Assembly (NCBI GenBank): GCA_029261925.1
Contig: JAJDAJ010000040.1
Coordinates: 1 to 64,000, forward strand
DNA length: 64,000 nucleotides
Source: Deltaproteobacteria bacterium
Lineage (GTDB): Bacteria > Myxococcota_A > UBA9160 > SZUA-336
Direction of reading: 5' to 3'
Positions 1 through 64,000 of the stretch are shown in pieces. How positions within the stretch are numbered: the first letter of the stretch is position 1; each line of letters starts with the position of its first letter. The position numbers were made by a program, and so were the translations under genes. The notes beneath the pieces were generated by a model. The model saw only the letters and a list, made by a program, of their open reading frames with translations, did no database searches and was not told the origin of the DNA.

Positions 1-1
1 C

Positions 2-706
2 CCGGCGCCCGCGGACGTCCTGGCGAGCTGGCACGGTCGGCTCGATGGCCGTCACTTCCGGGCGCGGATGCGGCTGGAGATGAGTCGCTACGGCATGGAC
101 GAGGTGCGCGAGCTCGTCGTGTACCGCGCCGATGAGGCCGGCACCCTGGAGCGCCTGCTGGTGCGCTTCGAGCGCCCGCCCGACCTGCGCGATGTGCGCC
201 TGCTGTATCGCGAGCTGGCGGGCCGGGCCGCCGAGTATTTCATGTACACGCCGTCCACGCGCCGGGTGCGCCGCCTGCCGCCCAGCGTGGCCGACGACGA
301 CCTCTACGGGGTCGATCTCGAGTTCCTGGGCTTCGGCGTGGCGGAGACCGAGCCGACCGAGGTCCTGGGCCTCGCGCTCGAGCGCCTCGACGATCGCGTC
401 ACGTATCGCCTGCGGGAGCGGGCGCTGCAGCCGGGTCCCCGATTCGACGAGCGGACCACCTGGATCGACCGCGAGAGCTCCGTGGCGCTGCAGACCGAGC
501 TGCTCCGCGGCGGGCAGCTGGTGCTGCGCGCGCGCGTGCTCGAGCTGCGCGAGATCGACGGCGTGCCGACGCCCGTGCGCACGCGCTTCCTGCGGCCCGG
601 GGAGCGTCGCGAGGTCTTGCTGCACGTGGACTCGATCGACTACCGCACGGCGCTGCCGGCCGACGCGTTCTCGGTCCTGGATCTCGCCCGGCCGGGCAGC
701 CGCTGA
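2..706 (+). CDS. outer membrane lipoprotein-sorting (LolA-like) protein, 5' partial
   Basis: The reading frame is open to the left edge of the window, so the N-terminus (signal peptide and first strands) is missing; about 235 codons are present. The visible part is charged and beta-strand-like, with alternating short strands and motifs such as YTPSTRRVRRLP and TTWIDRESSVALQTEL. These are typical of the LolA_like outer membrane lipoprotein-sorting family, which is often encoded beside MMPL/RND transporters and is thought to carry lipids or lipoproteins across the periplasm. Its TGA overlaps the ATG of acyP by one base (TGATG), so the two are probably co-translated. The first in-frame ATG (68) lies inside conserved sequence and is unlikely to be the true start. 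Family assignment is by sequence feel, not by a search. Confidence 0.6.
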   Translation, partial: PAPADVLASWHGRLDGRHFRARMRLEMSRYGMDEVRELVVYRADEAGTLERLLVRFERPPDLRDVRLLYRELAGRAAEYFMYTPSTRRVRRLPPSVADDDLYGVDLEFLGFGVAETEPTEVLGLALERLDDRVTYRLRERALQPGPRFDERTTWIDRESSVALQTELLRGGQLVLRARVLELREIDGVPTPVRTRFLRPGERREVLLHVDSIDYRTALPADAFSVLDLARPGSR

Positions 707-972
707 TGCGCGTGCGCGTGCGCGTGCGCGGTCGCGTCCAGGGGGTCTGGTTCCGCGAGTCCACCCGGCGCGCCGCCGAGGGCGCGGGCGTTCGTGGCTG
801 GGTGTGCAATCGTCGGGACGGCAGCGTCGAGGCGCTGCTCGACGGCGCGTCCGCCGCCGTGCGCAGCGTCGTGGACTTCATGGGCGTCGGCCCGGAGCAG
901 GCGCGGGTCGCGGAGGTCGCGGTCACGGACGAGCCCCCGGGCGAGACCCCTGCAGGCTTCGAGGTGCACTGA
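706..972 (+). CDS. acyP: acylphosphatase
   Basis: This 88-residue protein has the usual acylphosphatase length and hydrolyses the carboxyl-phosphate bond of acyl phosphates in the cytoplasm. The phosphate-binding loop is GRVQGVWFRES, with the catalytic Arg in WFRES, and the catalytic Asn follows in GWVCNRRDGSVEA. The last Gly of the usual VQGVGFR loop is Trp here, a common variant. The N-terminus alternates Arg and Val because it is encoded by a (CGTGCG)-type tandem repeat just after the ATG. It overlaps its upstream neighbour by one base and the next gene by three (TGATG), so it sits in a translationally coupled trio. Confidence 0.93.
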   Translation: MRVRVRVRGRVQGVWFRESTRRAAEGAGVRGWVCNRRDGSVEALLDGASAAVRSVVDFMGVGPEQARVAEVAVTDEPPGETPAGFEVH

Positions 973-1880
973 TGCGCGTGGGAATCACCGGCTCGAGCGG
1001 ACTCATCGGGAGCGCACTGGCGCGCGCGCTGGCAGCGCGCGGCGACGCGGTGGTGCGCTTCGTTCGCGGGCGCGAGCCGGCCGGGCCGGGCGAGCGGCGC
1101 TGGGACCCCGACCGCGGCGAGGTCTCGCCCGGCGCGCTGGATGGCCTCGACGCGCTGGTGAACCTGGCCGGCGAGAACCTCGGCCGCGGGCGCTGGACCG
1201 ACGCGTACAGGCGCCGCATCCGCGACAGCCGCGTGCGCGGCACGCGCGCGCTCTGCGACGCCCTGCTGCGCTCCTCTGCGCCGCCGGGCGTGCTGGTCTC
1301 GGCCTCGGCCCTGGGGTACTACGGCGACCGCGGCGGGGCCTGGCTCGACGAGGACAGCCCGCCGGGCGAGGGCTTCCTGCCGGAGCTCTGTCGCGACTGG
1401 GAGGCCGCAGCGGGCCGCGCGTGCGAGGCGGGCACGCGCGTGGTCTGCCTGCGTATCGGCGTGGTGCTGCATCCCGACGGAGGCGCGCTCGCGAGGATGC
1501 TCCGGGTCTTCCGGATCGGCCTGGGCGGGCCAGTGGGCGGGGGCGAGCAGTTCGTGAGCTGGGTCTCGCGTCCCGACGTCGTGGGCGCCGCCCTGCGCGC
1601 CCTCGACGACGCGCGCCTGGCGGGCCCCGTCAACGCGGTCTCGCCCGACCCGGTGCCGCAGGCGCGGCTCGCGCAGGTGCTCGGCGCGGCCCTGGGCCGG
1701 CCCGCTTTCTTGCCGCTGCCCGGCGTGGCCGTGCGGCTTGCCTGGGGCGAGATGGGTGAGGCCCTGCTGCTCCACAGCGCGCGCATCCGCCCCGCGCGCC
1801 TGCTCGGCATCGATCATCCCTTCGCGCACCCCGAGCTCGGGCGTGCACTGCCGGAGATCCTCGAGTCCGGTGAGGGCTAG
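972..1880 (+). CDS. TIGR01777 family SDR/epimerase-like protein
   Basis: A 302-residue protein of the TIGR01777 family (YfcH/SDR39U1-like), atypical short-chain dehydrogenases of unknown substrate. The NAD(P)-binding glycine motif is at the extreme N-terminus (GITGSSGLIGSALA), followed by NLAGENLGRGRW and SASALGYYGD, which are hallmarks of the family. The C-terminal part (LPGVAVRLAWGEMGEALL) matches the DUF1731 tail. The start is the ATG overlapping the acyP stop (TGATG); longer upstream extensions of this frame are only the shadow of acyP. It converges with the yqgE gene on the other strand, and the two stop codons share bases. Confidence 0.9.
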   Translation: MRVGITGSSGLIGSALARALAARGDAVVRFVRGREPAGPGERRWDPDRGEVSPGALDGLDALVNLAGENLGRGRWTDAYRRRIRDSRVRGTRALCDALLRSSAPPGVLVSASALGYYGDRGGAWLDEDSPPGEGFLPELCRDWEAAAGRACEAGTRVVCLRIGVVLHPDGGALARMLRVFRIGLGGPVGGGEQFVSWVSRPDVVGAALRALDDARLAGPVNAVSPDPVPQARLAQVLGAALGRPAFLPLPGVAVRLAWGEMGEALLLHSARIRPARLLGIDHPFAHPELGRALPEILESGEG

Positions 1881-2428
1881 TGCACGCCCGGGGCGCTGAC
1901 GAGCGTGGAGGGCTCCACGCCGATCGAGCGCAGCGCCTCGTTCCACATCTGCTCGCCCGGGACCTCGAAGACGAGCCGGGCGATGGCCTCCGCGGTCAGC
2001 CAGGCGCCCATGGCCATCTCGCCGCCGAGCTGTCCGGCGCCCCAGCCCGCATAGCCCAGCAGGAAGCGCGCGTGGCGCGGCGGCTCGCCGGCGAGCGCGC
2101 GCAGCTCGTCCGGCGAGCTGGACAGGTAGAGGTCCGCGGCGAGCTGCACGGCGTCGGGCGCCGCCGCGCTGCCGGAGTGCACCACCCAGCCGCTGCGGGG
2201 CATCACGGGACCGCCGTACCCGGCGACGTCGTCGGCGTCCCCGGCCCAGCTGAAGCCCGTGGTCTCGAGCACGTCGACCACGCGCAGGTCGGTCGGGCGG
2301 TTGACGACCAGTCCGAACGACTGCTCGGGCGTGTGCTCGACCATGAGGACCACCGAGCGCTCGAAGTTCGGGTCCGCGAGCTGGGGCATCGCCAGCAGCA
2401 GTCCAGGTGCGATCGAGCGCTGGTCCAT
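1877..2428 (-). CDS. YqgE/AlgH family protein (UPF0301)
   Basis: A 183-residue protein starting MDQRSIAPGLLLAMPQL. It has the diagnostic YqgE/AlgH features: an N-terminal PGLLLAMP and FERSVVLMVEH, then FGLVVNRPTD, GGPVMPRSGWVVH and FLLGYAGWGAGQLGGE. The family is common in proteobacteria and its biochemical role is not settled; in pseudomonads AlgH has been linked to alginate and other gene expression. The ATG at 2428 gives the usual family length. The frame stays open further upstream, but that sequence is antisense to the DsbA-like gene. It ends tail-to-tail with the SDR gene. Confidence 0.92.
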   Translation of the reverse strand: MDQRSIAPGLLLAMPQLADPNFERSVVLMVEHTPEQSFGLVVNRPTDLRVVDVLETTGFSWAGDADDVAGYGGPVMPRSGWVVHSGSAAAPDAVQLAADLYLSSSPDELRALAGEPPRHARFLLGYAGWGAGQLGGEMAMGAWLTAEAIARLVFEVPGEQMWNEALRSIGVEPSTLVSAPGVH

Positions 2429-2494
2429 CGACGTGGAATCTAGCAAGCCGCGAGGGCTAAGCTGGGTGCGGCCCGCGGGGGCCGGAGGACGACG

Positions 2495-3085
2495 ATGCAG
2501 ATCCCCTTTTTCTTCGACTACGCCTGCCCCTGGGCCTTCCTGGGCAGCTCGCGCGTCGAGGCCTACCTGAAGGACCTCGACGTGGAGGTCGATTTCCGGC
2601 CCGTGCACCTGTCGAGCCTCAAGGAGCCGTCGGCGGGCAAGGCCCCCGAGCTCGGGCCGCGCAAGAAGCAGAACCTGGCGAACGACCTGCGCCACTGGTG
2701 CGAGCTGGTCGGCGTGGAGCTCAACCCCGACGCGCGCGGGCTCGTGGGCAAGAGCACACGGCTGGCGCTGAAGGCGGCCCTGGTCGCGAAGGACGCCGGC
2801 AGGCTCGGCGCCTTCCATCACCCCGCCTACCGCGCGCGCTGGTGCGAGGCGCGCGACCTCTCCGAGCGCGAGGTCGTCGGCGAGCTGCTCGAGGGCGCGG
2901 GTCTCGACGCCGCGGCGGCGCTGGAGCGGGCCGAGAGCGACGAGCTCGAGCGCCGTCTCGACGCCGACACCCAGGCCACCATCGAGCGCGGCGTCTTCGG
3001 CGTTCCGACGCTGCTGGTGGGCGACGAGCTGATCTGGGGCAACGACCGCCTGGAGCTGGTGCGCTTCTACGCGCAGCGCCGGTGA
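2495..3085 (+). CDS. DsbA-fold oxidoreductase (HCCA isomerase / GST-kappa-like)
   Basis: A 196-residue DsbA-superfamily protein without signal peptide, so probably cytoplasmic. The active site at residues 8-14 is DYACPWAFLG. It has a single Cys-Pro-Trp-Ala rather than a CxxC pair, as in 2-hydroxychromene-2-carboxylate isomerases and kappa-class glutathione transferases. The cis-proline loop is GVFGVPTLLV, and the C-terminus has WGNDRLELV, both typical of that group. A GGAGG ribosome site lies a few bases before the ATG. With a single Cys it is more likely a glutathione-dependent isomerase or transferase than a disulfide oxidase. The substrate cannot be told from context. Confidence 0.85.
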   Translation: MQIPFFFDYACPWAFLGSSRVEAYLKDLDVEVDFRPVHLSSLKEPSAGKAPELGPRKKQNLANDLRHWCELVGVELNPDARGLVGKSTRLALKAALVAKDAGRLGAFHHPAYRARWCEARDLSEREVVGELLEGAGLDAAAALERAESDELERRLDADTQATIERGVFGVPTLLVGDELIWGNDRLELVRFYAQRR

Positions 3086-3170
3086 GCGGAACCCGGGGGC
3101 GGCCGGGCGGTTGCTCCCTGAGTGCCCCGGCAGCGGGCCGCGGGCGCCCGGCCGGCGCGAGGGAGTGCAG

Positions 3171-3590
3171 ATGACGTCCATGGGCAGCGGAGCACGCCTG
3201 CTGGCGCTGGTCCTGGCGCTCTCGCTCGGCTGCGCGACGACCGGGCAGCGCTTCGACCCGGACTCGGTGCCGCTGATCCGCATCGGCGAGAGCACGGCGA
3301 CCGAGGTGCGCGACCTGTTCGGGCAGCCCGAGAGCATCCGCTCCACGGGCTCGGGGCGCCTGCGCTTCCGCTACCGCTTCGTCGAGGAGCGCAGCGCCGA
3401 CACCCGCATGCTGACGCGCATCGCCGCATTCGCCGCCTTCATCCTGGGCCGCGGCTGGATCTGGTCCCCGGTGAACGTGCGCTATCGCAACCGCATCGAG
3501 CACCGGCTCGACGTGGTCTTCGACGGCGAGGGCGTCGTGGACGATTACGCCTACGAGCGGACGGAGACGCCCACGCGTCAGGTCTACTGA
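3171..3590 (+). CDS. BamE/SmpA-OmlA-like outer membrane lipoprotein
   Basis: A 139-residue lipoprotein. The start at 3171 is preferred over an upstream ATG (3111) because it follows GGGAG and gives a normal lipoprotein signal peptide ending LALSLGC, with the lipidated Cys in LGCATT. The mature part has the SmpA/OmlA (BamE) pattern: a short linker, then PLIRIGESTATEVRDLFGQP and a beta-rich end. BamE itself assists the BAM complex, but many proteins share this small fold, so its partner is unknown. Residue -3 of the lipobox is Ser rather than Leu, a weaker but accepted lipobox. Confidence 0.75.
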   Translation: MTSMGSGARLLALVLALSLGCATTGQRFDPDSVPLIRIGESTATEVRDLFGQPESIRSTGSGRLRFRYRFVEERSADTRMLTRIAAFAAFILGRGWIWSPVNVRYRNRIEHRLDVVFDGEGVVDDYAYERTETPTRQVY

Positions 3591-3626
3591 CGCCCGCGGC
3601 GGCGAAGCGATCGACGGGGCGATACC

Positions 3627-4937
3627 TTGCCGCGCATGCACGAGGCCGTGGCCGACCTGCTCGACTTCATCGACGCGTCACCGACGCCGTACCACGCCGT
3701 GGCGGCCGGCGTGGCGCGTCTCGAGGCCGCGGGCTTCGAGCGCCGCGACGAGGCCGATCTCTGGGAGCTCTCGCCGGGCGACCGCTGCTGGGTCGAGCGG
3801 GGCGGTGGCAGCCTGATCGCCTTCGAGGTCGGCAGCGAGGCGCCGGCCGATGCCGGATTCCGCTGGATCGGCGCCCACACCGACTCGCCGAACCTGCGCC
3901 TGAAGCCGCGCGCCGACGTGGTGGCGGAGGGCTACCGTCAGCTCGCCGTCGAGCCCTACGGGGGGCTGCTGCTGCACACCTGGCTCGACCGCGACCTCTC
4001 GCTGGCCGGACGCGTCAGCCTGCGCGCCGCTGCCGGCGCGCCGCGCAGCGTGCTCGTCGACCTCGAGCGTCCCCTGCTGCGCGTGCCCAGCCTGGCGATC
4101 CACCTGGACCGGTCGGTCAAGGAGAGCCTGCAGCTCGACCCGCAGAAGCACGCAGTGCCGGTCTGCGGGCTCGAGGATGCACCGCCGCTCGCGGAGCTGC
4201 TCGCAGAAGAGCTGCGCGCGCGCGGGATCGCCGACGTCGCTCCCGGCGAGGTGCTGGCGTTCGACCTGATGCTCTACGACGTCCAGCGCGCCGGCGTGAC
4301 CGGCACGGGCGACAGCTTCGTCTGTGCGTCGCGGCTCGACAATCTCGCCTCCTGCCACGCTGCGCTCTCGGCGCTGGTGCGTTGCGCGGGTGTCGACACG
4401 CCGTTCACGCGTGGGCTGGTGCTCTACGACCACGAGGAGGTCGGCAGCCGCAGCGCCACCGGTGCCCAGGGCCCGTTCCTGCTCGACGTCCTCGGTCGCT
4501 GCGCCGACGCGTACAAGGGCGGCGCGCCGCAGGCGCTCGCGCGCGCCCGCGCGCGCTCGATGCTGGTCTCGGTGGACATGGCGCACGCGGTCCATCCGAA
4601 CTACGCCGATCGCCACGAGCCCGGCCACCGGCCCGTGATCGGCGGCGGTCCGGTGATCAAGCTGAACCAGGACCAGGCCTACGCCAGCGATGGCGTGACC
4701 TCCGCGCGCTTCACGGCGCTCTGCGACGAGGTCGGCGTCGAGCCGCAGCACTTCGTGGTGCGCAGCGATCTGGCCTGCGGCTCGACCATCGGCCCGATCA
4801 GCGCCGCGCGCGTCGGCATCCCCACCGTCGACGTCGGCAGCCCGATGCTCTCGATGCACTCCTGCCGCGAGATGGCCGGAACGGCCGACGTCGCGCCCAT
4901 GATCGCGGTCCTCGAGGCCTTTCACCGCCGGAGCTGA
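3627..4937 (+). CDS. M18 family aminopeptidase (aspartyl aminopeptidase type)
   Basis: A 436-residue (or 433) zinc-dependent exopeptidase of family M18, which removes N-terminal, often acidic, residues. The two-metal site is intact: GAHTDSP (His ligand), CASRLDNLAS (bridging Asp), DHEEVGS (catalytic and ligand Glu), DMAHAVHPNYADRHE (Asp and His). The family start SPTPYHAVAAG is at the N-terminus. The frame opens with TTG at 3627 and has an ATG three codons later at 3636; either could start translation. The length matches the cytosolic family. It is followed five bases later by the TPR lipoprotein gene on the same strand. Confidence 0.93.
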   Translation: MPRMHEAVADLLDFIDASPTPYHAVAAGVARLEAAGFERRDEADLWELSPGDRCWVERGGGSLIAFEVGSEAPADAGFRWIGAHTDSPNLRLKPRADVVAEGYRQLAVEPYGGLLLHTWLDRDLSLAGRVSLRAAAGAPRSVLVDLERPLLRVPSLAIHLDRSVKESLQLDPQKHAVPVCGLEDAPPLAELLAEELRARGIADVAPGEVLAFDLMLYDVQRAGVTGTGDSFVCASRLDNLASCHAALSALVRCAGVDTPFTRGLVLYDHEEVGSRSATGAQGPFLLDVLGRCADAYKGGAPQALARARARSMLVSVDMAHAVHPNYADRHEPGHRPVIGGGPVIKLNQDQAYASDGVTSARFTALCDEVGVEPQHFVVRSDLACGSTIGPISAARVGIPTVDVGSPMLSMHSCREMAGTADVAPMIAVLEAFHRRS

Positions 4938-4942
4938 GCTGC

Positions 4943-5842
4943 ATGTACAAGACCCGTCTCGCCATCCTGCTGGTCTGCTCGACGCTGCTCGCGAGCTGCG
5001 CCTCGGGGCCGAGTCTGCGCCCGGTGCAGAAAGACCTGGCCGAGGACCGCCCGGGGGCGGCGCTGGAGAAGATCGAGCCGATCGTCGCCGAGTTCCCGGA
5101 GAGCTTCGAGGCGCGCATGCTCCTGGGCCACGCCCACTACCGGATCGCGCGCCAGGCGCTCGACGGCGGCGACGAGGAGACCTACGCATCGCACCTGGAG
5201 AAGGCGCTCGACGCCTACGTCGAGGCGACGCGGATCCGGCCCGATCAGCCCGGTCCGCACACGAACATGGCGATCATCGCCGCCTACCGCTCCGACATGC
5301 GCGGTGCGCTCGAGGGCCTGGAGAACGCCGCCGAGCTGAGCCCGAACAGCCCGATCGCCTACGCCAACCTGGCCGAGGTGCACATCTACCTGGGCAACAT
5401 GACGCGGGCGCGCGCCATGCTCGACAAGGCCCGGAAGCTGGGAGCGCATCCCGTGATCGTCGAGATCAACGAGGTGCTGGCCGCCTGGAAGGACGGCGAC
5501 ATGGTCGAGGCGCGCGACATCTTCGACGGCGCCTACGCCCTCAACCCCGAGTACGTGCAGGTCTGGAACGAGGCGCCGGTGGCGCAGCCGATCGAGACCT
5601 TCGACGACTTCGTCCAGCACTGCTGCCGCGAGGTGACCTGCGGGCCTTACATGCGTCTCCCGTGCGAGCGCATGCAGCTCGAGGTGGCGGAGCGGGAGCT
5701 CGCCGCCGAGACCCTGCGTCGCGAGCGCGAGGCCGAGAACCGGCGCCGGCGGCGCCTGCGCGAGATCTACGCCGAGCCGGAAGCCCGTCGCGGCGGCGTG
5801 TCGATCGAGATCGAGGAGCCCGAGGAGGACGCGGCCCCCTAG
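4943..5842 (+). CDS. TPR-repeat lipoprotein
   Basis: A 299-residue lipoprotein with a signal peptide ending LLASC (a good lipobox; Cys at about residue 18). Tetratricopeptide repeats follow between about residues 30 and 220, for example YVEATRIRPDQPGPHTNMAI and NAAELSPNSPIAYANLAEVH. A Cys-containing segment (FVQHCCREVTCGPY) and a highly charged, probably coiled-coil C-terminus come after. It is probably anchored in the outer or inner membrane facing the periplasm and acts as a protein-interaction scaffold. The exact function is unknown. The ATG at 4943 lies five bases after the peptidase stop. It converges with pntB, whose stop is only six bases away. Confidence 0.85.
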   Translation: MYKTRLAILLVCSTLLASCASGPSLRPVQKDLAEDRPGAALEKIEPIVAEFPESFEARMLLGHAHYRIARQALDGGDEETYASHLEKALDAYVEATRIRPDQPGPHTNMAIIAAYRSDMRGALEGLENAAELSPNSPIAYANLAEVHIYLGNMTRARAMLDKARKLGAHPVIVEINEVLAAWKDGDMVEARDIFDGAYALNPEYVQVWNEAPVAQPIETFDDFVQHCCREVTCGPYMRLPCERMQLEVAERELAAETLRREREAENRRRRRLREIYAEPEARRGGVSIEIEEPEEDAAP

Positions 5843-5848
5843 CGCGCC

Positions 5849-7225
5849 TCAGACCTCCTTGAGCGCGGCGATGATGCGCTCGACCATGCTCTTGGCATCA
5901 CCGAAGAGCATCATGGTCTGCGGCAGGAAGTACAGGGGGTTCTCGATGCCCGCGAAGCCGGGATTCAGGCTGCGCTTGACCACCATGACCGTCCGCGCCC
6001 GGTCGACCTCGAGGATGGGCATGCCGTAGATCGGGCTGCTCGGGTTCTCCCGCGCGTCGGGATTGGTGACGTCGTTCGCGCCGAGCACCAGCGCCACGTC
6101 GGTGCGCGGGAAGGAGGGATTGATCTCCTCCATCTCCACGAGCTGCTCGTAGGGAACGTCGGCCTCGGCCAGCAGCACGTTCATGTGCCCCGGCATGCGG
6201 CCCGCGACCGGGTGGATCGCGAAGCGCACCTCGATGCCGCGCTGGCCGAGCATGTCGGCCAGCTCGCGCACCGCGTGCTGGGCCTGGGCCACCGCCAGAC
6301 CGTAGCCGGGCACGATCGTCACCGAGCGCGCCACGTCGAGGATCATGGCGGCCTCGTCGGCCGAGCCGCTCTTCACCGGTCCGCGCTCGCCGGTCGCGCC
6401 GCCGCCCATCTCCTGAGTGGCGCCGAATCCCCCGAAGATCACGTTGAACAGCGAACGGTTCATGGCCTTGCACATGATGTTCGTGAGCACGATCCCCGAC
6501 GCTCCGACCAGCGATCCGCTGATGATCAGGACCTGGTTGCCGAGGATGAAGCCGGTCGCGCAGGCGGCAAGGCCCGAGTAGGAGTTGAGCAGGGAGATCA
6601 CGACCGGCATGTCCGCGCCGCCGATGGGGATCACCAGGAGCACGCCGAGCAGCAGCGCGAGCGCCGCCATGGCCCAGAAGGACGTGGTCGCGGCCGGGTC
6701 GATCACGACCTGCGCGCAGAGCGCCACGATGAGCACGGCGATCAGCGCGTTGATGATCTGCTGACCCGGAAAGAGCAGCGGCTGCCCGTCCATCAGCTCC
6801 TGGAGCTTCGCGAACGCGATGAAGCTGCCGCTGAGCGTGACCGCCCCGATCAGCGTCCCCGCGACGATCGGCACGCCGACCTGCGGAGGCGGCGAGATGC
6901 CCATGGACTCCAGCCGCACCAGCTCGGCCGCTGCGACCAGCGCCGAGGCCGCGCCGCCGAGGCCGTTGAATGCCGCGACCATCTGCGGCATCGCGGTCAT
7001 CTCGACGCGCCGAGCCACGAGCGCGCCGACCACGCTGCCCAGGATCACACCCGCTGCGATGCCGCCGTAGTGGATCACGTCGTGGTGGAGCAGGGTGGCG
7101 ATGACGGCGATCGCCATCCCGATCGCGGCGATCAGGTTGCCGCTCGGCGCAGTCTTCGGGGAGCCGAGGCGCTTGATGCCGAAGATGAAGCACACGGACG
7201 CGATCAGGTAGGCGACCGGGATCAA
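5849..7225 (-). CDS. pntB: NAD(P)(+) transhydrogenase subunit beta
   Basis: A 458-residue membrane subunit of the proton-translocating transhydrogenase, which uses the proton gradient to drive hydride transfer from NADH to NADP+. The N-terminal two thirds are hydrophobic helices (IASVCFIFGIKRL, then several more, including GNQVLIISGSLVGASG). The C-terminal NADP-binding domain contains VPGYGLAVAQAQHAV and LVLGANDVTNPDA. Translation probably starts at TTG 7225, because this codon overlaps the pntAB stop as TTGA and the protein then begins exactly where the family begins. It is last in the three-gene pnt set. Confidence 0.95.
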   Translation of the reverse strand: MIPVAYLIASVCFIFGIKRLGSPKTAPSGNLIAAIGMAIAVIATLLHHDVIHYGGIAAGVILGSVVGALVARRVEMTAMPQMVAAFNGLGGAASALVAAAELVRLESMGISPPPQVGVPIVAGTLIGAVTLSGSFIAFAKLQELMDGQPLLFPGQQIINALIAVLIVALCAQVVIDPAATTSFWAMAALALLLGVLLVIPIGGADMPVVISLLNSYSGLAACATGFILGNQVLIISGSLVGASGIVLTNIMCKAMNRSLFNVIFGGFGATQEMGGGATGERGPVKSGSADEAAMILDVARSVTIVPGYGLAVAQAQHAVRELADMLGQRGIEVRFAIHPVAGRMPGHMNVLLAEADVPYEQLVEMEEINPSFPRTDVALVLGANDVTNPDARENPSSPIYGMPILEVDRARTVMVVKRSLNPGFAGIENPLYFLPQTMMLFGDAKSMVERIIAALKEV

Positions 7226-7515
7226 GCGTCGGTCCCCCGGCTGCGGAACATCTTGAGCATCCGGTCGGTGACCATGAAGCCGCCGACGACGTTGACCGTG
7301 GCCAGCGCGACCGCGATCACGCCCAGGATCGAGGTGAGGCCGCTCTGCGCGTGGCCTGCGGCCAGCAGCGCCCCGATCATCGCGATGCCCGAGATCGCGT
7401 TGGAGCCCGACATCAGCGGCGTGTGCAGCGTCGGCGGGACCTTCGTGATCAGCTCGAAGCCGGTGAACATGGCCAGGACGAAGACCGTGATCACCAGGAG
7501 GAAGTCGCCCTCCAT
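7222..7515 (-). CDS. pntAB: NAD(P) transhydrogenase subunit alpha part 2 (membrane domain)
   Basis: A 97-residue hydrophobic protein, the separate membrane part of the alpha subunit found in three-subunit transhydrogenases such as that of Rhodospirillum rubrum. It begins MEGDFLLVITVFVLAMF and carries the conserved ITKVPPTLHTPLMSGSNAIS loop, then two further helices. The ATG at 7515 overlaps the pntAA stop by one base (TGATG), and its own stop overlaps the pntB start. It forms the proton channel with PntB. Confidence 0.95.
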   Translation of the reverse strand: MEGDFLLVITVFVLAMFTGFELITKVPPTLHTPLMSGSNAISGIAMIGALLAAGHAQSGLTSILGVIAVALATVNVVGGFMVTDRMLKMFRSRGTDA

Positions 7516-8660
7516 CAGCCCTCCAGCGCGGCGCGCACCCGCTCGTTCATGATCTGGCCCTCGTGCGTGACCAGAGGCTCGCGCGTGAGCTCGTCCTCGA
7601 GGTCGAGGACCAGCTCGCCGTCGGGCACCAGGTGCATCAGGTAGTTCTCGAAGTTGCGCGAGAGCATCTGGCTGGCGTGTACGGGCACGCTGCTCGCCAG
7701 GTCGATGAGGCCGTGGATCCTCACGCCGCGGTGCTCCACGACCTCGCCGGGACGCGTGAGCTCGCAGTTCCCGCCCTGCTCGGCGGCGAGGTCCATGATC
7801 AGGGCGCCCGGGCGCATGCGCTCGGCCTGCGCGCGGTCGACCAGGATCGGGGCGCGCCGACCGGGCACCAGCGCCGTGCAGAAGATCATGTCGGCCGCCG
7901 CCATGTGGTCGGACAGGATCTCGCGCTGGCGCGCCTGCTGCTCCGGCGTCAGCTCGCGCGCGTAGCCGCCTGCGTCCTCGGCGTCGTCGCCGAGCGCCTC
8001 CTGGGCGACGAAGCGCGCGCCCAGGCTCTCGACCTGCTCCTTGACCGCGGCGCGCACATCGAACGCCTCGACCACCGCACCCAGCCGGCGCGCGGTGGCG
8101 ATCGCCTGCAGGCCCGCCACGCCGGCGCCGAGCACGAGCACGCGGGCGGGCTTGAGGGTGCCGGCCGCGGTCATCATCATGGGCATGATCCGGGGCAGGG
8201 CTGTGGCCGCGATGAGTACGGCCTTGTAGCCGGCGATCGTGCTCTGCGAGCTGAGCACGTCCATGCTCTGGGCGCGCGTGATGCGCGGCATGAGGTCCAT
8301 GGCGAAGGCGCTCACGCGACGCTCGGCCAGACGCCGCACGGCGTCCGGGCTGGAGAGCGGCTGGAGCACCGAGAGCAGCACCGTGCCGTCGGCCAGCAGG
8401 TCGGCCTCGTGGCCGCCGGCCAGCGGCCCGGGCGGGCGCACCTTCGCGACCAGCTCGGCGGCCTCGCCCAGCGCGCGCGCGTCGGGGGCGAGCTTGGCCC
8501 CGGCGGCCTCGAAGTCGGCGTCGGGGAACTCCGTCGCAGCACTGCCCGCGCTCTCGACCCGCACCTCGAGACCCTTGGCGGTCAGGCGGCCGACCGACTC
8601 GGGAACGAGCGCGATGCGGCGCTCTCCCCCGGCCGTCTCGCGCGGAACGCCGATGATCAC
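7515..8660 (-). CDS. pntAA: NAD(P) transhydrogenase subunit alpha part 1 (soluble NAD domain)
   Basis: A 381-residue soluble NAD(H)-binding domain. The N-terminus MIIGVPRETAGGERRIALVP is the alanine dehydrogenase/PNT signature. The Rossmann motif is VLVLGAGVAGLQAIATARRL, and RAPILVD with ALIMDLAAEQGGN follows, as in PntA. It starts at GTG 8660, with GGGAGG a few bases upstream. Splitting of PntA into AA and AB, with AA lacking any membrane helix, matches the alphaproteobacterial/deltaproteobacterial type rather than the fused E. coli type. The 129 bases upstream separate it from the queuosine-salvage gene on the same strand and could hold a promoter, but none is obvious. Confidence 0.96.
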   Translation of the reverse strand: MIIGVPRETAGGERRIALVPESVGRLTAKGLEVRVESAGSAATEFPDADFEAAGAKLAPDARALGEAAELVAKVRPPGPLAGGHEADLLADGTVLLSVLQPLSSPDAVRRLAERRVSAFAMDLMPRITRAQSMDVLSSQSTIAGYKAVLIAATALPRIMPMMMTAAGTLKPARVLVLGAGVAGLQAIATARRLGAVVEAFDVRAAVKEQVESLGARFVAQEALGDDAEDAGGYARELTPEQQARQREILSDHMAAADMIFCTALVPGRRAPILVDRAQAERMRPGALIMDLAAEQGGNCELTRPGEVVEHRGVRIHGLIDLASSVPVHASQMLSRNFENYLMHLVPDGELVLDLEDELTREPLVTHEGQIMNERVRAALEG

Positions 8661-8789
8661 TCGGAACCTCCCGGGGCGCCTGCCGGCCGGGCCGGCACGA
8701 AGGCGGGGGCACGGGCGGACATCACCCGCGAACGCGCGAACCGTAGCGAGCGCCCGATGCTCGTGCCACGGCGCCTGGCGGCGTTCCCG

Positions 8790-9764
8790 TCAGTAGTAGA
8801 CGCTGCGGGCACGGTGGCGCGGCCGCGCCTTGTAGCGCGGACCCCCGCCGCGACTCCACAGCCAGGCGTCGAGATCGCTGGAGCGGACCCCGGCGCCGCG
8901 CGCCCCCAGCGCCGCGCGGATGCGCTCGACGGCGTCGACCGCACAGGCGCGGATCTCGACCTCCTCGGGTGAGCCGGCGCCCAGCAGCTCCTCGCGCTCG
9001 ATGCGCTCCACCAGCGCCGGCTCGAGCACGAGCACCCCGTCGAGCCGGAGCACGTGCGGCACCAGGTTGTCCGCGAAAAGCGTCAGCCGGTGCAGATCGT
9101 CGAAGCGCGCCAGCCCCGCGGCCGCGAGGTCCGCGGCACTGATCTGGGCGCGCTTGAGGAACGGCACGTCCAGCTGGCCGTAGCGGGCCACGTCGCGGTA
9201 CAGCGGCATCTCGAGCAGCAGCCTCACCAGGGCGACTGCCGAGCCGCCCGCGGCCTCGATCAGCCCCTCGATCCGGCCACCGTGGCGGTGCTCGAGCAGC
9301 TCGCCCAGGTCACGCCAGGCGCGCGCGAAGAGCTCCATCAGCCCGGGGACGTCGGGGCCCGCGGACTCCTGTCCGAGCAGCGCCGTCATGCGCGCCGCGT
9401 CGAAGCCCGCCAGCGTCCGCGCGTCGGGCGCGCCGTGGGTCTCGAACCAGGCGCGCACGCGCGCCTCGACCGTGCGGTAGCCCGAACGCCCCGGGAGCTT
9501 GATGAGCTGCGGGAACCAGCCCGACCCGAAGTTGATGGCGTCGAGACAGACGACGAAGAGCGCCCGCGCCGCGGCGTCGTCGCCGAGCTCGGGCCGGGTC
9601 GTGACCTCTGCAGCGGCGATCTCTGCCAGAGGCAGCTCCCGCGCATACGCCTCGAGCGCCGCGGCGTCGATGCACACGTGCCGGGCCCGCTCCGCGACCC
9701 GCGCGCAGCGCCGCCGCACCTCCCCCGGCGGGTCGCGCAGGATCGAGGACGGCAGGGCGGTCAT
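8790..9764 (-). CDS. queuosine salvage protein (DUF2419 / Qng1-like queuosine nucleotide N-glycosylase)
   Basis: A 324-residue protein with the landmarks of the DUF2419/QNG1 family: FVVCLDAINFGSGWFP, VPFLKRAQISAADL, TLFADNLVPHVLRLDGVL, EEVEIRACAVDAVE, DLDAWLWSRG and a basic end PRHRARSVYY. Characterised relatives release queuine base from queuosine 5'-monophosphate so that it can be reused for tRNA modification. The conserved Asp of the DAINF motif and the FADN motif are present. It lies 28 bases downstream of lpdA on the same strand and may be read through from the pyruvate dehydrogenase operon. No tgt or queuine transporter is adjacent. The assignment is by motif recall, not by search. Confidence 0.85.
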   Translation of the reverse strand: MTALPSSILRDPPGEVRRRCARVAERARHVCIDAAALEAYARELPLAEIAAAEVTTRPELGDDAAARALFVVCLDAINFGSGWFPQLIKLPGRSGYRTVEARVRAWFETHGAPDARTLAGFDAARMTALLGQESAGPDVPGLMELFARAWRDLGELLEHRHGGRIEGLIEAAGGSAVALVRLLLEMPLYRDVARYGQLDVPFLKRAQISAADLAAAGLARFDDLHRLTLFADNLVPHVLRLDGVLVLEPALVERIEREELLGAGSPEEVEIRACAVDAVERIRAALGARGAGVRSSDLDAWLWSRGGGPRYKARPRHRARSVYY

Positions 9765-9792
9765 GGTGGCCCGGGCGGCCCCGGTCCCCGCG

Positions 9793-11607
9793 CTACTTCT
9801 TGCCCCGGCGCGGCGCGTACAGGTCGGTGATGGTCCCCTCGACCATCTCGGCCGCGAACGTCAGGGTCTCGGACAGGGTGGGGTGGGGGTGAATCGTCAT
9901 GCCGAGATCCTCGGCGTCGGCGCCCATCTCCAGCGCGAGCACGGCCTCGGCGATCAGCTCGCCGGCGTTGCGCCCGACGATTCCCGCGCCGAGCACGCGG
10001 CGCGTATCGGGATCGACCAGGAGCTTCGTCAGGCCCTCCGGGCGCCCGATGCCCAGGGCCCGCCCGCTGGCGGCCCACGGGAAGCTGGCCTTCTCGAAGG
10101 CCACGCCGTCGCGCGCGGCCTGCTCCTCGGTCAGCCCCATCCAGGCGACCTCTGGATCGGTGTAGGCGACCGACGGGATCGTGCGGGCGTCGAACGCGGC
10201 CGCCTGGCCGGAGATGACCTCCGCGGCGATGCGGCCCTCGTAGGTGGCCTTGTGCGCGAGCATCGGCTGACCCACGACGTCGCCGATCGCGTACACGTGG
10301 TCGACGCTGGTGCGCTGGCGCGCGTCCACGGGGATGAAGCCGCGGTCGTCCGTCTCGATGCCGGCCTTGTGTGCGTCGAGGCGGTCGCCATTGGGCCGGC
10401 GCCCCACCGCGACGAGCACGGCGTCGAAGCGCATGGACTCCGGCGCACCGTCGCCCTCGAAGGAGGCGTGCAGGCCGTCGTCGCGCGGCTCCACGCCGCG
10501 CACGCGCGTGGACAGCCAGATGTTCTCGTAGCGCTCGCGCGTGAGCTTCTCGAGCGGGGCGACCAGGTCGCGATCGCAGCCGGGAATCAGGCCGTCCATC
10601 AGCTCGACCACGCTCACGCGCGCGCCGAGCGCGTGGTACACGGTCGCCATCTCCAGCCCGATGATGCCGCCGCCGACCACCAGCAGCTCGGTGGGGATGC
10701 CGTCTAGGCGCAGCGCGTCGGTCGAGTCGAGCACGCGCGGGTCGTCCTGCGGGATCGAGGGGAGCTCGATCGGTCGCGAGCCCGCGGCGATGATGCAGTC
10801 GCCGAAGGAGAGCGTCTCGCTGCCGCCTCCGGTGCGATCCACCGCGATCTGGTCGGGCGCGGTGAAGCGCGCGCTCCCGCGCAGCACCTCGACCTTGCGG
10901 CGTCGCGCCAGGCCGTCGAGTCCCTGCGTGAGCTTCGAGACCGTCGAGTCCTTGAACGACCGGATGCGCTCGAGGTCGAAGCGCGGCTCGCCGAACGACA
11001 CGCCGTGCGGCTCGAGCGCCCGGACCTCGTTGATCACCTCGGCGAGGTGGAGCAGGGCCTTCGACGGGATGCATCCCACGTTCAGGCAGACGCCGCCCAG
11101 CGTCGGCTCGCGCTCGACGAGCACGACGGACCGACCGAGGTCCGCGGCGCGGAAGGCCGCGGTGTACCCGCCCGGCCCTCCGCCGATCACCACCACCTCG
11201 GCGTGCCGGTCCGAGGGCGTGCTCGCGGGCGGCGGGGCCGCGGACCGTCGCGTCTCGCGGGCCGGGGCGTCGTCGTCGGGGCCGGCCTGGTCGGCCGGCG
11301 CCCCGGCGTCGCCCTCCGAAGCGCGCGCGGCGGCGACGGGCTCGCCGTCCCCGTCCGCGTCGGCGGCGTCGTCGGTCTCGAGGCGCGCGATCAGGTCCCC
11401 CTCCGAGACCCGGTCGCCCAGCGCCACGCTCAGCTCCGCGATCACGCCGGCGCGCGGGGCGGGGATCTCGAGGGTCGCCTTGTCGCTCTCGAGCGAGATC
11501 AGCGACTGCTCGGCCTCGACTCTCTCACCGGCCGAGACGATCAGCTCCACGACCTCGACGTCCTCGAAGTCTCCGATGTCCGGAACGCGGATCTCCACGG
11601 TGGGCAC
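9793..11607 (-). CDS. lpdA: dihydrolipoyl dehydrogenase (E3) with N-terminal lipoyl domain
   Basis: A 604-residue E3 of the pyruvate dehydrogenase complex, longer than the usual 470 because of an N-terminal lipoyl domain (about residues 1-80, lipoylated Lys43 in LESDKATLEIP) and an Ala/Asp-rich linker. The flavoprotein part then starts at VVVIGGGPGGYTAAFRA. The redox disulfide is in GGVCLNVGCIPSK, and the C-terminal dyad region reads TIHPHPTLSET. It reoxidises the E2 dihydrolipoyl groups with NAD+. It starts at GTG 11607, the first base of an inserted inverted-repeat element that separates it from aceF. Confidence 0.97.
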   Translation of the reverse strand: MPTVEIRVPDIGDFEDVEVVELIVSAGERVEAEQSLISLESDKATLEIPAPRAGVIAELSVALGDRVSEGDLIARLETDDAADADGDGEPVAAARASEGDAGAPADQAGPDDDAPARETRRSAAPPPASTPSDRHAEVVVIGGGPGGYTAAFRAADLGRSVVLVEREPTLGGVCLNVGCIPSKALLHLAEVINEVRALEPHGVSFGEPRFDLERIRSFKDSTVSKLTQGLDGLARRRKVEVLRGSARFTAPDQIAVDRTGGGSETLSFGDCIIAAGSRPIELPSIPQDDPRVLDSTDALRLDGIPTELLVVGGGIIGLEMATVYHALGARVSVVELMDGLIPGCDRDLVAPLEKLTRERYENIWLSTRVRGVEPRDDGLHASFEGDGAPESMRFDAVLVAVGRRPNGDRLDAHKAGIETDDRGFIPVDARQRTSVDHVYAIGDVVGQPMLAHKATYEGRIAAEVISGQAAAFDARTIPSVAYTDPEVAWMGLTEEQAARDGVAFEKASFPWAASGRALGIGRPEGLTKLLVDPDTRRVLGAGIVGRNAGELIAEAVLALEMGADAEDLGMTIHPHPTLSETLTFAAEMVEGTITDLYAPRRGKK

Positions 11608-11774
11608 TAGTGTCCCGTTCCGGAAGTTCCGACGCGGTTCTCGGCGTCGAGGCGCCGCGCTCGCAAGGCGCGCGAGCGAGGCAAATCCGTGGATCTGTCG
11701 AGCGAGTGCAACGCAGCCGAGCGCGGATGCATCGGCGGCGAGAATGCGAGTGAACTTCTGGAACGGGGCACTAG
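11607..11774. mobile_element. MITE-like inverted-repeat element with CTAG target duplication
   Basis: A 160-bp segment (11611-11770) is bounded on both sides by CTAG. Its ends form 19-bp inverted repeats (TGTCCCGTTCCGGAAGTTC on the plus strand against the complement of GAACTTCTGGAACGGGGCA) differing at two positions. It has no coding capacity. Removing the element together with one CTAG copy leaves the aceF stop and lpdA start fused as TAGTG, the same overlap style used throughout this genome. This is good evidence that the element was inserted there. The interior contains smaller GC-rich complementary segments. This looks like a non-autonomous element mobilised by a transposase in trans; no transposase is in the window. 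Confidence 0.7.
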
Positions 11775-13108
11775 AGCAGCAGGCTCCGGATGTCGGTGAG
11801 GTCGGCGCAGAGGCGCGCGGCGAAGCGGGCGCCGTCGGCGCCGTCGATCACGCGGTGGTCGTAGGAGAGCGAGATCGGCAGCATCAGCCTCGGCTCGAAG
11901 CTCCCGTCGCGATACACGGGCTGCATGCGGTGGCGGGACAGGCCCAGGATCGCGACCTCGGGCGGATTGACGATCGGCGTGAACTGCGTCCCGCCGATGC
12001 CGCCCAGGCTCGAGATCGTGAAGCAGCCGCCCTGCATCTCGTCGGGCTTGAGCTTGCGCGTACGCGCCCGCTCGCCCAGGTCGGCGAGCTCCGCCGCGAG
12101 GTCGAGCAGCCCCTTCTGGTCGGCGTCGCGAACGACCGGGACCATCAGCCCGCCCGGCGTGTCCACCGCGACGCCGATGTGGAAGTACTGCTTGATCGTG
12201 ATGCTCTCGCCGCCCGGATCGAGCGAGGAGCGGAAGCGCGGCTGGTCGTGCAGTGCGGCGACGACGGCCCGGATCACGAAGGGCAGGAGCGTGAGCTTCG
12301 TGCCGCGGGCCTCCGCCGCGTCGCGGCGCGACTTGCGGAACGCCTCGAGCTCGGTGATGTCGGCCTCGTCGAACTGGGTGACGTGCGGGACCGTCACCCA
12401 CGAGGCGTGCATGCGCCGCGCCGTGACCCGGCGGATGGTGCCCAGCTCCTCGGTCTCGACGGGCCCGAAGCGGCTCGCGTCCACCTGCGGCAGCGCGGCG
12501 GCCGCCGGCGCGCCGGGGCCGGGCGACTGGAGGGCCGAGCGCACGTGCTCCTGCACGTCCGCGCGCAGGATGCGGCCCTTCGGGCCGCTGCCCTTCACGC
12601 CGGCGAGATCCACGCCGAGCTCGCGCGCCGTGCGCCGTACCGAGGGCGCGGCGTGGGCGTCGGGGCGCAGCGGCGCGACGGCCGTCGGCGCAGGGTCGTC
12701 GTCGCCCCCTTCGCGCTCGCCCGCGTCCCGGCCCTCGCGCGGGGCCTCGCGGATCGGCGCTGCGGCTCCGTCCGCGTCCCCGGCGCGGGCCTGCGGCGCT
12801 CCGTCCCCGGTTGCCGCCGCGTCCGCGGGCTCCGCCGCTGCGGCCGGCCGGGGCGCCTGCTCCCCGGCGGCGTCGCCCGTCTCGATCGTCGCGACGGGGG
12901 ACCCCTCGCTGACCCGGTCGCCGAGCGAGACGTGCAGGTCCGACACCCTGCCCGCCACGGGCGAGGGCACCTCGAGCGTGGCCTTGTCGCTCTCGATCGA
13001 GATCAGCGAGGCCTCGATCTCGACGTGGTCTCCCACGGAGACCAGGACCTCGACGACCTCGACGTCCTCGAAGTCTCCGATGTCGGGGACGGTGACTTCC
13101 TGCTTCAT
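11771..13108 (-). CDS. aceF: pyruvate dehydrogenase E2, dihydrolipoamide acetyltransferase
   Basis: A 445-residue E2 core enzyme that passes acetyl groups from lipoyl-lysine to CoA. It has one lipoyl domain (about residues 1-80, Lys42 in IESDKATLEVP), an Ala/Pro/Asp-rich linker, the peripheral subunit-binding domain (APSVRRTARELGVDLAGVKG), and the catalytic acyltransferase domain ending with the active-site SYDHRVIDGADGARF. It starts at the ATG six bases after the aceE stop. Its TAG stop falls in the CTAG target site of the inserted repeat. The lipoyl domain is strikingly similar to that of the lpdA product downstream. Confidence 0.97.
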   Translation of the reverse strand: MKQEVTVPDIGDFEDVEVVEVLVSVGDHVEIEASLISIESDKATLEVPSPVAGRVSDLHVSLGDRVSEGSPVATIETGDAAGEQAPRPAAAAEPADAAATGDGAPQARAGDADGAAAPIREAPREGRDAGEREGGDDDPAPTAVAPLRPDAHAAPSVRRTARELGVDLAGVKGSGPKGRILRADVQEHVRSALQSPGPGAPAAAALPQVDASRFGPVETEELGTIRRVTARRMHASWVTVPHVTQFDEADITELEAFRKSRRDAAEARGTKLTLLPFVIRAVVAALHDQPRFRSSLDPGGESITIKQYFHIGVAVDTPGGLMVPVVRDADQKGLLDLAAELADLGERARTRKLKPDEMQGGCFTISSLGGIGGTQFTPIVNPPEVAILGLSRHRMQPVYRDGSFEPRLMLPISLSYDHRVIDGADGARFAARLCADLTDIRSLLL

Positions 13109-13115
13109 CCGGATC

Positions 13116-15794
13116 TCAGACCGTCAGCGGGTTGGGCTTCTTGGTGTCGATGTCGTAGCGGTCGATCGCCTCGCTCACGCGCGAGACGGGGATCTCGCCG
13201 CCGTCGGCGAGCGTCTTGAGCGCGGCCAGCGTGATCCAGAGGTCGTTGACCTCGAAGAAGTGACGCAGCTTGCTGCGGCTGTCGCTGCGCCCGTAGCCGT
13301 CGGTGCCCAGCACGCGGTAGTGCATGGGTACGTAGGGCCGGATCTGGTCGGCGTGGGTCTTGATGTAGTCGGTGGCGGCGATCGCGGGGCCGCGGCGACC
13401 GCGCAGGCAGTGCTCGACCCAGGAGCCGCGTGCCTCCTGCTCCGGGTGGAGCATGTTGTGGCGCTCCACGTCGATCCCGTCGCGGCGCAGCTCGTTGAAG
13501 GAGGTCACGCTCCAGACGTCGGCCTCGACGCCCCAGTCCTCGCGCAGGCGCGTCGCCGCGGCGCGGACCTCGCGCAGGATCGCCCCGGAGCCGAGGAGCT
13601 GCACCTTCAGCCGCGCGGCGGGTGTGCCCTCCTCGAGCAGGTACATGCCGCGCAGGATGCCCTCCTGCACGTCCGCGCGCGCCGGGATCGCGGGCTGCAG
13701 ATAGTTCTCGTTCATCACCGTGATGTAGTAGTGGATGTTCTCCTGCTCCGCGTACATCCGGCGCAGCCCGTCGTGGATGATCACGGCCAGCTCGTAGCCG
13801 TAGGCGGGGTCGTAGGCCACGCAGTTGGGCACGGTCGAGGCCAGGACGTGACTGTGCCCGTCCTGGTGCTGCAGACCCTCGCCGGCCAGCGTGGTCCGGC
13901 CGGCCGTGCCGCCGAGCAGGAAGCCGCGTGTCTGCATGTCGCCGCCGGCCCAGGCGAGGTCGCCGATGCGCTGGAAGCCGAACATCGAGTAGAAGATGTA
14001 GAAGGGAATCATCGGCTCGGCGTAGCTCGCGTAGGCGGTACCCGCCGCGATCCACGACGCCATCGCGCCGGCCTCGGTGATGCCCTCCTCGAGGATCTGG
14101 CCCTTGACGTCCTCGCGGTAGTACATGACCTGGCCCTTGTCGACGGGCTCGTACAGCTGGCCGACCGACGAGTAGATGCCGAGCGTGCGGAACAGGCCCT
14201 CCATGCCGAAGGTACGGGCCTCGTCGGGCACGATCGGGACCACGCGCGGGCCGAGCTGCTCGTGGCGCGTCAGCAGGGTCAGGAGCCGCACGAAGACCAT
14301 CGTGGTGGACATCTCGCGGTCGTCCGAGCCCTCGAGCACCGAGCGGAAGATCTCGAGCTCCGGGATCTCGAGCCGGCGCGTCTGGGTGCGACGCGCGGGC
14401 AGGTAGCCGCCGAGCTCCTGGCGGCGCTCGTGCAGGTAGCGGATCTCGGGCGAGTCGTCGGGAGGCCGGTAGAAGGGCGCCTCGTCGAGCTTCTCGTCGG
14501 GCACCGGGATCCGGTAGCGGTCGCGGAAGCGGCGCATCTGCTCGCTCCCGAGCTTCTTGACCTGGTGGGTCGAGTTGCGGCCCTCGACCTCGCCGAGGCC
14601 GTAGCCCTTGACCGTCTTCGCGAGGATCACGCTCGGCTGGCCGCGCGTCTCGGACGCCTGCTGGTACGCGTTGAAGATCTTCACCGGGTCGTGGCCGCCG
14701 CGGTTCAGCTCCCAGATGTCGTCGTCGCTCATGTTCGCGACCATGGCCGCGAGCTCCGGGTACTTGTTGAAGAAGTGCTCGCGCGTGTAGGCGCCGCCCT
14801 TGGCCTTGTAGCCCTGGTAGTCGCCGTCGAGCGCCTCCTCCATGCGCTTGAGCAGGACGCCGTTGCGATCGCGCGCCAGCAGGCGGTCCCAGCGGCCGCC
14901 CCAGATCACCTTGATCACGTTCCAGCCGGCGCCCCGGAAGACGCCCTCGAACTCCTGGATGATCTTGCCGTTGCCGCGGACGGGACCGTCGAGCCGCTGC
15001 AGGTTGCAGTTGATGACGAAGACCAGGTTGTCGAGGTTCTCGCGCGCGGCCAGCGAGATCGCCCCGAGCGCCTCGGGCTCGTCCATCTCGCCGTCGCCCA
15101 TGAACGCCCAGATCTTCTGGTCGCTCGGCTCGATGATCCCGCGGTTCTCCAGGTAGCGCGCGAAGCGGGCCTGGTAGATCGCCATCAGCGGCGTCAGCCC
15201 CATCGACACGGTCGGGAACTGCCAGAAGTCGGGCATCAGCCAGGGATGCGGGTACGAGGAGAGGCCCTCGGTCTCGACCTCCTGGCGGAAGTGCTTCAGC
15301 TGCTCCTCGCTGATGCGGCCCTCGAGGAACGCCCGGGCGTAGATCCCCGGCGAGCTATGTCCCTGGATGTAGATCAGGTCGCCGGGGTGGGCCTCGCCCG
15401 GCGCGCGCCAGAAGTGGTTGAAGCCCACGTCGTACAGCGTGGCGGAGGAGGCGAAGCTCGAGATGTGGCCGCCGTACTCGGCATTCTTCTTGTTGGCCTG
15501 GATCACCATCGCCAGCGCGTTCCAGCGGATGATCGAGCGCAGCCGGTGCTCGATGCCCGGCTCGCCGGGCATCTCGACCTCCTCGCCCTCGTGGATGGTG
15601 TTGATGTACGCGGTGGTGGCGTTGTAGGGCAGGTTGGCGCCCGAGCGCCGCATCTGGTCGATGAGTCGCTCCACCAGGTAGTGCGCGCGCTCCACGCCCT
15701 CGCGATCGACCACGGACGCCAGCGACTCGAGCCACTCGCGCGTCTCCTCGGGATCGCCGTCGCTCTCGTGGATGATCGACCGGAACATCGTCAT
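13116..15794 (-). CDS. aceE: pyruvate dehydrogenase E1 component (homodimeric type)
   Basis: An 892-residue thiamine-diphosphate enzyme of the homodimeric AceE type, which decarboxylates pyruvate and acetylates the E2 lipoyl group. The N-terminal [19 protein letters not shown] and [13 protein letters not shown] are family signatures. The ThDP-binding motif is [12 protein letters not shown] followed by [17 protein letters not shown]. The C-terminal domain holds [16 protein letters not shown]-like and [17 protein letters not shown] segments. The ATG at 15794 overlaps the lipA stop (ATGA), so lipoate synthesis is translationally coupled to the complex that uses it. Confidence 0.97.
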
Positions 15795-16738
15795 CGCGGG
15801 TCCTCTCGGGCCAGGCGGGCCCTGCGCGCGGCGACCAGCTGCTGGAAGTCCTCGTCGGCGTGGTACGACGAGCGCGTCAGCGGAGACGAGGCGACCATCA
15901 GGAAGCCGCGCTCGCGCGCGGCCGCGGCCCAGGCCTCGAACGCGTCGGGCGTCACGTAGCGATCCATCGGCAGGTGCTCGCGGGTGGGGCGCAGGTACTG
16001 CCCGATGGTGATGAAGTCCACGTCGGCGGCGCGCATGTCGTCCATGATGGACAGTACCTCATCGTCTCTCTCGCCGAGTCCGACCATGATGCCGGACTTG
16101 GTGAAGATCGATGGATCGACCTGCTTGACGCGCTCCAGGAGACCGAGGGAGTGGGCGTAGTCGGCGCCGCGCCGCGCCAGCGGGTACAGCCGCGGCACGG
16201 TCTCGAGGTTGTGGTTGTACACGTCGGGCCGCGCGCGCGCGACGCGATCGACCGCGCCCGGCTTGCGCATGAAGTCCGGCGTGAGTACCTCGACGGTGGT
16301 GCCGGGGGCCGCTGCCCGCACCGCCTCGATGCAGGCCACGAAGTGGCCCGCGCCGCCGTCCTCGAGGTCGTCGCGGTCCACCGAGGTGATCACCACGTGT
16401 CGCAGCCCGAGACCGGCGACGGCCTCGGCCAGGTGTGCGGGCTCCCCGGGGTCGACCGCGTCGGGCCGGCCCGTGGCCACGTTGCAGAAGCCGCACTTCC
16501 GCGTGCAGACGCTGCCCAGCACCATCACCGTGGCGTGGCCCTGCGACCAGCACTCACCGATGTTGGGGCAGGCGGCCTCCTCGCAGACGGTGTTCAGGCG
16601 CAGCTCGCGCATCAGCGAGCGGGTGCGCAGGTAGCCCTCGGAGCCCGGGGCCTTGACGCGGATCCAGTCGGGCCGCCGCCACGAGCGCGGCTCGGGACCC
16701 GGTCGCCCCGGCTCGATCTGCAGCAGCTCACGCGACAT
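15791..16738 (-). CDS. lipA: lipoyl synthase
   Basis: A 315-residue radical-SAM enzyme that inserts two sulfurs into octanoyl groups on E2-type proteins. Both cluster sites are intact: the auxiliary [4Fe-4S] cysteines C52, C57 and C63 ([14 protein letters not shown]) and the radical-SAM triad C78, C82 and C85 (CTRKCGFC). The C-terminal cluster ligand serine motif [13 protein letters not shown] is also present. The ATG at 16738 is preceded by an AAGGAGG ribosome site with a rather long spacing (about 12 bases). It is first in a lipA-aceE-aceF-lpdA run. lipB is not in the window. Confidence 0.97.
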
Positions 16739-17032
16739 CCGGCGCAACGCCTCCTTCCCCGTCGTCGGGCGCACGCGGACGGATGCCGCCCCCCGAATCG
16801 CGGGTTCCCCTGATCCTAGCCTTTCCGCCCGCGACACCCCGCTCGCACCCGCACGCGGGTGGAAAAGCCGACGCCAGCCACCCCCATCCCCGCCACCCCC
16901 GCCGTCCAGGCGCGTGTCTCGGCCCAGCTGCCCGCCCGACCGCTCCGCGCCCGGGATTCCCCGGACCCGCTCGCGGGCCGGGAGCAGGCGAGCCACCGAG
17001 AAGCAGAGCCCGCAGGGACTGCGTCGCCCGCT

Positions 17033-17071
17033 GCTGCTCCGCACAGAGCCAGGCGAGCCCCGCGGAGCAGC
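17033..17071. repeat. inverted repeat (10-bp perfect arms)
   Basis: GCTGCTCCGC at 17033-17042 is exactly complementary to GCGGAGCAGC at 17062-17071, with a 19-base loop. It directly abuts the larger inverted repeat that follows. It could be part of a transcription terminator for the minus-strand MMPL gene or part of one composite repeat element. No T-run follows on either strand. Confidence 0.5.
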
Positions 17072-17174
17072 GGCACCGGGCGAATTTCTCCAGGGGACGT
17101 CGGGTCGACCGGAGCGAGCGACGCGAGCGCAGGGAGGGCACCCGCGGCCCCTGGAGAAATCTCGCCCGGGTGCC
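17071..17174. repeat. long imperfect inverted repeat (about 26-28 bp arms)
   Basis: The left arm at 17071-17096 (CGGCACCGGGCGAATTTCTC and on to CAGGGG) pairs with the right arm ending at 17174. Only two single-base bulges interrupt the pairing, and a loop of about 50 bases lies between. The arms contain an AT-richer core (AATTTCTCCAG) that stands out in this GC-rich DNA. Flanking direct repeats are not obvious. It lies 40 bases beyond the stop of the MMPL-cNMP gene, so it could be a terminator-like hairpin or a dispersed palindromic element. Confidence 0.6.
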
Positions 17175-17212
17175 GCGACCCACGACCTCCGCCCCCCACG
17201 ACCTCCGGCCGA

Positions 17213-19951
17213 CTAGGTGCTCTCCAGCCGGGCGGTGGTGTTCGACAGCCGCTCCGCCATGATCTGCCCGAGGTTCCGCAGTACCTTCGCGGCGACGCGC
17301 GGGTAGCGGCGGGTCAGCTTCTCCATGTTCTTCTGCGTGAGCCGCAGCAGGCGCGCGTCCTCGACCACCTCGACCGACGCGCTGCGCTTCTTGTGGAAGA
17401 AGCCCACCTCGCCGATCACGTCGCCGCGACGACAGGTGTTGATGACGTCGCGCGAGCCGTCGGGATGGTTGACGAAGATCTCCAGGGCGCCGTCGATGAC
17501 CAGGTACATCTCGCGCCCCTCCTCGCCGGCGCGCATCACGATCTCGCCGCGCGGGAGCTGGCGGATGCTCGCGATCAGGGCGGCCAGCCGGCACTCCCAG
17601 CCGGTCAGCCCCCGGAACAGCGGGATCGAGTCCTGCGGGTCGGGTCCCAGGTCGAGGCGCAGCGTGTCCCACATCGTGGCGATCCGCAGGCCCCCGCAGA
17701 GCGCCGGGGTCAGGCTGAAGTCGACCGCCCAGGCGACGGCCAGCGTGAACGCGCCCATGGCACCGAGCTGGATCCAGGTGGACTGGTCGCTCTGGGTCAG
17801 GACCAGGAAGCCGAGGACGACCGAGAGCGTGGTGTAGGTGATGGGCCGGCCGACGATCTCGAGCGCGCGGACCGTGGCCCTGCGCTCATCGGCGAAGCGC
17901 TTGGCGTCCTCCTGAAAGCGCGCGAAGTAGTGGATCGTGTCGTCGATGGCGATGCCGAGCGCCATGGGCGCGATCAGGCTGGTCGCGAAGTTCAGTGAGA
18001 CGCCGGTGGCGCCCATGGCGCCGAAGAAGACCACGATCGGCACGATGTTCGGGATCAGCGCGAGCACGCCGATGCGCCACGACAGGAACATCAGCGAGAG
18101 CAGCAGCCAGATCACGGCCAGCGCGACGAGCAGGCTGGTCATCTGGTTGCGCGTCAGGTCGTCCACGAGTGACTGGATCACGATCCGGTTGCCCGTTGCG
18201 CGCGCGACCAGCGGCGCCAGGGCGTCTGCCGCGCGCGCCTCGATCCGCTCGACCAGGTCGCTGAGCTCCGAGGAGCCGATCACCGAGGTGCGCACCGCGA
18301 TCTTCGCGCGCCGGTGACTCGAGTCCACGTAGCTCTCGAGCTGCTCGCCCGCGCAGAAGTAGACCATCTGGCCGACGAGCTTGCGGCTGGCGGGGATCGC
18401 CAGGCTCGCGTCCCCGGCGGGCGCGAAGCCGCGGTGGCAGAGCTTGATGAACTCGACCATCGAGGTGGTGCCGCCGATCTCGGGCAGCGACTCCAGCCAG
18501 GTCTGGAAGGCCTCGAGCGCCGCCAGGTGCGTCGGCTCGAGGAAGGCGCCGCGCTCGTCGGCCTCGATGACCAGGTCGAAGCTGTTCGCGCCGTCGAGCC
18601 GCGCGTTGATCGCCTCGTAGTCGGTGCGCACGGGCACGTCGGGCGCGAAGCTCTGGATGCTGTCCGAGCCGACCCGCACGTTCGTCGCGGCCAGCACCGC
18701 GACCACGCAGACCCCTGCCCACAGCGCCAGGATGCGCTCGCGGCGGAGCAGCGCCATGTCCCCCGCCCAGCGCGCGAGGCGCGCGAAGGCCGATCCGTCG
18801 CGCGCGCGGGCGATCCGCCGCGGTCGCCCGAAGGCGACCAGGCTGGCCGGCGTGACGCTGAGCGAGGCGAGCACCGCCGCCAGCACGCCCACGAGCGAGA
18901 GCACCCCGAACTCCGACATGGCCCGCATCGGGCTGACCGCCAGCGCCAGGAAGCCCGCGCCCGTGGTCAGGCCCGTGAGCAGCACGGGCAGCCAGATCTT
19001 CTCGAGCGTCTGCGCCATCGCCGTCGCGGGCGCTGCGTCGGGGTCCTCGCGCAGGGCGTCGTAGAACTCCGAGACCACGTGCACGGCGTACGACAGCCCC
19101 AGGATGATCATCAGCGACGGGACCAGCGCCGTGATCAGGTTGAGGGGGCGACCGATCCAGGCGGCGATGCCCATGCACCAGGCCAGCGCCACCACGATCG
19201 TGACCAGGGGCAGGATCACGCCGCGGACGGTGCGGAAGGAGAAGGCCAGGACCAGCGCCATCACGCCGAGGATCATCGGGATGAAGCGCTGCATCTCGCT
19301 GAGCTGCGTGCGGATCTGTGCCGCCTTGATGTACGGCGCCCCGGTGATCCAGACCTCGGCGTCGCCGGCCTCTACCCGCACCAGCCGCGCGATCTCCTGG
19401 TCGATGGCGCGCTGCACGAACTCGCGGTCGGAGAACTCCCGGAACTCGATCTGGATCAGCGCCGTGCGCCCGTCGGCCGAGACCAGGTTGCCCCGGAACA
19501 CGGGATTGCCGAGGGCAGCCCGGCGGATGGCCGCAAGGCTCGCGGGGTCGTCCGGGACCTCGTCGAACAGGGGCGCGATCTCGATCCGGCCATCGTGGCT
19601 GCGGATGTCGGGCGCGCTGGCCAGCGAGGTGACCGTACGCACGCCCTCGACGTCGCGGATCCGCGCGGTCAGCCGCGCGAGCAGGCGCAGGCCCTCGGCG
19701 TCGAAGACGTCGTCGCGGCCGATCACGACCATCATCGACTCGTCGTTTCCGAACAGCGTCCGCGTGGCGTCGTAGAACTGCTTGTCGGGGTCGCCGTCCG
19801 GCAGGAGCCGGTTCGCCGAGGGATCGAAGCTCAGCGCGAGCGAGCCGCTGGCGGGATCCCAGACCCGCGACGTTGCCAGCAGCGTGAGCGCGGTGGCGAG
19901 CGCGAGCACCCACCACGGTCGCCGGGTGACGAGACCGATCCAGCCTTGCAC
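17213..19951 (-). CDS. MMPL/RND-type transporter fused to a C-terminal cyclic-nucleotide-binding domain
   Basis: A 912-residue inner-membrane protein. Residues 1-770 have the RND-superfamily MMPL layout: one N-terminal helix (RRPWWVLALATALTLLA), a periplasmic loop, five clustered helices, then the same pattern repeated. Intramembrane motifs include LGLSYAVHVVSEFYDAL and ALGIAIDDTIHYFARF. Such proteins are often predicted exporters of lipids or hopanoids. Residues 779-912 form a CRP-like cNMP-binding domain: RAGEEGREMYLVIDGALEI, then the phosphate-binding cassette GEVGFFHKKRSASV with conserved Glu848 and Arg856, then a helical tail. The start is GTG 19951. No membrane-fusion or outer-membrane channel gene is beside it, so it is not a classic tripartite efflux pump. 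It follows fliW by 61 bases on the same strand. Confidence 0.88.
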   Translation of the reverse strand: MQGWIGLVTRRPWWVLALATALTLLATSRVWDPASGSLALSFDPSANRLLPDGDPDKQFYDATRTLFGNDESMMVVIGRDDVFDAEGLRLLARLTARIRDVEGVRTVTSLASAPDIRSHDGRIEIAPLFDEVPDDPASLAAIRRAALGNPVFRGNLVSADGRTALIQIEFREFSDREFVQRAIDQEIARLVRVEAGDAEVWITGAPYIKAAQIRTQLSEMQRFIPMILGVMALVLAFSFRTVRGVILPLVTIVVALAWCMGIAAWIGRPLNLITALVPSLMIILGLSYAVHVVSEFYDALREDPDAAPATAMAQTLEKIWLPVLLTGLTTGAGFLALAVSPMRAMSEFGVLSLVGVLAAVLASLSVTPASLVAFGRPRRIARARDGSAFARLARWAGDMALLRRERILALWAGVCVVAVLAATNVRVGSDSIQSFAPDVPVRTDYEAINARLDGANSFDLVIEADERGAFLEPTHLAALEAFQTWLESLPEIGGTTSMVEFIKLCHRGFAPAGDASLAIPASRKLVGQMVYFCAGEQLESYVDSSHRRAKIAVRTSVIGSSELSDLVERIEARAADALAPLVARATGNRIVIQSLVDDLTRNQMTSLLVALAVIWLLLSLMFLSWRIGVLALIPNIVPIVVFFGAMGATGVSLNFATSLIAPMALGIAIDDTIHYFARFQEDAKRFADERRATVRALEIVGRPITYTTLSVVLGFLVLTQSDQSTWIQLGAMGAFTLAVAWAVDFSLTPALCGGLRIATMWDTLRLDLGPDPQDSIPLFRGLTGWECRLAALIASIRQLPRGEIVMRAGEEGREMYLVIDGALEIFVNHPDGSRDVINTCRRGDVIGEVGFFHKKRSASVEVVEDARLLRLTQKNMEKLTRRYPRVAAKVLRNLGQIMAERLSNTTARLEST

Positions 19952-19970
19952 CGCGGCAATCTACCGCAAC

Positions 19971-20010
19971 CCGGGCGCCGGTTCCGGACGGCTGCCGCGC
20001 GGGCGCCCGG
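19971..20010 (-). terminator. candidate hairpin terminator after fliW
   Basis: CCGGGCGCC (19971-19979) and GGCGCCCGG (20002-20010) form a perfect 9-bp stem with a 22-base loop, immediately after the fliW stop at 20013. No T-run follows on the minus strand, so this would be a non-canonical terminator or an RNA-stabilising hairpin at the end of the flgF-fliW unit. Confidence 0.35.
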
Positions 20011-20012
20011 CC

Positions 20013-20459
20013 CTACTGCGGACTCGCGGCCTCGGGGCTCACCGGGTGCCGCAGCGGCAGGCCGGGGTCGTCCAGGATCATCTGGCAGGCGCGCCGCTCG
20101 CGCGCGTGCACGACGACCGGCGCGCGCAGGTTGGCCGTCAGCTCCGTCTCGTCCACGTTGAGGATCACGAAGAGCAGCACGTCGCCGGCGGCGTCGCGCT
20201 CACGGTCCCAGCCGATCTTCTCGAGCACCCGCTCGGGCACGTCCACGCTGTAGGAGGACACGATCTGCTGGGGCTCCACGATCAGGAAGGCGACCTCGGG
20301 CCGGTCCACGCACTGCAGCCAGCGCAGGGGCGTCTCGCGATCGTGGTCCATGACGATGAATCCGGAGCACTCGGGGAACCCGGGCAGCCCGTCGGCGAAG
20401 CGCACGAGCTTGCTCTCATCGACATCGATGGCTCCGAAGCGGGGCGACTCGAACTTCAC
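20013..20459 (-). CDS. fliW: flagellar assembly factor FliW
   Basis: A 148-residue protein of the FliW family, which binds flagellin and antagonises CsrA so that flagellin translation matches export. Family motifs are VKFESPRFGAIDV, VRFADGLPGFPEC, RWLQCVDRPEVAFLIVEP and LRAPVVVHARERRACQMIL. I chose GTG 20459 because it overlaps the csrA stop as GTGA and places the conserved (V/M)KFESPRFG at the N-terminus. An ATG at 20483 would add eight residues. It is the last gene of the flgF-fliW unit, as expected for the csrA-fliW partner pair. Confidence 0.93.
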   Translation of the reverse strand: MKFESPRFGAIDVDESKLVRFADGLPGFPECSGFIVMDHDRETPLRWLQCVDRPEVAFLIVEPQQIVSSYSVDVPERVLEKIGWDRERDAAGDVLLFVILNVDETELTANLRAPVVVHARERRACQMILDDPGLPLRHPVSPEAASPQ

Positions 20460-20692
20460 GGCTCCTTCCTCCCGCGGTGCCATAGCCGCGTCGGGTCGAC
20501 GTCGGTCGCCGCGCCGGCGGCGCGGCGGTTCTCTTCCCGGACCTGCTCGTAGATCTCCTCGCGATGGACCGGAATCTCGCGCGGGGCGTCGATCGCCAGG
20601 CGCACCTGTGTGCCCTGGATCTCGACCACGCTGATCGAGACGTCGTCTCCGATGCGGATCGCCTCGCCCGGGCGTCGCGTCAGCACGAGCAT
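20456..20692 (-). CDS. csrA: carbon storage regulator CsrA
   Basis: A 78-residue RNA-binding regulator. The N-terminus MLVLTRRPGEAIRIGDDVSI and the RNA-contact region VRLAIDAPREIPVHREEIY are canonical. The C-terminal tail is about 15 residues longer than in E. coli CsrA. In bacteria with FliW it represses flagellin translation until FliW releases it. It starts four bases after the flgL stop and overlaps fliW by four bases. Confidence 0.97.
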   Translation of the reverse strand: MLVLTRRPGEAIRIGDDVSISVVEIQGTQVRLAIDAPREIPVHREEIYEQVREENRRAAGAATDVDPTRLWHRGRKEP

Positions 20693-20696
20693 CCCG

Positions 20697-21653
20697 TCAG
20701 CTCAGGAAGTCCAGCAGGCTCGGCTGGATCACGCGCGCGCTGACCGCCAGCGAGGCCTGGAAGGTGTTCTCGCGGCTGACCAGCTCGGTCGAGGCCGAGA
20801 TCAGGTCGAGGTCCTCGAGCGCGCTGCGCTCGGTCTCCAGCGTGAGCTTCATGTTCTCGATCTGGTTGGCCGTGGTCTCGAGCCGGTTCAGGCGCGCGCC
20901 GATGCTCCCGCGCACCTCGAGTACCTGGTTGATCGCCAGGTCCAGGTCCCCCGTGACGTCGAGCGGGTTCCCGGCGACCGCTGGATCGACCAGGCGGTTG
21001 CGGAAGTCTCGCACCACGTCGAACAGGTTGACCCGTCCGGCGTCCGTCGTGCCGTCCCCGTCGAAGTCGCCCGCGAAGGCCATCCCCCCGGGGATGCTGG
21101 CGTCCACGGTCGTCGACTCGTTGATCTGGATCTGGATCACGTTCGCATCGCCGCCGTACGTGGCGGTCGGGTTGACCGCGTCCACGCCGGCCGGGAAGGC
21201 CCCGCCGCGCGTGTAGGTCTGCTGGTCGCTGCGGAAGCCCGAGAACAGGTAGCCGTCGGCCGAGCGCGTGTTGGCGATCTGGAAGAGCTCGTCGAAGCGC
21301 TGCTCCACCTCGGCCCGGAACTGGTCGCGCTGGTCGGGCTCCTGCTGGAAGCTGTCGACGTCCACGGCCAGCTCGCGCAGGCGGATCAGCAGGTTGCTCA
21401 GGCTCGCCAGCTGGCTCTCGCTGGGCTGGAGCCGGCGCTCGGCGGCGCCGATGTTGCGCTCGAACTGGTCCAGACGGTTCTCGGTCCGACGCAGGGCGAG
21501 CACGCGCGTGGCGTCGACCGGGTCGTCGCCGAGCGAGTTCAGGCGCTTGCCCGTGGCGAGCTGGCCCTGGAGGTGCGAGAGGCTGAAGCGGTTCAGCTGC
21601 GCCGAACGGACGGCCCGCGCGAAGATGGTGGAATCGGAGATGCGGAATCCCAT
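20697..21653 (-). CDS. flgL: flagellar hook-filament junction protein FlgL
   Basis: A 318-residue flagellin-like protein (HAP3) linking hook and filament. The N-terminal helical region has LNRFSLSHLQGQLATGKRLNSLGDDP, and the C-terminal helix reads STELVSRENTFQASLAVSARV, both flagellin-type ends that pack together. The middle contains the FlgL FSGFRSD motif. It lies 15 bases downstream of flgK in the same run. Confidence 0.95.
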   Translation of the reverse strand: MGFRISDSTIFARAVRSAQLNRFSLSHLQGQLATGKRLNSLGDDPVDATRVLALRRTENRLDQFERNIGAAERRLQPSESQLASLSNLLIRLRELAVDVDSFQQEPDQRDQFRAEVEQRFDELFQIANTRSADGYLFSGFRSDQQTYTRGGAFPAGVDAVNPTATYGGDANVIQIQINESTTVDASIPGGMAFAGDFDGDGTTDAGRVNLFDVVRDFRNRLVDPAVAGNPLDVTGDLDLAINQVLEVRGSIGARLNRLETTANQIENMKLTLETERSALEDLDLISASTELVSRENTFQASLAVSARVIQPSLLDFLS

Positions 21654-21668
21654 GGAGGAGGCTCCGGA

Positions 21669-23189
21669 CTAGATGTTCATCAGGAAGCTGAGCAGCTCGT
21701 CCGCGCTCTGGATGACGCGGGCCGAGGCCTGGTAGGCGCGCTCGAAGCGGATCAGGTTGGCCATCTCCTCGTCGATCGAGACGCCCGAGATCGCGCCCCG
21801 CCGCTCCTCGAGCTGCGCGATGATCACGTCCTCCTGACGCAGCGAGCGCCGCGTGCTCTGGAGCTCGGCGCCGAGCCGGCCGGTGGTGGCCCCGAAGAAT
21901 CCACCGAGGGTCGCGGAGGCGCCCGTGGGCGTGCCCGGAACGTCGCCGACCTGGTACATCGCCGACGCCGTCACGGCCAGGTTCGCGATCGCGGTGGCGC
22001 TGCGTCCGTCGCTGGCCGCGGCCCCCAGCCCCACGCCGAGCGACTCGGCACCGGCGGCCACGTTGCGCGGGTCCGTCAGGATGTCGGCGTGGATCGCCAG
22101 GCGCGAGGCCGCGCCCTGCACCTGCGCCAGGTCCGCGCCCTCGGGCACGGCCGCGGCGATCCCGTCGACGAAGAAGCGCCGCTGCTGGTCGTCCACCAGG
22201 CCGAAGGCGCCGGCCGGCAGCGCGGGTGCCGGCTGCGGGTAGTGCACCGCGTTCACGCGCGTGGCCAGGGAGAAGGCGAGGGCGTCGAGCTCGTCGCGGT
22301 AGGACGGCACCGAGCTGTCGCGCAGATCGAGCGCCGCGGCGAGCGTTCCGCTGGAGATCCGGCTCGTGATCGGGCCGTTCCGCTGGCCGTTGACGTTCTG
22401 GAAGATGTCGAGCTTCGTCGGATCGGAGGCGCTCGGCAGCGTCTCGAGCTGGGCTGCTTGCTCGCTGTCGACCAGGAAGAAGCCGCCGCCCACGAAGACC
22501 GCGATCTGGCCGTCGTCGCGCTCGAAGCTGGTGAAGTCGATGCGCTCGGCCAGCTGCTCCAGGAGCTGGCCGCGCTCGTCGCGCAGGCTGCTCGCCACCG
22601 CGCCGGTCCCCTCGCCCTCCTTGGCGAAGATCGCGCGGTTGAGCTCGGCGATGTGTCGGGCGATGTCGTTGATGTCGAGCACGTTCTGCTCGATCTCGGT
22701 GTTGGCGTCCTGGCCGATCACGGCCAGTCGACGGTCGGCGTCCTGGATCAGCGAGACGACGGTCCGTGCCGACTCGAGCAGAGCCTGGCGTGCGGTCGGA
22801 TCCGAGGGTGCGTTCGCCAGCTCCGAGAACTTGGTGAACAGGTCGTCGAGCGCCGCGTCGATGCCCATCCCGTCGAGCTCGGGGAAGATGCCCTCGATGC
22901 GCATCAGCCCGGCCTCGCGGCTGGTGTCGAAGCCCTGCGCGGAGCGCTCCTGCTGGAGCTGCTGGTCGATCATGGCGTTGGCGACGCGCTCGACCGAGCC
23001 CACCTCGACGCCCCCGCCGACCGGGAGGCCCTCGGGCAGGTAGGACGGATTGACCGCGGTGAACACCGCGCGCTGGCGCGTGTAGCCCGGCGTGTTCACG
23101 TTGGCGATGTTGTTCGACGTGGTCTGGATGGCCCGCTGCTGGGCCAGCAGGCCCAGCCGTCCGACGCCGAGCGTGCCGAAGATGGACAT
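21669..23189 (-). CDS. flgK: flagellar hook-associated protein FlgK
   Basis: A 506-residue HAP1. The N-terminus GLLAQQRAIQTTSNNIANVN with TPGYTRQRAVF and the C-terminus DEEMANLIRFERAYQASARV are the rod/hook/HAP family ends. The central region includes LLEQLAERIDFTSFERDDGQ and a FVGGGFFLVD strand typical of FlgK. It sits with flgN upstream (its export chaperone) and flgL downstream, the usual functional grouping. Confidence 0.96.
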   Translation of the reverse strand: MSIFGTLGVGRLGLLAQQRAIQTTSNNIANVNTPGYTRQRAVFTAVNPSYLPEGLPVGGGVEVGSVERVANAMIDQQLQQERSAQGFDTSREAGLMRIEGIFPELDGMGIDAALDDLFTKFSELANAPSDPTARQALLESARTVVSLIQDADRRLAVIGQDANTEIEQNVLDINDIARHIAELNRAIFAKEGEGTGAVASSLRDERGQLLEQLAERIDFTSFERDDGQIAVFVGGGFFLVDSEQAAQLETLPSASDPTKLDIFQNVNGQRNGPITSRISSGTLAAALDLRDSSVPSYRDELDALAFSLATRVNAVHYPQPAPALPAGAFGLVDDQQRRFFVDGIAAAVPEGADLAQVQGAASRLAIHADILTDPRNVAAGAESLGVGLGAAASDGRSATAIANLAVTASAMYQVGDVPGTPTGASATLGGFFGATTGRLGAELQSTRRSLRQEDVIIAQLEERRGAISGVSIDEEMANLIRFERAYQASARVIQSADELLSFLMNI

Positions 23190-23192
23190 CGC

Positions 23193-23693
23193 TCAGGCCT
23201 CCCGCCGCACGGTCATGGCGCCCGGGTCGGGGCGCTCCGAGTGGCGACCGAGCGCGTCGTAGCCCGACGGCTCGGGCGCGCGCAGCGACTGGATCAGCGA
23301 GAGCAGGCTGCGAACACCCATGATGGACTGCTCGAGGAAACCGCGACTCACGGCGATCAGCTCGCCCAGGCTCGTGACCAGGGCGCGGAGCTTGGCTGCG
23401 GAGTCGCGCAGCCGGGCGCCGTCGCCGCCGAGCAGGGGTGCGATCCGCGACACGCGGACCTCGTCGGCGGGGATGCCGAGCTCGCAACCGATCTGGAGCG
23501 TGAGCTGCGCGCGCATCTGCTCGAGCGCCTGGAAGCGCAGCACGATCTCCTCCTTCGCGCGATTGCTGGCCTCGAGCCCCTCGACGTCGTGCCGGACGAT
23601 CCGCTCCTGGTCGGCCTGGAGCACGTCGAGCAGCTCGCCGAGCACGGCGATCTCGTCGTCGAGGATGCCGGTCAGCGATCTCGCGGTCGTCAT
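23193..23693 (-). CDS. flgN: flagellar export chaperone FlgN
   Basis: A 166-residue, almost entirely helical protein with a FlgN-type N-terminal coiled coil (LDDEIAVLGELLDVLQADQE, LEASNRAKEEIVLRFQALEQ). FlgN binds FlgK and FlgL and delivers them to the export gate. The family is weakly conserved, so the call rests on fold pattern, length and its position immediately before flgK. The ATG overlaps the flgJ stop (ATGA). Confidence 0.85.
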   Translation of the reverse strand: MTTARSLTGILDDEIAVLGELLDVLQADQERIVRHDVEGLEASNRAKEEIVLRFQALEQMRAQLTLQIGCELGIPADEVRVSRIAPLLGGDGARLRDSAAKLRALVTSLGELIAVSRGFLEQSIMGVRSLLSLIQSLRAPEPSGYDALGRHSERPDPGAMTVRREA

Positions 23694-23977
23694 CGGCGGC
23701 TCTCCCAGTGGCTCAGGAGCTGGTCGCCGAGGCCGAAGCCGCCGCGCGCCGCGGCCTCGCGGGCCAGGGCGTCGTCCATCAGGGCACGGTAGCCCTGCGT
23801 GCCGCTGCCCTCGAACAGGCCACCCGATGCCACCGTCTTGCGCATCTCGCTCAGGACCATGCGCAGCAGGTAGGCCTCGAACTCGAGCGCGGCCTCCTGC
23901 ACGTCGGGTCGGGCCTTCGTGCCCGCCAGGGCCAGCGACGCGCGTGCGTCGGCGGCGAGCGGGAGCGCCTCATCCAT
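23690..23977 (-). CDS. flgJ: FlgJ-type rod-binding protein (no muramidase domain)
   Basis: A 95-residue protein equal to the N-terminal rod-chaperone half of FlgJ: LEFEAYLLRMVLSEMRKTV, GLFEGSGTQGYRALMDDALA and GGFGLGDQL. The C-terminal peptidoglycan hydrolase half of enterobacterial FlgJ is absent, as in alpha-, delta- and epsilon-proteobacteria. A separate muramidase must open the wall for the rod. It is the first gene after a possible sigma-28 promoter. Confidence 0.92.
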   Translation of the reverse strand: MDEALPLAADARASLALAGTKARPDVQEAALEFEAYLLRMVLSEMRKTVASGGLFEGSGTQGYRALMDDALAREAAARGGFGLGDQLLSHWESRR

Positions 23978-24010
23978 GATGCGTCTCCGGGCAGTCCGTT
24001 GCCCCGTTCA

Positions 24011-24038
24011 GCATCGGCTGCCATGCGTGCGATCTTGA
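24011..24038 (-). promoter_or_regulatory. candidate sigma-28 (FliA) promoter upstream of flgJ-flgN-flgK-flgL-csrA-fliW
   Basis: Read on the minus strand, TCAAGATC (24038-24031), a 12-base spacer and GCCGATGC (24018-24011) closely match the flagellar sigma-28 consensus TAAAGTTT-N11-GCCGATAA. The box lies in the 92-base flgI-flgJ gap, about 34 bases before the flgJ ATG. The genes downstream are late flagellar genes (HAPs, CsrA/FliW) that are sigma-28 dependent in other bacteria. The spacer is one base longer than the enterobacterial one. Confidence 0.5.
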
Positions 24039-24069
24039 CGACATTCCCGACCTCTGGTGTCCACCGGCG

Positions 24070-25179
24070 TCAGATGACGGTGAGCTCGGCTCCGAGTGCA
24101 CCCGCGGCGCGTATCGCCTGCAGGATCGCGATCAGATCGCGCGGCGTGGCCCCGAGCCGGTTCAGCGTCTCCACGAGCTCCTTGACGGTCACGCCCTGGA
24201 CCACCAGGAGGGAGGAGTTCGGACCGGTGCGCAGCTCCTCGACGAGGAGCTCGTCGTTGTCGAAGGCCACGGTCGTCCCCGTCTCGGACAGCGGCGCGGG
24301 CTGCGAGACCGCCGTCCGTGTGGCTACCCGGATCGAGAGGTTGCCGTGGGTGACGGCGACCGCGGCGATCCGCACCTCGGCGCCGATCACGACGGTGCCG
24401 GTGCGCTCGTTGAGCACCACGCGGGCGGCCCGGTCGGGCTGCACGCGGACGTCCTCGAGGCGCGCGAAGAACGGGACCGGGTCGGCCCGCAGCGACTCGG
24501 GAATCGAGACGTCGACGGTGCCCGCGTCGGCCGCGCGCGCCAGCTGCGCGCCGAAGGCGCGGTTGACGCCGAGCGCGATGCGATGCGCGGTCGTGTAGTC
24601 CTTGTCGTGCAGGATCAGGCGCAGGCGCTCGCGGTCCACAAGGATCGGGGCGAACTCCCGCTCGACCAGGGCGCCGCGCGGGATACGCGCGACGGTCAGG
24701 TGGTTCTGCTGCACGCGGTCGCCCTGGGGCGTGCCCGCGGCGAAGCCACCGATGGAGATCGGTCCCTGCGCCAGCGCGTAGACCTCGCCGTCCACGCCGA
24801 GCAGCGGCGTCGCCAGCAGCGTGCCGCCCTGCAGGTTGGTCGAGTCGCCGATCGACGAGATGGTCACGTCCAGCGCCTCTCCCACGCGCGCGAACGGCGG
24901 CAGCTCCGATGTGACCATCACCGCTGCCACGTTGGTCACGTTGACCGCCGCGGGGTCGACCACGATCCCCAGCTTGGCGAGCAGGCCCGCCAGCGAGCGA
25001 TTCGCGAAGAGGCTCGCGGCGGAGTCGCCCGTGCCCTGCAGGCCGACCACGATGCCGTAGCCCATCAGCGCGTTGGCGCGGGTTCCCTCGAAGTCGGTCA
25101 GATCCTTGACGCGCGTGTTCGCGGCTGCGGGTGCGGCCGCGAGCAGGCTCAGGCAGACGGCGAGCGCGCGCAGCGACAT
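24070..25179 (-). CDS. flgI: flagellar P-ring protein FlgI
   Basis: A 369-residue periplasmic protein with a signal peptide (LRALAVCLSLLAAAPAAANT) that forms the P ring around the rod. Family motifs include VKDLTDFEGTRANALMGYGI, VVGLQGTGDS, GGTLLATPL and the C-terminal VTVKELVETLNRLGATPRDL. The ATG overlaps the flgH stop (TGATG). FlgI with FlgH confirms a peptidoglycan layer and an outer membrane. Confidence 0.97.
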   Translation of the reverse strand: MSLRALAVCLSLLAAAPAAANTRVKDLTDFEGTRANALMGYGIVVGLQGTGDSAASLFANRSLAGLLAKLGIVVDPAAVNVTNVAAVMVTSELPPFARVGEALDVTISSIGDSTNLQGGTLLATPLLGVDGEVYALAQGPISIGGFAAGTPQGDRVQQNHLTVARIPRGALVEREFAPILVDRERLRLILHDKDYTTAHRIALGVNRAFGAQLARAADAGTVDVSIPESLRADPVPFFARLEDVRVQPDRAARVVLNERTGTVVIGAEVRIAAVAVTHGNLSIRVATRTAVSQPAPLSETGTTVAFDNDELLVEELRTGPNSSLLVVQGVTVKELVETLNRLGATPRDLIAILQAIRAAGALGAELTVI

Positions 25180-25937
25180 CAGAACGGCAGCACCAGCTTG
25201 AGCACCCGGGCCAGCCAGGGTGGCCGCTGCTCGTCGCTGATCACGCCGACGCCCGTGTACTGGATGTCGGCGCTCGCGATCAGGGTGGAGGGGACGGTGT
25301 TGTCGATGCGCACGTCCTCGGGCCGCACGAAGCCGTGCAGGCGGATGACCTGGGTCTCCTCGTTGATCGTCAGGTTCCGCGTGCCCTCTAGGCGCATCAG
25401 GCCGGAGGGCGTCACCTCGGTCACCATGCAGGCGACCTTGGTCGTGAACGACGCCCGGCGTTCGAGCTTGCCCTCGCCGTCGTACGCGCTCGTGGTCTGC
25501 GCGTCGATCACGCTCACGGGACCCTGCGGATCGTTGTCGTTGCGCTGGTTCGTGAAGCCGAGCAACGAGAGCAGGGTGCGGATCGGCTTGGTGACCAGGG
25601 TCTGCAGGGCCACGTCGGAGTCGAGGGTGGCCTGGATGTTGCTCTGCCGGTCGAGCTCGGTGGTGGCCTCGTTCTCCGCCTCCGCCGACTCCTCGATCAG
25701 CACGGTGACGAGGTCGCCGACGCGCTTGGCCCGGTTCTCGAACGCCAGGAAGCGCCGCGAGGCGTCGCCGCGCCAGAGCGAGCCCGAGGTCGCCTCGTGC
25801 ACCGACTCCGGAGGAGAGGGCGGGGCGAGGACGGCGGGCGGATCCGGATCGATGTGCGCCTTTCCGGGCATGCCCTCGGGAACGCGGCAGGCCGCGGCCA
25901 CCAGGCAGAGCACCCCCAGCGCGAGCGCGCGGGTCAT
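25179..25937 (-). CDS. flgH: flagellar L-ring lipoprotein FlgH
   Basis: A 252-residue outer-membrane lipoprotein that forms the L ring. The signal peptide ends LCLVAAAC with the lipidated Cys at about residue 17. Mature-protein motifs include GSLWRGDASRRFLAFENRAK, VGDLVTVLIEESAEAEN and the C-terminal LHGFVRPEDVRIDNTVPST. ATG 25937 overlaps the flgA stop (ATGA). The frame runs open further upstream but only as an arginine-rich shadow of flgA. Confidence 0.97.
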   Translation of the reverse strand: MTRALALGVLCLVAAACRVPEGMPGKAHIDPDPPAVLAPPSPPESVHEATSGSLWRGDASRRFLAFENRAKRVGDLVTVLIEESAEAENEATTELDRQSNIQATLDSDVALQTLVTKPIRTLLSLLGFTNQRNDNDPQGPVSVIDAQTTSAYDGEGKLERRASFTTKVACMVTEVTPSGLMRLEGTRNLTINEETQVIRLHGFVRPEDVRIDNTVPSTLIASADIQYTGVGVISDEQRPPWLARVLKLVLPF

Positions 25938-26911
25938 CGGCCCGACTCCGGCAGCCGGGCGGTCCCCGGCCCGGTCAGCAGTGCCGAGAAGCGACGCCGC
26001 GTGAGCGGGTTCTCGAGCTGCACGAGCTGACCCACGCTGCCCCGCTCCAGCGCCCGGGCCTCGATGTTCACCTCGAGGCCGGAGCCTCCGGCCTCGACGC
26101 GCACGTTCTGGCCCCGGCGCACGACCGGCTCCGCGGCCAGGGCACCCAGCGCGACGACCTGCCCGGCGTCGAGCCGCTCGGAGGTCTCCATGCCGAGCAC
26201 GTCGGTCGCGTCGCGGACCGCGTCGCGCGGCACCCGCGCCAGGTCGCGCCGCTCCACGACCAGGTCGTCGGCCTCGAGGCGCTGTCCCCGACGCACGTCG
26301 CGTGCGATCACGATCACCGGCATGCGCACCGCCACGTCGACGGCCGCGGCGCGGCGCACCGGCTGCAGGTCCGGGACGTCTGGATCGGTCCACTCGAGGT
26401 CGAGCCGCACCGTGCCCAGGAAGTCCTCGCCGTCGCGAAAGCGAACCCGCAGACGCCGCGCGCCGGCGGCGACCGCGAACGATTCGGGCAGTCTCCAGCC
26501 CCCGAGCTCGATCGCCTCGGCCGGCCACGGCATGCGGTGGTGCAGGGCTGCCGCGATGCGTCCCCGCAGCCAGCCGGGCGTGATCTCGCGATGCTCGGTA
26601 CGCACGCGTACCTGCGGCGGCGTCTCCACGTGCAGGCCGGGCGCGACCGCGTGGATCCGGCTGCGCAGGCTGGCCAGGGTCAGGCTGCGCGCATCGCCGG
26701 GCTCCGCGGCGCGTCCGAGCTCGATGCTCGCCACGCGAGAGGCCAGCGTCTCGTCGAGCTCGTACAGCGTGGCGATCTCGCCCACGGTGATCCGTGGGCC
26801 GGTCACGCTCGCCTCCCTGGGGAACGTCACCGTCCCCGGACCGGTCGCGAGAGCCGCTGCGGGAAGCGCCGCGACGAGTGCGAGGAAGCCGTGGATCAGG
26901 AGCGCGCGCAT
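25934..26911 (-). CDS. flgA: flagellar P-ring assembly chaperone FlgA
   Basis: A 325-residue exported protein: signal peptide (LIHGFLALVAALPAAALA), an extended variable middle, and a C-terminal SAF-type domain (VIARDVRRGQRLEADDLVVE, then VRRGQNVRVEAGGSGLEVNI). FlgA helps FlgI assemble into the P ring. It is longer than the E. coli protein (219), as in many deltaproteobacteria. It sits one base after flgG and overlaps flgH. Confidence 0.94.
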   Translation of the reverse strand: MRALLIHGFLALVAALPAAALATGPGTVTFPREASVTGPRITVGEIATLYELDETLASRVASIELGRAAEPGDARSLTLASLRSRIHAVAPGLHVETPPQVRVRTEHREITPGWLRGRIAAALHHRMPWPAEAIELGGWRLPESFAVAAGARRLRVRFRDGEDFLGTVRLDLEWTDPDVPDLQPVRRAAAVDVAVRMPVIVIARDVRRGQRLEADDLVVERRDLARVPRDAVRDATDVLGMETSERLDAGQVVALGALAAEPVVRRGQNVRVEAGGSGLEVNIEARALERGSVGQLVQLENPLTRRRFSALLTGPGTARLPESGR

Positions 26912-26912
26912 C

Positions 26913-27686
26913 TTACCGCTGCGTCACGAAGCGAAGCATGTCGTCGGCCGCGGAGATCACGCGCGTGTTGGCCTCGAAGGCCCGCTGCGCGATGATCAGC
27001 CCGACCAGCTCTTCCGCGATGTTCACGTTGGCCTCCTCGAGCACGCCCTGATTGATCAGGCCGAAGGCCTCCTCGCCGGGGTTCCCGGTCAGGGGCGAGC
27101 CCGACGACTCGGACTCCGCAAAGAGGTTGGCGCCGATCGCCATCAGCCCACCGGGGTTGGGGAAGCGGACGAGCTGGAGCTGGCCGGCCTCGACCTGCGC
27201 CGCGGCACCCGGCTGCTGGTAGCGCACGAAGCCGTCCTGCGTGATGGTGAGGCCGAAGGCATCCTGCGGGATGTTGATCGGCGGATCGAGCAGCAGTCCG
27301 GCCGAGTTCACCAGGTCGCCGTTCACGTTCAGCTTGAGCTGACCGTTGCGGGTGTACGCGATGTCGCCGTTGAGGCGCTGGACCGCCAGGAATCCCTCGC
27401 CGTCGATGGCCACGTCGAGAGGCTGATCGGTCTGCCGGACCGCCCCCGGCCCGAGCACGTGATCGGTCGAGACGATGCGCGTGCCGCGACCGAACTGCAG
27501 CCCGGTGGGTGAGTCGCCCTCGGCCGCGGGGCCGCGGACGTTCTCGTACAGCAGGTCCTCGAACTGCGGGCGCTGGCGCTTGAAGCCGACCGTCCCCACG
27601 TTCGCCAGGTTGTGGGCGATCAGGTCGATGCGCCGCTGCTGGGCCGCCGTACCGGTGACCGCCGTGAACATGGCACCACTGCTCAT
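26913..27686 (-). CDS. flgG: flagellar distal rod protein FlgG
   Basis: A 257-residue rod protein. It starts MSSGAMFTAVTGTAAQQRRI, with the family motif LIAHNLANVGTVGFKRQRP, and ends with the family's C-terminal helix (IIAQRAFEANTRVISAADDM). A QTDQPLDVAIDGEGFLAVQ segment is typical of FlgG/FlgF. The length is close to the E. coli protein (260). Confidence 0.97.
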   Translation of the reverse strand: MSSGAMFTAVTGTAAQQRRIDLIAHNLANVGTVGFKRQRPQFEDLLYENVRGPAAEGDSPTGLQFGRGTRIVSTDHVLGPGAVRQTDQPLDVAIDGEGFLAVQRLNGDIAYTRNGQLKLNVNGDLVNSAGLLLDPPINIPQDAFGLTITQDGFVRYQQPGAAAQVEAGQLQLVRFPNPGGLMAIGANLFAESESSGSPLTGNPGEEAFGLINQGVLEEANVNIAEELVGLIIAQRAFEANTRVISAADDMLRFVTQR

Positions 27687-27721
27687 CTGCTACTCCACTG
27701 CGGGGGCCGCCGATGGCCCAC

Positions 27722-28420
27722 CTAGTTGCCCTGCGACTGGATCAGGCTCTGCGTCAGCTCGTCCTGGATCGTCATTGCGCGCACCGCGGACTCGAACGCC
27801 CGCGACGCCGTGATCAGCGCCACCATCTCGGCCGCGAGGTTGACGTTGGACGTCTCGATGTAGCCGACGGCCAGGCGCGGGTTCTCGGCCTGGGCCGCAC
27901 CCGCGGACTCGGCGGCGCGCACCAGGCTCTCGCCGGCCTTCGACAGTCCGCTCATGTCCTCGAACTCCACGATCCGCAGACGCCCGGCCGGGCTGCCGTC
28001 CACCATGAGCTGCCCGCTGCCGGTGAGCTCCCCGCGCGAGCCGGGCGGCACGCGTAGCGTGCCGTCGCCCTGCACGCGCATGCCGCTGGGCAGCACGAGC
28101 TCGCCCTCCGCGTTGAGGCGGAAGTCGCCGCGGCGGGTGTAGAGCACCTCTCCCTCGGGACCCTCGATGGGGAAGAACCCCGGGCCGTCGATGGCGGCGT
28201 GGATCGAGCTCCCGGTGAGCCGCTGCGCGCCAGGGCTCGGGTCGATGCGCGAGACCTCCGCACCGGCGTAGTGCAGGCGCGCTCCCAGCTCGGTGTCGAA
28301 GACCGTGTTGTCGCGCTGGAAGCCGGTGGTGCTCGCGTTGGCGATGTTGTTCGCGATCACGTCGAGCGCGCGCTGGTTCGCGAGCGCTCCCGAGAACGCG
28401 ACGTAGTCTCCCTCAGGCAT
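27722..28420 (-). CDS. flgF: flagellar proximal rod protein FlgF
   Basis: A 232-residue rod protein: GDYVAFSGALANQRALDVIA, NNIANASTTGFQRDNTVFD, AAIDGPGFFPIEGPEGEVLY and a C-terminal VALITASRAFESAVRAMTIQ helix. The ATG at 28420 gives the expected N-terminus (M..G.YVA.SGAL). It is first in the second flagellar unit and is preceded by a near-perfect sigma-54 site. No clear Shine-Dalgarno sequence is visible, and the predicted transcript would begin only 2 nt upstream (see findings). Confidence 0.94.
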   Translation of the reverse strand: MPEGDYVAFSGALANQRALDVIANNIANASTTGFQRDNTVFDTELGARLHYAGAEVSRIDPSPGAQRLTGSSIHAAIDGPGFFPIEGPEGEVLYTRRGDFRLNAEGELVLPSGMRVQGDGTLRVPPGSRGELTGSGQLMVDGSPAGRLRIVEFEDMSGLSKAGESLVRAAESAGAAQAENPRLAVGYIETSNVNLAAEMVALITASRAFESAVRAMTIQDELTQSLIQSQGN

Positions 28421-28432
28421 GCCGCACGGGAT

Positions 28433-28448
28433 TGCAAGCGCGGTGCCA
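28433..28448 (-). promoter_or_regulatory. sigma-54 -24/-12 promoter upstream of flgF
   Basis: On the minus strand the sequence is TGGCACC-GCGC-TTGCA. It has GG at -25/-24 and GC at -13/-12 with the exact 10-base spacing, matching the consensus TGGCAC(G/C)-N4-TTGC(A/T). It lies between the end of the first flagellar unit and flgF. Counting from the GC places +1 at about 28422. Confidence 0.8.
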
Positions 28449-28468
28449 GCGGGCGTGTCGCCCGCTGG
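28446..28468 (-). terminator. hairpin at the end of the flgB unit, overlapping the flgF promoter
   Basis: CCAGCGGGCG and CGCCCGCTGG are perfect 10-bp arms around a three-base loop, four bases beyond the last stop of the flgB operon (28472). No T-run follows. The arm nearest flgF shares bases with the -24 element of the sigma-54 promoter, so this palindrome could serve as terminator, as a protein-binding site, or both. Confidence 0.5.
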
Positions 28469-28471
28469 GTC

Positions 28472-28750
28472 TCAGTGGAGCGTCACGCCCCGGCGCATGC
28501 CCGGCAGGAACTGCCGCCCCGGCAGGAAACGACCCGCCACGGTGACGTCGATGCGATGCTCGTCGTCGTCGCCCACGCGCGTGCGGGTCGACGGGGTCTC
28601 GGGCTCGTCGCTCGCGTCCGTCTCCGGGTCGGCGGCGTCCTCGTCGTCGTCCACGGGAATCGCGGGGAAGGGCCGCTCCTCGCGGCGCCGCCGCTGTCGC
28701 TCCGGAACACGCGGCGAGATCCGCTCGACGCTGTCGATCAGCTCGATCAT
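28472..28750 (-). CDS. hypothetical flagellar-operon protein, 92 aa
   Basis: A small charged protein beginning MIELIDSVERISPRVPERQ. It has a basic stretch (RRRREERP), an acidic middle (VDDDEDAADPETDASDEPE) and a conserved-looking C-terminus (DVTVAGRFLPGRQFLPGMRR). There is no signal peptide or membrane helix. The start is the ATG overlapping the HDOD gene stop (ATGA), which supports real translation. It is the last gene of the flgB unit. I do not recognise a family; position suggests a role with the HDOD protein or in flagellar control, but that is only inference. Confidence 0.6.
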   Translation of the reverse strand: MIELIDSVERISPRVPERQRRRREERPFPAIPVDDDEDAADPETDASDEPETPSTRTRVGDDDEHRIDVTVAGRFLPGRQFLPGMRRGVTLH

Positions 28751-29586
28751 GACAGGACTCCCTTCTCCTCCTCGTACGCCTCTCCGAAGCGTTCGACGAG
28801 CGTGGCGGGATCCGATTCGATGCCCAGGATCCGGGCGCCGTCGCAGTCCAGGATCTCCAGGTCCTCCTGCGGGCTCCTGCGCCCCAGGCCCCGGAGCAGG
28901 CACATCCGGTCGGCGACCTGCAGCAGGGCGGCAAGTGGCTGCTCGCCCTGCTCGCCGGCCGCGGAGGCCGGGTCGTGATGCGCCCCGATCGCGAGCGCCA
29001 GCCGCGCCGGGATCTTCCAGCGGGTGAGCACGAGCGAGCCGAGCTCCGCGTGATCGAAGCCGAAGACGTCGCGCTCGGCCTCGACCGGGTTCGCGCCGTC
29101 GCTGTAGACGCGCTTGAGCACGCCCTGGAACTGCTTCTCCGCCTGCGAGTGCATCACGAGCTTGCCCACGTCGTGCAGCAGGCCGGCCAGGAAGATCTCC
29201 TCGCGGTTCATGCCGCCCACCTCCTCGGCCAGCGTGCTGGCTGCGGCGGCGGCCGCCACCGCGTGCTCCCAGAGCAGGCGCTCGGCGAGCCCGAAGCGGG
29301 CGAAGACCTCCTTCATGGAGGCGGCCACGACCATGGAGCGCAGCGTGGAGTAGCCGAGCAGCACGATGGCCTGCTGGAGCGTCTCGACCTCCCGGGGCGT
29401 GGCATAGAAGGAGGAGTTGGCGATCTTGAGCACGCGAACCGCGAGTGAGGCATCGCGGGCGATCAGCTCGGCGATGCTCGACAGGTCGGTGTCCGGGTCC
29501 TCGGCCATCCGCATCACCTCGGTGGCCACGGGCGGCATGATCGGGAGCTCCTTGGCGTCCTCGATGAACGCAGCGGGATCGGACAT
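28747..29586 (-). CDS. HDOD domain signalling protein
   Basis: A 279-residue HDOD protein: KELPIMPPVATEVMRMAED at the N-terminus, SLAVRVLKIANSSFYATPRE, LQQAIVLLGYSTLRSMVVAA and FLAGLLHDVGKLVMH, the full HDOD signature over residues 10-210. HDOD domains are related to HD phosphohydrolases but usually lack activity and act as signalling or scaffolding modules, some in flagellar or chemotaxis control. It lies 12 bases after flhF, the place often taken by flhG (fleN). It has no attached output domain. Confidence 0.92.
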   Translation of the reverse strand: MSDPAAFIEDAKELPIMPPVATEVMRMAEDPDTDLSSIAELIARDASLAVRVLKIANSSFYATPREVETLQQAIVLLGYSTLRSMVVAASMKEVFARFGLAERLLWEHAVAAAAAASTLAEEVGGMNREEIFLAGLLHDVGKLVMHSQAEKQFQGVLKRVYSDGANPVEAERDVFGFDHAELGSLVLTRWKIPARLALAIGAHHDPASAAGEQGEQPLAALLQVADRMCLLRGLGRRSPQEDLEILDCDGARILGIESDPATLVERFGEAYEEEKGVLS

Positions 29587-29598
29587 CGTCGCCTTACC

Positions 29599-30834
29599 TC
29601 ATCCGTGAAGGACCTTCCGCAGGATCCCGGGCACGTCGATCGATTCGAGGTGCTCGGGCACGGACTGCCCGGTGGTCACGCAGGCGATCGGGCGCCCGCT
29701 GCGTACCACGTTGTTGAAGAGCTCGCCGTGGGTCCGTGTCTCGTCCAGGCGCGTCATCACCAGGCGCGACCAGGCGAGGTCGGCGTGTGCGTCGAGGATC
29801 TCCCGCGAGTCCGTGGCGCGCGCGGTCGCCGAGCAGACCAGCAGGATCTCGCGGTCGTCCACCGCCGAGACCAGGCCCTGGAGGGCACGCATGGATGCGG
29901 CGTCTCGGTGATTGCGGCCGGCGGTGTCCACGAAGATCTGATCGCGGGCCGCGTTGCGCTCGATGGTCCGCCGCAGGTCCTCGGGGCCGATGGCCACCTC
30001 GACCGGCACCGAGATCAGCTCGCCGAAGCGCACCATCTGCTCGACCGCCGCCACGCGGTGCACGTCGGTGGTGACGATCAGGGCGTCGCCCCCGTCACGC
30101 TGCGAGCGCGCCGCCAGCTTGGCGATCGTCGTGGTCTTGCCCACGCCCGTCGGCCCGACGAAGATCTGCACCGGACTCGGCGCCGCGCCCCGCGCGGCTC
30201 GCGACAGGTCGGCGCGCATCTCCGCGGCCAGGTTGAGCTTGAGGCGGTCCAGGTCGGCGAGCGCGCCGGTCTCGACGCGTGCGACCACGCGCTGCACCAG
30301 CGAGCGCGCCAGCGGCTCGTCGATGCCCCGGGCCAGAAGGAAGTAGTACAGGCGCTGCGCCGCGGCACCCTCGGCGTCGGCGCCGAAGCCCGCCTGGCCG
30401 ACGAGCGACGAGAGGATCGTGCGGATCTGCACGATGTCCGAGCGCAGATCCTCCGTCGAGGTGTCGCTCCCTACGGGGGCCTGTACGGCCTCGCGCAGGG
30501 CGCGCACCTCGTCGAGGACGGGATCGACCGCCTGCTTCACGGCCCAGATGTCGTGGTATGCCCCGGTGCCGCGGCCTCCCCGCGAGCCGCCGCCGCGGGG
30601 TCCCGCCGGCGCCGCCGCGGTCGGTGCGACTCCGCGGGCCTCCGGCGTCTGCGCGGGAGCGCCCGATTCCGTGGCGGCGGTGATCTCGAGCACGCGGCGC
30701 CCCAGCAGGCCGAAGAGCCCGCCGTCGCGCCGCACGGAGCGGCTCGACACGATCACCGCCCTCGGGCCCAGCTCGTCCTTGACGAGCTGGAGCGCCTGCT
30801 TCATGTCGACCGCTTCGAACGTCTTGACCTGCAT
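29599..30834 (-). CDS. flhF: flagellar SRP-like GTPase FlhF
   Basis: A 411-residue SRP-type GTPase that sets flagellar position and number at the pole. The N-terminal B domain (MQVKTFEAVDMKQALQLVKD, LGPRAVIVSSRSV) is followed by a Gly/Ala/Arg-rich linker, then the NG domain with the P-loop FVGPTGVGKTTT at residues 226-236, FVDTAGRNHRD, and LVMTRLDETRTHGELFN. It lies 10 bases downstream of flhA. Confidence 0.96.
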   Translation of the reverse strand: MQVKTFEAVDMKQALQLVKDELGPRAVIVSSRSVRRDGGLFGLLGRRVLEITAATESGAPAQTPEARGVAPTAAAPAGPRGGGSRGGRGTGAYHDIWAVKQAVDPVLDEVRALREAVQAPVGSDTSTEDLRSDIVQIRTILSSLVGQAGFGADAEGAAAQRLYYFLLARGIDEPLARSLVQRVVARVETGALADLDRLKLNLAAEMRADLSRAARGAAPSPVQIFVGPTGVGKTTTIAKLAARSQRDGGDALIVTTDVHRVAAVEQMVRFGELISVPVEVAIGPEDLRRTIERNAARDQIFVDTAGRNHRDAASMRALQGLVSAVDDREILLVCSATARATDSREILDAHADLAWSRLVMTRLDETRTHGELFNNVVRSGRPIACVTTGQSVPEHLESIDVPGILRKVLHG

Positions 30835-30844
30835 CCCGATGGCC

Positions 30845-32926
30845 TCACCCGCTTGCCGCGCCCAGCTGCACGGTGCCGATCGACTCCACCTGTGTGGTCG
30901 AGCTCAGCTCGTTCGCCGACACCACCGGGCATCGCGGCAGGAAGCGCTCTGTCATCTTTCGAACGTGGGGGCGAATGTCGGGGGAGCAGAGAATCGTCGG
31001 GTCGGGGTGGAGCACGCTCACCTTGTCGATGGTCTCCCTGAACGCCGACACGATGCGCGCGATCGTCGCCGCATCGAGGGTGATGAGACTACCGTGCTCG
31101 CTGCGCTGGATCGAGTTCGAGATCGTCTGCTCGAGATCCGGTGAGAGCACCAGGACACTCATCCTGCCATCGGGCGCCACCTGCGCCGAGATCTGTGCGG
31201 CCAGGCGCTCCCGAACCAGCTCGGTCAGCAGCTCGGGATCCAGGGTCTTGGGTGCGTAGTCGCCCAGCGCCTCGAGGATCGTCGGCAGGTCGCGCACGGG
31301 CACGTTCTCGCGCAGCAGGTTCTGCAGCACCTTCTGCACGCCGCCCAGCGGCAGCGGATCGGGAACGACCTCGGAGACCAGCTTCGGCATCGTCTGCGAC
31401 ACGGAGTCGAGCATCTCCTGGACCGACTGGCGGCCGAGCAGATCGCTCGCGTGGCTGCGGATGAGCTCGGTCAGGTGCGTGACGATCACCGACGGCGGAT
31501 CCACCACCGTGTAGCCGGCGACCTGTGCGGTGTCCTTCTGGTCGGGCTCGATCCAGTACGCCGGCAGTCCGAACGTGGGGTCGCGCGTCTCGATACCCGG
31601 CAGGCCCGCGCCTCCCCCCGGCGGGGCGATCGCCAGCAGGCGTTCGGTGAAGATCTGACCGCGTCCGGCGGAGACGCCGCGCACCAGCAGGTCGTAGCCG
31701 TCGGACTGCAGGCGAAGGTTGTCACGGATGTGCACCAGCGGCACGGGGAAGCCCATGGTCGTGGTGAACTCGCGCCGCAGCGTGCGGATCCGGTCGAGGA
31801 GCTCGCCTCCGCGGTCGGGGTCCACCAGCTCGATGAGCCCGTAGCCGACCTGGAGCTCCAGGGGGTCGGGCGGCTGCAGCAGGTCGACGGGCCGCTCCGG
31901 GGCGCGCTCCTCCTGCGGCTCCTCGGAGCCAGCCTGCGGCTCCGCGCGCAATGCCAGCTGCCGCTGCCAGGCGCCCAGGCCCAGTCCCAGCGAGAGCAGG
32001 CCGAACGAGAGGTTGGGGAGTCCGGGCACCAGCGCCAGCATGCCCAGCACCGCCGACGCGACCCAGAGCGGCGTCGGTCGGCTCCAGAGCTGCGAGCGCA
32101 GCTCGGCCGAGAGATCGTCCTGGCCGCCGGCCCGCGTCACGACCACGCCGGCCCCGACCGAGATCAGCAGGGAGGGCACCGCGCTGATCAGGCCGTCGCC
32201 GACGGTCAGGATGGTGTACGTGTCGCCCGCCTCGGCCAGGCTCATGCCGTTCTGGCTCATGCCGATCACGAGCCCGCCGAGGATGTTCACCGCCGTGATC
32301 AGCAGTCCTGCGATCGCGTCGCCGCGTACGAACTTGCTCGCACCGTCCATGGCGCCGTAGAAGTCGGCCTCGGCCTGGAGCTCGCTGCGTCGCCGACGCC
32401 CCTCGGCCTCCTCGATGGTGCCGTTGTTCAGATCGGCGTCGATCGCCATCTGCTTGCCGGGCATGGCGTCGAGGGTGAAGCGCGCGGCCACCTCCGCGAT
32501 GCGCCCGGCGCCCTTGGTGATCACGACGAAGTTGATGATCACGAAGAGCAGGAAGATCACGATACCGACGACGAAGTTGCCGCCGACGACGAAGTCGCCG
32601 AACGCCTCGATCACGCTGCCCGCGGCGCGCGTGCCCCGGTCTCCGTTGAGCAGGATCAGCCGCGTGGACGCGATGTTCAGCGAGAGCCGGAACAGGGTGA
32701 CCAGCAGGAGCAGGGTCGGGAAGGACGAGATCTCGAGCGGCCGCCGGATGTAGATCGATACCAGCAGGATGAGCAGGGCGATCGAGAGGTTGAGCGTGAG
32801 GCCCACGTCGAGCACGAACGGCGGCAGGCGCACCAGCAGGATGCCGAGCACGCCGACCACGCCCACGCCGATCGCGATCTGGCCGCGAATGTCCGGCTGC
32901 GATTCGCTGGCGGTGGTCGCTACCAC
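30845..32926 (-). CDS. flhA: flagellar export gate protein FlhA
   Basis: A 693-residue export-gate protein. The N-terminal part has eight predicted membrane helices and the FHIPEP-type region (SSFPTLLLLVTLFRLSLNIA, DAMPGKQMAIDADLNNGTI). The large cytoplasmic C-terminal domain includes DPLELQVGYGLIELVDPDRG and a SELSSTTQVE-like end. Translation starts at GTG 32926, overlapping the 3' end of flhB by seven bases. It is a core component of the type III export machinery. Confidence 0.97.
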   Translation of the reverse strand: MVATTASESQPDIRGQIAIGVGVVGVLGILLVRLPPFVLDVGLTLNLSIALLILLVSIYIRRPLEISSFPTLLLLVTLFRLSLNIASTRLILLNGDRGTRAAGSVIEAFGDFVVGGNFVVGIVIFLLFVIINFVVITKGAGRIAEVAARFTLDAMPGKQMAIDADLNNGTIEEAEGRRRRSELQAEADFYGAMDGASKFVRGDAIAGLLITAVNILGGLVIGMSQNGMSLAEAGDTYTILTVGDGLISAVPSLLISVGAGVVVTRAGGQDDLSAELRSQLWSRPTPLWVASAVLGMLALVPGLPNLSFGLLSLGLGLGAWQRQLALRAEPQAGSEEPQEERAPERPVDLLQPPDPLELQVGYGLIELVDPDRGGELLDRIRTLRREFTTTMGFPVPLVHIRDNLRLQSDGYDLLVRGVSAGRGQIFTERLLAIAPPGGGAGLPGIETRDPTFGLPAYWIEPDQKDTAQVAGYTVVDPPSVIVTHLTELIRSHASDLLGRQSVQEMLDSVSQTMPKLVSEVVPDPLPLGGVQKVLQNLLRENVPVRDLPTILEALGDYAPKTLDPELLTELVRERLAAQISAQVAPDGRMSVLVLSPDLEQTISNSIQRSEHGSLITLDAATIARIVSAFRETIDKVSVLHPDPTILCSPDIRPHVRKMTERFLPRCPVVSANELSSTTQVESIGTVQLGAASG

Positions 32927-33987
32927 GCCCTACCTCGCGCTCGATCGAGCCGGTACACGTAGGCCAGGACCTCGGCCACCGCCTGGAAGAGCTGCTCGGG
33001 GACCGACTGACCCACCTTCACGCTGCGGTACAGCGCCCGCGCGAGCGGCCGGTTCTCGACGATCGGGACGCCCGACTCGCGGGCGATCTCGCGGATCCGC
33101 AGCGCGACGAAGCCGGCGCCCTTGGCGAGGACGCGGGGCGCCGCCATCTCCGCCCGCTCGTACTTCAGCGCGATGCTGATGTGCTCGGGGTTGGTGACCA
33201 CGACGTCGGCCTGCGGGACCTCGCCCATCATCCGCTTGAGGCCCCGCTCGAACATCAGGCCGGCGATCTTTCCGCGCACCTGCGGGTCGCCCTGGCTCTG
33301 CTTCATCTCGTCCTTGACCTCGGAGCGGGACATCTTGAGCTGCTTCTCGTTCTGGTAGTGCTTCCAGGCGTAGTCGATGGCGGCCACCGCGATCATCGCG
33401 ATGGTTCCGGCGAGAAGTGCCCGCAGGGCCATCGAGAGCTGGAAGCCGCCGCTGCGGAAGAGCGGCAGGTGCGGGAGCCCCAGGTACTCCTCGATGTTCC
33501 CGGAGACCGCGAACCAGATCGCGCCGACGGCGATCGCGATCTTCAGCAGCGACTTCACCAGCTCGATCGGGGCGTCCTTCTTGATCACGCGGCTGAACCC
33601 CTTGATGGGGTTGAGCTTCGAGAACTTCGGGCGCGCCTTGCGGATCGTCAGCGCGCCGCGCGTCTGGGCGAGGCCGGCGATCACGCCGGCGACCGCGGCA
33701 GCGGTCAGCACCGGGACCATCACCGGTGCCGCGGCGCTCGCCGCCTCCTTGAGCAGCGACACGGCGCTTCCCAGGTCGATGTCGCTGCGCGGTGCCCAGA
33801 GGCGCGAGATCACCAGTCGTGCGTGCTGCGCGAGCCCGGGGCCGATCCACATCAGCACCAGCGTCACCGCCATCAGGTTCACGGTGGTGCTCACGTCGAC
33901 GCTGATCGCGATCTGGCCCTCTCGCTGCGCCTCGCGTCTGCGCTTCGGTGTCGGTTGCTCTGTTCTCTCGACGTCCTGCTCGGCCAC
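32920..33987 (-). CDS. flhB: flagellar export switch protein FlhB
   Basis: A 355-residue export-gate protein: the N-terminus AEQDVERTEQPTPKRRREA is the family's start, four membrane helices follow, and then comes the cytoplasmic autocleavage domain. The cleavage site reads NPEH (residues 266-269, in VVTNPEHISIALKY) instead of the usual NPTH. The catalytic Asn-Pro pair is intact. The C-terminus (PLARALYRSVKVGQSVPEQL) is normal. FlhB switches export from rod/hook to filament substrates. Confidence 0.96.
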   Translation of the reverse strand: MAEQDVERTEQPTPKRRREAQREGQIAISVDVSTTVNLMAVTLVLMWIGPGLAQHARLVISRLWAPRSDIDLGSAVSLLKEAASAAAPVMVPVLTAAAVAGVIAGLAQTRGALTIRKARPKFSKLNPIKGFSRVIKKDAPIELVKSLLKIAIAVGAIWFAVSGNIEEYLGLPHLPLFRSGGFQLSMALRALLAGTIAMIAVAAIDYAWKHYQNEKQLKMSRSEVKDEMKQSQGDPQVRGKIAGLMFERGLKRMMGEVPQADVVVTNPEHISIALKYERAEMAAPRVLAKGAGFVALRIREIARESGVPIVENRPLARALYRSVKVGQSVPEQLFQAVAEVLAYVYRLDRARGRAW

Positions 33988-33990
33988 GGC

Positions 33991-34731
33991 CTAGCCCCCG
34001 ATCAGGTCGAGGACGCCCTCGCGGAGCGTCTCGTAGCTGGTGACGAAGGCCTCGACCGTGCCGGGAATGGCCAGCATGAGCGCGACCAGACCCGTCGCCG
34101 AGGTCAGCGGGAAGCCGACGTTGAAGATCGAGAGCTGCGGGTTCACGCGGTTCAGGAAGCCCAGGATCACGTTCACCAGCAGCATCACGCCCGTGACGGG
34201 CGCTGCGACTCGCGCGCCCAGCGTCCAGACCGCACCGCCGAAGTCGGAGACGACGGAGGCCAGCACGTCGGCGCGCAGGGGCGTGCCGATCGGCAGGGTC
34301 TCGTAGCTGGCTGCCACCCCGCGGATCAGCATGTGGTGCCCGTCCACGAGCAGGAACAGGACCGTCACCAGGTTCAGGTGCAGCGTGCCGATCAGCGCGC
34401 TCTGCGCGTTGGTGCTCGGATCGAACTGGTTGGCCATGGCCATGCCCATCTGGAAGCCCATGATCGTGCCCGCGATCTGGAAGGCCGTGAGCAGCAGGCG
34501 CGCGATCAGCCCGATGGCGAAGCCGATCATGAACTCGCCGAGCATCGCGGCGACGAGCACGTCGGGGCCGGTGGGCAGCGGAGCCGTGCTGGCGAGCGGG
34601 AGCAGCGCGGCCGAGAGCACCGCGGTGACCAGGACCCGGTAGCGGACCGGGATCGAGGTCAGCGAGAACACCGGGGCCCCCGCGAACAGACCCGCGACGC
34701 GCGCCATGACCAGCCAGAACAGGACGTTCAC
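33991..34731 (-). CDS. fliR: flagellar export protein FliR
   Basis: A 246-residue, six-helix membrane protein of the export gate. Family motifs include MARVAGLFAGAPVFSLTSIP, GFAIGLIARLLLTAFQIAGT and QMGMAMANQFDP. The start is GTG 34731. It lies between fliQ (10 bases upstream) and flhB (three bases downstream), the standard order. Confidence 0.95.
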   Translation of the reverse strand: MNVLFWLVMARVAGLFAGAPVFSLTSIPVRYRVLVTAVLSAALLPLASTAPLPTGPDVLVAAMLGEFMIGFAIGLIARLLLTAFQIAGTIMGFQMGMAMANQFDPSTNAQSALIGTLHLNLVTVLFLLVDGHHMLIRGVAASYETLPIGTPLRADVLASVVSDFGGAVWTLGARVAAPVTGVMLLVNVILGFLNRVNPQLSIFNVGFPLTSATGLVALMLAIPGTVEAFVTSYETLREGVLDLIGG

Positions 34732-34741
34732 GGTCTCGTCC

Positions 34742-35017
34742 TCACCCGGCCAGCAGCAGGCCGGGAGCGTGGGTCAGGATCAGCCGCAGGAAGGTCATCA
34801 GGTGCGTCAGGATCCAGGGCAGCATCAGCCCGACCACGAGCGCGATCGCCGCGATCTTCGGCACGAAGGTGAGCGTCTGCTCGTTGATGCTGGTGATGGT
34901 CTGCAGGAACGAGACCGCGAGGCCGGTGAGCATGGCGGTGCCGAGGATCGGCGTGGCGACGATCACGGCCGTGCGCAGCATCTCCCGGTAGATCTCCACG
35001 ACGAGGTCGAGACTCAT
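34742..35017 (-). CDS. fliQ: flagellar export protein FliQ
   Basis: A 91-residue, two-helix export-gate protein: LDLVVEIYREMLRTAVIVAT, LTGLAVSFLQTITSINEQTL and TFVPKIAAIALVVGLMLPWI, a close match to the family in length and motif order. The ATG overlaps the fliP stop by four bases. Confidence 0.96.
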   Translation of the reverse strand: MSLDLVVEIYREMLRTAVIVATPILGTAMLTGLAVSFLQTITSINEQTLTFVPKIAAIALVVGLMLPWILTHLMTFLRLILTHAPGLLLAG

Positions 35018-35805
35018 GCGACGATCCCCCGGACGATTGCGCCCACGACGAGGTTCCAGCCGTCCACCAGCACGAAGATCATCAGCTTCAGGGGCAGCGA
35101 GATCATCACGGGTGGAACGACGATCATGCCCATCGACAGCAGGGTCGATGCCACCACCATGTCGATCACGAGGAACGGCAGGAAGAGCATGAAGCCGATC
35201 AGGAAGGCGGTCCGCAGCTCGCTCAGCATGAAGGCGGGGATCAGGAGCGACAGGCCGACCTCCTCGGGAACGTCGGGCAGGGGTCGCCGCGAGATCTCCT
35301 CGAACAGCAGCAGGTCCTCGGCGCGGGTCTGGCCGAGCATGTACTCACGCAGCGGATCGACCGTGTTCTGGTAGGCGACCTCGTTGCTGATCTCGCCACG
35401 CAGGAACGGACCGACCCCGTCGCCGTAGACGCGCTCGAAGGTCGGCTGCATCACGAAGACCGTCAGGAAGATGGCCAGCGAGACGAGGACCTGGGTCGGC
35501 GGGGCGTTCATCACGCCGAGCGCCTGGCGCAGCAGGGTCAGCACGATGACGACGCGCACGAAGCAGGTGAGCATCATGACCAGCGCGGGCGCGAGCGACA
35601 GCACCGTCACCAGGATCGCGAGCCGGAACGCGGGCGTGAGGCGGCCCGGGTCCGCGCTCATCTGCTCGAGGTCGGAGAGCGCGTCGCCGAGCAGGCCCGC
35701 ACCCGCACCCGGGGCCGGCTGCTGCGCCAGCGCGTCGGCGCCGGCCAGCGAGACCACGAGCAGCATCAGCGCGGCCAGGCACGCCCTGCGCCGCGGATCA
35801 CGCAT
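35014..35805 (-). CDS. fliP: flagellar export protein FliP
   Basis: A 263-residue export-gate protein with a cleavable signal peptide (AALMLLVVSLAGADALAQQ) and four helices. Family motifs include SLAPALVMMLTCFVRVVIVL, LRQALGVMNAPPTQVLVSLA, FMLSELRTAFLIGFMLFLPF and VVASTLLSMGMIVVPPVMIS. It overlaps the fliO stop by eight bases. Confidence 0.97.
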   Translation of the reverse strand: MRDPRRRACLAALMLLVVSLAGADALAQQPAPGAGAGLLGDALSDLEQMSADPGRLTPAFRLAILVTVLSLAPALVMMLTCFVRVVIVLTLLRQALGVMNAPPTQVLVSLAIFLTVFVMQPTFERVYGDGVGPFLRGEISNEVAYQNTVDPLREYMLGQTRAEDLLLFEEISRRPLPDVPEEVGLSLLIPAFMLSELRTAFLIGFMLFLPFLVIDMVVASTLLSMGMIVVPPVMISLPLKLMIFVLVDGWNLVVGAIVRGIVA

Positions 35806-36274
35806 CGAGGCCCTCGAAGGTGCCGATGACCTCGACCAGCGAGCCCTCCGCCGGACGCTCCGACGGCAGGGCGTTCGCGAGCTCCGCGGCGAACGGCGGG
35901 AGCTCGCTGAGGTCCGCCAGCGGGGCCACCGTCTCGGGTCCCGTGCCCAGCAGCAGCCGGCGCTCGCCGACCTCGACCAGGACCAGGTTGTGGCGCGGTC
36001 CGATGCCGCGGCTCGCGATGATCTGGATGCGGTTCTCGTTGCCCGTCCCGATGCCGCGGCGCCTCCGGCTCCACCAGGCGAGGGCGCCGGCGCCCGCGCA
36101 GAGCACGAAGAGCACCCCGAACATCCGCGCCATCGGGGCCGCCATCGGCGACGGGAAGCCGTCCACGTCGGGCAGTGCCTGCGCAGGGGCCGCGACGGCG
36201 CTCTCCGGACTGGCGAGGGTGGCCCCTGCCGGAACGGTGAGCGCGATCAGCAGCGAGAGCGCCGCGAGCCTCAC
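35798..36274 (-). CDS. fliO: flagellar biosynthesis protein FliO
   Basis: A 158-residue protein with an N-terminal signal-like segment (AALSLLIALTVPAGATLA), one membrane helix (MFGVLFVLCAGAGALAWW) followed by Arg residues, and a small cytoplasmic domain with the FliO motif IIASRGIGPRHNLVLVEVGE and RRLLLGTGPE. It helps FliP assemble. Position between fliN and fliP is the usual one. Confidence 0.93.
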   Translation of the reverse strand: MRLAALSLLIALTVPAGATLASPESAVAAPAQALPDVDGFPSPMAAPMARMFGVLFVLCAGAGALAWWSRRRRGIGTGNENRIQIIASRGIGPRHNLVLVEVGERRLLLGTGPETVAPLADLSELPPFAAELANALPSERPAEGSLVEVIGTFEGLDA

Positions 36275-36564
36275 GCCAGGTTCTCCAGTCGCTCGGCCGG
36301 GCTGTTGATGGACACCACGCGCACGGCGTAGCGGTCGTTGAAGACCACGATCTCGCCCATGGCGATCGGCCGCCCGTTGACCAGGACGTCCACCGGCTCG
36401 CCGGCCAGGCGCTCCAGGTCCACGATCGAGCCCTGACCGAGCTCGAGCAGCTCCTGGATCAGCATTCGCGTCCGGCCCAGCTCCACGGTCACGCGGAGCG
36501 GGATGTCGAGCAGGAGCTCGAAACCCTCCTCGGCCTCCTGCTGCTCTGGCGTCTCTTCGGGCAT
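36271..36564 (-). CDS. fliN: flagellar motor switch protein FliN
   Basis: A 97-residue SpoA-domain protein of the C-ring: LLLDIPLRVTVELGRTRM, LLELGQGSIVDLERLAGEPV, DVLVNGRPIAMGEIVVFNDR and YAVRVVSI are all canonical. The acidic N-terminus is short. It lies 13 bases after fliM and overlaps fliO by four bases. Confidence 0.97.
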   Translation of the reverse strand: MPEETPEQQEAEEGFELLLDIPLRVTVELGRTRMLIQELLELGQGSIVDLERLAGEPVDVLVNGRPIAMGEIVVFNDRYAVRVVSINSPAERLENLA

Positions 36565-36577
36565 CGGATCCTCCGGA

Positions 36578-37738
36578 TCAGCTGTGCAGCGCGGCCTCGA
36601 GGACGCGCCGCTCCACCCAGCCGCGATCGACGATCGAGTCGAGCAGCTGGCGTCGGTTGATGTGCTCGTCGACCAGCGCCACCGCGAGCTGCTCGCGCGT
36701 GATCAGGCCCTTGCGCACCAGGACCTGGCCGGCCGTACGGTCCTGGAGTGCGGTGCCGTACTTGCGCCGGCTCGTCACCTTGACCGCGTAGTTGTGGTTG
36801 ATCTGGCCCAGGCGACCCTTGAGCGTCGGGCGTCCCTCGACCAGCACGTCGATCTCGTCCTCGACCAGCCTCTCGAGCTGGAGCATGTCGCCGACGGCCA
36901 GCTCGCGCAGGCGGCGCGTCGTGATGTCGGTGCCGCCCAGGACCGCGCGCAGCTCGGCATCGGCCGAGCGCAGGTTCTGCACCAGGTTCACGCGCCAGTT
37001 CAGGTCGATCTCCTCGCCGCTTCGCAGCGAGGTCGCCTCGAAGAGCGGCTCGAGGCTGGAGTAGGGCATGACGAAGAAGATCGGCGAGGCGGGAAGCGCG
37101 TCGCCCGCCACCATGATCTTGCCGATGTGGCAGACCTCCTCGTCGGAGATGGTGCTCGCGACCTGGGTGGCCCGATCGCAGCGGACCTGCTCGACCTTGA
37201 GCGGGAACCAGGGCTTCCAGGCGCTCTCGAAGTCGCGCAGCACATCGAGGTGAGCGCGCCGCAGCAGGTTCTCCTCGATCTCGGAGACCTCGCGATCCTC
37301 CGGGTACTCGCCCACGCCCAGTCCGCCCATCAGGGCGTCGACGAGCGCGTAGAGGATCGCCGGATCGAAGAGCATCACGCCCAGTCCGCGCAGTGGATCG
37401 AGCCGAACCACGTGGTAGAGGCACGGGCGCTTGTCGAAGCGGCGGCGCAGCTCCCCGAACTTGGCCAGCTCGATGCTGGCGCCCTCGCTGCGGATCGGGA
37501 ATCGCAGGCTCTTGGTCAGGGTGACCTGCGCCGCCGGGCCGAGCCGGTCGAAGACCAGGTCCAGCACAGGCAGCCGGCGGCGGATGACCCGCTCCTGCGT
37601 CCAGGCGGGGTCGCGCACGTCGAGGCGACTCGCCGACTGCAGCGGGACGAGCGAGTCCTTCGAGGTGGGGATCTTCCCCTCCTTGATGGCCCGGACGAGC
37701 TGGTCGACGTCGGCCTGGCGCAGCACCGAATCGCTCAC
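36578..37738 (-). CDS. fliM: flagellar motor switch protein FliM with C-terminal extension
   Basis: A 386-residue C-ring protein, roughly 50 residues longer than usual. The N-terminus has a short LRQADVDQLVRAIKEG helix in place of the standard LSQDEIDALL CheY-binding peptide. The middle domain includes HVVRLDPLRGLGVMLFDPAI. The SpoA domain runs to GRLGQINHNYAVKVTS (about residue 322). An unusual tail (324-386) follows that reads like MshEN repeats: AGQVLVRKGLITREQLAVAL, then LLDSIVDRGWVERRVLEAAL. The ATG overlaps the fliL stop (four bases). Confidence 0.95.
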   Translation of the reverse strand: MSDSVLRQADVDQLVRAIKEGKIPTSKDSLVPLQSASRLDVRDPAWTQERVIRRRLPVLDLVFDRLGPAAQVTLTKSLRFPIRSEGASIELAKFGELRRRFDKRPCLYHVVRLDPLRGLGVMLFDPAILYALVDALMGGLGVGEYPEDREVSEIEENLLRRAHLDVLRDFESAWKPWFPLKVEQVRCDRATQVASTISDEEVCHIGKIMVAGDALPASPIFFVMPYSSLEPLFEATSLRSGEEIDLNWRVNLVQNLRSADAELRAVLGGTDITTRRLRELAVGDMLQLERLVEDEIDVLVEGRPTLKGRLGQINHNYAVKVTSRRKYGTALQDRTAGQVLVRKGLITREQLAVALVDEHINRRQLLDSIVDRGWVERRVLEAALHS

Positions 37739-38472
37739 TGTACGACGAACTCCGTGAAGTAGATCGCCTCGGCCTTGCCCGAGACCAGGAGGCTGTTGAT
37801 GCGCAGCAGAAGCTCCTCGCGCAGGAAGTTCTTGCCCTCGATGCTGCGCACGTCGTCGAACGACTTGCTGCCGAGCAGGCTGATGATCAGGTCCCGGATC
37901 TGGGGCAGCCGCTGCTCCATCTCGGGGGCGACGGCGTCATCCGAGAGCTCGATCTCGGTCTTGAGCTTCAGGAAGCGATCGCGGTCCCGGTCGGTGATGT
38001 TCACCACGAAGGGCTCGAGCGGGAAGATCCGCCCGATGTGCGCGGGCGCCGCCGCACCCTCGCCCTCGGCCTCCTCCTCCGCCTCGGCGGCCACGTCGGG
38101 CAGCTCCACGTCGAGCTCGGCGGCGAAGTCGATGCCGTCGCGGAGCCCCGCCAGCGAGGCCTCGAGGACCGGCCGCGGCCCGACCGGCTGCGCGGACTCG
38201 GAGAGCTCGGGCGCGGCCTCCCCGGCGGGCTCGTCGCCGAGCATCCAGAAGGCGACGCCGCCGGCGACCGCTGCCACGCCGAGCGCGGCCGAGCCGCCGA
38301 TCAGCGCCGTGCGCAGGCTGCGCGGGCGCGGCGTGGCCGCATCTGCGTCCGCGTCGCCCGTCGTCGCCTCGACCGCGTCGGATCCGTCGGGCCCGGGGTC
38401 GACCGCCTCCATCTCGAGGGTCTGGTCCTCGGCACCGGACTCGACGTCTCCGGGTCGCTCATCCGCCATCAC
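37735..38472 (-). CDS. fliL: flagellar basal-body protein FliL
   Basis: A 245-residue protein. A long acidic cytoplasmic N-terminus (about 75 residues) precedes one membrane helix (GSAALGVAAVAGGVAFWML) and a periplasmic FliL domain with FPLEPFVVNITDRDRDRFLK, ELSDDAVAPEMEQRLPQIRD and IISLLGSKSFDDVRSIEG. It is longer than typical FliL (about 160) owing to the N-terminal region. FliL supports stator function. No motAB genes are in the window. Confidence 0.95.
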   Translation of the reverse strand: MMADERPGDVESGAEDQTLEMEAVDPGPDGSDAVEATTGDADADAATPRPRSLRTALIGGSAALGVAAVAGGVAFWMLGDEPAGEAAPELSESAQPVGPRPVLEASLAGLRDGIDFAAELDVELPDVAAEAEEEAEGEGAAAPAHIGRIFPLEPFVVNITDRDRDRFLKLKTEIELSDDAVAPEMEQRLPQIRDLIISLLGSKSFDDVRSIEGKNFLREELLLRINSLLVSGKAEAIYFTEFVVQ

Positions 38473-38481
38473 TCACCCCCA

Positions 38482-39888
38482 CTAGTTCCCGAGATTGACC
38501 AGCTGGGCCAGCAGGTCGTTGCTGGTGCTGATCGTCCGCGTGTTGGCCTGGAAGGCGCGCTGCGAGATGATCAGCTTGACGAACTGCTCGGCCAGGTCGG
38601 TGTTGGACTGCTCGAGGAAGCCGGAGCGGATCGAGCCGAGCCCCGACTGGTTCGGGCCACCGATGATCGCCCCGCCCGAGTCAGCGGTCTCCACGTAGTT
38701 GTTGCGTCCCACGCGGCTCAGGCCCTGGTTGCTCGCGAAGCGTGCGAGCACGACCTGGGCCAGGCGTACGGTCTGACCGTTCGAGAAGTTGCCCGTCACG
38801 AACCCGTCCTCGTTGAACGAGATGTTCTGCAGGGTGCCCTGCGAGAACCCGTTCTGGTTCATGAAACGGACGAAGTTGTTCACGCCCGAGGTATTCGAGC
38901 CGCCGAACTGCGTGGTCAGATCCGCTCCGGTTCCGGCCGGGAAGGGCGTGCCGAAGTCGAAGGCGATGCTCGCCGTGGCGGCGCCGTTGTCCCACGCCCA
39001 CGCCTGCGGCGTGGCCACGCTCACGCCGTCCAGCGTGCCGTCGCCGTCCTGGTCGTAGTCGAGCGAGATCGCGGTGTTGTCCTCGCTGACCAGCAGTCCG
39101 CTGCTGTTGAACGTCAGCGTGCCGCTCTGTACGGGTACGAACTGGTCGGGCTCGGTGCCCTGGGCAAAGGCGCCGCCGTAGGCCGCCATGTCCAGCTCGC
39201 TCCGGTTCGTGCCCGCGTACCAGGTCCAGGTGTTCGTCGCGGGGTCGTTGCGGAAGTAGATCAGGATGTTCCGCGGGTTCCCCAGCGAGTCGAAGATGCG
39301 GATACCGGTCTGGAAGTTCGTGGTCGCGACCGGATCGGTGTGGTCCACCGGCGTGCCGACGGGGATCACCGAGTCGTTCGGGTCCAGGTTCACGCTCACG
39401 TCGACCTGATCGGTGGCCGAGGGCTGGGCGTTGGTCGCGGCAGACGAGAGGTTGATCGGCTGAGCGGCGCCATTGGGCAGGCCCGTGGTCGGATCGACGC
39501 CGAAGCCCAGCACGTTCTGGCCCTGCTCGTTGACCAGCTGGAAGTTCTCGTCGAGGCGGAACATGCCGGCGCGCGTATAGAAGCGGCCGGTCGCGTCCTC
39601 CACCACGAAGAACCCGTCACCGTCGGCGGCCAGATCGGTCGGCACGTTGGTCAGCTCCAGGGATCCCTGGGTGAAGGCCTGATTCGTGCCCGTGAGTCGG
39701 GTGCCCGCGCCGATCTGGCCGGAGCCGGCCGGGCCCAGGCTGCCCGCGAGAACGTCCTGGAACTCCGCGCGGGCGGCCTTGTAGCCCGGCGTGTTGACGT
39801 TGGCGATGTTGTCGCCGATCACTGCGATGTTCTGGCCCGCGGCGTTGATGCCGGAGACCCCTGCAAACATGCTCGTCAGAATGCTCAT
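38482..39888 (-). CDS. flgE: flagellar hook protein FlgE
   Basis: A 468-residue hook subunit: AGVSGINAAGQNIAVIGDNI and ANVNTPGYKAARAEFQDVLA at the N-terminus, TDLAADGDGFFVVEDATG, then the variable hook-surface domains rich in Asp, Asn and Thr, and the C-terminus KLIISQRAFQANTRTISTSN. It is somewhat longer than E. coli FlgE (402). It is preceded by flgD, its capping protein, 33 bases upstream. Confidence 0.97.
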   Translation of the reverse strand: MSILTSMFAGVSGINAAGQNIAVIGDNIANVNTPGYKAARAEFQDVLAGSLGPAGSGQIGAGTRLTGTNQAFTQGSLELTNVPTDLAADGDGFFVVEDATGRFYTRAGMFRLDENFQLVNEQGQNVLGFGVDPTTGLPNGAAQPINLSSAATNAQPSATDQVDVSVNLDPNDSVIPVGTPVDHTDPVATTNFQTGIRIFDSLGNPRNILIYFRNDPATNTWTWYAGTNRSELDMAAYGGAFAQGTEPDQFVPVQSGTLTFNSSGLLVSEDNTAISLDYDQDGDGTLDGVSVATPQAWAWDNGAATASIAFDFGTPFPAGTGADLTTQFGGSNTSGVNNFVRFMNQNGFSQGTLQNISFNEDGFVTGNFSNGQTVRLAQVVLARFASNQGLSRVGRNNYVETADSGGAIIGGPNQSGLGSIRSGFLEQSNTDLAEQFVKLIISQRAFQANTRTISTSNDLLAQLVNLGN

Positions 39889-39921
39889 GTCCTGTTCCTT
39901 TTCAGCTTCAGCTAGTACCAG

Positions 39922-40767
39922 CTACCGGATCTGCACGACGGCGGACGGATCGACCTCCGTTCCGCCCACCGAGAGAATCTGCTCACCGTTGACCACCCGG
40001 ACCCCGTCCACCGGACTCGAGACGAACGTCGTCACCGGCGCGGTCGCCCCGTCGGCTCCCTGCGCGCGGATCGCGAAGTCGTGCGTGGCTCCGCTACGAA
40101 CCGGCTGGAGCGCCGGTGCGGCCGGGTGGCCCGCATCGACCAGGATCACGCGCCCGTCGTCCTCGGTGATGAAGGGCGTCAGGGAGAGCGACTGCACGCT
40201 CCCGTCCGGGTGCTCGACCCGGATCTCGTCGTCCTCGAAGAACACCGAGTAGGTCCCGCGCGCGAGCGCCGCTCCGCCGTCCTCGGGCGGTGCCACGACG
40301 CCCATGCCCAGGGTCCGGCCCAGCTCGTCGAGCGCCTCGACCAGGACGAAGGGCGTGTCGGCGCTGCTGACGTCGAAGCGCAGCCGCGTCGGTGAGCTTC
40401 CCGTGGCGTCGTTGAACAGGGTCGAGGCCTGCATGTCGACCATGCGACCGAGCAGCGACATGGGCTGGAGCTCGGGGCCGCCCGCCATGGCCTGGAAGAT
40501 CTCGGCCAGGCTGTCGATCTTCTCGCCGATGCTCTGCAGCTTCTCGACCATCGAGACCTGCTGCTCGAGCTGACTGAAGACCGCGAGCTCCTGGCTCATG
40601 TCGCTGGCGTCCTCGGGCGAGGACGGGTCCTGGTTCTCCAGCTGGGTCAGGAAGATCTTCAGGAAGGCGTCGCGGCCGAGGCCGGACGCGGCGAGCGTGT
40701 CGCCCTCGGGAGGTGGCTCCTGTGAGGGAAAGCTGCGCAGTGCCTCGAGGGGATCGGTGATGTCCAT
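39922..40767 (-). CDS. flgD: hook-capping protein FlgD
   Basis: A 281-residue scaffold for hook assembly. The conserved N-terminal part is LGRDAFLKIFLTQLENQDPS with MSQELAVFSQLEQQVSMVEK. The C-terminal half carries a FlgD Ig/FlgD-Tudor-like pattern (LLGRMVDMQASTLFNDATG, GTYSVFFEDDEIRVEHPDGS). It lies 15 bases after fliK. Confidence 0.94.
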   Translation of the reverse strand: MDITDPLEALRSFPSQEPPPEGDTLAASGLGRDAFLKIFLTQLENQDPSSPEDASDMSQELAVFSQLEQQVSMVEKLQSIGEKIDSLAEIFQAMAGGPELQPMSLLGRMVDMQASTLFNDATGSSPTRLRFDVSSADTPFVLVEALDELGRTLGMGVVAPPEDGGAALARGTYSVFFEDDEIRVEHPDGSVQSLSLTPFITEDDGRVILVDAGHPAAPALQPVRSGATHDFAIRAQGADGATAPVTTFVSSPVDGVRVVNGEQILSVGGTEVDPSAVVQIR

Positions 40768-40782
40768 GCTTGAGCTCCCGTT

Positions 40783-41985
40783 CTAGACCCGCAGGTCCAC
40801 CGTCCCCAGCCAGCCGACGTCCGTGGGGCGCGGGACGGGTGCGCCGCTGGACGTGAAACCCTGTGCGAGCTCGCCACCGCGGTTGCGGGGCCGCCCGTCG
40901 AATCGCTGCGCGTCGCGCCCGTCGGCCTGACGCGAGCCGTTCTGCTCCGCGCCGACGTCGCTGCTGCCCACCTCGAGGCGGTCCAGCCGCAGGCCCTGGG
41001 CCTCGAGCGAGTGACGCAGCTCGGCAATGTTGCGGCCGAGCAGCTCGGCGACCGCACCGTGCTCGGCGAGCATGGTGACGTGCACGCCGCCCTGGCCGAG
41101 CATCACGCGGAGCTGCAGCCCGCCCAGCTCGGGCGGGTGGAGCTCGATGTGCATGCGTCCGCCGCCGCGCTCGGCGAGCAGCTGGACGTTGCGGATGATC
41201 GAGGCCTCGTTGCCGGCCGGCAGCTGGGGCAGGGCGCGCCGCTCTCCCAGCGATGCGATCGCACGTGCCGGGGAGTCGATCGATGCCGCGTCGACCGGGG
41301 CCGCATCGGGCAGGACCGCGGCTCCACCCCGCTGGGTACCGCGATCCGCTCCGGCCTCGCCACCGCTCGCGTCTGCCGGCGGCCCCGCGGGCTGTGCCGT
41401 GTCGAGGATCGGGGCGGGAGGCGCTGCCGGGCGCGGCGGCGCGATCGCGTCGTCGAGCCGCGGGAGCTCCGGCGGGACGGGCAGGCCTGCGGCCGGGCGC
41501 GCCTCGCGCGCCGCATCGGCGAGCCCGGACACTGCGGGCTCGAGCGCCGCGCCGGCGGCACGCCCGGCGCCCTCCGAGGTCCCGAGCACGAGGTCGGTGA
41601 GGCCCGGCCGCGCCAGCGCCGCGTCGGTCGCTGCGGGCGCCTGCGTCTGCGACCCCGAAGCCGCGGGCAGCGCGACCTGGGCGAGCAGCTCCGCCAGCGG
41701 CCCGGCGTCGGCGACGGCGCGCGTCAGCGGCTCGGCGGCCGGCTGCAGATCGCCGCTGAGCAGGTCGAGTGCCAGGCCGGTGCGCTCGGTGGTCTCCAGC
41801 AGCTTCGCCGCGTCGAGAAGCGCGCGCTCGAAGCCCCCGCCGCCCGGCGGCGTGAGCGGAAGCGGTGCGGCCAGCGGCGCCTCGGCGCCGACGGCAGCGG
41901 ACGCGGCCGCCGCAGCGGGCAGCGCGGGGCCTCCGGTCGCGAGGGCGCCGGCAGCGGCGACGGGCAGCGGCGGTAGCGCGCTCAT
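40783..41985 (-). CDS. fliK: flagellar hook-length control protein FliK
   Basis: A 400-residue Ala/Pro-rich molecular ruler with low-complexity N-terminal and middle parts and a conserved C-terminal substrate-switch domain: NVQLLAERGGGRMHIELHPP, ELGGLQLRVMLGQGGVHVTM and LRHSLEAQGLRLDRLEVGSS. FliK measures the hook and triggers the FlhB export switch. The ATG overlaps the stop of the preceding gene (four bases). Confidence 0.93.
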   Translation of the reverse strand: MSALPPLPVAAAGALATGGPALPAAAAASAAVGAEAPLAAPLPLTPPGGGGFERALLDAAKLLETTERTGLALDLLSGDLQPAAEPLTRAVADAGPLAELLAQVALPAASGSQTQAPAATDAALARPGLTDLVLGTSEGAGRAAGAALEPAVSGLADAAREARPAAGLPVPPELPRLDDAIAPPRPAAPPAPILDTAQPAGPPADASGGEAGADRGTQRGGAAVLPDAAPVDAASIDSPARAIASLGERRALPQLPAGNEASIIRNVQLLAERGGGRMHIELHPPELGGLQLRVMLGQGGVHVTMLAEHGAVAELLGRNIAELRHSLEAQGLRLDRLEVGSSDVGAEQNGSRQADGRDAQRFDGRPRNRGGELAQGFTSSGAPVPRPTDVGWLGTVDLRV

Positions 41986-42437
41986 CGCTCGGTCTCCGCC
42001 ATGCGCCGCGAGATGACCACGGCGCGGTCGGCCTTCATGGCGTCGAGGATCTTGCCCGCCGCGCGCGCCTTCATGGAGCCGAGCACGTCGGCCGCCAGCT
42101 GGACCGGGAGCTTCTCGAGCAGTGCCGCGGCGTTCTTCGCCTTCATGGACTGGTAGAACTTGATCAGGGTGTCGAGGTCGGTACCGGCCTCGGCCTCGCC
42201 GGGCGCCAGGGCCGCCTCGAGCTCGCCGCGCAGCTTCTGCAGCTCCGCGAGCCTGGCCTCGGCGTCGGCGGTCAGCTCCTGCAGCGCCGCCTGGCGGACC
42301 TCGAGCTCGAGCGCCTCGCGCGCCGCCTGGGCGACCGCGTTCGTGGCCTCCTGCGGCTTCTGCACACCGGGGTCCTCGGCGGCCGCGAGCACGGCGGGCA
42401 GCAGCAGCAGCGTGAGCAGCGCCTCAGACCAGCGCAT
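41982..42437 (-). CDS. MotE-like flagellar protein (MgtE N-terminal domain fold)
   Basis: A 151-residue protein with an N-terminal signal or anchor helix (EALLTLLLLPAVLAAA), a coiled coil (about residues 35-85, LELEVRQAALQELTADAEAR), and a C-terminal domain TLIKFYQSMKAKNAAALLEK with LAADVLGSMKARAAGKILDA, the MgtE-N/MotE pattern. Similar genes sit between fliJ and fliK in alpha- and deltaproteobacteria; MotE stabilises the MotC-stator arrangement in rhizobia. Function here is inferred from fold and position. The start at 42437 overlaps the fliJ 3' end by 14 bases. Confidence 0.82.
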   Translation of the reverse strand: MRWSEALLTLLLLPAVLAAAEDPGVQKPQEATNAVAQAAREALELEVRQAALQELTADAEARLAELQKLRGELEAALAPGEAEAGTDLDTLIKFYQSMKAKNAAALLEKLPVQLAADVLGSMKARAAGKILDAMKADRAVVISRRMAETER

Positions 42438-42873
42438 CGCCCGCCTCCTCGCGCGCTCGCGCCTCGCGCACGCGATCGTCGAGCCGACGCTCCTCGCGGC
42501 GAAGTCGCTCGGTGCGTGCCCGCGCGGCGCGCCGCTGCATCGAACCCTCGATCGCGCGCACGCGCAGGCGCCGGCGCGCCAGCTCCTCGCGGGCACCGCC
42601 CTCCTCGCCGCGCGCCTGCTCGAGCCGGGTCTCCAGCTCCGGGAGCTGCGACGCGACCACACCGAGGTAGCCGGTGCGCAGGTGCAGCCACGACGCGTCC
42701 ACCTGGTCGCGGATCGCCAGCTCCGAGCGCGTGTGCGCGCGCGCCGCGATCAGGCCGTCGCGGCGCGCGTCCAGCTCCGCGATCCGGCGGCGCACGCCGG
42801 CCAGGGCCACCAGCGCCTGCCGCTCCTCGGCGCGAGCCAGGCGCAGCACCACGTCGAGCCGCGAGCGCCTCAT
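42424..42873 (-). CDS. fliJ: flagellar export chaperone FliJ
   Basis: A 149-residue, entirely helical, Arg/Ala/Glu-rich coiled-coil protein (RRSRLDVVLRLARAEERQAL, then LETRLEQARGEEGGAREELA). FliJ proteins are poorly conserved; the coiled-coil character, length and place right after fliI support the call. The ATG overlaps the fliI stop (ATGA). It links the FliI ATPase ring to FlhA. Confidence 0.85.
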   Translation of the reverse strand: MRRSRLDVVLRLARAEERQALVALAGVRRRIAELDARRDGLIAARAHTRSELAIRDQVDASWLHLRTGYLGVVASQLPELETRLEQARGEEGGAREELARRRLRVRAIEGSMQRRAARARTERLRREERRLDDRVREARAREEAGDALV

Positions 42874-44177
42874 GACTCGCCTCCGCCGAGCGCCTGCGCC
42901 AGCGCCGCGAGGCTGGCGTCGAGCGCGCTGCGGTCGCCGAGCTCCTGGCGCAGGAAGCCGTCGATCGCCCCGCGCCGCTCGATCGCCTCGTCCACGCGCG
43001 GATCGCTGCCGCGCGCGTAGGCGCCCACCTGGATCAGGTCCTCCGAGTCGCGGTAGGCGGCCAGCAGCTGCCGCAGGTGCAGCGCGGCGGTCTGGTGCTC
43101 GGGGGCGGTGACGGCGGGCATGGCCCGGCTCGCGCTCGCGAGCACGTCGATCGCCGGGAAGTGGCCTCGCTCCGCGAGCTCGCGCGAGAGCACGATGTGG
43201 CCGTCGAGGATGGCGCGCAGCGCGTCGGCGACCGGATCCTCCATGTCGCCGCCCTCGACCAGCACCGTGTACACGCCGGTGATGCTCCCGCTGGGCGAGC
43301 GGCCCGCGCGCTCGAGCAGCGTGGGCAGCTCGGCGAAGACGCTCGGTGTGTAGCCGCGTGTGGTCGCTGGCTCGCCGCGAGCCAGGCCCACCTCGCGCGC
43401 CGCGAACGCGAAGCGCGTGACCGAGTCCATCATCAGCAGCACGTCGAGGCCCTGGTCCCGGAACCACTCCGCGATCGCGGTGGCGACGTAGGCGCCGCGC
43501 GTGCGGAGCAGGGGCGGGGAGTCGGACGGCACGGCGACCACGACGGTCGACGCGCGCGCCGGGCCCAGCTCGCGGTCGATGAACTCGCGCACCTCGCGCC
43601 CCCGCTCCCCGACCAGCCCGATCACGCGCACGTCCGCGTCGGTACCGCGCACCATCATTCCCAGCAGGCTGCTCTTGCCGACGCCCGAGCCCGCGAACAG
43701 GCCCACGCGCTGACCGCGGGCCAGCGTGGTGGCGGCGTTGATGGCGCGCACGCCCGAGTCCAGGGCCTGATCGAGCAGCGGGCGCTCCATTGCGGGAAGC
43801 GGCTCGCGGTACAGTGGCGCGCGCTCGCCCGGGGGCAGCGGCGGACCGCCGTCGATCGGCTCGCCGAGGGCGTCGATCACGCGGCCGAGGAGGAACGGGC
43901 CCGCGCGCACCGCCGAGGCCTCGGACAGCGGCCAGACCGGCGCGCCCGCGCTCATCCCGCGCATGCTGCCCAGCGGCATGATCTGCACTCGACCCTCGCG
44001 GAAGCCGACGACCTCGGCGGGCAGGAACTCCCCCTCGAGCTCGACCTCGGCCATGCCACCCACGGGCAGCTCGATTCCGGAGGCCTCGGCCACCAGGCCG
44101 CGCACGCCCGCCACGCGCCCGCCGGCGATCGGCCGGGCATCGCCCAGCGCCGCGTGGATGGCCGCCGGCGCGCTCAC
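42870..44177 (-). CDS. fliI: flagellum-specific ATPase FliI
   Basis: A 435-residue F1-beta-like ATPase that powers export. The Walker A motif is GLFAGSGVGKSSLLGMMV and the Walker B strand LDVLLMMDSVTRFAFAAREV. The C-terminal ELGDRSALDASLAALAQ region is family-like. I chose GTG 44177 (VSAPAAIHAAL), which overlaps the fliH stop as GTGA and gives the usual length. The frame is open upstream but reads as arginine-rich shadow of fliH. Confidence 0.96.
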   Translation of the reverse strand: MSAPAAIHAALGDARPIAGGRVAGVRGLVAEASGIELPVGGMAEVELEGEFLPAEVVGFREGRVQIMPLGSMRGMSAGAPVWPLSEASAVRAGPFLLGRVIDALGEPIDGGPPLPPGERAPLYREPLPAMERPLLDQALDSGVRAINAATTLARGQRVGLFAGSGVGKSSLLGMMVRGTDADVRVIGLVGERGREVREFIDRELGPARASTVVVAVPSDSPPLLRTRGAYVATAIAEWFRDQGLDVLLMMDSVTRFAFAAREVGLARGEPATTRGYTPSVFAELPTLLERAGRSPSGSITGVYTVLVEGGDMEDPVADALRAILDGHIVLSRELAERGHFPAIDVLASASRAMPAVTAPEHQTAALHLRQLLAAYRDSEDLIQVGAYARGSDPRVDEAIERRGAIDGFLRQELGDRSALDASLAALAQALGGGES

Positions 44178-44806
44178 CCTGCGTCTCCCGCCGCGTCGAC
44201 GCGGCGGCGCGCGGCGCCGAGCAGGCGCTCCGGCCGACCGTCGTAGACGCGCGCCGGGGTGTGCAGCACCACGTCCCCCGGTGAGAGCGCGGGGTCGGCC
44301 TGCACCTGGATCCGGCCGTCGGTCAGGTCGAGCTCGAGCTCGGGCAGGTACGCCCGGACTCGCTCCAGATCGCCGGGCGCGACGTGCAGCACCCCGACGC
44401 CGTCGTCGCCGAGCTCCGCGATGCACTCGCGGGCGATGCGGGTGACGGCCTCCGGATCGCTCTGCAGCTCGGCGCGGAGGATGCGGCGCGCGATCTCGGT
44501 CGCGGCCTCGACCAGCACGGCCTCGGCGTCCATCAGGCGCTGCTCGCGCACGATGGCCATCGACTTGGCGACCGCCCGGAACTCGTCGAGCACGGGCGAC
44601 AGCTCCTTGAGCGTGGCATCGCGACCGATCTGCTCGCCCTCGGCCAGGCCGTTGCGATGGGCCTCGTCGGGAGTCAGCTCGCGCGCGGCGTCGCGGTCGA
44701 TGCGCTCGAAGGCGATCACCTCCTCGAACTGGCCCGGCGCGACCTCGGGGTCCTGCGTGCGCAGGTCCACGAAGCTGGGACGTCGGATGAGATCAGATGA
44801 GCTCAT
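44174..44806 (-). CDS. fliH: flagellar assembly protein FliH
   Basis: A 210-residue regulator of FliI. The N-terminus is acidic and has the GLAEGEQIGRDATLKELSP segment. The C-terminal half has the FliH/HrpE/V-ATPase E pattern (VEAATEIARRILRAELQSDP, RIQVQADPALSPGDVVLHTP). It overlaps fliG by 14 bases. Confidence 0.9.
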   Translation of the reverse strand: MSSSDLIRRPSFVDLRTQDPEVAPGQFEEVIAFERIDRDAARELTPDEAHRNGLAEGEQIGRDATLKELSPVLDEFRAVAKSMAIVREQRLMDAEAVLVEAATEIARRILRAELQSDPEAVTRIARECIAELGDDGVGVLHVAPGDLERVRAYLPELELDLTDGRIQVQADPALSPGDVVLHTPARVYDGRPERLLGAARRRVDAAGDAG

Positions 44807-45806
44807 CGCCGTCTCCCTGGCGGCTCGGGCCGATGATCTCGCCGCGCTCGACCATCTCGCGGGCCGTGTTCGCGATCTTCTGCTGGGCGTCCTCGACCTC
44901 GGACAGGCGCACCGGGCCCATGGTCTCGAGGTCCTCGAGCAGAGACGCCGACACGCGCTGCGACACGTTCGAGAGGAACTTCTCGAGCATGGACGGCTCG
45001 GCGCCCTTCAGGGCGAGGACCAGGGTCCCGTTGTCGATCTTGCGCAGCAGCTGCTGGATCCCTCGATCGTCGATGTCGAGCAGGTCGTCGAAGGTGAACA
45101 TGCGCTCGCGGATGATCCCGGCGACCTCCTCGTCCTGCTCTCCGATCGCCTCGAGCAGCGAGCCCTCGCTGGCCCGGTCCATGTTCATGAACATCGAGAC
45201 GGCGACGTCGACGCCCTCCATCTCCTGCGCCTGCGCGGCGCCCTCGAAGCCGGCGATCTCGCGCTCGAGCGCGCGGTTGAGCTCCGCGAGCATGTCCTCG
45301 CTGATCTTCTCCATGCGCGCGATGCGCATGACCACGTCGACCCGCAGGTCCTCGGGCAGCGCCAGCAGGATCTCGGCCGCCTGCAGCGGCGGCAGCTGCG
45401 AGAGGATGAGGGCGCAGGTCTGCGGGTACTCGCGGCTCAGGATGCGGCCGATGACGCGCGCGTCGATCTCGGCGAGCGTATCCTGGATCTTGCCGATCTC
45501 GACGTCGGTGCGGCCGAAGATGTTGCCGAGGCGCTCCTCGTCGAACGAGCTGCGGATCAGCGCGTCGACCGACTTGCCCGCGAAGCCACGGGCGCCGTAC
45601 AGGCGAGTGGCGAAGTCGGTCGCGACATCGTCGACCACGTCGTCCGTGGGCTCGCCCAGGTCCTGATCGGCGCGATTGATGCGTGCGATGTCGCGATCGC
45701 CCATGTCCTTGAGGATCTGAACCGCGACCTCCTCGTTGAGCAGGCGCAGGATCAGCGCGACTTTGTGCGGGCCCGTGAGGCGTTTCTTGGCGGTCTTGCG
45801 GGCCAA
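44793..45806 (-). CDS. fliG: flagellar motor switch protein FliG
   Basis: A 337-residue rotor protein: HKVALILRLLNEEVAVQILK and FADRLYGARGFAG-like N-terminal region binding FliF, the armadillo middle part (ALILSQLPPLQAAEILLALP), and the C-terminal torque domain with MFTFDDLLDIDDRGIQQLLR, VLALKGAEPSMLEKFLSNVS and QRVSASLLEDLETMGPVRLS. The charged torque-helix residues are present. It lies four bases after fliF. Confidence 0.97.
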   Translation of the reverse strand: MARKTAKKRLTGPHKVALILRLLNEEVAVQILKDMGDRDIARINRADQDLGEPTDDVVDDVATDFATRLYGARGFAGKSVDALIRSSFDEERLGNIFGRTDVEIGKIQDTLAEIDARVIGRILSREYPQTCALILSQLPPLQAAEILLALPEDLRVDVVMRIARMEKISEDMLAELNRALEREIAGFEGAAQAQEMEGVDVAVSMFMNMDRASEGSLLEAIGEQDEEVAGIIRERMFTFDDLLDIDDRGIQQLLRKIDNGTLVLALKGAEPSMLEKFLSNVSQRVSASLLEDLETMGPVRLSEVEDAQQKIANTAREMVERGEIIGPSRQGDGDELI

Positions 45807-45810
45807 CGTT

Positions 45811-47418
45811 CTACTCGCGCAGCAGCTGCCTCATGGCGTCTGCGACCAGACGCGGGTTCTCGTTGGAGAGCTGCTCGCGCAGCCTCTCGGCCTCGGAGAC
45901 GACACGGCGCACCGCTTCCTCGCCGCTCTCGCCGGGGACACCGCCCGCCGCCGAGGTCGAGGCCACGATGTTCGCCAGTGTGAGCTGCTTGAGCGCCGGC
46001 CGGATCACCAGAAAGACGAGCAGGTAGATCCCGATGAGGATCGCGCCCGTGCGCGCCAGGCCCGGCAGCAGCATGAAGAGCTCCGGGCGCTCCCAGAGTG
46101 GCAGCGGGCCGGCCGAGGCCACGTCGTCGAGCGGCGAGTGGAACGGCAGGTTCTGCACCTCGATCACGTCGCCGCGCGGCTCGTTGAAGCCGACGGCCCG
46201 CTTGACGATCTCGCCGATCTGCGTGAGCTCCTCGGCGCTGCGCGGCTGGTACACCGGCGCGGCGTCGGCGGGGAGCTCCTCGCCCTCGGCCGCGACGGGC
46301 TTGTCCCACTTGCCGTCGACCAGCACGGCGATCGACAGGCGTTCGATGCCGCCCATCGGGATCAGCGTGCGGCTGCGGCTGCGGCTGACCTCGAAGTTCG
46401 TGGTCGACCGGGTGACGCTCTCCTCGGCCGAGCCTCCGCCGGTCGCATTGCCGGCCGCGCCCCCGGGCACGTTCGCGGCGGCGCCGGCCACGCCGCCGGT
46501 GGTCAGGGAGCCGGGCTCGCTGCGCGTCTCCTCGCTGACCTGCTCGCTGATGACCGCGGTCTCGTCGGGGTTCACGCGATCCGCGTTCTCCTCGATGCGC
46601 CGGCGGTCGATGGTCGCCGAGACGGTGACCACTGCGGCCTGCGGGCCGAGCGCGGCGTCGAGCAGGCTCTGGGCGCGGCTGACCAGACGGCGCTCCAGGC
46701 TCCGCTGCAGGTCGAGCGCATCCGCGGCGAGCATGTCGTCCTCCTCGCCCGAGCCCGCGCGCGCCAGCAGCCGCCCCTGCGTGTCCAGCAGGGTCACCTG
46801 ATCCACCGAGAGCCCGTCGACCGCACCGGCCACCAGGTGTCCGATGCCCTTGACCTCGGAGCCCGAGAGCGTCTCGCCGGGGCGCAGGCTGACCACCACC
46901 GATGCCGTGGGCTTGTTCCGGTCGCGCTGGAAGACCCGCCGGTCGGGCAGGTTGATGTGTACGCGCGTCCAGTTGACCGGGTCGAGCTGGCTGATGGTGC
47001 GCGAGAGCTCGCCCTCGAGCGCGCGGCGGAAGCGCACGCGCTCCTGGAAGGGCGTGCTGCCCAGCCCGGACTCCTCGAAGACCTCGAAGCCGACCGGGCC
47101 GCCGCCCGGCAGGCCCTGCGTGGCGAGGTCCAGGCGCAGGTCGTACACGCTCTCGATCGGCACCTGGATCACGGTGCCGGCGTGCGAGAGCTTGTACGGG
47201 ACCTCCCGGCCCTCGAGCTCGTCGACCACCTTGGCGGCGTCGGTGGGCTCGAGCCCCGAGAACAGCGTGGCGTAGTCGGGCCGGTTCGCCACGGAGATCA
47301 GCAGGGCCAGCGAGCCGGACGTGATCAGCACGATCGAGGTGAGCGCCACGCGCTGGGCGGCGTTGAGCGCGGCCCAGAAGCCCGAGAGCTGGCGGAGGAG
47401 TCGGTCGAGCCCGATCAC
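45811..47418 (-). CDS. fliF: flagellar MS-ring protein FliF
   Basis: A 535-residue membrane-ring protein with two membrane helices (ALTSIVLITSGSLALLISVA near the N-terminus and ILIGIYLLVFLVIRPALKQL near the C-terminus). The ring-building motifs YATLFSGLEPTDAAKVVDEL and ALEGELSRTISQLDPVNWTR lie between, and a cytoplasmic FliG-binding tail (LSNENPRLVADAMRQLLRE) ends the protein. Confidence 0.97.
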   Translation of the reverse strand: MIGLDRLLRQLSGFWAALNAAQRVALTSIVLITSGSLALLISVANRPDYATLFSGLEPTDAAKVVDELEGREVPYKLSHAGTVIQVPIESVYDLRLDLATQGLPGGGPVGFEVFEESGLGSTPFQERVRFRRALEGELSRTISQLDPVNWTRVHINLPDRRVFQRDRNKPTASVVVSLRPGETLSGSEVKGIGHLVAGAVDGLSVDQVTLLDTQGRLLARAGSGEEDDMLAADALDLQRSLERRLVSRAQSLLDAALGPQAAVVTVSATIDRRRIEENADRVNPDETAVISEQVSEETRSEPGSLTTGGVAGAAANVPGGAAGNATGGGSAEESVTRSTTNFEVSRSRSRTLIPMGGIERLSIAVLVDGKWDKPVAAEGEELPADAAPVYQPRSAEELTQIGEIVKRAVGFNEPRGDVIEVQNLPFHSPLDDVASAGPLPLWERPELFMLLPGLARTGAILIGIYLLVFLVIRPALKQLTLANIVASTSAAGGVPGESGEEAVRRVVSEAERLREQLSNENPRLVADAMRQLLRE

Positions 47419-47428
47419 TTCATTGCTC

Positions 47429-47719
47429 CTAGCGTCCCGTCTGCAGGAGCTCGTTCACGCCCTGAACGATCCGGTTGCGGATCTCCATCATCAGGCGGAA
47501 CGACCCCTCGGCGTTCGACATCGCGACCATCGCCTCGTGAATCGATCCCTCGCCATCGACGGCGAGGTTGCGGATCCGATCGGCCGCCTCGACCTGGTCG
47601 GCGTTGGCGTCGCGGATCGCGCTGGTGATGGTCTTCGCGAACGACGAGCCGTCACCCGGCTCGTCGGTCCGGACGTGGCGCGTGGCCTCATTGCCGCTTC
47701 CGATCGACTCGATCGTCAT
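47429..47719 (-). CDS. fliE: flagellar hook-basal body protein FliE
   Basis: A 96-residue rod-MS-ring junction protein: SSFAKTITSAIRDANADQVE, SIHEAMVAMSNAEGSFRLMM and EIRNRIVQGVNELLQTGR are the family motifs. The ATG overlaps the flgC stop (TGATG). Confidence 0.95.
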   Translation of the reverse strand: MTIESIGSGNEATRHVRTDEPGDGSSFAKTITSAIRDANADQVEAADRIRNLAVDGEGSIHEAMVAMSNAEGSFRLMMEIRNRIVQGVNELLQTGR

Positions 47720-48150
47720 CAGCTCGTCCTGCCGATGCGCAGCGCCCGCAGCGCCATGTCGCGGCTCGCCTGCAGGGCCTGCAGGTTCGCCTCGTACGAG
47801 CGGCGCGCGTTCATCAGGTTGACCATCTCCTCGACCATGTCGACGTTGGGCATGTTCACGATGCCGCGCTCGTCCGCGTCCGGGTGGCCGGGGTTGAAGA
47901 CCTCGCGCGGCGGGCGCGGGTCCGTCGCGACCCGGTCCAGGCGCACGGCGCGCACCGCGCGCTCGAGCTGACCCTCGAACGGACCGCCCACCGGGACCGA
48001 GCGCAGAACCGGATCACGACGGCGGTAGGGCCCGCCCTCGGCGCTGCGCGTGGCGTTCGCGTTGGCCAGGTTGGCCGTGGCCAGGTTGGCGCGGGTGCGC
48101 TCGACCCCCAGGCCGGCCCCCGCGATCTTCAGCGAGCTGAAGAAGCTCAT
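47719..48150 (-). CDS. flgC: flagellar rod protein FlgC
   Basis: A 143-residue proximal rod protein: SLKIAGAGLGVERTRANLAT at the N-terminus, then VNMPNVDMVEEMVNLMNARR, SYEANLQALQASRDMALRAL at the C-terminus. The length matches the family. The start overlaps the flgB stop by four bases. Confidence 0.96.
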   Translation of the reverse strand: MSFFSSLKIAGAGLGVERTRANLATANLANANATRSAEGGPYRRRDPVLRSVPVGGPFEGQLERAVRAVRLDRVATDPRPPREVFNPGHPDADERGIVNMPNVDMVEEMVNLMNARRSYEANLQALQASRDMALRALRIGRTS

Positions 48151-48536
48151 CGCACCTCCCTCGCGATCGGATTCAGCGCCCCCCAGCGATCCATCAGCTC
48201 GAAGATCGCCTGGTAGCGCATGCGGTTGTCCATCAGCTTCACGAACTCGTCCTCGAGCGAGACGTTGTTTCCGTCGAGCCTGGGGGCGGCGTCGGAGCGG
48301 AGCACCCGTGCGCCGACGCGGTCGAGATTCCCGTCCGCCGTCAGGTGCCTGGGGTTCGACTGTGCCGGAGCCACGCCCGACTGCTGGTCGAAGCGATCGC
48401 GCAGGACCACGTCGAAGGCGCGGTAGCCGGGCGTGTTCGCGTTGGCGATGTTCGACGCGATGACCTTCTGACGCTCGTTGTGGAACTCGAGCGTCTTCTC
48501 GAGAACCGTGCTGAGCGGATTCGGGATCAGGCCCAT
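48147..48536 (-). CDS. flgB: flagellar rod protein FlgB
   Basis: A 129-residue proximal rod protein: VLEKTLEFHNERQKVIASNI with ANANTPGYRAFDVVLRDRF, and LEDEFVKLMDNRMRYQAIFE at the C-terminus. ATG 48536 is chosen by homology; the frame upstream is open but runs through the promoter region. It is first in the large flagellar unit, 27 nt after the predicted sigma-54 start site. Confidence 0.96.
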   Translation of the reverse strand: MGLIPNPLSTVLEKTLEFHNERQKVIASNIANANTPGYRAFDVVLRDRFDQQSGVAPAQSNPRHLTADGNLDRVGARVLRSDAAPRLDGNNVSLEDEFVKLMDNRMRYQAIFELMDRWGALNPIAREVR

Positions 48537-48573
48537 GGGCGCACCTGTGTCGGGTTCATCCGGACCGTTGGTG

Positions 48574-48589
48574 AGCAAGCGACGTGCCA
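48574..48589 (-). promoter_or_regulatory. sigma-54 -24/-12 promoter upstream of flgB
   Basis: The minus strand reads TGGCACG-TCGC-TTGCT, a complete match to the sigma-54 consensus TGGCACG-N4-TTGC(A/T). The GC at -12 is 48576/48575, giving +1 near 48563 and a 27-nt leader before the flgB ATG with AGGTG as a possible ribosome site. The gene just upstream encodes a sigma-54 activator. Confidence 0.9.
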
Positions 48590-48605
48590 GTGCCGGAAGT
48601 GCCCG

Positions 48606-48627
48606 GCTGCGCACGACCGTGCGCAGC
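48606..48627 (-). promoter_or_regulatory. 22-bp near-perfect palindrome upstream of the flgB promoter
   Basis: GCTGCGCACG and CGTGCGCAGC are perfect 10-bp arms with a two-base centre (AC). It lies about 17 bases upstream of the -24 element and 46 bases after the stop of the sigma-54 activator gene. It could be an activator-binding site or a hairpin terminator of the regulator gene. No T-run is present. Confidence 0.5.
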
Positions 48628-48672
48628 TGGCGTTCCCGGCCCTCACTCGCCCCGGCAGCATCTGCCCGCTCC

Positions 48673-50043
48673 TCATCGACCCGGCGAGATCTGCCGGGTC
48701 CGCGCGCCGCGCGCCACGCCGGTCCGTGGCAGCGTGTCGGGCTCGTTGATCTCGTACTCGCGGATCTTGTTGCGCAGCGTGCGCAGGCTGATGTCCAGCT
48801 CGCGCGCCGCCTGCGTCCGGTTTCCGGAGGTGCGTCGCAGCGTCTCCACGATGAGCCAGCGCTCCATCGCCCGGATCGTCCGGAAGGGCAGCTCACCCGG
48901 CTCCGGAGGCACGCTCGCGGCCGCGGCTGCGACGCTGTCGCCGAGGGCGAGCGCGGCGGGCGGCACCGGGCGCCCGCCGTGGGTCAGGACCAGGCGCGCC
49001 ACCACGTTCTCCAGCTCGCGGGCGTTGCCCGGCCACGGGTGGCGCTCGAGCGCATCCAGGGTCTGGGCGGGCAGCTCCGGCACCCGCGCACCGCGATCCC
49101 GGTGCAGGCGCAGGAAGTGCTCCAGCAGCGCGTGCACGTCGCCGGGGCGCTCGCGCAGCGGACGCAGGCGAATCGGGAGCACGTTGAGCCGGTAGAACAG
49201 ATCCTCGCGGAAGCGCCCGGCGCGGACCTCGTCGCGCAGCGTGCGGTTGGTGGTCGCCACGAGCCGGAAGTCCACGGCCACCGGACGCTGGGCCCCGACG
49301 CGCTGCACCTCGCGCTCCTGGACCACGCGCAGCAGCTTGGCCTGCAGGCCGAGCTCCAGCTCGCCGATCTCGTCGAGCAGCAGCGTGGCGCCGTGCGCCA
49401 GCTCGAACTTGCCGATGGAGCGGGTGAGCGCTCCGGTGAACGAGCCTCGCTCGTGCCCGAAGAGCTCGCTCTCGAGCAGCCCGGCGGGCAGCGCGGCACA
49501 GTTGACGCTCACGAGCTCGCGCTCGCGGCGGGGCGAGTGGCGGTGGATCATGCGCGCCAGCAGCTCCTTGCCGGTCCCGCTCTCGCCCTCTATCAGGACC
49601 GTCGCGTCGCTGGCCGCCACGCCCCGCGCGAGCTCCAGCAGTGCCAGGGTCTCTTCGTCGCGGGTGACGAAGCCGACCTCGGTCGGATCGTCTCCGCTCG
49701 CGCTCTGGTCGAGCAGGCGCTCGATCGCCCGCTGCAGCGCATCGAACTCGAACGGCGCCACCAGGTAGTCGGTGGCGCCCGCGTGCAGCGCGTCGACGCC
49801 CGCCGAGACCTGACCGTCGCGCCCGATCAGCAGCACGGGCACGCCGCGCTCCCGCGCCGCGCACAGGAGCTCGCGCAGGGGGGCCTCGAGGCCCGCGCTC
49901 TCGACGATCAGGCCGCGCGTGTCGCCTCCGCCCAGGAGCGCGTGGGCCGTCGCCACGTCGTCGAGGGCACCGGAGACGTGCGGCGTGCGCTGGAGCGCCG
50001 CCCGCACCAGGCCGTTGCCCGCGAGGTCGAGCCAGTGGATCAA
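48673..50043 (-). CDS. sigma-54-dependent flagellar transcriptional activator (FleQ/FlrC/FlbD type)
   Basis: A 456-residue enhancer-binding protein. Residues 1-115 form a receiver-like fold with a degenerate phosphorylation site: LIVES (Glu48 where the phospho-Asp should be) and LVAPF (no conserved Lys). Residues 125-360 form the AAA+ domain: Walker A GESGTGKE (153-160), a sigma-54 contact loop GSFTGA (200-205; usually GAFTGA) and LLLDEIGELELGLQAKLLRV. The C-terminus has a Fis-type helix-turn-helix (RTQAARELDISLRTLRNKIR). TTG 50043 overlaps the upstream stop as TTGA. Its position directly before the flgB sigma-54 promoter makes it the likely master regulator of these operons. Confidence 0.92.
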   Translation of the reverse strand: MIHWLDLAGNGLVRAALQRTPHVSGALDDVATAHALLGGGDTRGLIVESAGLEAPLRELLCAARERGVPVLLIGRDGQVSAGVDALHAGATDYLVAPFEFDALQRAIERLLDQSASGDDPTEVGFVTRDEETLALLELARGVAASDATVLIEGESGTGKELLARMIHRHSPRRERELVSVNCAALPAGLLESELFGHERGSFTGALTRSIGKFELAHGATLLLDEIGELELGLQAKLLRVVQEREVQRVGAQRPVAVDFRLVATTNRTLRDEVRAGRFREDLFYRLNVLPIRLRPLRERPGDVHALLEHFLRLHRDRGARVPELPAQTLDALERHPWPGNARELENVVARLVLTHGGRPVPPAALALGDSVAAAAASVPPEPGELPFRTIRAMERWLIVETLRRTSGNRTQAARELDISLRTLRNKIREYEINEPDTLPRTGVARGARTRQISPGR

Positions 50044-52214
50044 GGCGAATCCTCCCCGAGCAGGCGGCGCACGCGACCGGCCACGCGGCGCGCGGCGTGC
50101 TGCTCGCGCGCTGCCCGCGCGAAGGCGGCGTCGCCCTCGAGGGCGCGCACCGCGCCGGCCTCACGCGCGGCCAGGTAGGCCCACGCCGGGGCCCACCAGT
50201 CGTCGGCGTGTTCGCCCTCCCGGCCCAGCAGCGTGGCCACGGCGCGCCGCTCGCTCTCCGAGCCCTCGAGACGCACCAGCGCCAGCAGGCCCGCCTTGCG
50301 CGCCGGATCGCTCGCGAGCTCCGGGTCCTCCGTCATGGACAGGCCGCGCAGCAGGTTGCGACGCGCGAGGCCCGGCCGTCCGGCCGCCGCCTCGATCTCG
50401 CCGAGCCGGAGCAGGACCGGACCCAGCAGGCGCGGCTCGCCGAGTGCGGTCGTGGCGCGGGTGTAGGTGTCGGCGGCCAGCTGGAGCTCGCCGCGTCGCA
50501 CGTGGATCTCGGCCGCCAGGGAGGCGAGGGCGAGCGCGAACGAGCCGGTCTCGCCGCCGTCGGCCTCGGCGACCAGCGCGCGCGCGGTCGCCAGGTCGCG
50601 CTCGGGGAGTCCCAGACAGGAGGCACGTCGCCAGACCGCGAGCCCGCGGCGCAGCGGGCGCGTCTCGCGCAGCTGCATGGTGCGCGACCAGCGCACGCAG
50701 GCCGAGCGCCTGCCGTCGCGCGCCATCGCCTCGACGGCGAGCAGCAGCGCGTTCTCTCGCGTCAGCTCGGGCCGCAGGTAGCGCGCCACCGTGTCGAGCA
50801 CGCCGGGATCGGCGCCGGGCTCGGCCAGGGCATGCGCCTCGAGGTCGTCGGCCACGCGGTCGATCAGGTCGTCCTGCACCAGCTGGCGCAGCGGACCGGG
50901 GGGCAGGGCGACCAGCAGCGCTCCGAGCCGCCGCTGCAGCGCGTGGCGAGCGTCCCCGGGCGCCGGTCGGCGTGCCACGAGGTAGGAGAGCAGGGCGAGT
51001 GCCGGGACCTCGGTGGTCGGGCGCACGAGCGGACCCGCGCCCCTGGGCAGGGCCAGCGAGTCCCGACCCTCGAGCCGCGCGTTCTCGATCGCCTCCACCG
51101 CGGCGAGTGCCGCGATCTGCGAGCCGGGCCAGAGCGCGGGCGCCGGTGCCGCTGCGAGCACTGCGGGCCCGTGCCGGGCTCGCGTGCGCAGCGCGCGCGC
51201 CAGCACCAGCCGGGCGGTCGCGGCGACCTGCGGCGCGGGATTCAGCTCGAGCACCGTCTCGAGCACGTCGATCGCGTCGAGCGCGCGGCCGTGCAGGACC
51301 AGCGTGTAGGCGAAGCGCACGCCTAGCAGGGCCTCGTCGGGAATGCGCCGCCCGTCGTCGAGCAGGTCGCGGTAGACCGCGTGGGCCTCCGCGAAGCGCT
51401 CCAGGTTGAACAGCGCGTCGCCGCGGCGGCGCAGCTCCCAGCGCAGTGCCGCCGGGGGCAGGGCGCCGAGCTCGAGGCGCGCCAGCAGCTCGAGCGCACG
51501 CGTCGGGTCGCGGTCCAGGAAGGCGGCCTCGGCGAGCGTCATGGTCAGGGCCGTGCCGTGATTCCCCGACATCGGTGTCCCGAGATAGGGGCGCAGGGCC
51601 GCGCGCGCCTCCGGCAGCATGCCGAGCTCGATGTAGATCTGTCCGATGCGCAGGCGCGCGCGATCCGCCTCCGCGACCGAGTCGTCGAGGCGGATGGCGC
51701 GCCGGTAGCCCTGGATCACGGCCAGCCGGTAGATCGCGTGCAGGCCCTTCGACAGCTCGTCGAGGAGCTGCGCGCGCAGGTGCACGGCGCCCGCGTCCTC
51801 CGCGAGCTCGGGCGCGCGCAGGATCTCGAGGGCACGCTGGTGCTCCCCTGACGCGTAGGCCCGCGCGGCCTCGAGCGAGCTTCCCTCGACGTTGCGCGCC
51901 AGCATGGCCGGCACGGCGTGATCCGGAAGCCGCGGCAGCTCGCGCAGCGCGGCGAGCCGCTGATCCTCGAGCTCGTCGAGGATCGGCAGCGTGCGGTCCT
52001 CGGAGAACGCCTGCAGCCCCTGTCGCGCGGCGCGCACCAGCTCCCGGACCGCCCCCTGCTCCACCCGCTGCACGAAGTGCGCCTGCCAGGCGCGCGAGTC
52101 CACCGGAGCGCGCAGGGGTGCTGCGCCGTCGGCGACGTCCTGCGCCGGCACGGCGGCGGCGGGCAGGATCACGCTCAGCAGCAGCGCTCGGAAGATCCGG
52201 GGTCGGCAATCCAC
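50040..52214 (-). CDS. periplasmic tetratricopeptide-repeat protein, function unknown
   Basis: A 724-residue protein with a signal peptide ([18 protein letters not shown]) and Ala/Leu/Arg-rich helical repeats over most of its length, for example [40 protein letters not shown] and [20 protein letters not shown]. This suggests an extended TPR solenoid in the periplasm. There is no lipobox and no C-terminal membrane anchor. The start is GTG 52214. Its stop overlaps the start of the flagellar activator (TTGA), so the two are translationally coupled. A role in flagellar or envelope sensing is suggested only by that coupling. I do not recognise a named family. Confidence 0.75.
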
Positions 52215-52226
52215 GACCCCGCCGAC

Positions 52227-52242
52227 TGCAACCGCCGTGCCG
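52227..52242 (-). promoter_or_regulatory. candidate sigma-54 promoter upstream of the TPR-activator unit
   Basis: The minus strand reads CGGCACG-GCGG-TTGCA. It differs from the sigma-54 consensus only at the first base, with GG and GC at the exact spacing. Predicted +1 is about 52216, two bases before the GTG start. The single mismatch and the near-absent leader make it less certain than the flgB and flgF sites. Confidence 0.45.
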
Positions 52243-52340
52243 CCGTTGCCGGGTCGCGCGCGCCCGGACGCAGGGCGTCACTGCTGTGCACGCAGGGGCC
52301 GAGGCGCTTGCTGCCGGGGGGAAGATCCTGCCGACGGGAA

Positions 52341-52368
52341 TCCGACGGGCCGCCTCGCGGCGTGTCGG
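52341..52368 (-). terminator. candidate terminator hairpin after the TonB-dependent receptor gene
   Basis: TCCGAC and GTCGGA enclose inner complementary GC-rich segments (CCGC/GCGG) with a short loop, lying 34-61 bases after the receptor stop. On the minus strand it is followed by ATTCCC rather than a T-run, so termination efficiency is uncertain. A second weaker hairpin (CTGACG...CGTCAG) overlaps the stop itself. Confidence 0.35.
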
Positions 52369-52401
52369 AAGCCTGACGCGTGCGCCGCGCGGACGCGCCC
52401 G

Positions 52402-54456
52402 TCAGCGCAGTCTCAGCTCGACACCGATGTACAGCTCCGCCAGGGGCGCCGGCTCGAAGTGTCGTCCCCCGAACGCGTTGGGGCGCAGGGTCTGGTCGTA
52501 CTCCGCCCGCGACCAGTTCCGCACGCCCGCGAACGGGCGCACCAGCCAGCGCTCGACGCGCCAGTCGTAGCCCACGCGCACGTCGGACAGCGTGGCCCCG
52601 TCGCTCTCCAGGAGGTTCTCGTCATCGACCTCGATGTCGGAGAAGTGGCGGACCGAGAGCACGGCGAACCAGCCCGAGGGGTGCTGCCAGCGCAGCTCGC
52701 CGCTGGCGGCGTGCTGGGGCGTGTTGGGCTCGCGGCGGCCGTCGAGATCCCCGCCCGGAGCGCCGGTGTCGAAGTCCACGTAGCGGTAGTCCGCGTACGT
52801 GTAGCCGACCCGCGTGGACAGGTCGCGACCGAGCCGCGCCGACACGCCCAGCTCGACCCCGCGGCGTCGGGACTCGCCCGCGTCCCGCCACAGCGTGTTT
52901 CCCATGCCGTCGTCGAAGGGCACGGCCACGTGGCGCAGGCGCAGGTCGAACAGCGCCAGGTCCCAGGCCAGCCCGCCGCCGAGCGCGCCCTTCGCGCCCA
53001 GCTCCAGACCCAGGGTCGACTCGGGCTCCAGGTCGGACTGGAAGCCGCCGGCCGCGTCGTCGGGCGCGAGCTCCGTGGTGGTCGGCACGCGGAACGCGCT
53101 GCCCAGGTTCGCGTACAGCTGCAGGCGCGACGAGCGTCCCCAGTGCAGGCCGACGTGCGGCGAGAGCTGCCGGAAGCGCAGCCGGTCCGAGCGGTCGCCA
53201 TTGCCAGCGTCGACCAGGCGGTCGCCGACCACGAACTCCACGCGGTCGTAGCGCAGGCCCGCGATCAGCTCGAGCTCCGGCGAGAGCGCCCAGATCGCGC
53301 GTGCCCAGGGGCCGATCGCGCGCACCGTCTCGCGCTGATCCAGCGTGAGCGCGCCACGCCGGCCGTCGATGTTCTGGTGGTTGCGCCGGTGGTCGAGCTG
53401 TACGTCGGCGTCGACGCCCAGCGTCCAGGCCACCGGCCCGGTGCGACGCTGGTAGACCAGCGCCGCGCCGAATACGTCGCGATCGAGGTCCACGCGCCGG
53501 TCGATCGGCAGGGCGTTGGAGAACTCGCGCGTCAGCCCGTAGACGAGCGCGCGCAGCTCGTGGTCCGTGCCGAGCGGCCGCCTCAGCTCCAGCGAGACCT
53601 TGTGCTGGGAGAGCTTCTCGTGCGCGTTGCGCGTCACGTTCGCCGCGCGCGCCATGCTGCGGTCGGCGGCGACCTCGGTCAGGTTCAGCCCGCCGGGATC
53701 CTGGGCCTCGGGCGCGGTCACGCCCCCGTAGCTGGCGCGGAGCTGCCAGCCGCTCGCCAGGTCGCGCTCGAGCTTCGCGAGCCAGGTGACCTGGCGTCCT
53801 CGCGCGTGGTCCCGGTAGCCGGTCTGCCGCGTGTAGCCGACGCCGAGCGCGTAGCCCGTGCCGCCGTGGGTTCCCGTCGCGGTGGTCGCGTAGCGCGAGA
53901 GGTGGTCGGTGCCGAAGACGCTGCGGGCGCTGAAGGCGGGTGCGGGCGTGGGCCGCAGCGTCTCGATCGCCACGATCCCGCCCCCCCCGCCGCCGTAGAG
54001 CGAGGAGACGGGGCTGCGCACCACGTCGATCCGCTCCACGAAGGCCAGGTCGATCGAGTCGGTCTCGCTCTGGCCGTCCGGGAGGGTGGTGGGCACACCG
54101 TCCACCAGGATGCGGATCCCGCGCACGCCGAAGTCGGCGCGCGCGCCGTAGCCGCGCACCGAGATCCGCGCGTCCTGGGCCAGGTTCCGGCCGCCCTGCG
54201 CGAAGACGCCGGGCACGAGATCGAGCGCCTCGTCCAGCGCGACAGCGGGCCGGGCCCGGAGCTCCTGATCGACCACGACCGAGATGGCGTAGGGGCTCTC
54301 GAGGACCTGCTGCGGCGAGCGCGCGGCCTCGGTGCGGTAGCCCCCCGGGTCGGCGGGCCCCGGGTCGGCCTGCTGCGCGCGAGCTCCGCCCGCGAGCAGG
54401 GCGGTGGGGACGGCCAGCAGGCAGGCGAGGAGCAGGGGAGCGGGTGGACGCGACAT
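52402..54456 (-). CDS. TonB-dependent outer-membrane receptor
   Basis: A 684-residue receptor: signal peptide ([20 protein letters not shown]), plug domain ([80 protein letters not shown]), then a 22-strand-like barrel of alternating aromatic strands ending in [11 protein letters not shown]. It imports a ligand using TonB energy. The ligand cannot be told: [14 protein letters not shown] could be a TonB-box region, but no siderophore or B12 gene is adjacent. ATG 54456 is chosen for the signal peptide; the frame continues upstream only as antisense to ilvD. It is transcribed divergently from ilvD. Confidence 0.93.
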
Positions 54457-54548
54457 CGGCCTCGGGGGGGTCCCTGGTGCGGGTTGGGGCGAGAAGAATG
54501 TCAGGGACGGGTCGGCCGGGCAGGCGGCCCGCCTCCGCCGGGGACCGC

Positions 54549-54565
54549 CCGGACTGTTGTATATA
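54549..54565. promoter_or_regulatory. AT-rich block in the divergent tonB-receptor/ilvD interval
   Basis: TGTTGTATATAGAC, an isolated AT-rich patch in very GC-rich DNA, contains the self-complementary TATATA. It could be the -10 element for ilvD (24-40 bases before its ATG) and/or for the receptor gene on the other strand. A matching -35 is not obvious on either strand. Confidence 0.4.
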
Positions 54566-54588
54566 GACCCTCCAGCGAGGAGTCCGCC

Positions 54589-56291
<1,703 letters not shown>

Positions 56292-56295
<4 letters not shown>

Positions 56296-56648
56296 CCTGG
56301 ATCGCGGCCGCCGCCCTGCTCGGCGCGCTCTCGGTGGTGGCCGGGGCCTTCGGGGCGCACGGCCTGGCCGGACGCGTCGCGCCGGAGCAGCTCGACGCCT
56401 GGCGAACCGCGGCGCAGTACGCGCTGCTGCACAGCGCCGTGATCCTGGCGCTGGGTGGACTCGAGGCGGCGACCGGGCGCGCGGTTCGCCTGCCCGCGGC
56501 GCTGCTGCTCGCCGGCAGCGTGCTCTTCTCGGGCTCGATCTTCGCGCTGGTTCTCGGTGGCCCGCGGCTGCTGGGTCCGGTCACGCCGCTGGGAGGTCTG
56601 TGCCTGATCGCGGGCTGGCTGTCCGTGCTGACGCTGCTGCGCGACTGA
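56292..56648 (+). CDS. DUF423 family small membrane protein
   Basis: A 118-residue protein with about four hydrophobic helices. It has the DUF423 (YgdD/YwdK-like) pattern: [57 protein letters not shown] and [20 protein letters not shown]. Function is unknown. It starts at GTG 56292, overlapping the ilvD stop (GTGA). Confidence 0.88.
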
Positions 56649-56687
56649 GGTGGTGACCGCGGCGGCGGCCCGGGGTATGGTTCGGGC

Positions 56688-58637
56688 GTGCCTCCCGCAC
56701 GGCCCATCGAGGCGGAGCTCGAGGTCCTCGACCGGATCCTGGGCGCCAGTCCGGACGCGATCGTGGTGGTGACGGCACCGCCCGAGCCGGTCTTCGCCTA
56801 CGCGAACGACGCCTTCCTGCGCAACACGGGCTACACCCGCGAGGAGGTGATCGGCGCCTCGCCCGCGATGCTCGAGGGTCCGGAGTCCGCGGACAGCGGG
56901 CTGCCCGACCTCAAGCGCGCGCTGCTCGCCGGCGAGTCCTACCAGGGCGACGTGATCAACTACCGGCGGGACGGCACGCCCTACTGGGTGCAGTGGTCCA
57001 TCTCCCCGCGAGCGGGACCCGACGGCGCGCTGCTCTACTGGATCGCCACGCAGCGCGACGTGACCCCGCAGCGCGACAACGAGCGCAAGCTGGCGCGCGC
57101 GCTGCACCGCCTGAGCTTTCACGTGAGCAACTCGCCCCTGGGCGTGATCGAGTGGGATCGCGACTTCCGCGTGATCAGCTGGTCGCCCCAGGCCGAGCGC
57201 ATCCTGGGCTGGACGCCCGACGAGGCGATCGGCCACAGCGCGCTCGAGCTGATCGGCATGCCCGACGCGGATCACGTCCGTGAGCTGGCCAGCGACCTGC
57301 TCGAGCGTGGTGCGCCGCGCACGATCGGCGAGGCCCCGAGCCGGGATTGCCACGGCAACCTGCGCCAGCTCGTCTGGTACAACTCCGCGCTCCGCGACGA
57401 CGACGGCGCGCTGATCTCGATCCTGTCGCTGCTGCAGGACGTGACCGAGCAGCGGCGGGCCGCGGCCGAGCAGACGCGACTGGAGCGCCAGATGCAGCAC
57501 GCGCAGAAGCTCGAGAGCATCGGCGTGCTCGCCGGCGGAGTCGCGCACGACTTCAACAACCTGCTGACCGGCGTGATCGGTCACGGGGCCCTGGCCCTGC
57601 GCGGGCTCGCCCCCGATCACCCAGTGCGCTCGCATGTCGAGCACTCGCTCGACGCGGCGCGCCGCGCCGCCGATCTGACGCGGCAGCTCCTGTTCTACGC
57701 GGGGCGCGCGGGCTACGAGATCGAGCCCCTCGATCTCTCGCAGCAGGTGAGCGCGCTGCTCGACCTGCTCCGGACGCTGACGCCCCGGCAGGTCGATGTC
57801 GAGCTCGTGCTGGCGCCCGACCTGCCGCCGATCGACGCGGATCGCGCCCAGCTGCAGCAGGTGGTGATGAACCTGGTGCTCAACGGCGCGGAGGCGTGCG
57901 GGGAGGGGCCCGGTGCCGTGGTGGTTCGCACCTCGAGCGTCGAGCTCGAAGCGCCGCTGCGGGTCGACGGCTGGTCGGGGGACGAGCTGTCGCCGGGCAG
58001 GTACGTGACGCTGAGCGTCGAGGACTCCGGCTGCGGCATGGACGCCCGGACCCGCGAGCGGATCTACGACCCGTTCTTCAGCACCAAGTTCGCGGGCCGG
58101 GGGCTGGGGCTGGCCGCGGTGGCGGGGATCCTGCGCGGCCACCGCGGCGCGATCCAGGTCGACAGCTCGCCGGGGCGCGGCGCGCAGTTCCGCGTGATGT
58201 TCCCGGCGTCGACGCGCGTGCCGCGGGCAGAGGAGACGCCGCGGCCGCTCGTCCCGGGGCGACCGCGCGGCCCGGTGCTCGTGATCGACGACGAGGAGCT
58301 GGTGCGGCGGCTCGCGGTCGAGACGCTGCGCGCCGTGGGCTGTGCCGCGTACAGCGCGGCCGACGGTGACGAGGGCCTCAAGCTGTTCCGGGAGCACCAC
58401 GCGCGCCTCGGTGCGGTGCTGCTGGACCTGACGCTCCCCGGCCGCTCCGGGACCGGGATCCTGCGGGAGATGCGCCGGGTGAACGCCGGAGTGCCGACGG
58501 TGCTGATGAGCGGCTACTCGCGCGAGCGCGCACTCGACCGCGTGCCCGCGTCCGACGCGGTCTACCTGGCCAAGCCGTTCGACCCCGACGCTCTCCTGCG
58601 CCGGCTCTGCGAGGCGCAGACGTGCTCCGGGCGCTGA
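56688..58637 (+). CDS. hybrid sensor histidine kinase: PAS-PAS-HisKA-HATPase-receiver
   Basis: A 649-residue soluble sensor kinase with no membrane helix. PAS1 (about residues 10-130) is LOV-like (YANDAFLRNTGYTREEVIG, NYRRDGTPYW) but has Pro59 in place of the photoactive Cys (IGASPAMLEG). PAS2 spans about 140-255. The dimerisation/phosphorylation helix carries His287 (GGVAHDFNNLL). The ATPase domain has Asn399 (NLVLNGAE), SGCGMD and FSTKFAGRGLGL. The C-terminal receiver (528-640) has IDDEE, phospho-acceptor Asp580 (LLDLTLPG) and Lys629 (LAKPF). It starts at GTG 56688. No response-regulator gene is adjacent. It overlaps the next gene by 16 bases. Confidence 0.95.
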   Translation: MPPARPIEAELEVLDRILGASPDAIVVVTAPPEPVFAYANDAFLRNTGYTREEVIGASPAMLEGPESADSGLPDLKRALLAGESYQGDVINYRRDGTPYWVQWSISPRAGPDGALLYWIATQRDVTPQRDNERKLARALHRLSFHVSNSPLGVIEWDRDFRVISWSPQAERILGWTPDEAIGHSALELIGMPDADHVRELASDLLERGAPRTIGEAPSRDCHGNLRQLVWYNSALRDDDGALISILSLLQDVTEQRRAAAEQTRLERQMQHAQKLESIGVLAGGVAHDFNNLLTGVIGHGALALRGLAPDHPVRSHVEHSLDAARRAADLTRQLLFYAGRAGYEIEPLDLSQQVSALLDLLRTLTPRQVDVELVLAPDLPPIDADRAQLQQVVMNLVLNGAEACGEGPGAVVVRTSSVELEAPLRVDGWSGDELSPGRYVTLSVEDSGCGMDARTRERIYDPFFSTKFAGRGLGLAAVAGILRGHRGAIQVDSSPGRGAQFRVMFPASTRVPRAEETPRPLVPGRPRGPVLVIDDEELVRRLAVETLRAVGCAAYSAADGDEGLKLFREHHARLGAVLLDLTLPGRSGTGILREMRRVNAGVPTVLMSGYSRERALDRVPASDAVYLAKPFDPDALLRRLCEAQTCSGR

Positions 58638-59755
58638 CGCTCGCGCTCGCGCTGCTGATCGGGCTGCACGCGTACGTGGCGCACGCCCTGTTCATCGCGC
58701 CCGGCTGGCCCTCGGCCGTGCGCGTCGGGGGCGTGCTCGCCGTGCTCGCGGCGGCCGCGCTGATCGTCGCCGACCCGATCGCGCAGCGCCGCCTGCCGCG
58801 CCGGATCGCGCGCTGGATCCACCTGCCGGCGGCGCTCTGGATGGGCACGGGCTTCCTGCTGCTGATGGGGCTGCTCGCGAGCGAGCTGCTGCGACTCGTG
58901 GCCGCGGGCGTGGCGCTCGCCGGCGACGGCGAGCTGGCCGGCGCGGCGCCGGTGGCGCGGGCGCGCGCCGTCCTGGTCGGCGCCGCGGCCGCCGCGGCCT
59001 CGCTGGTCGGCGTGATCGGTGCGCGGCGCGGGCCGGCCGTGCGCCGCGTCGAGGTCGCCCTGGCGCGCTGGCCCCGCGCGCTGGACGGCTACCGGATCGT
59101 GCAGATCAGCGACGTGCACATCGGGGCCAGCCTCGGGCGCGAGTTCGCCGCCGACGTCGTGGCGCGCTGCAGCGCCCTGGATCCCGACCTCTGCGCCGTG
59201 ACCGGCGACCTGGTCGACGGGCCGGTCGAGCGCCTCGCCGACGAGGTCGCGCCCTTCGCCGCGCTCGAGGCGCGCGACGGCGTCTTCTTCGTGACGGGCA
59301 ATCACGACCACTACGCGGGCGCCGACGCCTGGGTCGAGGAGGTGGAGCGGCTGGGCTGGACCGCGCTGCGCAACCGCCACGTCGAGCTGGACGGCTGGAC
59401 GCTGGCGGGCGTCGACGATCGCCGTGCGGGCCGCGCGCGCGTCTCCGGAGGAGATGTCGAGCGCGCCCTCGAGGGCTGTCGCGAAGACGCGCCCGTGGTG
59501 CTGCTGGCGCACGATCCCGGCAGCTTCGACGAGGCTGCCGGGCGCGTGGCCCTGCAGCTTTCGGGGCACACGCACGGCGGACAGATCTGGCCCTTCGCCT
59601 GGTTCGTGCGCCTGGCCACGCCGTTCGTCGCGGGCCGCCATGCGCGGCACGGCAGCGAGCTGCACGTGAGCTGCGGCACCGGCTACTGGGGGCCCCCGAT
59701 GCGCCTGGGCACGCGCGCCGAGATCACGCTGCTGGTGCTGCGCGCCGGGGCGTGA
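58622..59755 (+). CDS. membrane-anchored calcineurin-like metallophosphoesterase
   Basis: A 377-residue protein with about four N-terminal hydrophobic helices (residues 1-145) and a C-terminal calcineurin-like phosphoesterase domain. The domain has all metal-binding blocks: VQISDVHIG, AVTGDLVDG, FVTGNHDHYAG, LLAHDPGSF and LSGHTHGGQIW. The architecture resembles YkuE/YaeI-type phosphodiesterases; the substrate may be a lipid-linked or nucleotide diphosphate. It starts at GTG 58622, inside the end of the kinase gene, so it is translationally coupled to it. Confidence 0.92.
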   Translation: MLRALTLALALLIGLHAYVAHALFIAPGWPSAVRVGGVLAVLAAAALIVADPIAQRRLPRRIARWIHLPAALWMGTGFLLLMGLLASELLRLVAAGVALAGDGELAGAAPVARARAVLVGAAAAAASLVGVIGARRGPAVRRVEVALARWPRALDGYRIVQISDVHIGASLGREFAADVVARCSALDPDLCAVTGDLVDGPVERLADEVAPFAALEARDGVFFVTGNHDHYAGADAWVEEVERLGWTALRNRHVELDGWTLAGVDDRRAGRARVSGGDVERALEGCREDAPVVLLAHDPGSFDEAAGRVALQLSGHTHGGQIWPFAWFVRLATPFVAGRHARHGSELHVSCGTGYWGPPMRLGTRAEITLLVLRAGA

Positions 59756-59773
59756 GGGAGGCGCGCGAGCCTG

Positions 59774-60301
59774 CTAGCGCGGCTGCCGGAGCACGGCGAG
59801 GCGGTCTCGGTACTCGCTGCGCAGGGCCGTGACCTCCTCGCGGGTCAGGCCCAGCTCGCCGCCGATGCGCAGGATCTCCTGGCTCTCGACCTCGGAGATC
59901 GAGTCGTCCGCCGCCGCCACGGCGAGCAGGCAGCGCACCAGGTCGATGCGCTGGCCCCGCGTGGACAGCTCACGGAAGCGTCGCGTAACCAGGTAGTTCT
60001 CGGTGCCGCCCAGGGCGATCTGCTGCGTGCGGGCCAGGCTCACGACCAGGGTGGCCTGCGCGTCGTCCAGGTCCGAGAGCTCGCGCAGCAGCCGGGTCAT
60101 CTCGTCGACCTCCTCGGGCGAGATGTCGAGGTCGGCGTGGGCGACGCGCGCCAGCACGTAGGCGAAGCAGGCCAGGTAGCGGGCCCGGTCGGGCTCGAGC
60201 CGACCGAGCTCGTCGGCGATCCGGCGCACGGTCCCGGAGTCGCGCGGATCCGGCTGCCCGCCGGCGGGATCGAGACCGAGTAGCTTGCGCAGGGCACGCA
60301 T
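59774..60301 (-). CDS. TerB-domain protein (DjlA-N/TerB-like)
   Basis: A 175-residue helical protein with two TerB/DjlA-like halves: YVLARVAHADLDISPEEVDE and LLAVAAADDSISEVESQEIL, each with an acidic D.D-(I/S)S-xxE motif that may bind divalent cations. The link to tellurite resistance of the family name is historical and probably not relevant. It converges with the phosphoesterase gene and is divergent from the acyl-CoA dehydrogenases. Confidence 0.85.
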   Translation of the reverse strand: MRALRKLLGLDPAGGQPDPRDSGTVRRIADELGRLEPDRARYLACFAYVLARVAHADLDISPEEVDEMTRLLRELSDLDDAQATLVVSLARTQQIALGGTENYLVTRRFRELSTRGQRIDLVRCLLAVAAADDSISEVESQEILRIGGELGLTREEVTALRSEYRDRLAVLRQPR

Positions 60302-60432
60302 CGGCTGCTATGACAGCGCAGCGCCGGACGCCTGTCGACCGGCCCGGCCCCCGGAGGGCCGAGCGCGTCCGCACCAGCGCGTGGCAGCCAGCGCCGAGAG
60401 CTGTCGCGGCGCGCGGCACCAGGAGGAGCTCC

Positions 60433-61632
60433 GTGTCCGATCCCGAAGCATTCCGAGCAGAGGTCCGCGAGTGGATCGAGGCGAACTGTCCCCCCTCGAT
60501 GCGCGGCTCCTTCGACCCGCAGGTCGGGGGCTACTGGGGCGGCCGCAGGCGCGATCAGGCCGATCCGGAGGCGCGCCTCTGGTGCGAGCGCTGCGCCGAG
60601 CGCGGCTTCACGGCGCCCACCTGGCCCCGGGAGTACGGCGGGGGCGGCCTCGACCGCGCTCACGCCCGCGTGCTCCAGGAGGAGCTGGCGCGGGCCAGCG
60701 CGCGGCCACCGCTGTCGAGCATCGGCATCATGATGCTGGGGCCGATGCTGCTCGAGCTGGCGACCGAGGAGCAGAAGCGCGAGCACATCCCGCCGATGGT
60801 TCGCGGCGAGATCCGCTGGTGCCAGGGCTACAGCGAGCCGGGCGCGGGCTCGGACCTGGCCAGCCTGCAGATGCGCGCCGAGGACCGCGGCGATCACTTC
60901 ATCGTGAACGGCCAGAAGATCTGGACGTCGTACGCCAACCACTCCGACTGGATCTTCTGCCTGGTGCGCACGGACCCCGAGGCGGCGAAGCACGACGGCA
61001 TCAGCTTCCTGCTGATCGACATGGACCAGCGGGGCTGCACGACCTCGCCGATCGAGCTGATCAGCGGCTCCTCTCCCTTCTGCCAGACCTTCTTCGAGGA
61101 CGTGCGCGCGGAGAAGCGCAACCTGATCGGCAAGCTCAACGGCGGCTGGGCGGTGGCCAAGCGGCTGCTGCAGTTCGAGCGCCAGAGCATCGGCGGTTCG
61201 TTCGGGGCGCCGGGCCGCACGGCGGGCGAGATCACGCCCGTGGACGCCGCGCGCCGCTACGTCGGGGCCCGCGAGGGCGGTCGCATCGCCGATCCCATCG
61301 TGCGCGACCGCGTCGCCGGGCTCGAGATGGCGCAGCAGGCCTTCGCCGCCACCGTGCGGCGCAGCGGCGACGAGGCGCGCGCCGGCCAGGACGTCGGCAC
61401 CGCTTCCTCGATCTTCAAGCTCTACGGCACCGAGCTGAACCAGGAGCGCTACGAGCTGCTGGTGTCGATCCTGGGCGCGCAGGGGCTCGGCTGGGAGGGC
61501 GAGGGCTTCGAGGAGCCGGAGCTCAAGACCACGCGCAGCTGGCTGCGCTCGAAGGCCAACACGATCGAGGGCGGCACCTCCGAGGTGCAGCTGAACATCA
61601 TCGCGAAGCGCGTACTCGGGCTTCCGGACTGA
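60433..61632 (+). CDS. acyl-CoA dehydrogenase family protein
   Basis: A 399-residue FAD-dependent dehydrogenase. GTG 60433 is preferred because AGGAGGAG lies five bases upstream and the protein then begins at the normal family N-terminus (DPEAFRAEVREWIEANCPPS); an ATG at 60310 would add 41 basic residues. Motifs include YSEPGAGSDLASLQMRAEDR (FAD/substrate), GQKIWTSYANHSDWIFCLVR and the C-terminal NTIEGGTSEVQLNIIAKRVL, which supplies the catalytic-site Glu in this family. It forms a two-gene unit with the next acyl-CoA dehydrogenase, eight bases away. Confidence 0.93.
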   Translation: MSDPEAFRAEVREWIEANCPPSMRGSFDPQVGGYWGGRRRDQADPEARLWCERCAERGFTAPTWPREYGGGGLDRAHARVLQEELARASARPPLSSIGIMMLGPMLLELATEEQKREHIPPMVRGEIRWCQGYSEPGAGSDLASLQMRAEDRGDHFIVNGQKIWTSYANHSDWIFCLVRTDPEAAKHDGISFLLIDMDQRGCTTSPIELISGSSPFCQTFFEDVRAEKRNLIGKLNGGWAVAKRLLQFERQSIGGSFGAPGRTAGEITPVDAARRYVGAREGGRIADPIVRDRVAGLEMAQQAFAATVRRSGDEARAGQDVGTASSIFKLYGTELNQERYELLVSILGAQGLGWEGEGFEEPELKTTRSWLRSKANTIEGGTSEVQLNIIAKRVLGLPD

Positions 61633-61640
61633 GGGACGAG

Positions 61641-62780
61641 ATGGCACTGGTTCTGACCGAGGAGCAGGAGCTGCTGCGCGAGACCGCGCGCGAGTTCATC
61701 CAGGAGAAGGCACCGATCGCGCAGCTGCGTCGCCTGCGCGACGAGAAGGACGCGACCGGCTTCTCCCGGGAGCTCTGGGGCGAGATGGCCGGGCTCGGCT
61801 GGGCGGGCATCCCGTTCGACGAGGAATACGGCGGCGCCGAGCTCGGCCTGCAGGAGCTGGGCATCGTGCTCGAGGAGTGCGGACGCACGCTCGTCGCGAC
61901 GCCCCTGGTGTCCACGGTGCTCCTGGGCGGCAGCGCGCTGGCACTCGGCGGCAACGAGGCACAGCGCAAGGACGTGCTGACGGCCGTCTCCGCCGGCGAG
62001 CGCATCCTGGCCCTGGCGGCACAGGAAGGCCCCCGGCACGCTCCCTACCAGGTAGCGACGCGCGCCGAGGCCACCCGCGACGGCTTCCGGATCCACGGCC
62101 GCAAGACCTTCGTGCTCGACGGGCACGTGGCCGACCAGCTGGTGCTGGTCACGCGGACGTCCGCCGATCCGGGGCAGCGCGAGGGCCTGACCCTGCTGCT
62201 GGTGGACGCGGCGGCGCGCGGCGTGAAGCGCACCCGGACGATCATGATCGACGGACGCAACGCCGCCACGATCGAGCTCGACGGCGTCGAGGTCGACGGC
62301 GGCGCGCTGCTCGGCGAGGCGGACCGCGGGGCCGAGCTGCTCGACGCGGTGCTCGACCGCGGCGCGGCAGGGCTGGCCGCGGAGATGCTCGGCGGCATCG
62401 AGACGGCGTTCAGCAGGACCCTGGACTTCCTGAAGGATCGCGAGCAGTTCGGCACGAAGATCGGCAGCTTCCAGGCACTCAAGCACCGCGCCGCGCGGAT
62501 GTTCGTGGCGCGCGAGCTCTCGCGCTCGGTGGTGATCGATGCGCTCCAGGCGATCGACGCCGGCGACGCGCGCGCCTCCGAGAAGGCCAGCCTGGCCAAG
62601 GCGCAGCTCGGCGAGGCCGCCTTCCTGATCGGGAACGAGGGCGTGCAGATGCACGGCGGGATCGGCGTGACCGACGAGGAGGACATCGGCCTGTTCATGA
62701 AGCGCGCGCGCGTCGCCGGTCAGACCCTGGGCGACGCCGGCTTCCACCGCGACCGCTTCGCGGCCCTGCGCGGCTACTGA
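61641..62780 (+). CDS. acyl-CoA dehydrogenase family protein, probable partner subunit
   Basis: A 379-residue protein of the same superfamily: LTEEQELLRETAREFIQEKA at the N-terminus, GRKTFVLDGHVADQLVLVTR, FLKDREQFGTKIGSFQALKH, and the C-terminal NEGVQMHGGIGVTDEEDIGL with FMKRARV. It lacks the TIEGGTSE motif of its neighbour. Adjacent pairs in which one member has that motif and the other has QMHGGIG resemble the heteromeric FadE/ChsE dehydrogenases of steroid or branched side-chain breakdown. ATG 61641 follows GAGGGACGAG. The stop lies two bases from the convergent protoporphyrinogen oxidase stop. Confidence 0.93.
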   Translation: MALVLTEEQELLRETAREFIQEKAPIAQLRRLRDEKDATGFSRELWGEMAGLGWAGIPFDEEYGGAELGLQELGIVLEECGRTLVATPLVSTVLLGGSALALGGNEAQRKDVLTAVSAGERILALAAQEGPRHAPYQVATRAEATRDGFRIHGRKTFVLDGHVADQLVLVTRTSADPGQREGLTLLLVDAAARGVKRTRTIMIDGRNAATIELDGVEVDGGALLGEADRGAELLDAVLDRGAAGLAAEMLGGIETAFSRTLDFLKDREQFGTKIGSFQALKHRAARMFVARELSRSVVIDALQAIDAGDARASEKASLAKAQLGEAAFLIGNEGVQMHGGIGVTDEEDIGLFMKRARVAGQTLGDAGFHRDRFAALRGY

Positions 62781-64000
62781 GCCAGCCGCCGCGCGGCGGC
62801 GCGGCCCGAGGCGATCGCGGCGCCGAGCCCGATGCCGTCGTAGCCCCAGCCAGCGAGCTGCAGGCCGGGAATCGCGGCGAGCACGGCGCGCAGGCTGCGC
62901 ATGCGCTCGCGATGCTCGCGATCGTACAGCGGGATCCCGCCCGGGTGTCGCGCCACGTCGATGAGCTGCGGGTCCTGGACCGCTCCGAGCAGCTTGCGCA
63001 GCAGCGGTCCGAGCTGGGCGCTGATGGCCGTGCCCGAGGCCTCGCGCAGCCCCGGCCCGAGGAAGGCCGTGAGCAGGAGCGTGCCCGCGGGCGCACGATC
63101 GGGGAAGAGGCTCGAGGGAAACAGGCAGCCCAGCAGCGGCAGGCGCTCGCGCGTCGGACACAGGAAGCCCAGGCCGGTCCAGCGCGCCGCGGTCTCGGGC
63201 TCGTCGAGCCGCAGGGTCGCCAGCGTCTGGGGCGTCGAGCGGAAGTCGTCGAGCAGCCCGCTGGCCGCGGGGTGATCGAGCAGCGGCGCCGCTGCTGCCG
63301 GGGGAACGGCGAGCACCACGCGCCGCGCGCGCAGCCCGCCGCCCTCGAGCTCGACGCGGAAGCCGTCGTCGTCCCGGAGCACGCGATGCACCTCGGTGTC
63401 GGTGCGCAGGCGCGCGCCGAGGCCGCTCCCCAGGCGCTCGACCAGCGTGCCCAGGCCGCCCTCGCAGGCCAGCATGCCGCCTCGCGCGGGGGCGCGGCCG
63501 CGGAACAGCCGCTGGATCGCCAGCGTGCTCAGGCGACCGCCGGAGCGCGAGAGCCGGTCCGCGAGCTCGGGGAACGCAGACTCGAAGCCGACGCGATCGG
63601 CCGGTGCACCGAACGAGCCCAGGGTGAGCAGATCGGCTGCCCGCGACGCCACGCCGTGCCCCAGCCGCTCGGCCACCCACTCGTGCACGCTGCGCGGGCC
63701 GGGGCGCGGTGCGCGCAGCGGCTCGGCCAGCGCCGACACCAGCTCCCGGAGCGGGATCCAGCCGCCCGTGAGCAGCGTCGTCACCGGGGGCGGTACGGGC
63801 AGAAGCTCCCCGTCGTGAGCCACGCAGGGCGCGGCGCGCCGCGCCTCGGCGGGCTCCAGGCCGGCCCGTCCGAGCAGCCAGTCCACGTCGGGGCTGCGGC
63901 GCACGGTCGAGGGTCCGCGCTCGACGAGGCAGCCGTCGATGCGCACCGTCTCGACGGGTCCGCCGCAGCGGGCGGCCTTCTCGAGCACCACGATCTCGTC
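62774..64000 (-). CDS. hemG: protoporphyrinogen oxidase (FAD-dependent), N-terminus cut by window
   Basis: At least 408 residues; the frame is open to the right edge, so the FAD-binding GxGxxG motif is outside the window. What remains starts with the end of the FAD strand (VVLEKAARCGG), then DGCLVERGPSTVRR, LTLGSFGAPADRV, CEGGLGTLVERLGSGLGAR, RRVVLAVPPAAAAPLL and the C-terminal FAD motif LAGWGYDGIGLGAAIASGRA. This fits oxygen-dependent protoporphyrinogen oxidase of heme synthesis; a general FAD amine-oxidoreductase is the alternative. GTG codons at 63991 and 63994 are internal, not starts. Confidence 0.85.
   Translation of the reverse strand, partial: DEIVVLEKAARCGGPVETVRIDGCLVERGPSTVRRSPDVDWLLGRAGLEPAEARRAAPCVAHDGELLPVPPPVTTLLTGGWIPLRELVSALAEPLRAPRPGPRSVHEWVAERLGHGVASRAADLLTLGSFGAPADRVGFESAFPELADRLSRSGGRLSTLAIQRLFRGRAPARGGMLACEGGLGTLVERLGSGLGARLRTDTEVHRVLRDDDGFRVELEGGGLRARRVVLAVPPAAAAPLLDHPAASGLLDDFRSTPQTLATLRLDEPETAARWTGLGFLCPTRERLPLLGCLFPSSLFPDRAPAGTLLLTAFLGPGLREASGTAISAQLGPLLRKLLGAVQDPQLIDVARHPGGIPLYDREHRERMRSLRAVLAAIPGLQLAGWGYDGIGLGAAIASGRAAARRLAQ

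Follow-up and report, generated by a model that had tools for sequence, protein, structure and literature searches.

Can the flagellar switch protein FliM of a Deltaproteobacteria bacterium itself sense c-di-GMP? The question is raised by a C-terminal extension of FliM encoded in the window, the whole 64,000-nucleotide stretch analysed here (contig JAJDAJ010000040.1). The initial annotation ended the SpoA domain at about residue 322 and regarded the 63 residues that follow as an MshEN-type domain of two repeats; if real, this would equip the switch ring directly with a sensor of the c-di-GMP type, as an alternative to YcgR-type braking.

The fliM gene and its neighborhood

Our analysis reproduced the frame, coordinates, and residues described for the extension, with Pfam placing the end of SpoA at residue 323. 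The gene, its domains, and its neighbors are as follows.

36578..37738 (-): fliM, 386 aa, GTG start
Residues 6-15 of FliM: CheY-docking-like motif LRQADVDQLV, identified by eye against LSQxEIDxLL (PMC5677366)
Residues 47-234 of FliM: middle domain, Pfam PF02154, E 5.5e-26
Residues 255-323 of FliM: SpoA domain (FliMN_C), Pfam PF01052, E 1.1e-19
36581..36769 (-): C-terminal extension of FliM, residues 324-386, 63 aa after SpoA
Residues 324-332 of FliM: variable short linker of about nine residues between SpoA and the tail
36581..36742 (-): putative degenerate MshEN_N (ND0) domain of FliM, residues 333-386
Residues 335-358 of FliM: tail repeat I
Residues 364-386 of FliM: tail repeat II
36271..36564 (-): fliN, 97 aa, downstream neighbor of fliM, FliMN_C, E 1.4e-25
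37735..38472 (-): fliL, upstream neighbor overlapping the fliM start, E 1.4e-24
44793..45806 (-): fliG, the other switch-ring gene, without unusual domains

FliN is the partner of FliM in the C-ring. The gene order around fliM (fliL-fliM-fliN-fliO-fliP-fliQ-fliR-flhB-flhA) agrees with the FliM assignment, and the score of 172 bits against TIGR01397, below the cut-off of 219.6, marks the protein as a divergent FliM. The CheY-docking motif is kept at the N-terminus, suggesting that the motor probably receives ordinary CheY input. Immediately downstream of flhF, the flagellar cluster encodes an HDOD-domain protein (28747-29586, (-)); it also follows flhF in two related genomes, while the locus of a third relative ends before that point.

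Identity of the FliM tail

FliM residues 337-385 aligned with positions 3-51 of the 53-position NCBIfam profile NF053729 (c-di-GMP motif, MshE-related). The E-value was 4.6e-8 when all of FliM was searched and 2.7e-9 for the isolated tail, whose score of 36.7 bits falls slightly under the curated cut-off of 38 bits. Three orthologous tails matched the same profile at E 1.1e-6, 2.3e-5, and 2.8e-7 (24-30 bits), and in all four the match covered both repeats and nearly the full model. When the tail sequence by itself was searched against the PDB, the N-terminal domains of PilF, PilB, and MshE came out on top, with a best E-value of 3.2e-4 and otherwise weak matches. With an HMM built from seven MshEN domains of the same genome, the FliM tail scored 34.7 bits against a maximum of 11.1 among its shuffles, and the orthologous tails scored 19.9, 30.6, and 24.9 bits against at most 13.3 (2,000 shuffles per tail). 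The resemblance to MshEN is therefore beyond chance, and the proposal of an MshEN-type domain with two repeats is borne out by the profile, PDB-sequence, and shuffle tests. NusA-repeat and PHROG matches of the tails were set aside as partial or weak.

The Pfam scan of the tail returned no MshEN (PF05157) match because PF05157 models ND1, the second MshEN subdomain, and the tail has no ND1. In a pilus-type ATPase of the same genome, PF05157 begins where the c-di-GMP motif ends; among the four tailed FliM proteins, three end no more than two residues past the last aligned repeat and one extends a few residues more. As judged from these alignments, the FliM tail corresponds to the MshEN_N (ND0) half of MshEN and would adopt the four-helix MshEN_N bundle fold.

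Structure predictions were uninformative on this point. AlphaFold modeling of the tail alone, from a single sequence without an alignment, gave two long helices (pLDDT 83), and a PDB fold search with this model found no match at E < 4. A low-confidence model of full FliM, computed with one distant homolog (pLDDT 41), placed helices at 348-357, 362-371, and 377-385, the places expected for alpha2-alpha4. The known MshEN fold was not reproduced, and these runs neither support nor exclude it.

Loss of the c-di-GMP contact positions

In MshE of Vibrio cholerae (VcMshE), c-di-GMP is contacted by R9, L10, G11, L25, L29, and Q32 in the first repeat and by R38, L39, G40, L54, L58, and Q61 in the second (PMC5013675), and K or L is likewise accepted at the first contact position (PMC11731258). 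In this numbering, where the FliM residue is n+326, the 12 positions read TAGLLEQLLLL-, TSGLQELLLLL-, SIGLTESVIVL-, and TAGLREPLLLLS in the four tails, corresponding to six, six, six, and five contacts kept. The pilus-type ATPase of the same genome reads KIGLLQKLGLIQ and keeps 12/12. The core positions are largely intact in the tails (8-10 of 10), and they retain G11, L25, L58, and L or V at positions 39 and 54, whereas all four tails have lost R9, Q32, G40, and Q61 and most have lost L10, L29, and R38. In repeat I, R9 is replaced by T or S, L10 by A, S, I, and A, and Q32 by E throughout, with L, Q, T, and R at position 29; in repeat II, R38 is replaced by Q, L, S, and P, G40 by L or I in all four, and three of the tails lack Q61, the fourth having S there. 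The binding signature (R/K/L)LG...L...L..Q in both repeats is not found in the FliM tails. The second repeat had been described as degenerate, which is correct, yet the contact losses affect repeat I as well.

Published variants indicate the cost of such changes. In VcMshE, changes at the leucine contacts reduced binding at least 10-fold, G11L and G40I abolished stabilization by c-di-GMP, and XpsE, carrying G40L among other changes, does not bind the ligand (PMC5013675). The Q190E variant of PilF, at the Q32 position, weakened binding from 6 nM to about 500 nM (PMC11731258). These mutants carry single or few changes, whereas the FliM tails combine several, G40 and Q32 among them, and thus canonical c-di-GMP binding is likely lost; the retained G11, L25, L39, L54, and L58 make a weak half-site conceivable. 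The sensor assignment is not supported by these data, given that ligand-contacting positions were lost in the very orthologs that carry the tail, an outcome that the initial annotation itself had named as refuting it.

Distribution and conservation

FliM was found in 4 of the 11 genomes of the source family, representing four genera, and every copy carried the tail. The other seven family genomes, some more than 90% complete, yielded no FliM match; flagella look patchy within this family. Apart from the tailed FliM, the rest of the class gave SpoA-type matches only, and complete FliM proteins of the phylum's other families lacked such a tail, finishing shortly after SpoA or continuing into unrelated stretches, many of them charged. 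A search of 379 genomes of the phylum with a tail profile recovered the four FliM tails, three weak non-FliM matches, one of them an ATPase of the source genome, and no further FliM-like carrier, and a contig scan outside the phylum found one distant FliM (Gastranaerophilales) without the tail. Among the FliM proteins examined in the phylum, the tail is thus restricted to those of the source family. It is not an assembly artifact, because it occurs in genomes of four genera, each time within the same syntenic fli cluster.

Tail residues 333-384 are the most conserved part of FliM, with a mean pairwise identity of 69.9% among the four orthologs, followed by the middle domain (63.0%), SpoA (39.6%), and the linker (35.2%); this indicates strong selection on the tail. 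The invariant tail residues include D333, R334, G337, Q338, L340-G344, E349-L351, D357, E358, N361, R362, and R372-W374, many of which are polar and distinct from the MshE ligand contacts.

The genome itself is rich in c-di-GMP-related domains (13 GGDEF and 18 PilZ matches). Two Pfam models that both detect the E. coli and B. subtilis controls found no YcgR N-terminal domain in it. This context would be compatible with c-di-GMP input. Two further MshEN proteins of the genome were observed. One is a chemotaxis-linked MshEN fusion of 306 aa (contig C27, ORF 844-1761 (-)), in which a tandem pair of MshEN_N motifs precedes a CheX phosphatase domain; the other is an ATPase of the pilus/secretion type (contig C98, ORF 970-3159 (+)), in which a STAS domain precedes MshEN. 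The second repeat of this ATPase, RRLVEIVLEKGW, is similar to the one in the FliM tail and has V in place of G40.

Possible functions of the FliM tail

On balance, we favor the view that the tail is a degenerate MshEN_N domain acting as an adaptor, which would dock a partner protein to the C-ring. This view builds on the homology to MshEN_N, the conservation of the tail, the loss of contact residues, and the restriction to the FliM of one family; from these we infer that c-di-GMP binding has been lost, and a docking role and the kind of partner are proposed. The domain is conserved even though the residues that hold c-di-GMP are gone, which makes docking of another protein more likely than c-di-GMP sensing by the tail itself. 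An MshEN_N (ND0) domain would have been joined to the C-terminus of FliM in an ancestor of the flagellated members of the family and would have kept its bundle-forming core without a working canonical c-di-GMP site, with strong purifying selection holding it for another job. Present once in each FliM subunit, on the cytoplasmic side of the C-ring, it may now provide a surface for docking and so recruit a partner to the motor, e.g., a PilZ-type or other regulator. Related domains are known to dock proteins: the ND0/ND1 region of X. citri PilB, which lacks the c-di-GMP motif, binds PilZ mainly via ND1 (PMC8389850), and N1E of GspE binds GspL (PMC6882859). That these precedents use mainly ND1, which the FliM tail lacks, is a real weakness of the analogy.

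The main rival, which we consider appreciably less probable than docking, is that the tail packs on FliN or a neighboring FliM and stabilizes the C-ring without any regulatory partner. The tail sits only about nine linker residues after SpoA, and the poor conservation of SpoA within the family, set against FliN that is approximately 70% identical between genera and an equally well conserved tail, would be expected if the tail had taken over ring contacts; other FliM proteins, however, build their rings without such a domain. Direct coupling of c-di-GMP to the rotor in place of YcgR, suggested by the homology to c-di-GMP-binding MshEN_N, appears improbable. The kept G11 and leucine contacts, the wealth of GGDEF and PilZ domains without a detected YcgR N-domain, and the ability of isolated MshEN_N to bind c-di-GMP without ND1 (PMC5013675) would fit it, but the losses at R9, Q32, G40, and Q61 in every tail, at further contacts in most, and the G40L change common to the tail and the non-binder XpsE argue against it. 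Very improbable, too, is a nucleotide sensor within the switch ring itself, in which up to one MshEN_N-derived domain per FliM subunit would bind c-di-GMP, or some other nucleotide, by an altered mode and so control motor output directly, with no need of YcgR. Least probable of all is a convergent resemblance, in which a short helical tail of other origin, such as one like the NusA C-terminal repeat, only looks like MshEN. One of the four tails indeed matched TIGR01954 (NusA C-terminal repeat; E 1.2e-5, first 30 residues only) slightly better than NF053729 (2.3e-5), and the single-sequence model of two long helices had no PDB fold match. That NusA match is nevertheless partial and not common to the other tails at such strength, whereas all four tails match NF053729 over both repeats, the PDB sequence matches are MshEN domains, and no shuffle reached the score of a tail.

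Comparison with known systems

Fusions of MshEN in the literature involve REC, HD-GYP, CheA, CheX, cyclase, and kinase domains (MshEN paper). Our literature search found no description joining FliM and MshEN, and the papers checked, a part of those containing both words, treat them separately; FliM-MshEN_N is a new combination of known domains. An MshEN-derived rotor domain suggests that this lineage has an attachment site of its own on the C-ring, and it would show how a second-messenger module is kept for docking once its ligand site is lost; if binding proved true, it would instead provide direct c-di-GMP input to the switch.

Like MshEN_N of MshE, PilB, and PilF, the FliM tail has two tandem LGxxLxxxGxIxxxxLxxAL repeats with the same five-residue spacing and keeps the core hydrophobic and glycine positions; unlike them, it is C-terminal, lacks ND1, and has most polar and glycine ligand contacts replaced. 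The N-terminal domains of XpsE and of Xanthomonas and Pseudomonas PilB belong to the MshEN-type fold family to which the tail is assigned by sequence, have similarly lost the c-di-GMP motif, and serve in their degenerate form as protein docking domains, but they are parts of ATPases and contain ND1, the subdomain responsible for most of the PilZ contacts in PilB. The YcgR, FlgZ, and MotI brakes act at the motor, as the tail would, and share the c-di-GMP input suggested by the initial annotation, yet they are separate PilZ proteins. The Cle proteins of Caulobacter have FliM in common with the tail as the point of c-di-GMP-related regulation, but they are CheY-like, use the N-terminus of FliM as their docking site, and bind c-di-GMP through their own arginine-rich extension (PMC5677366).
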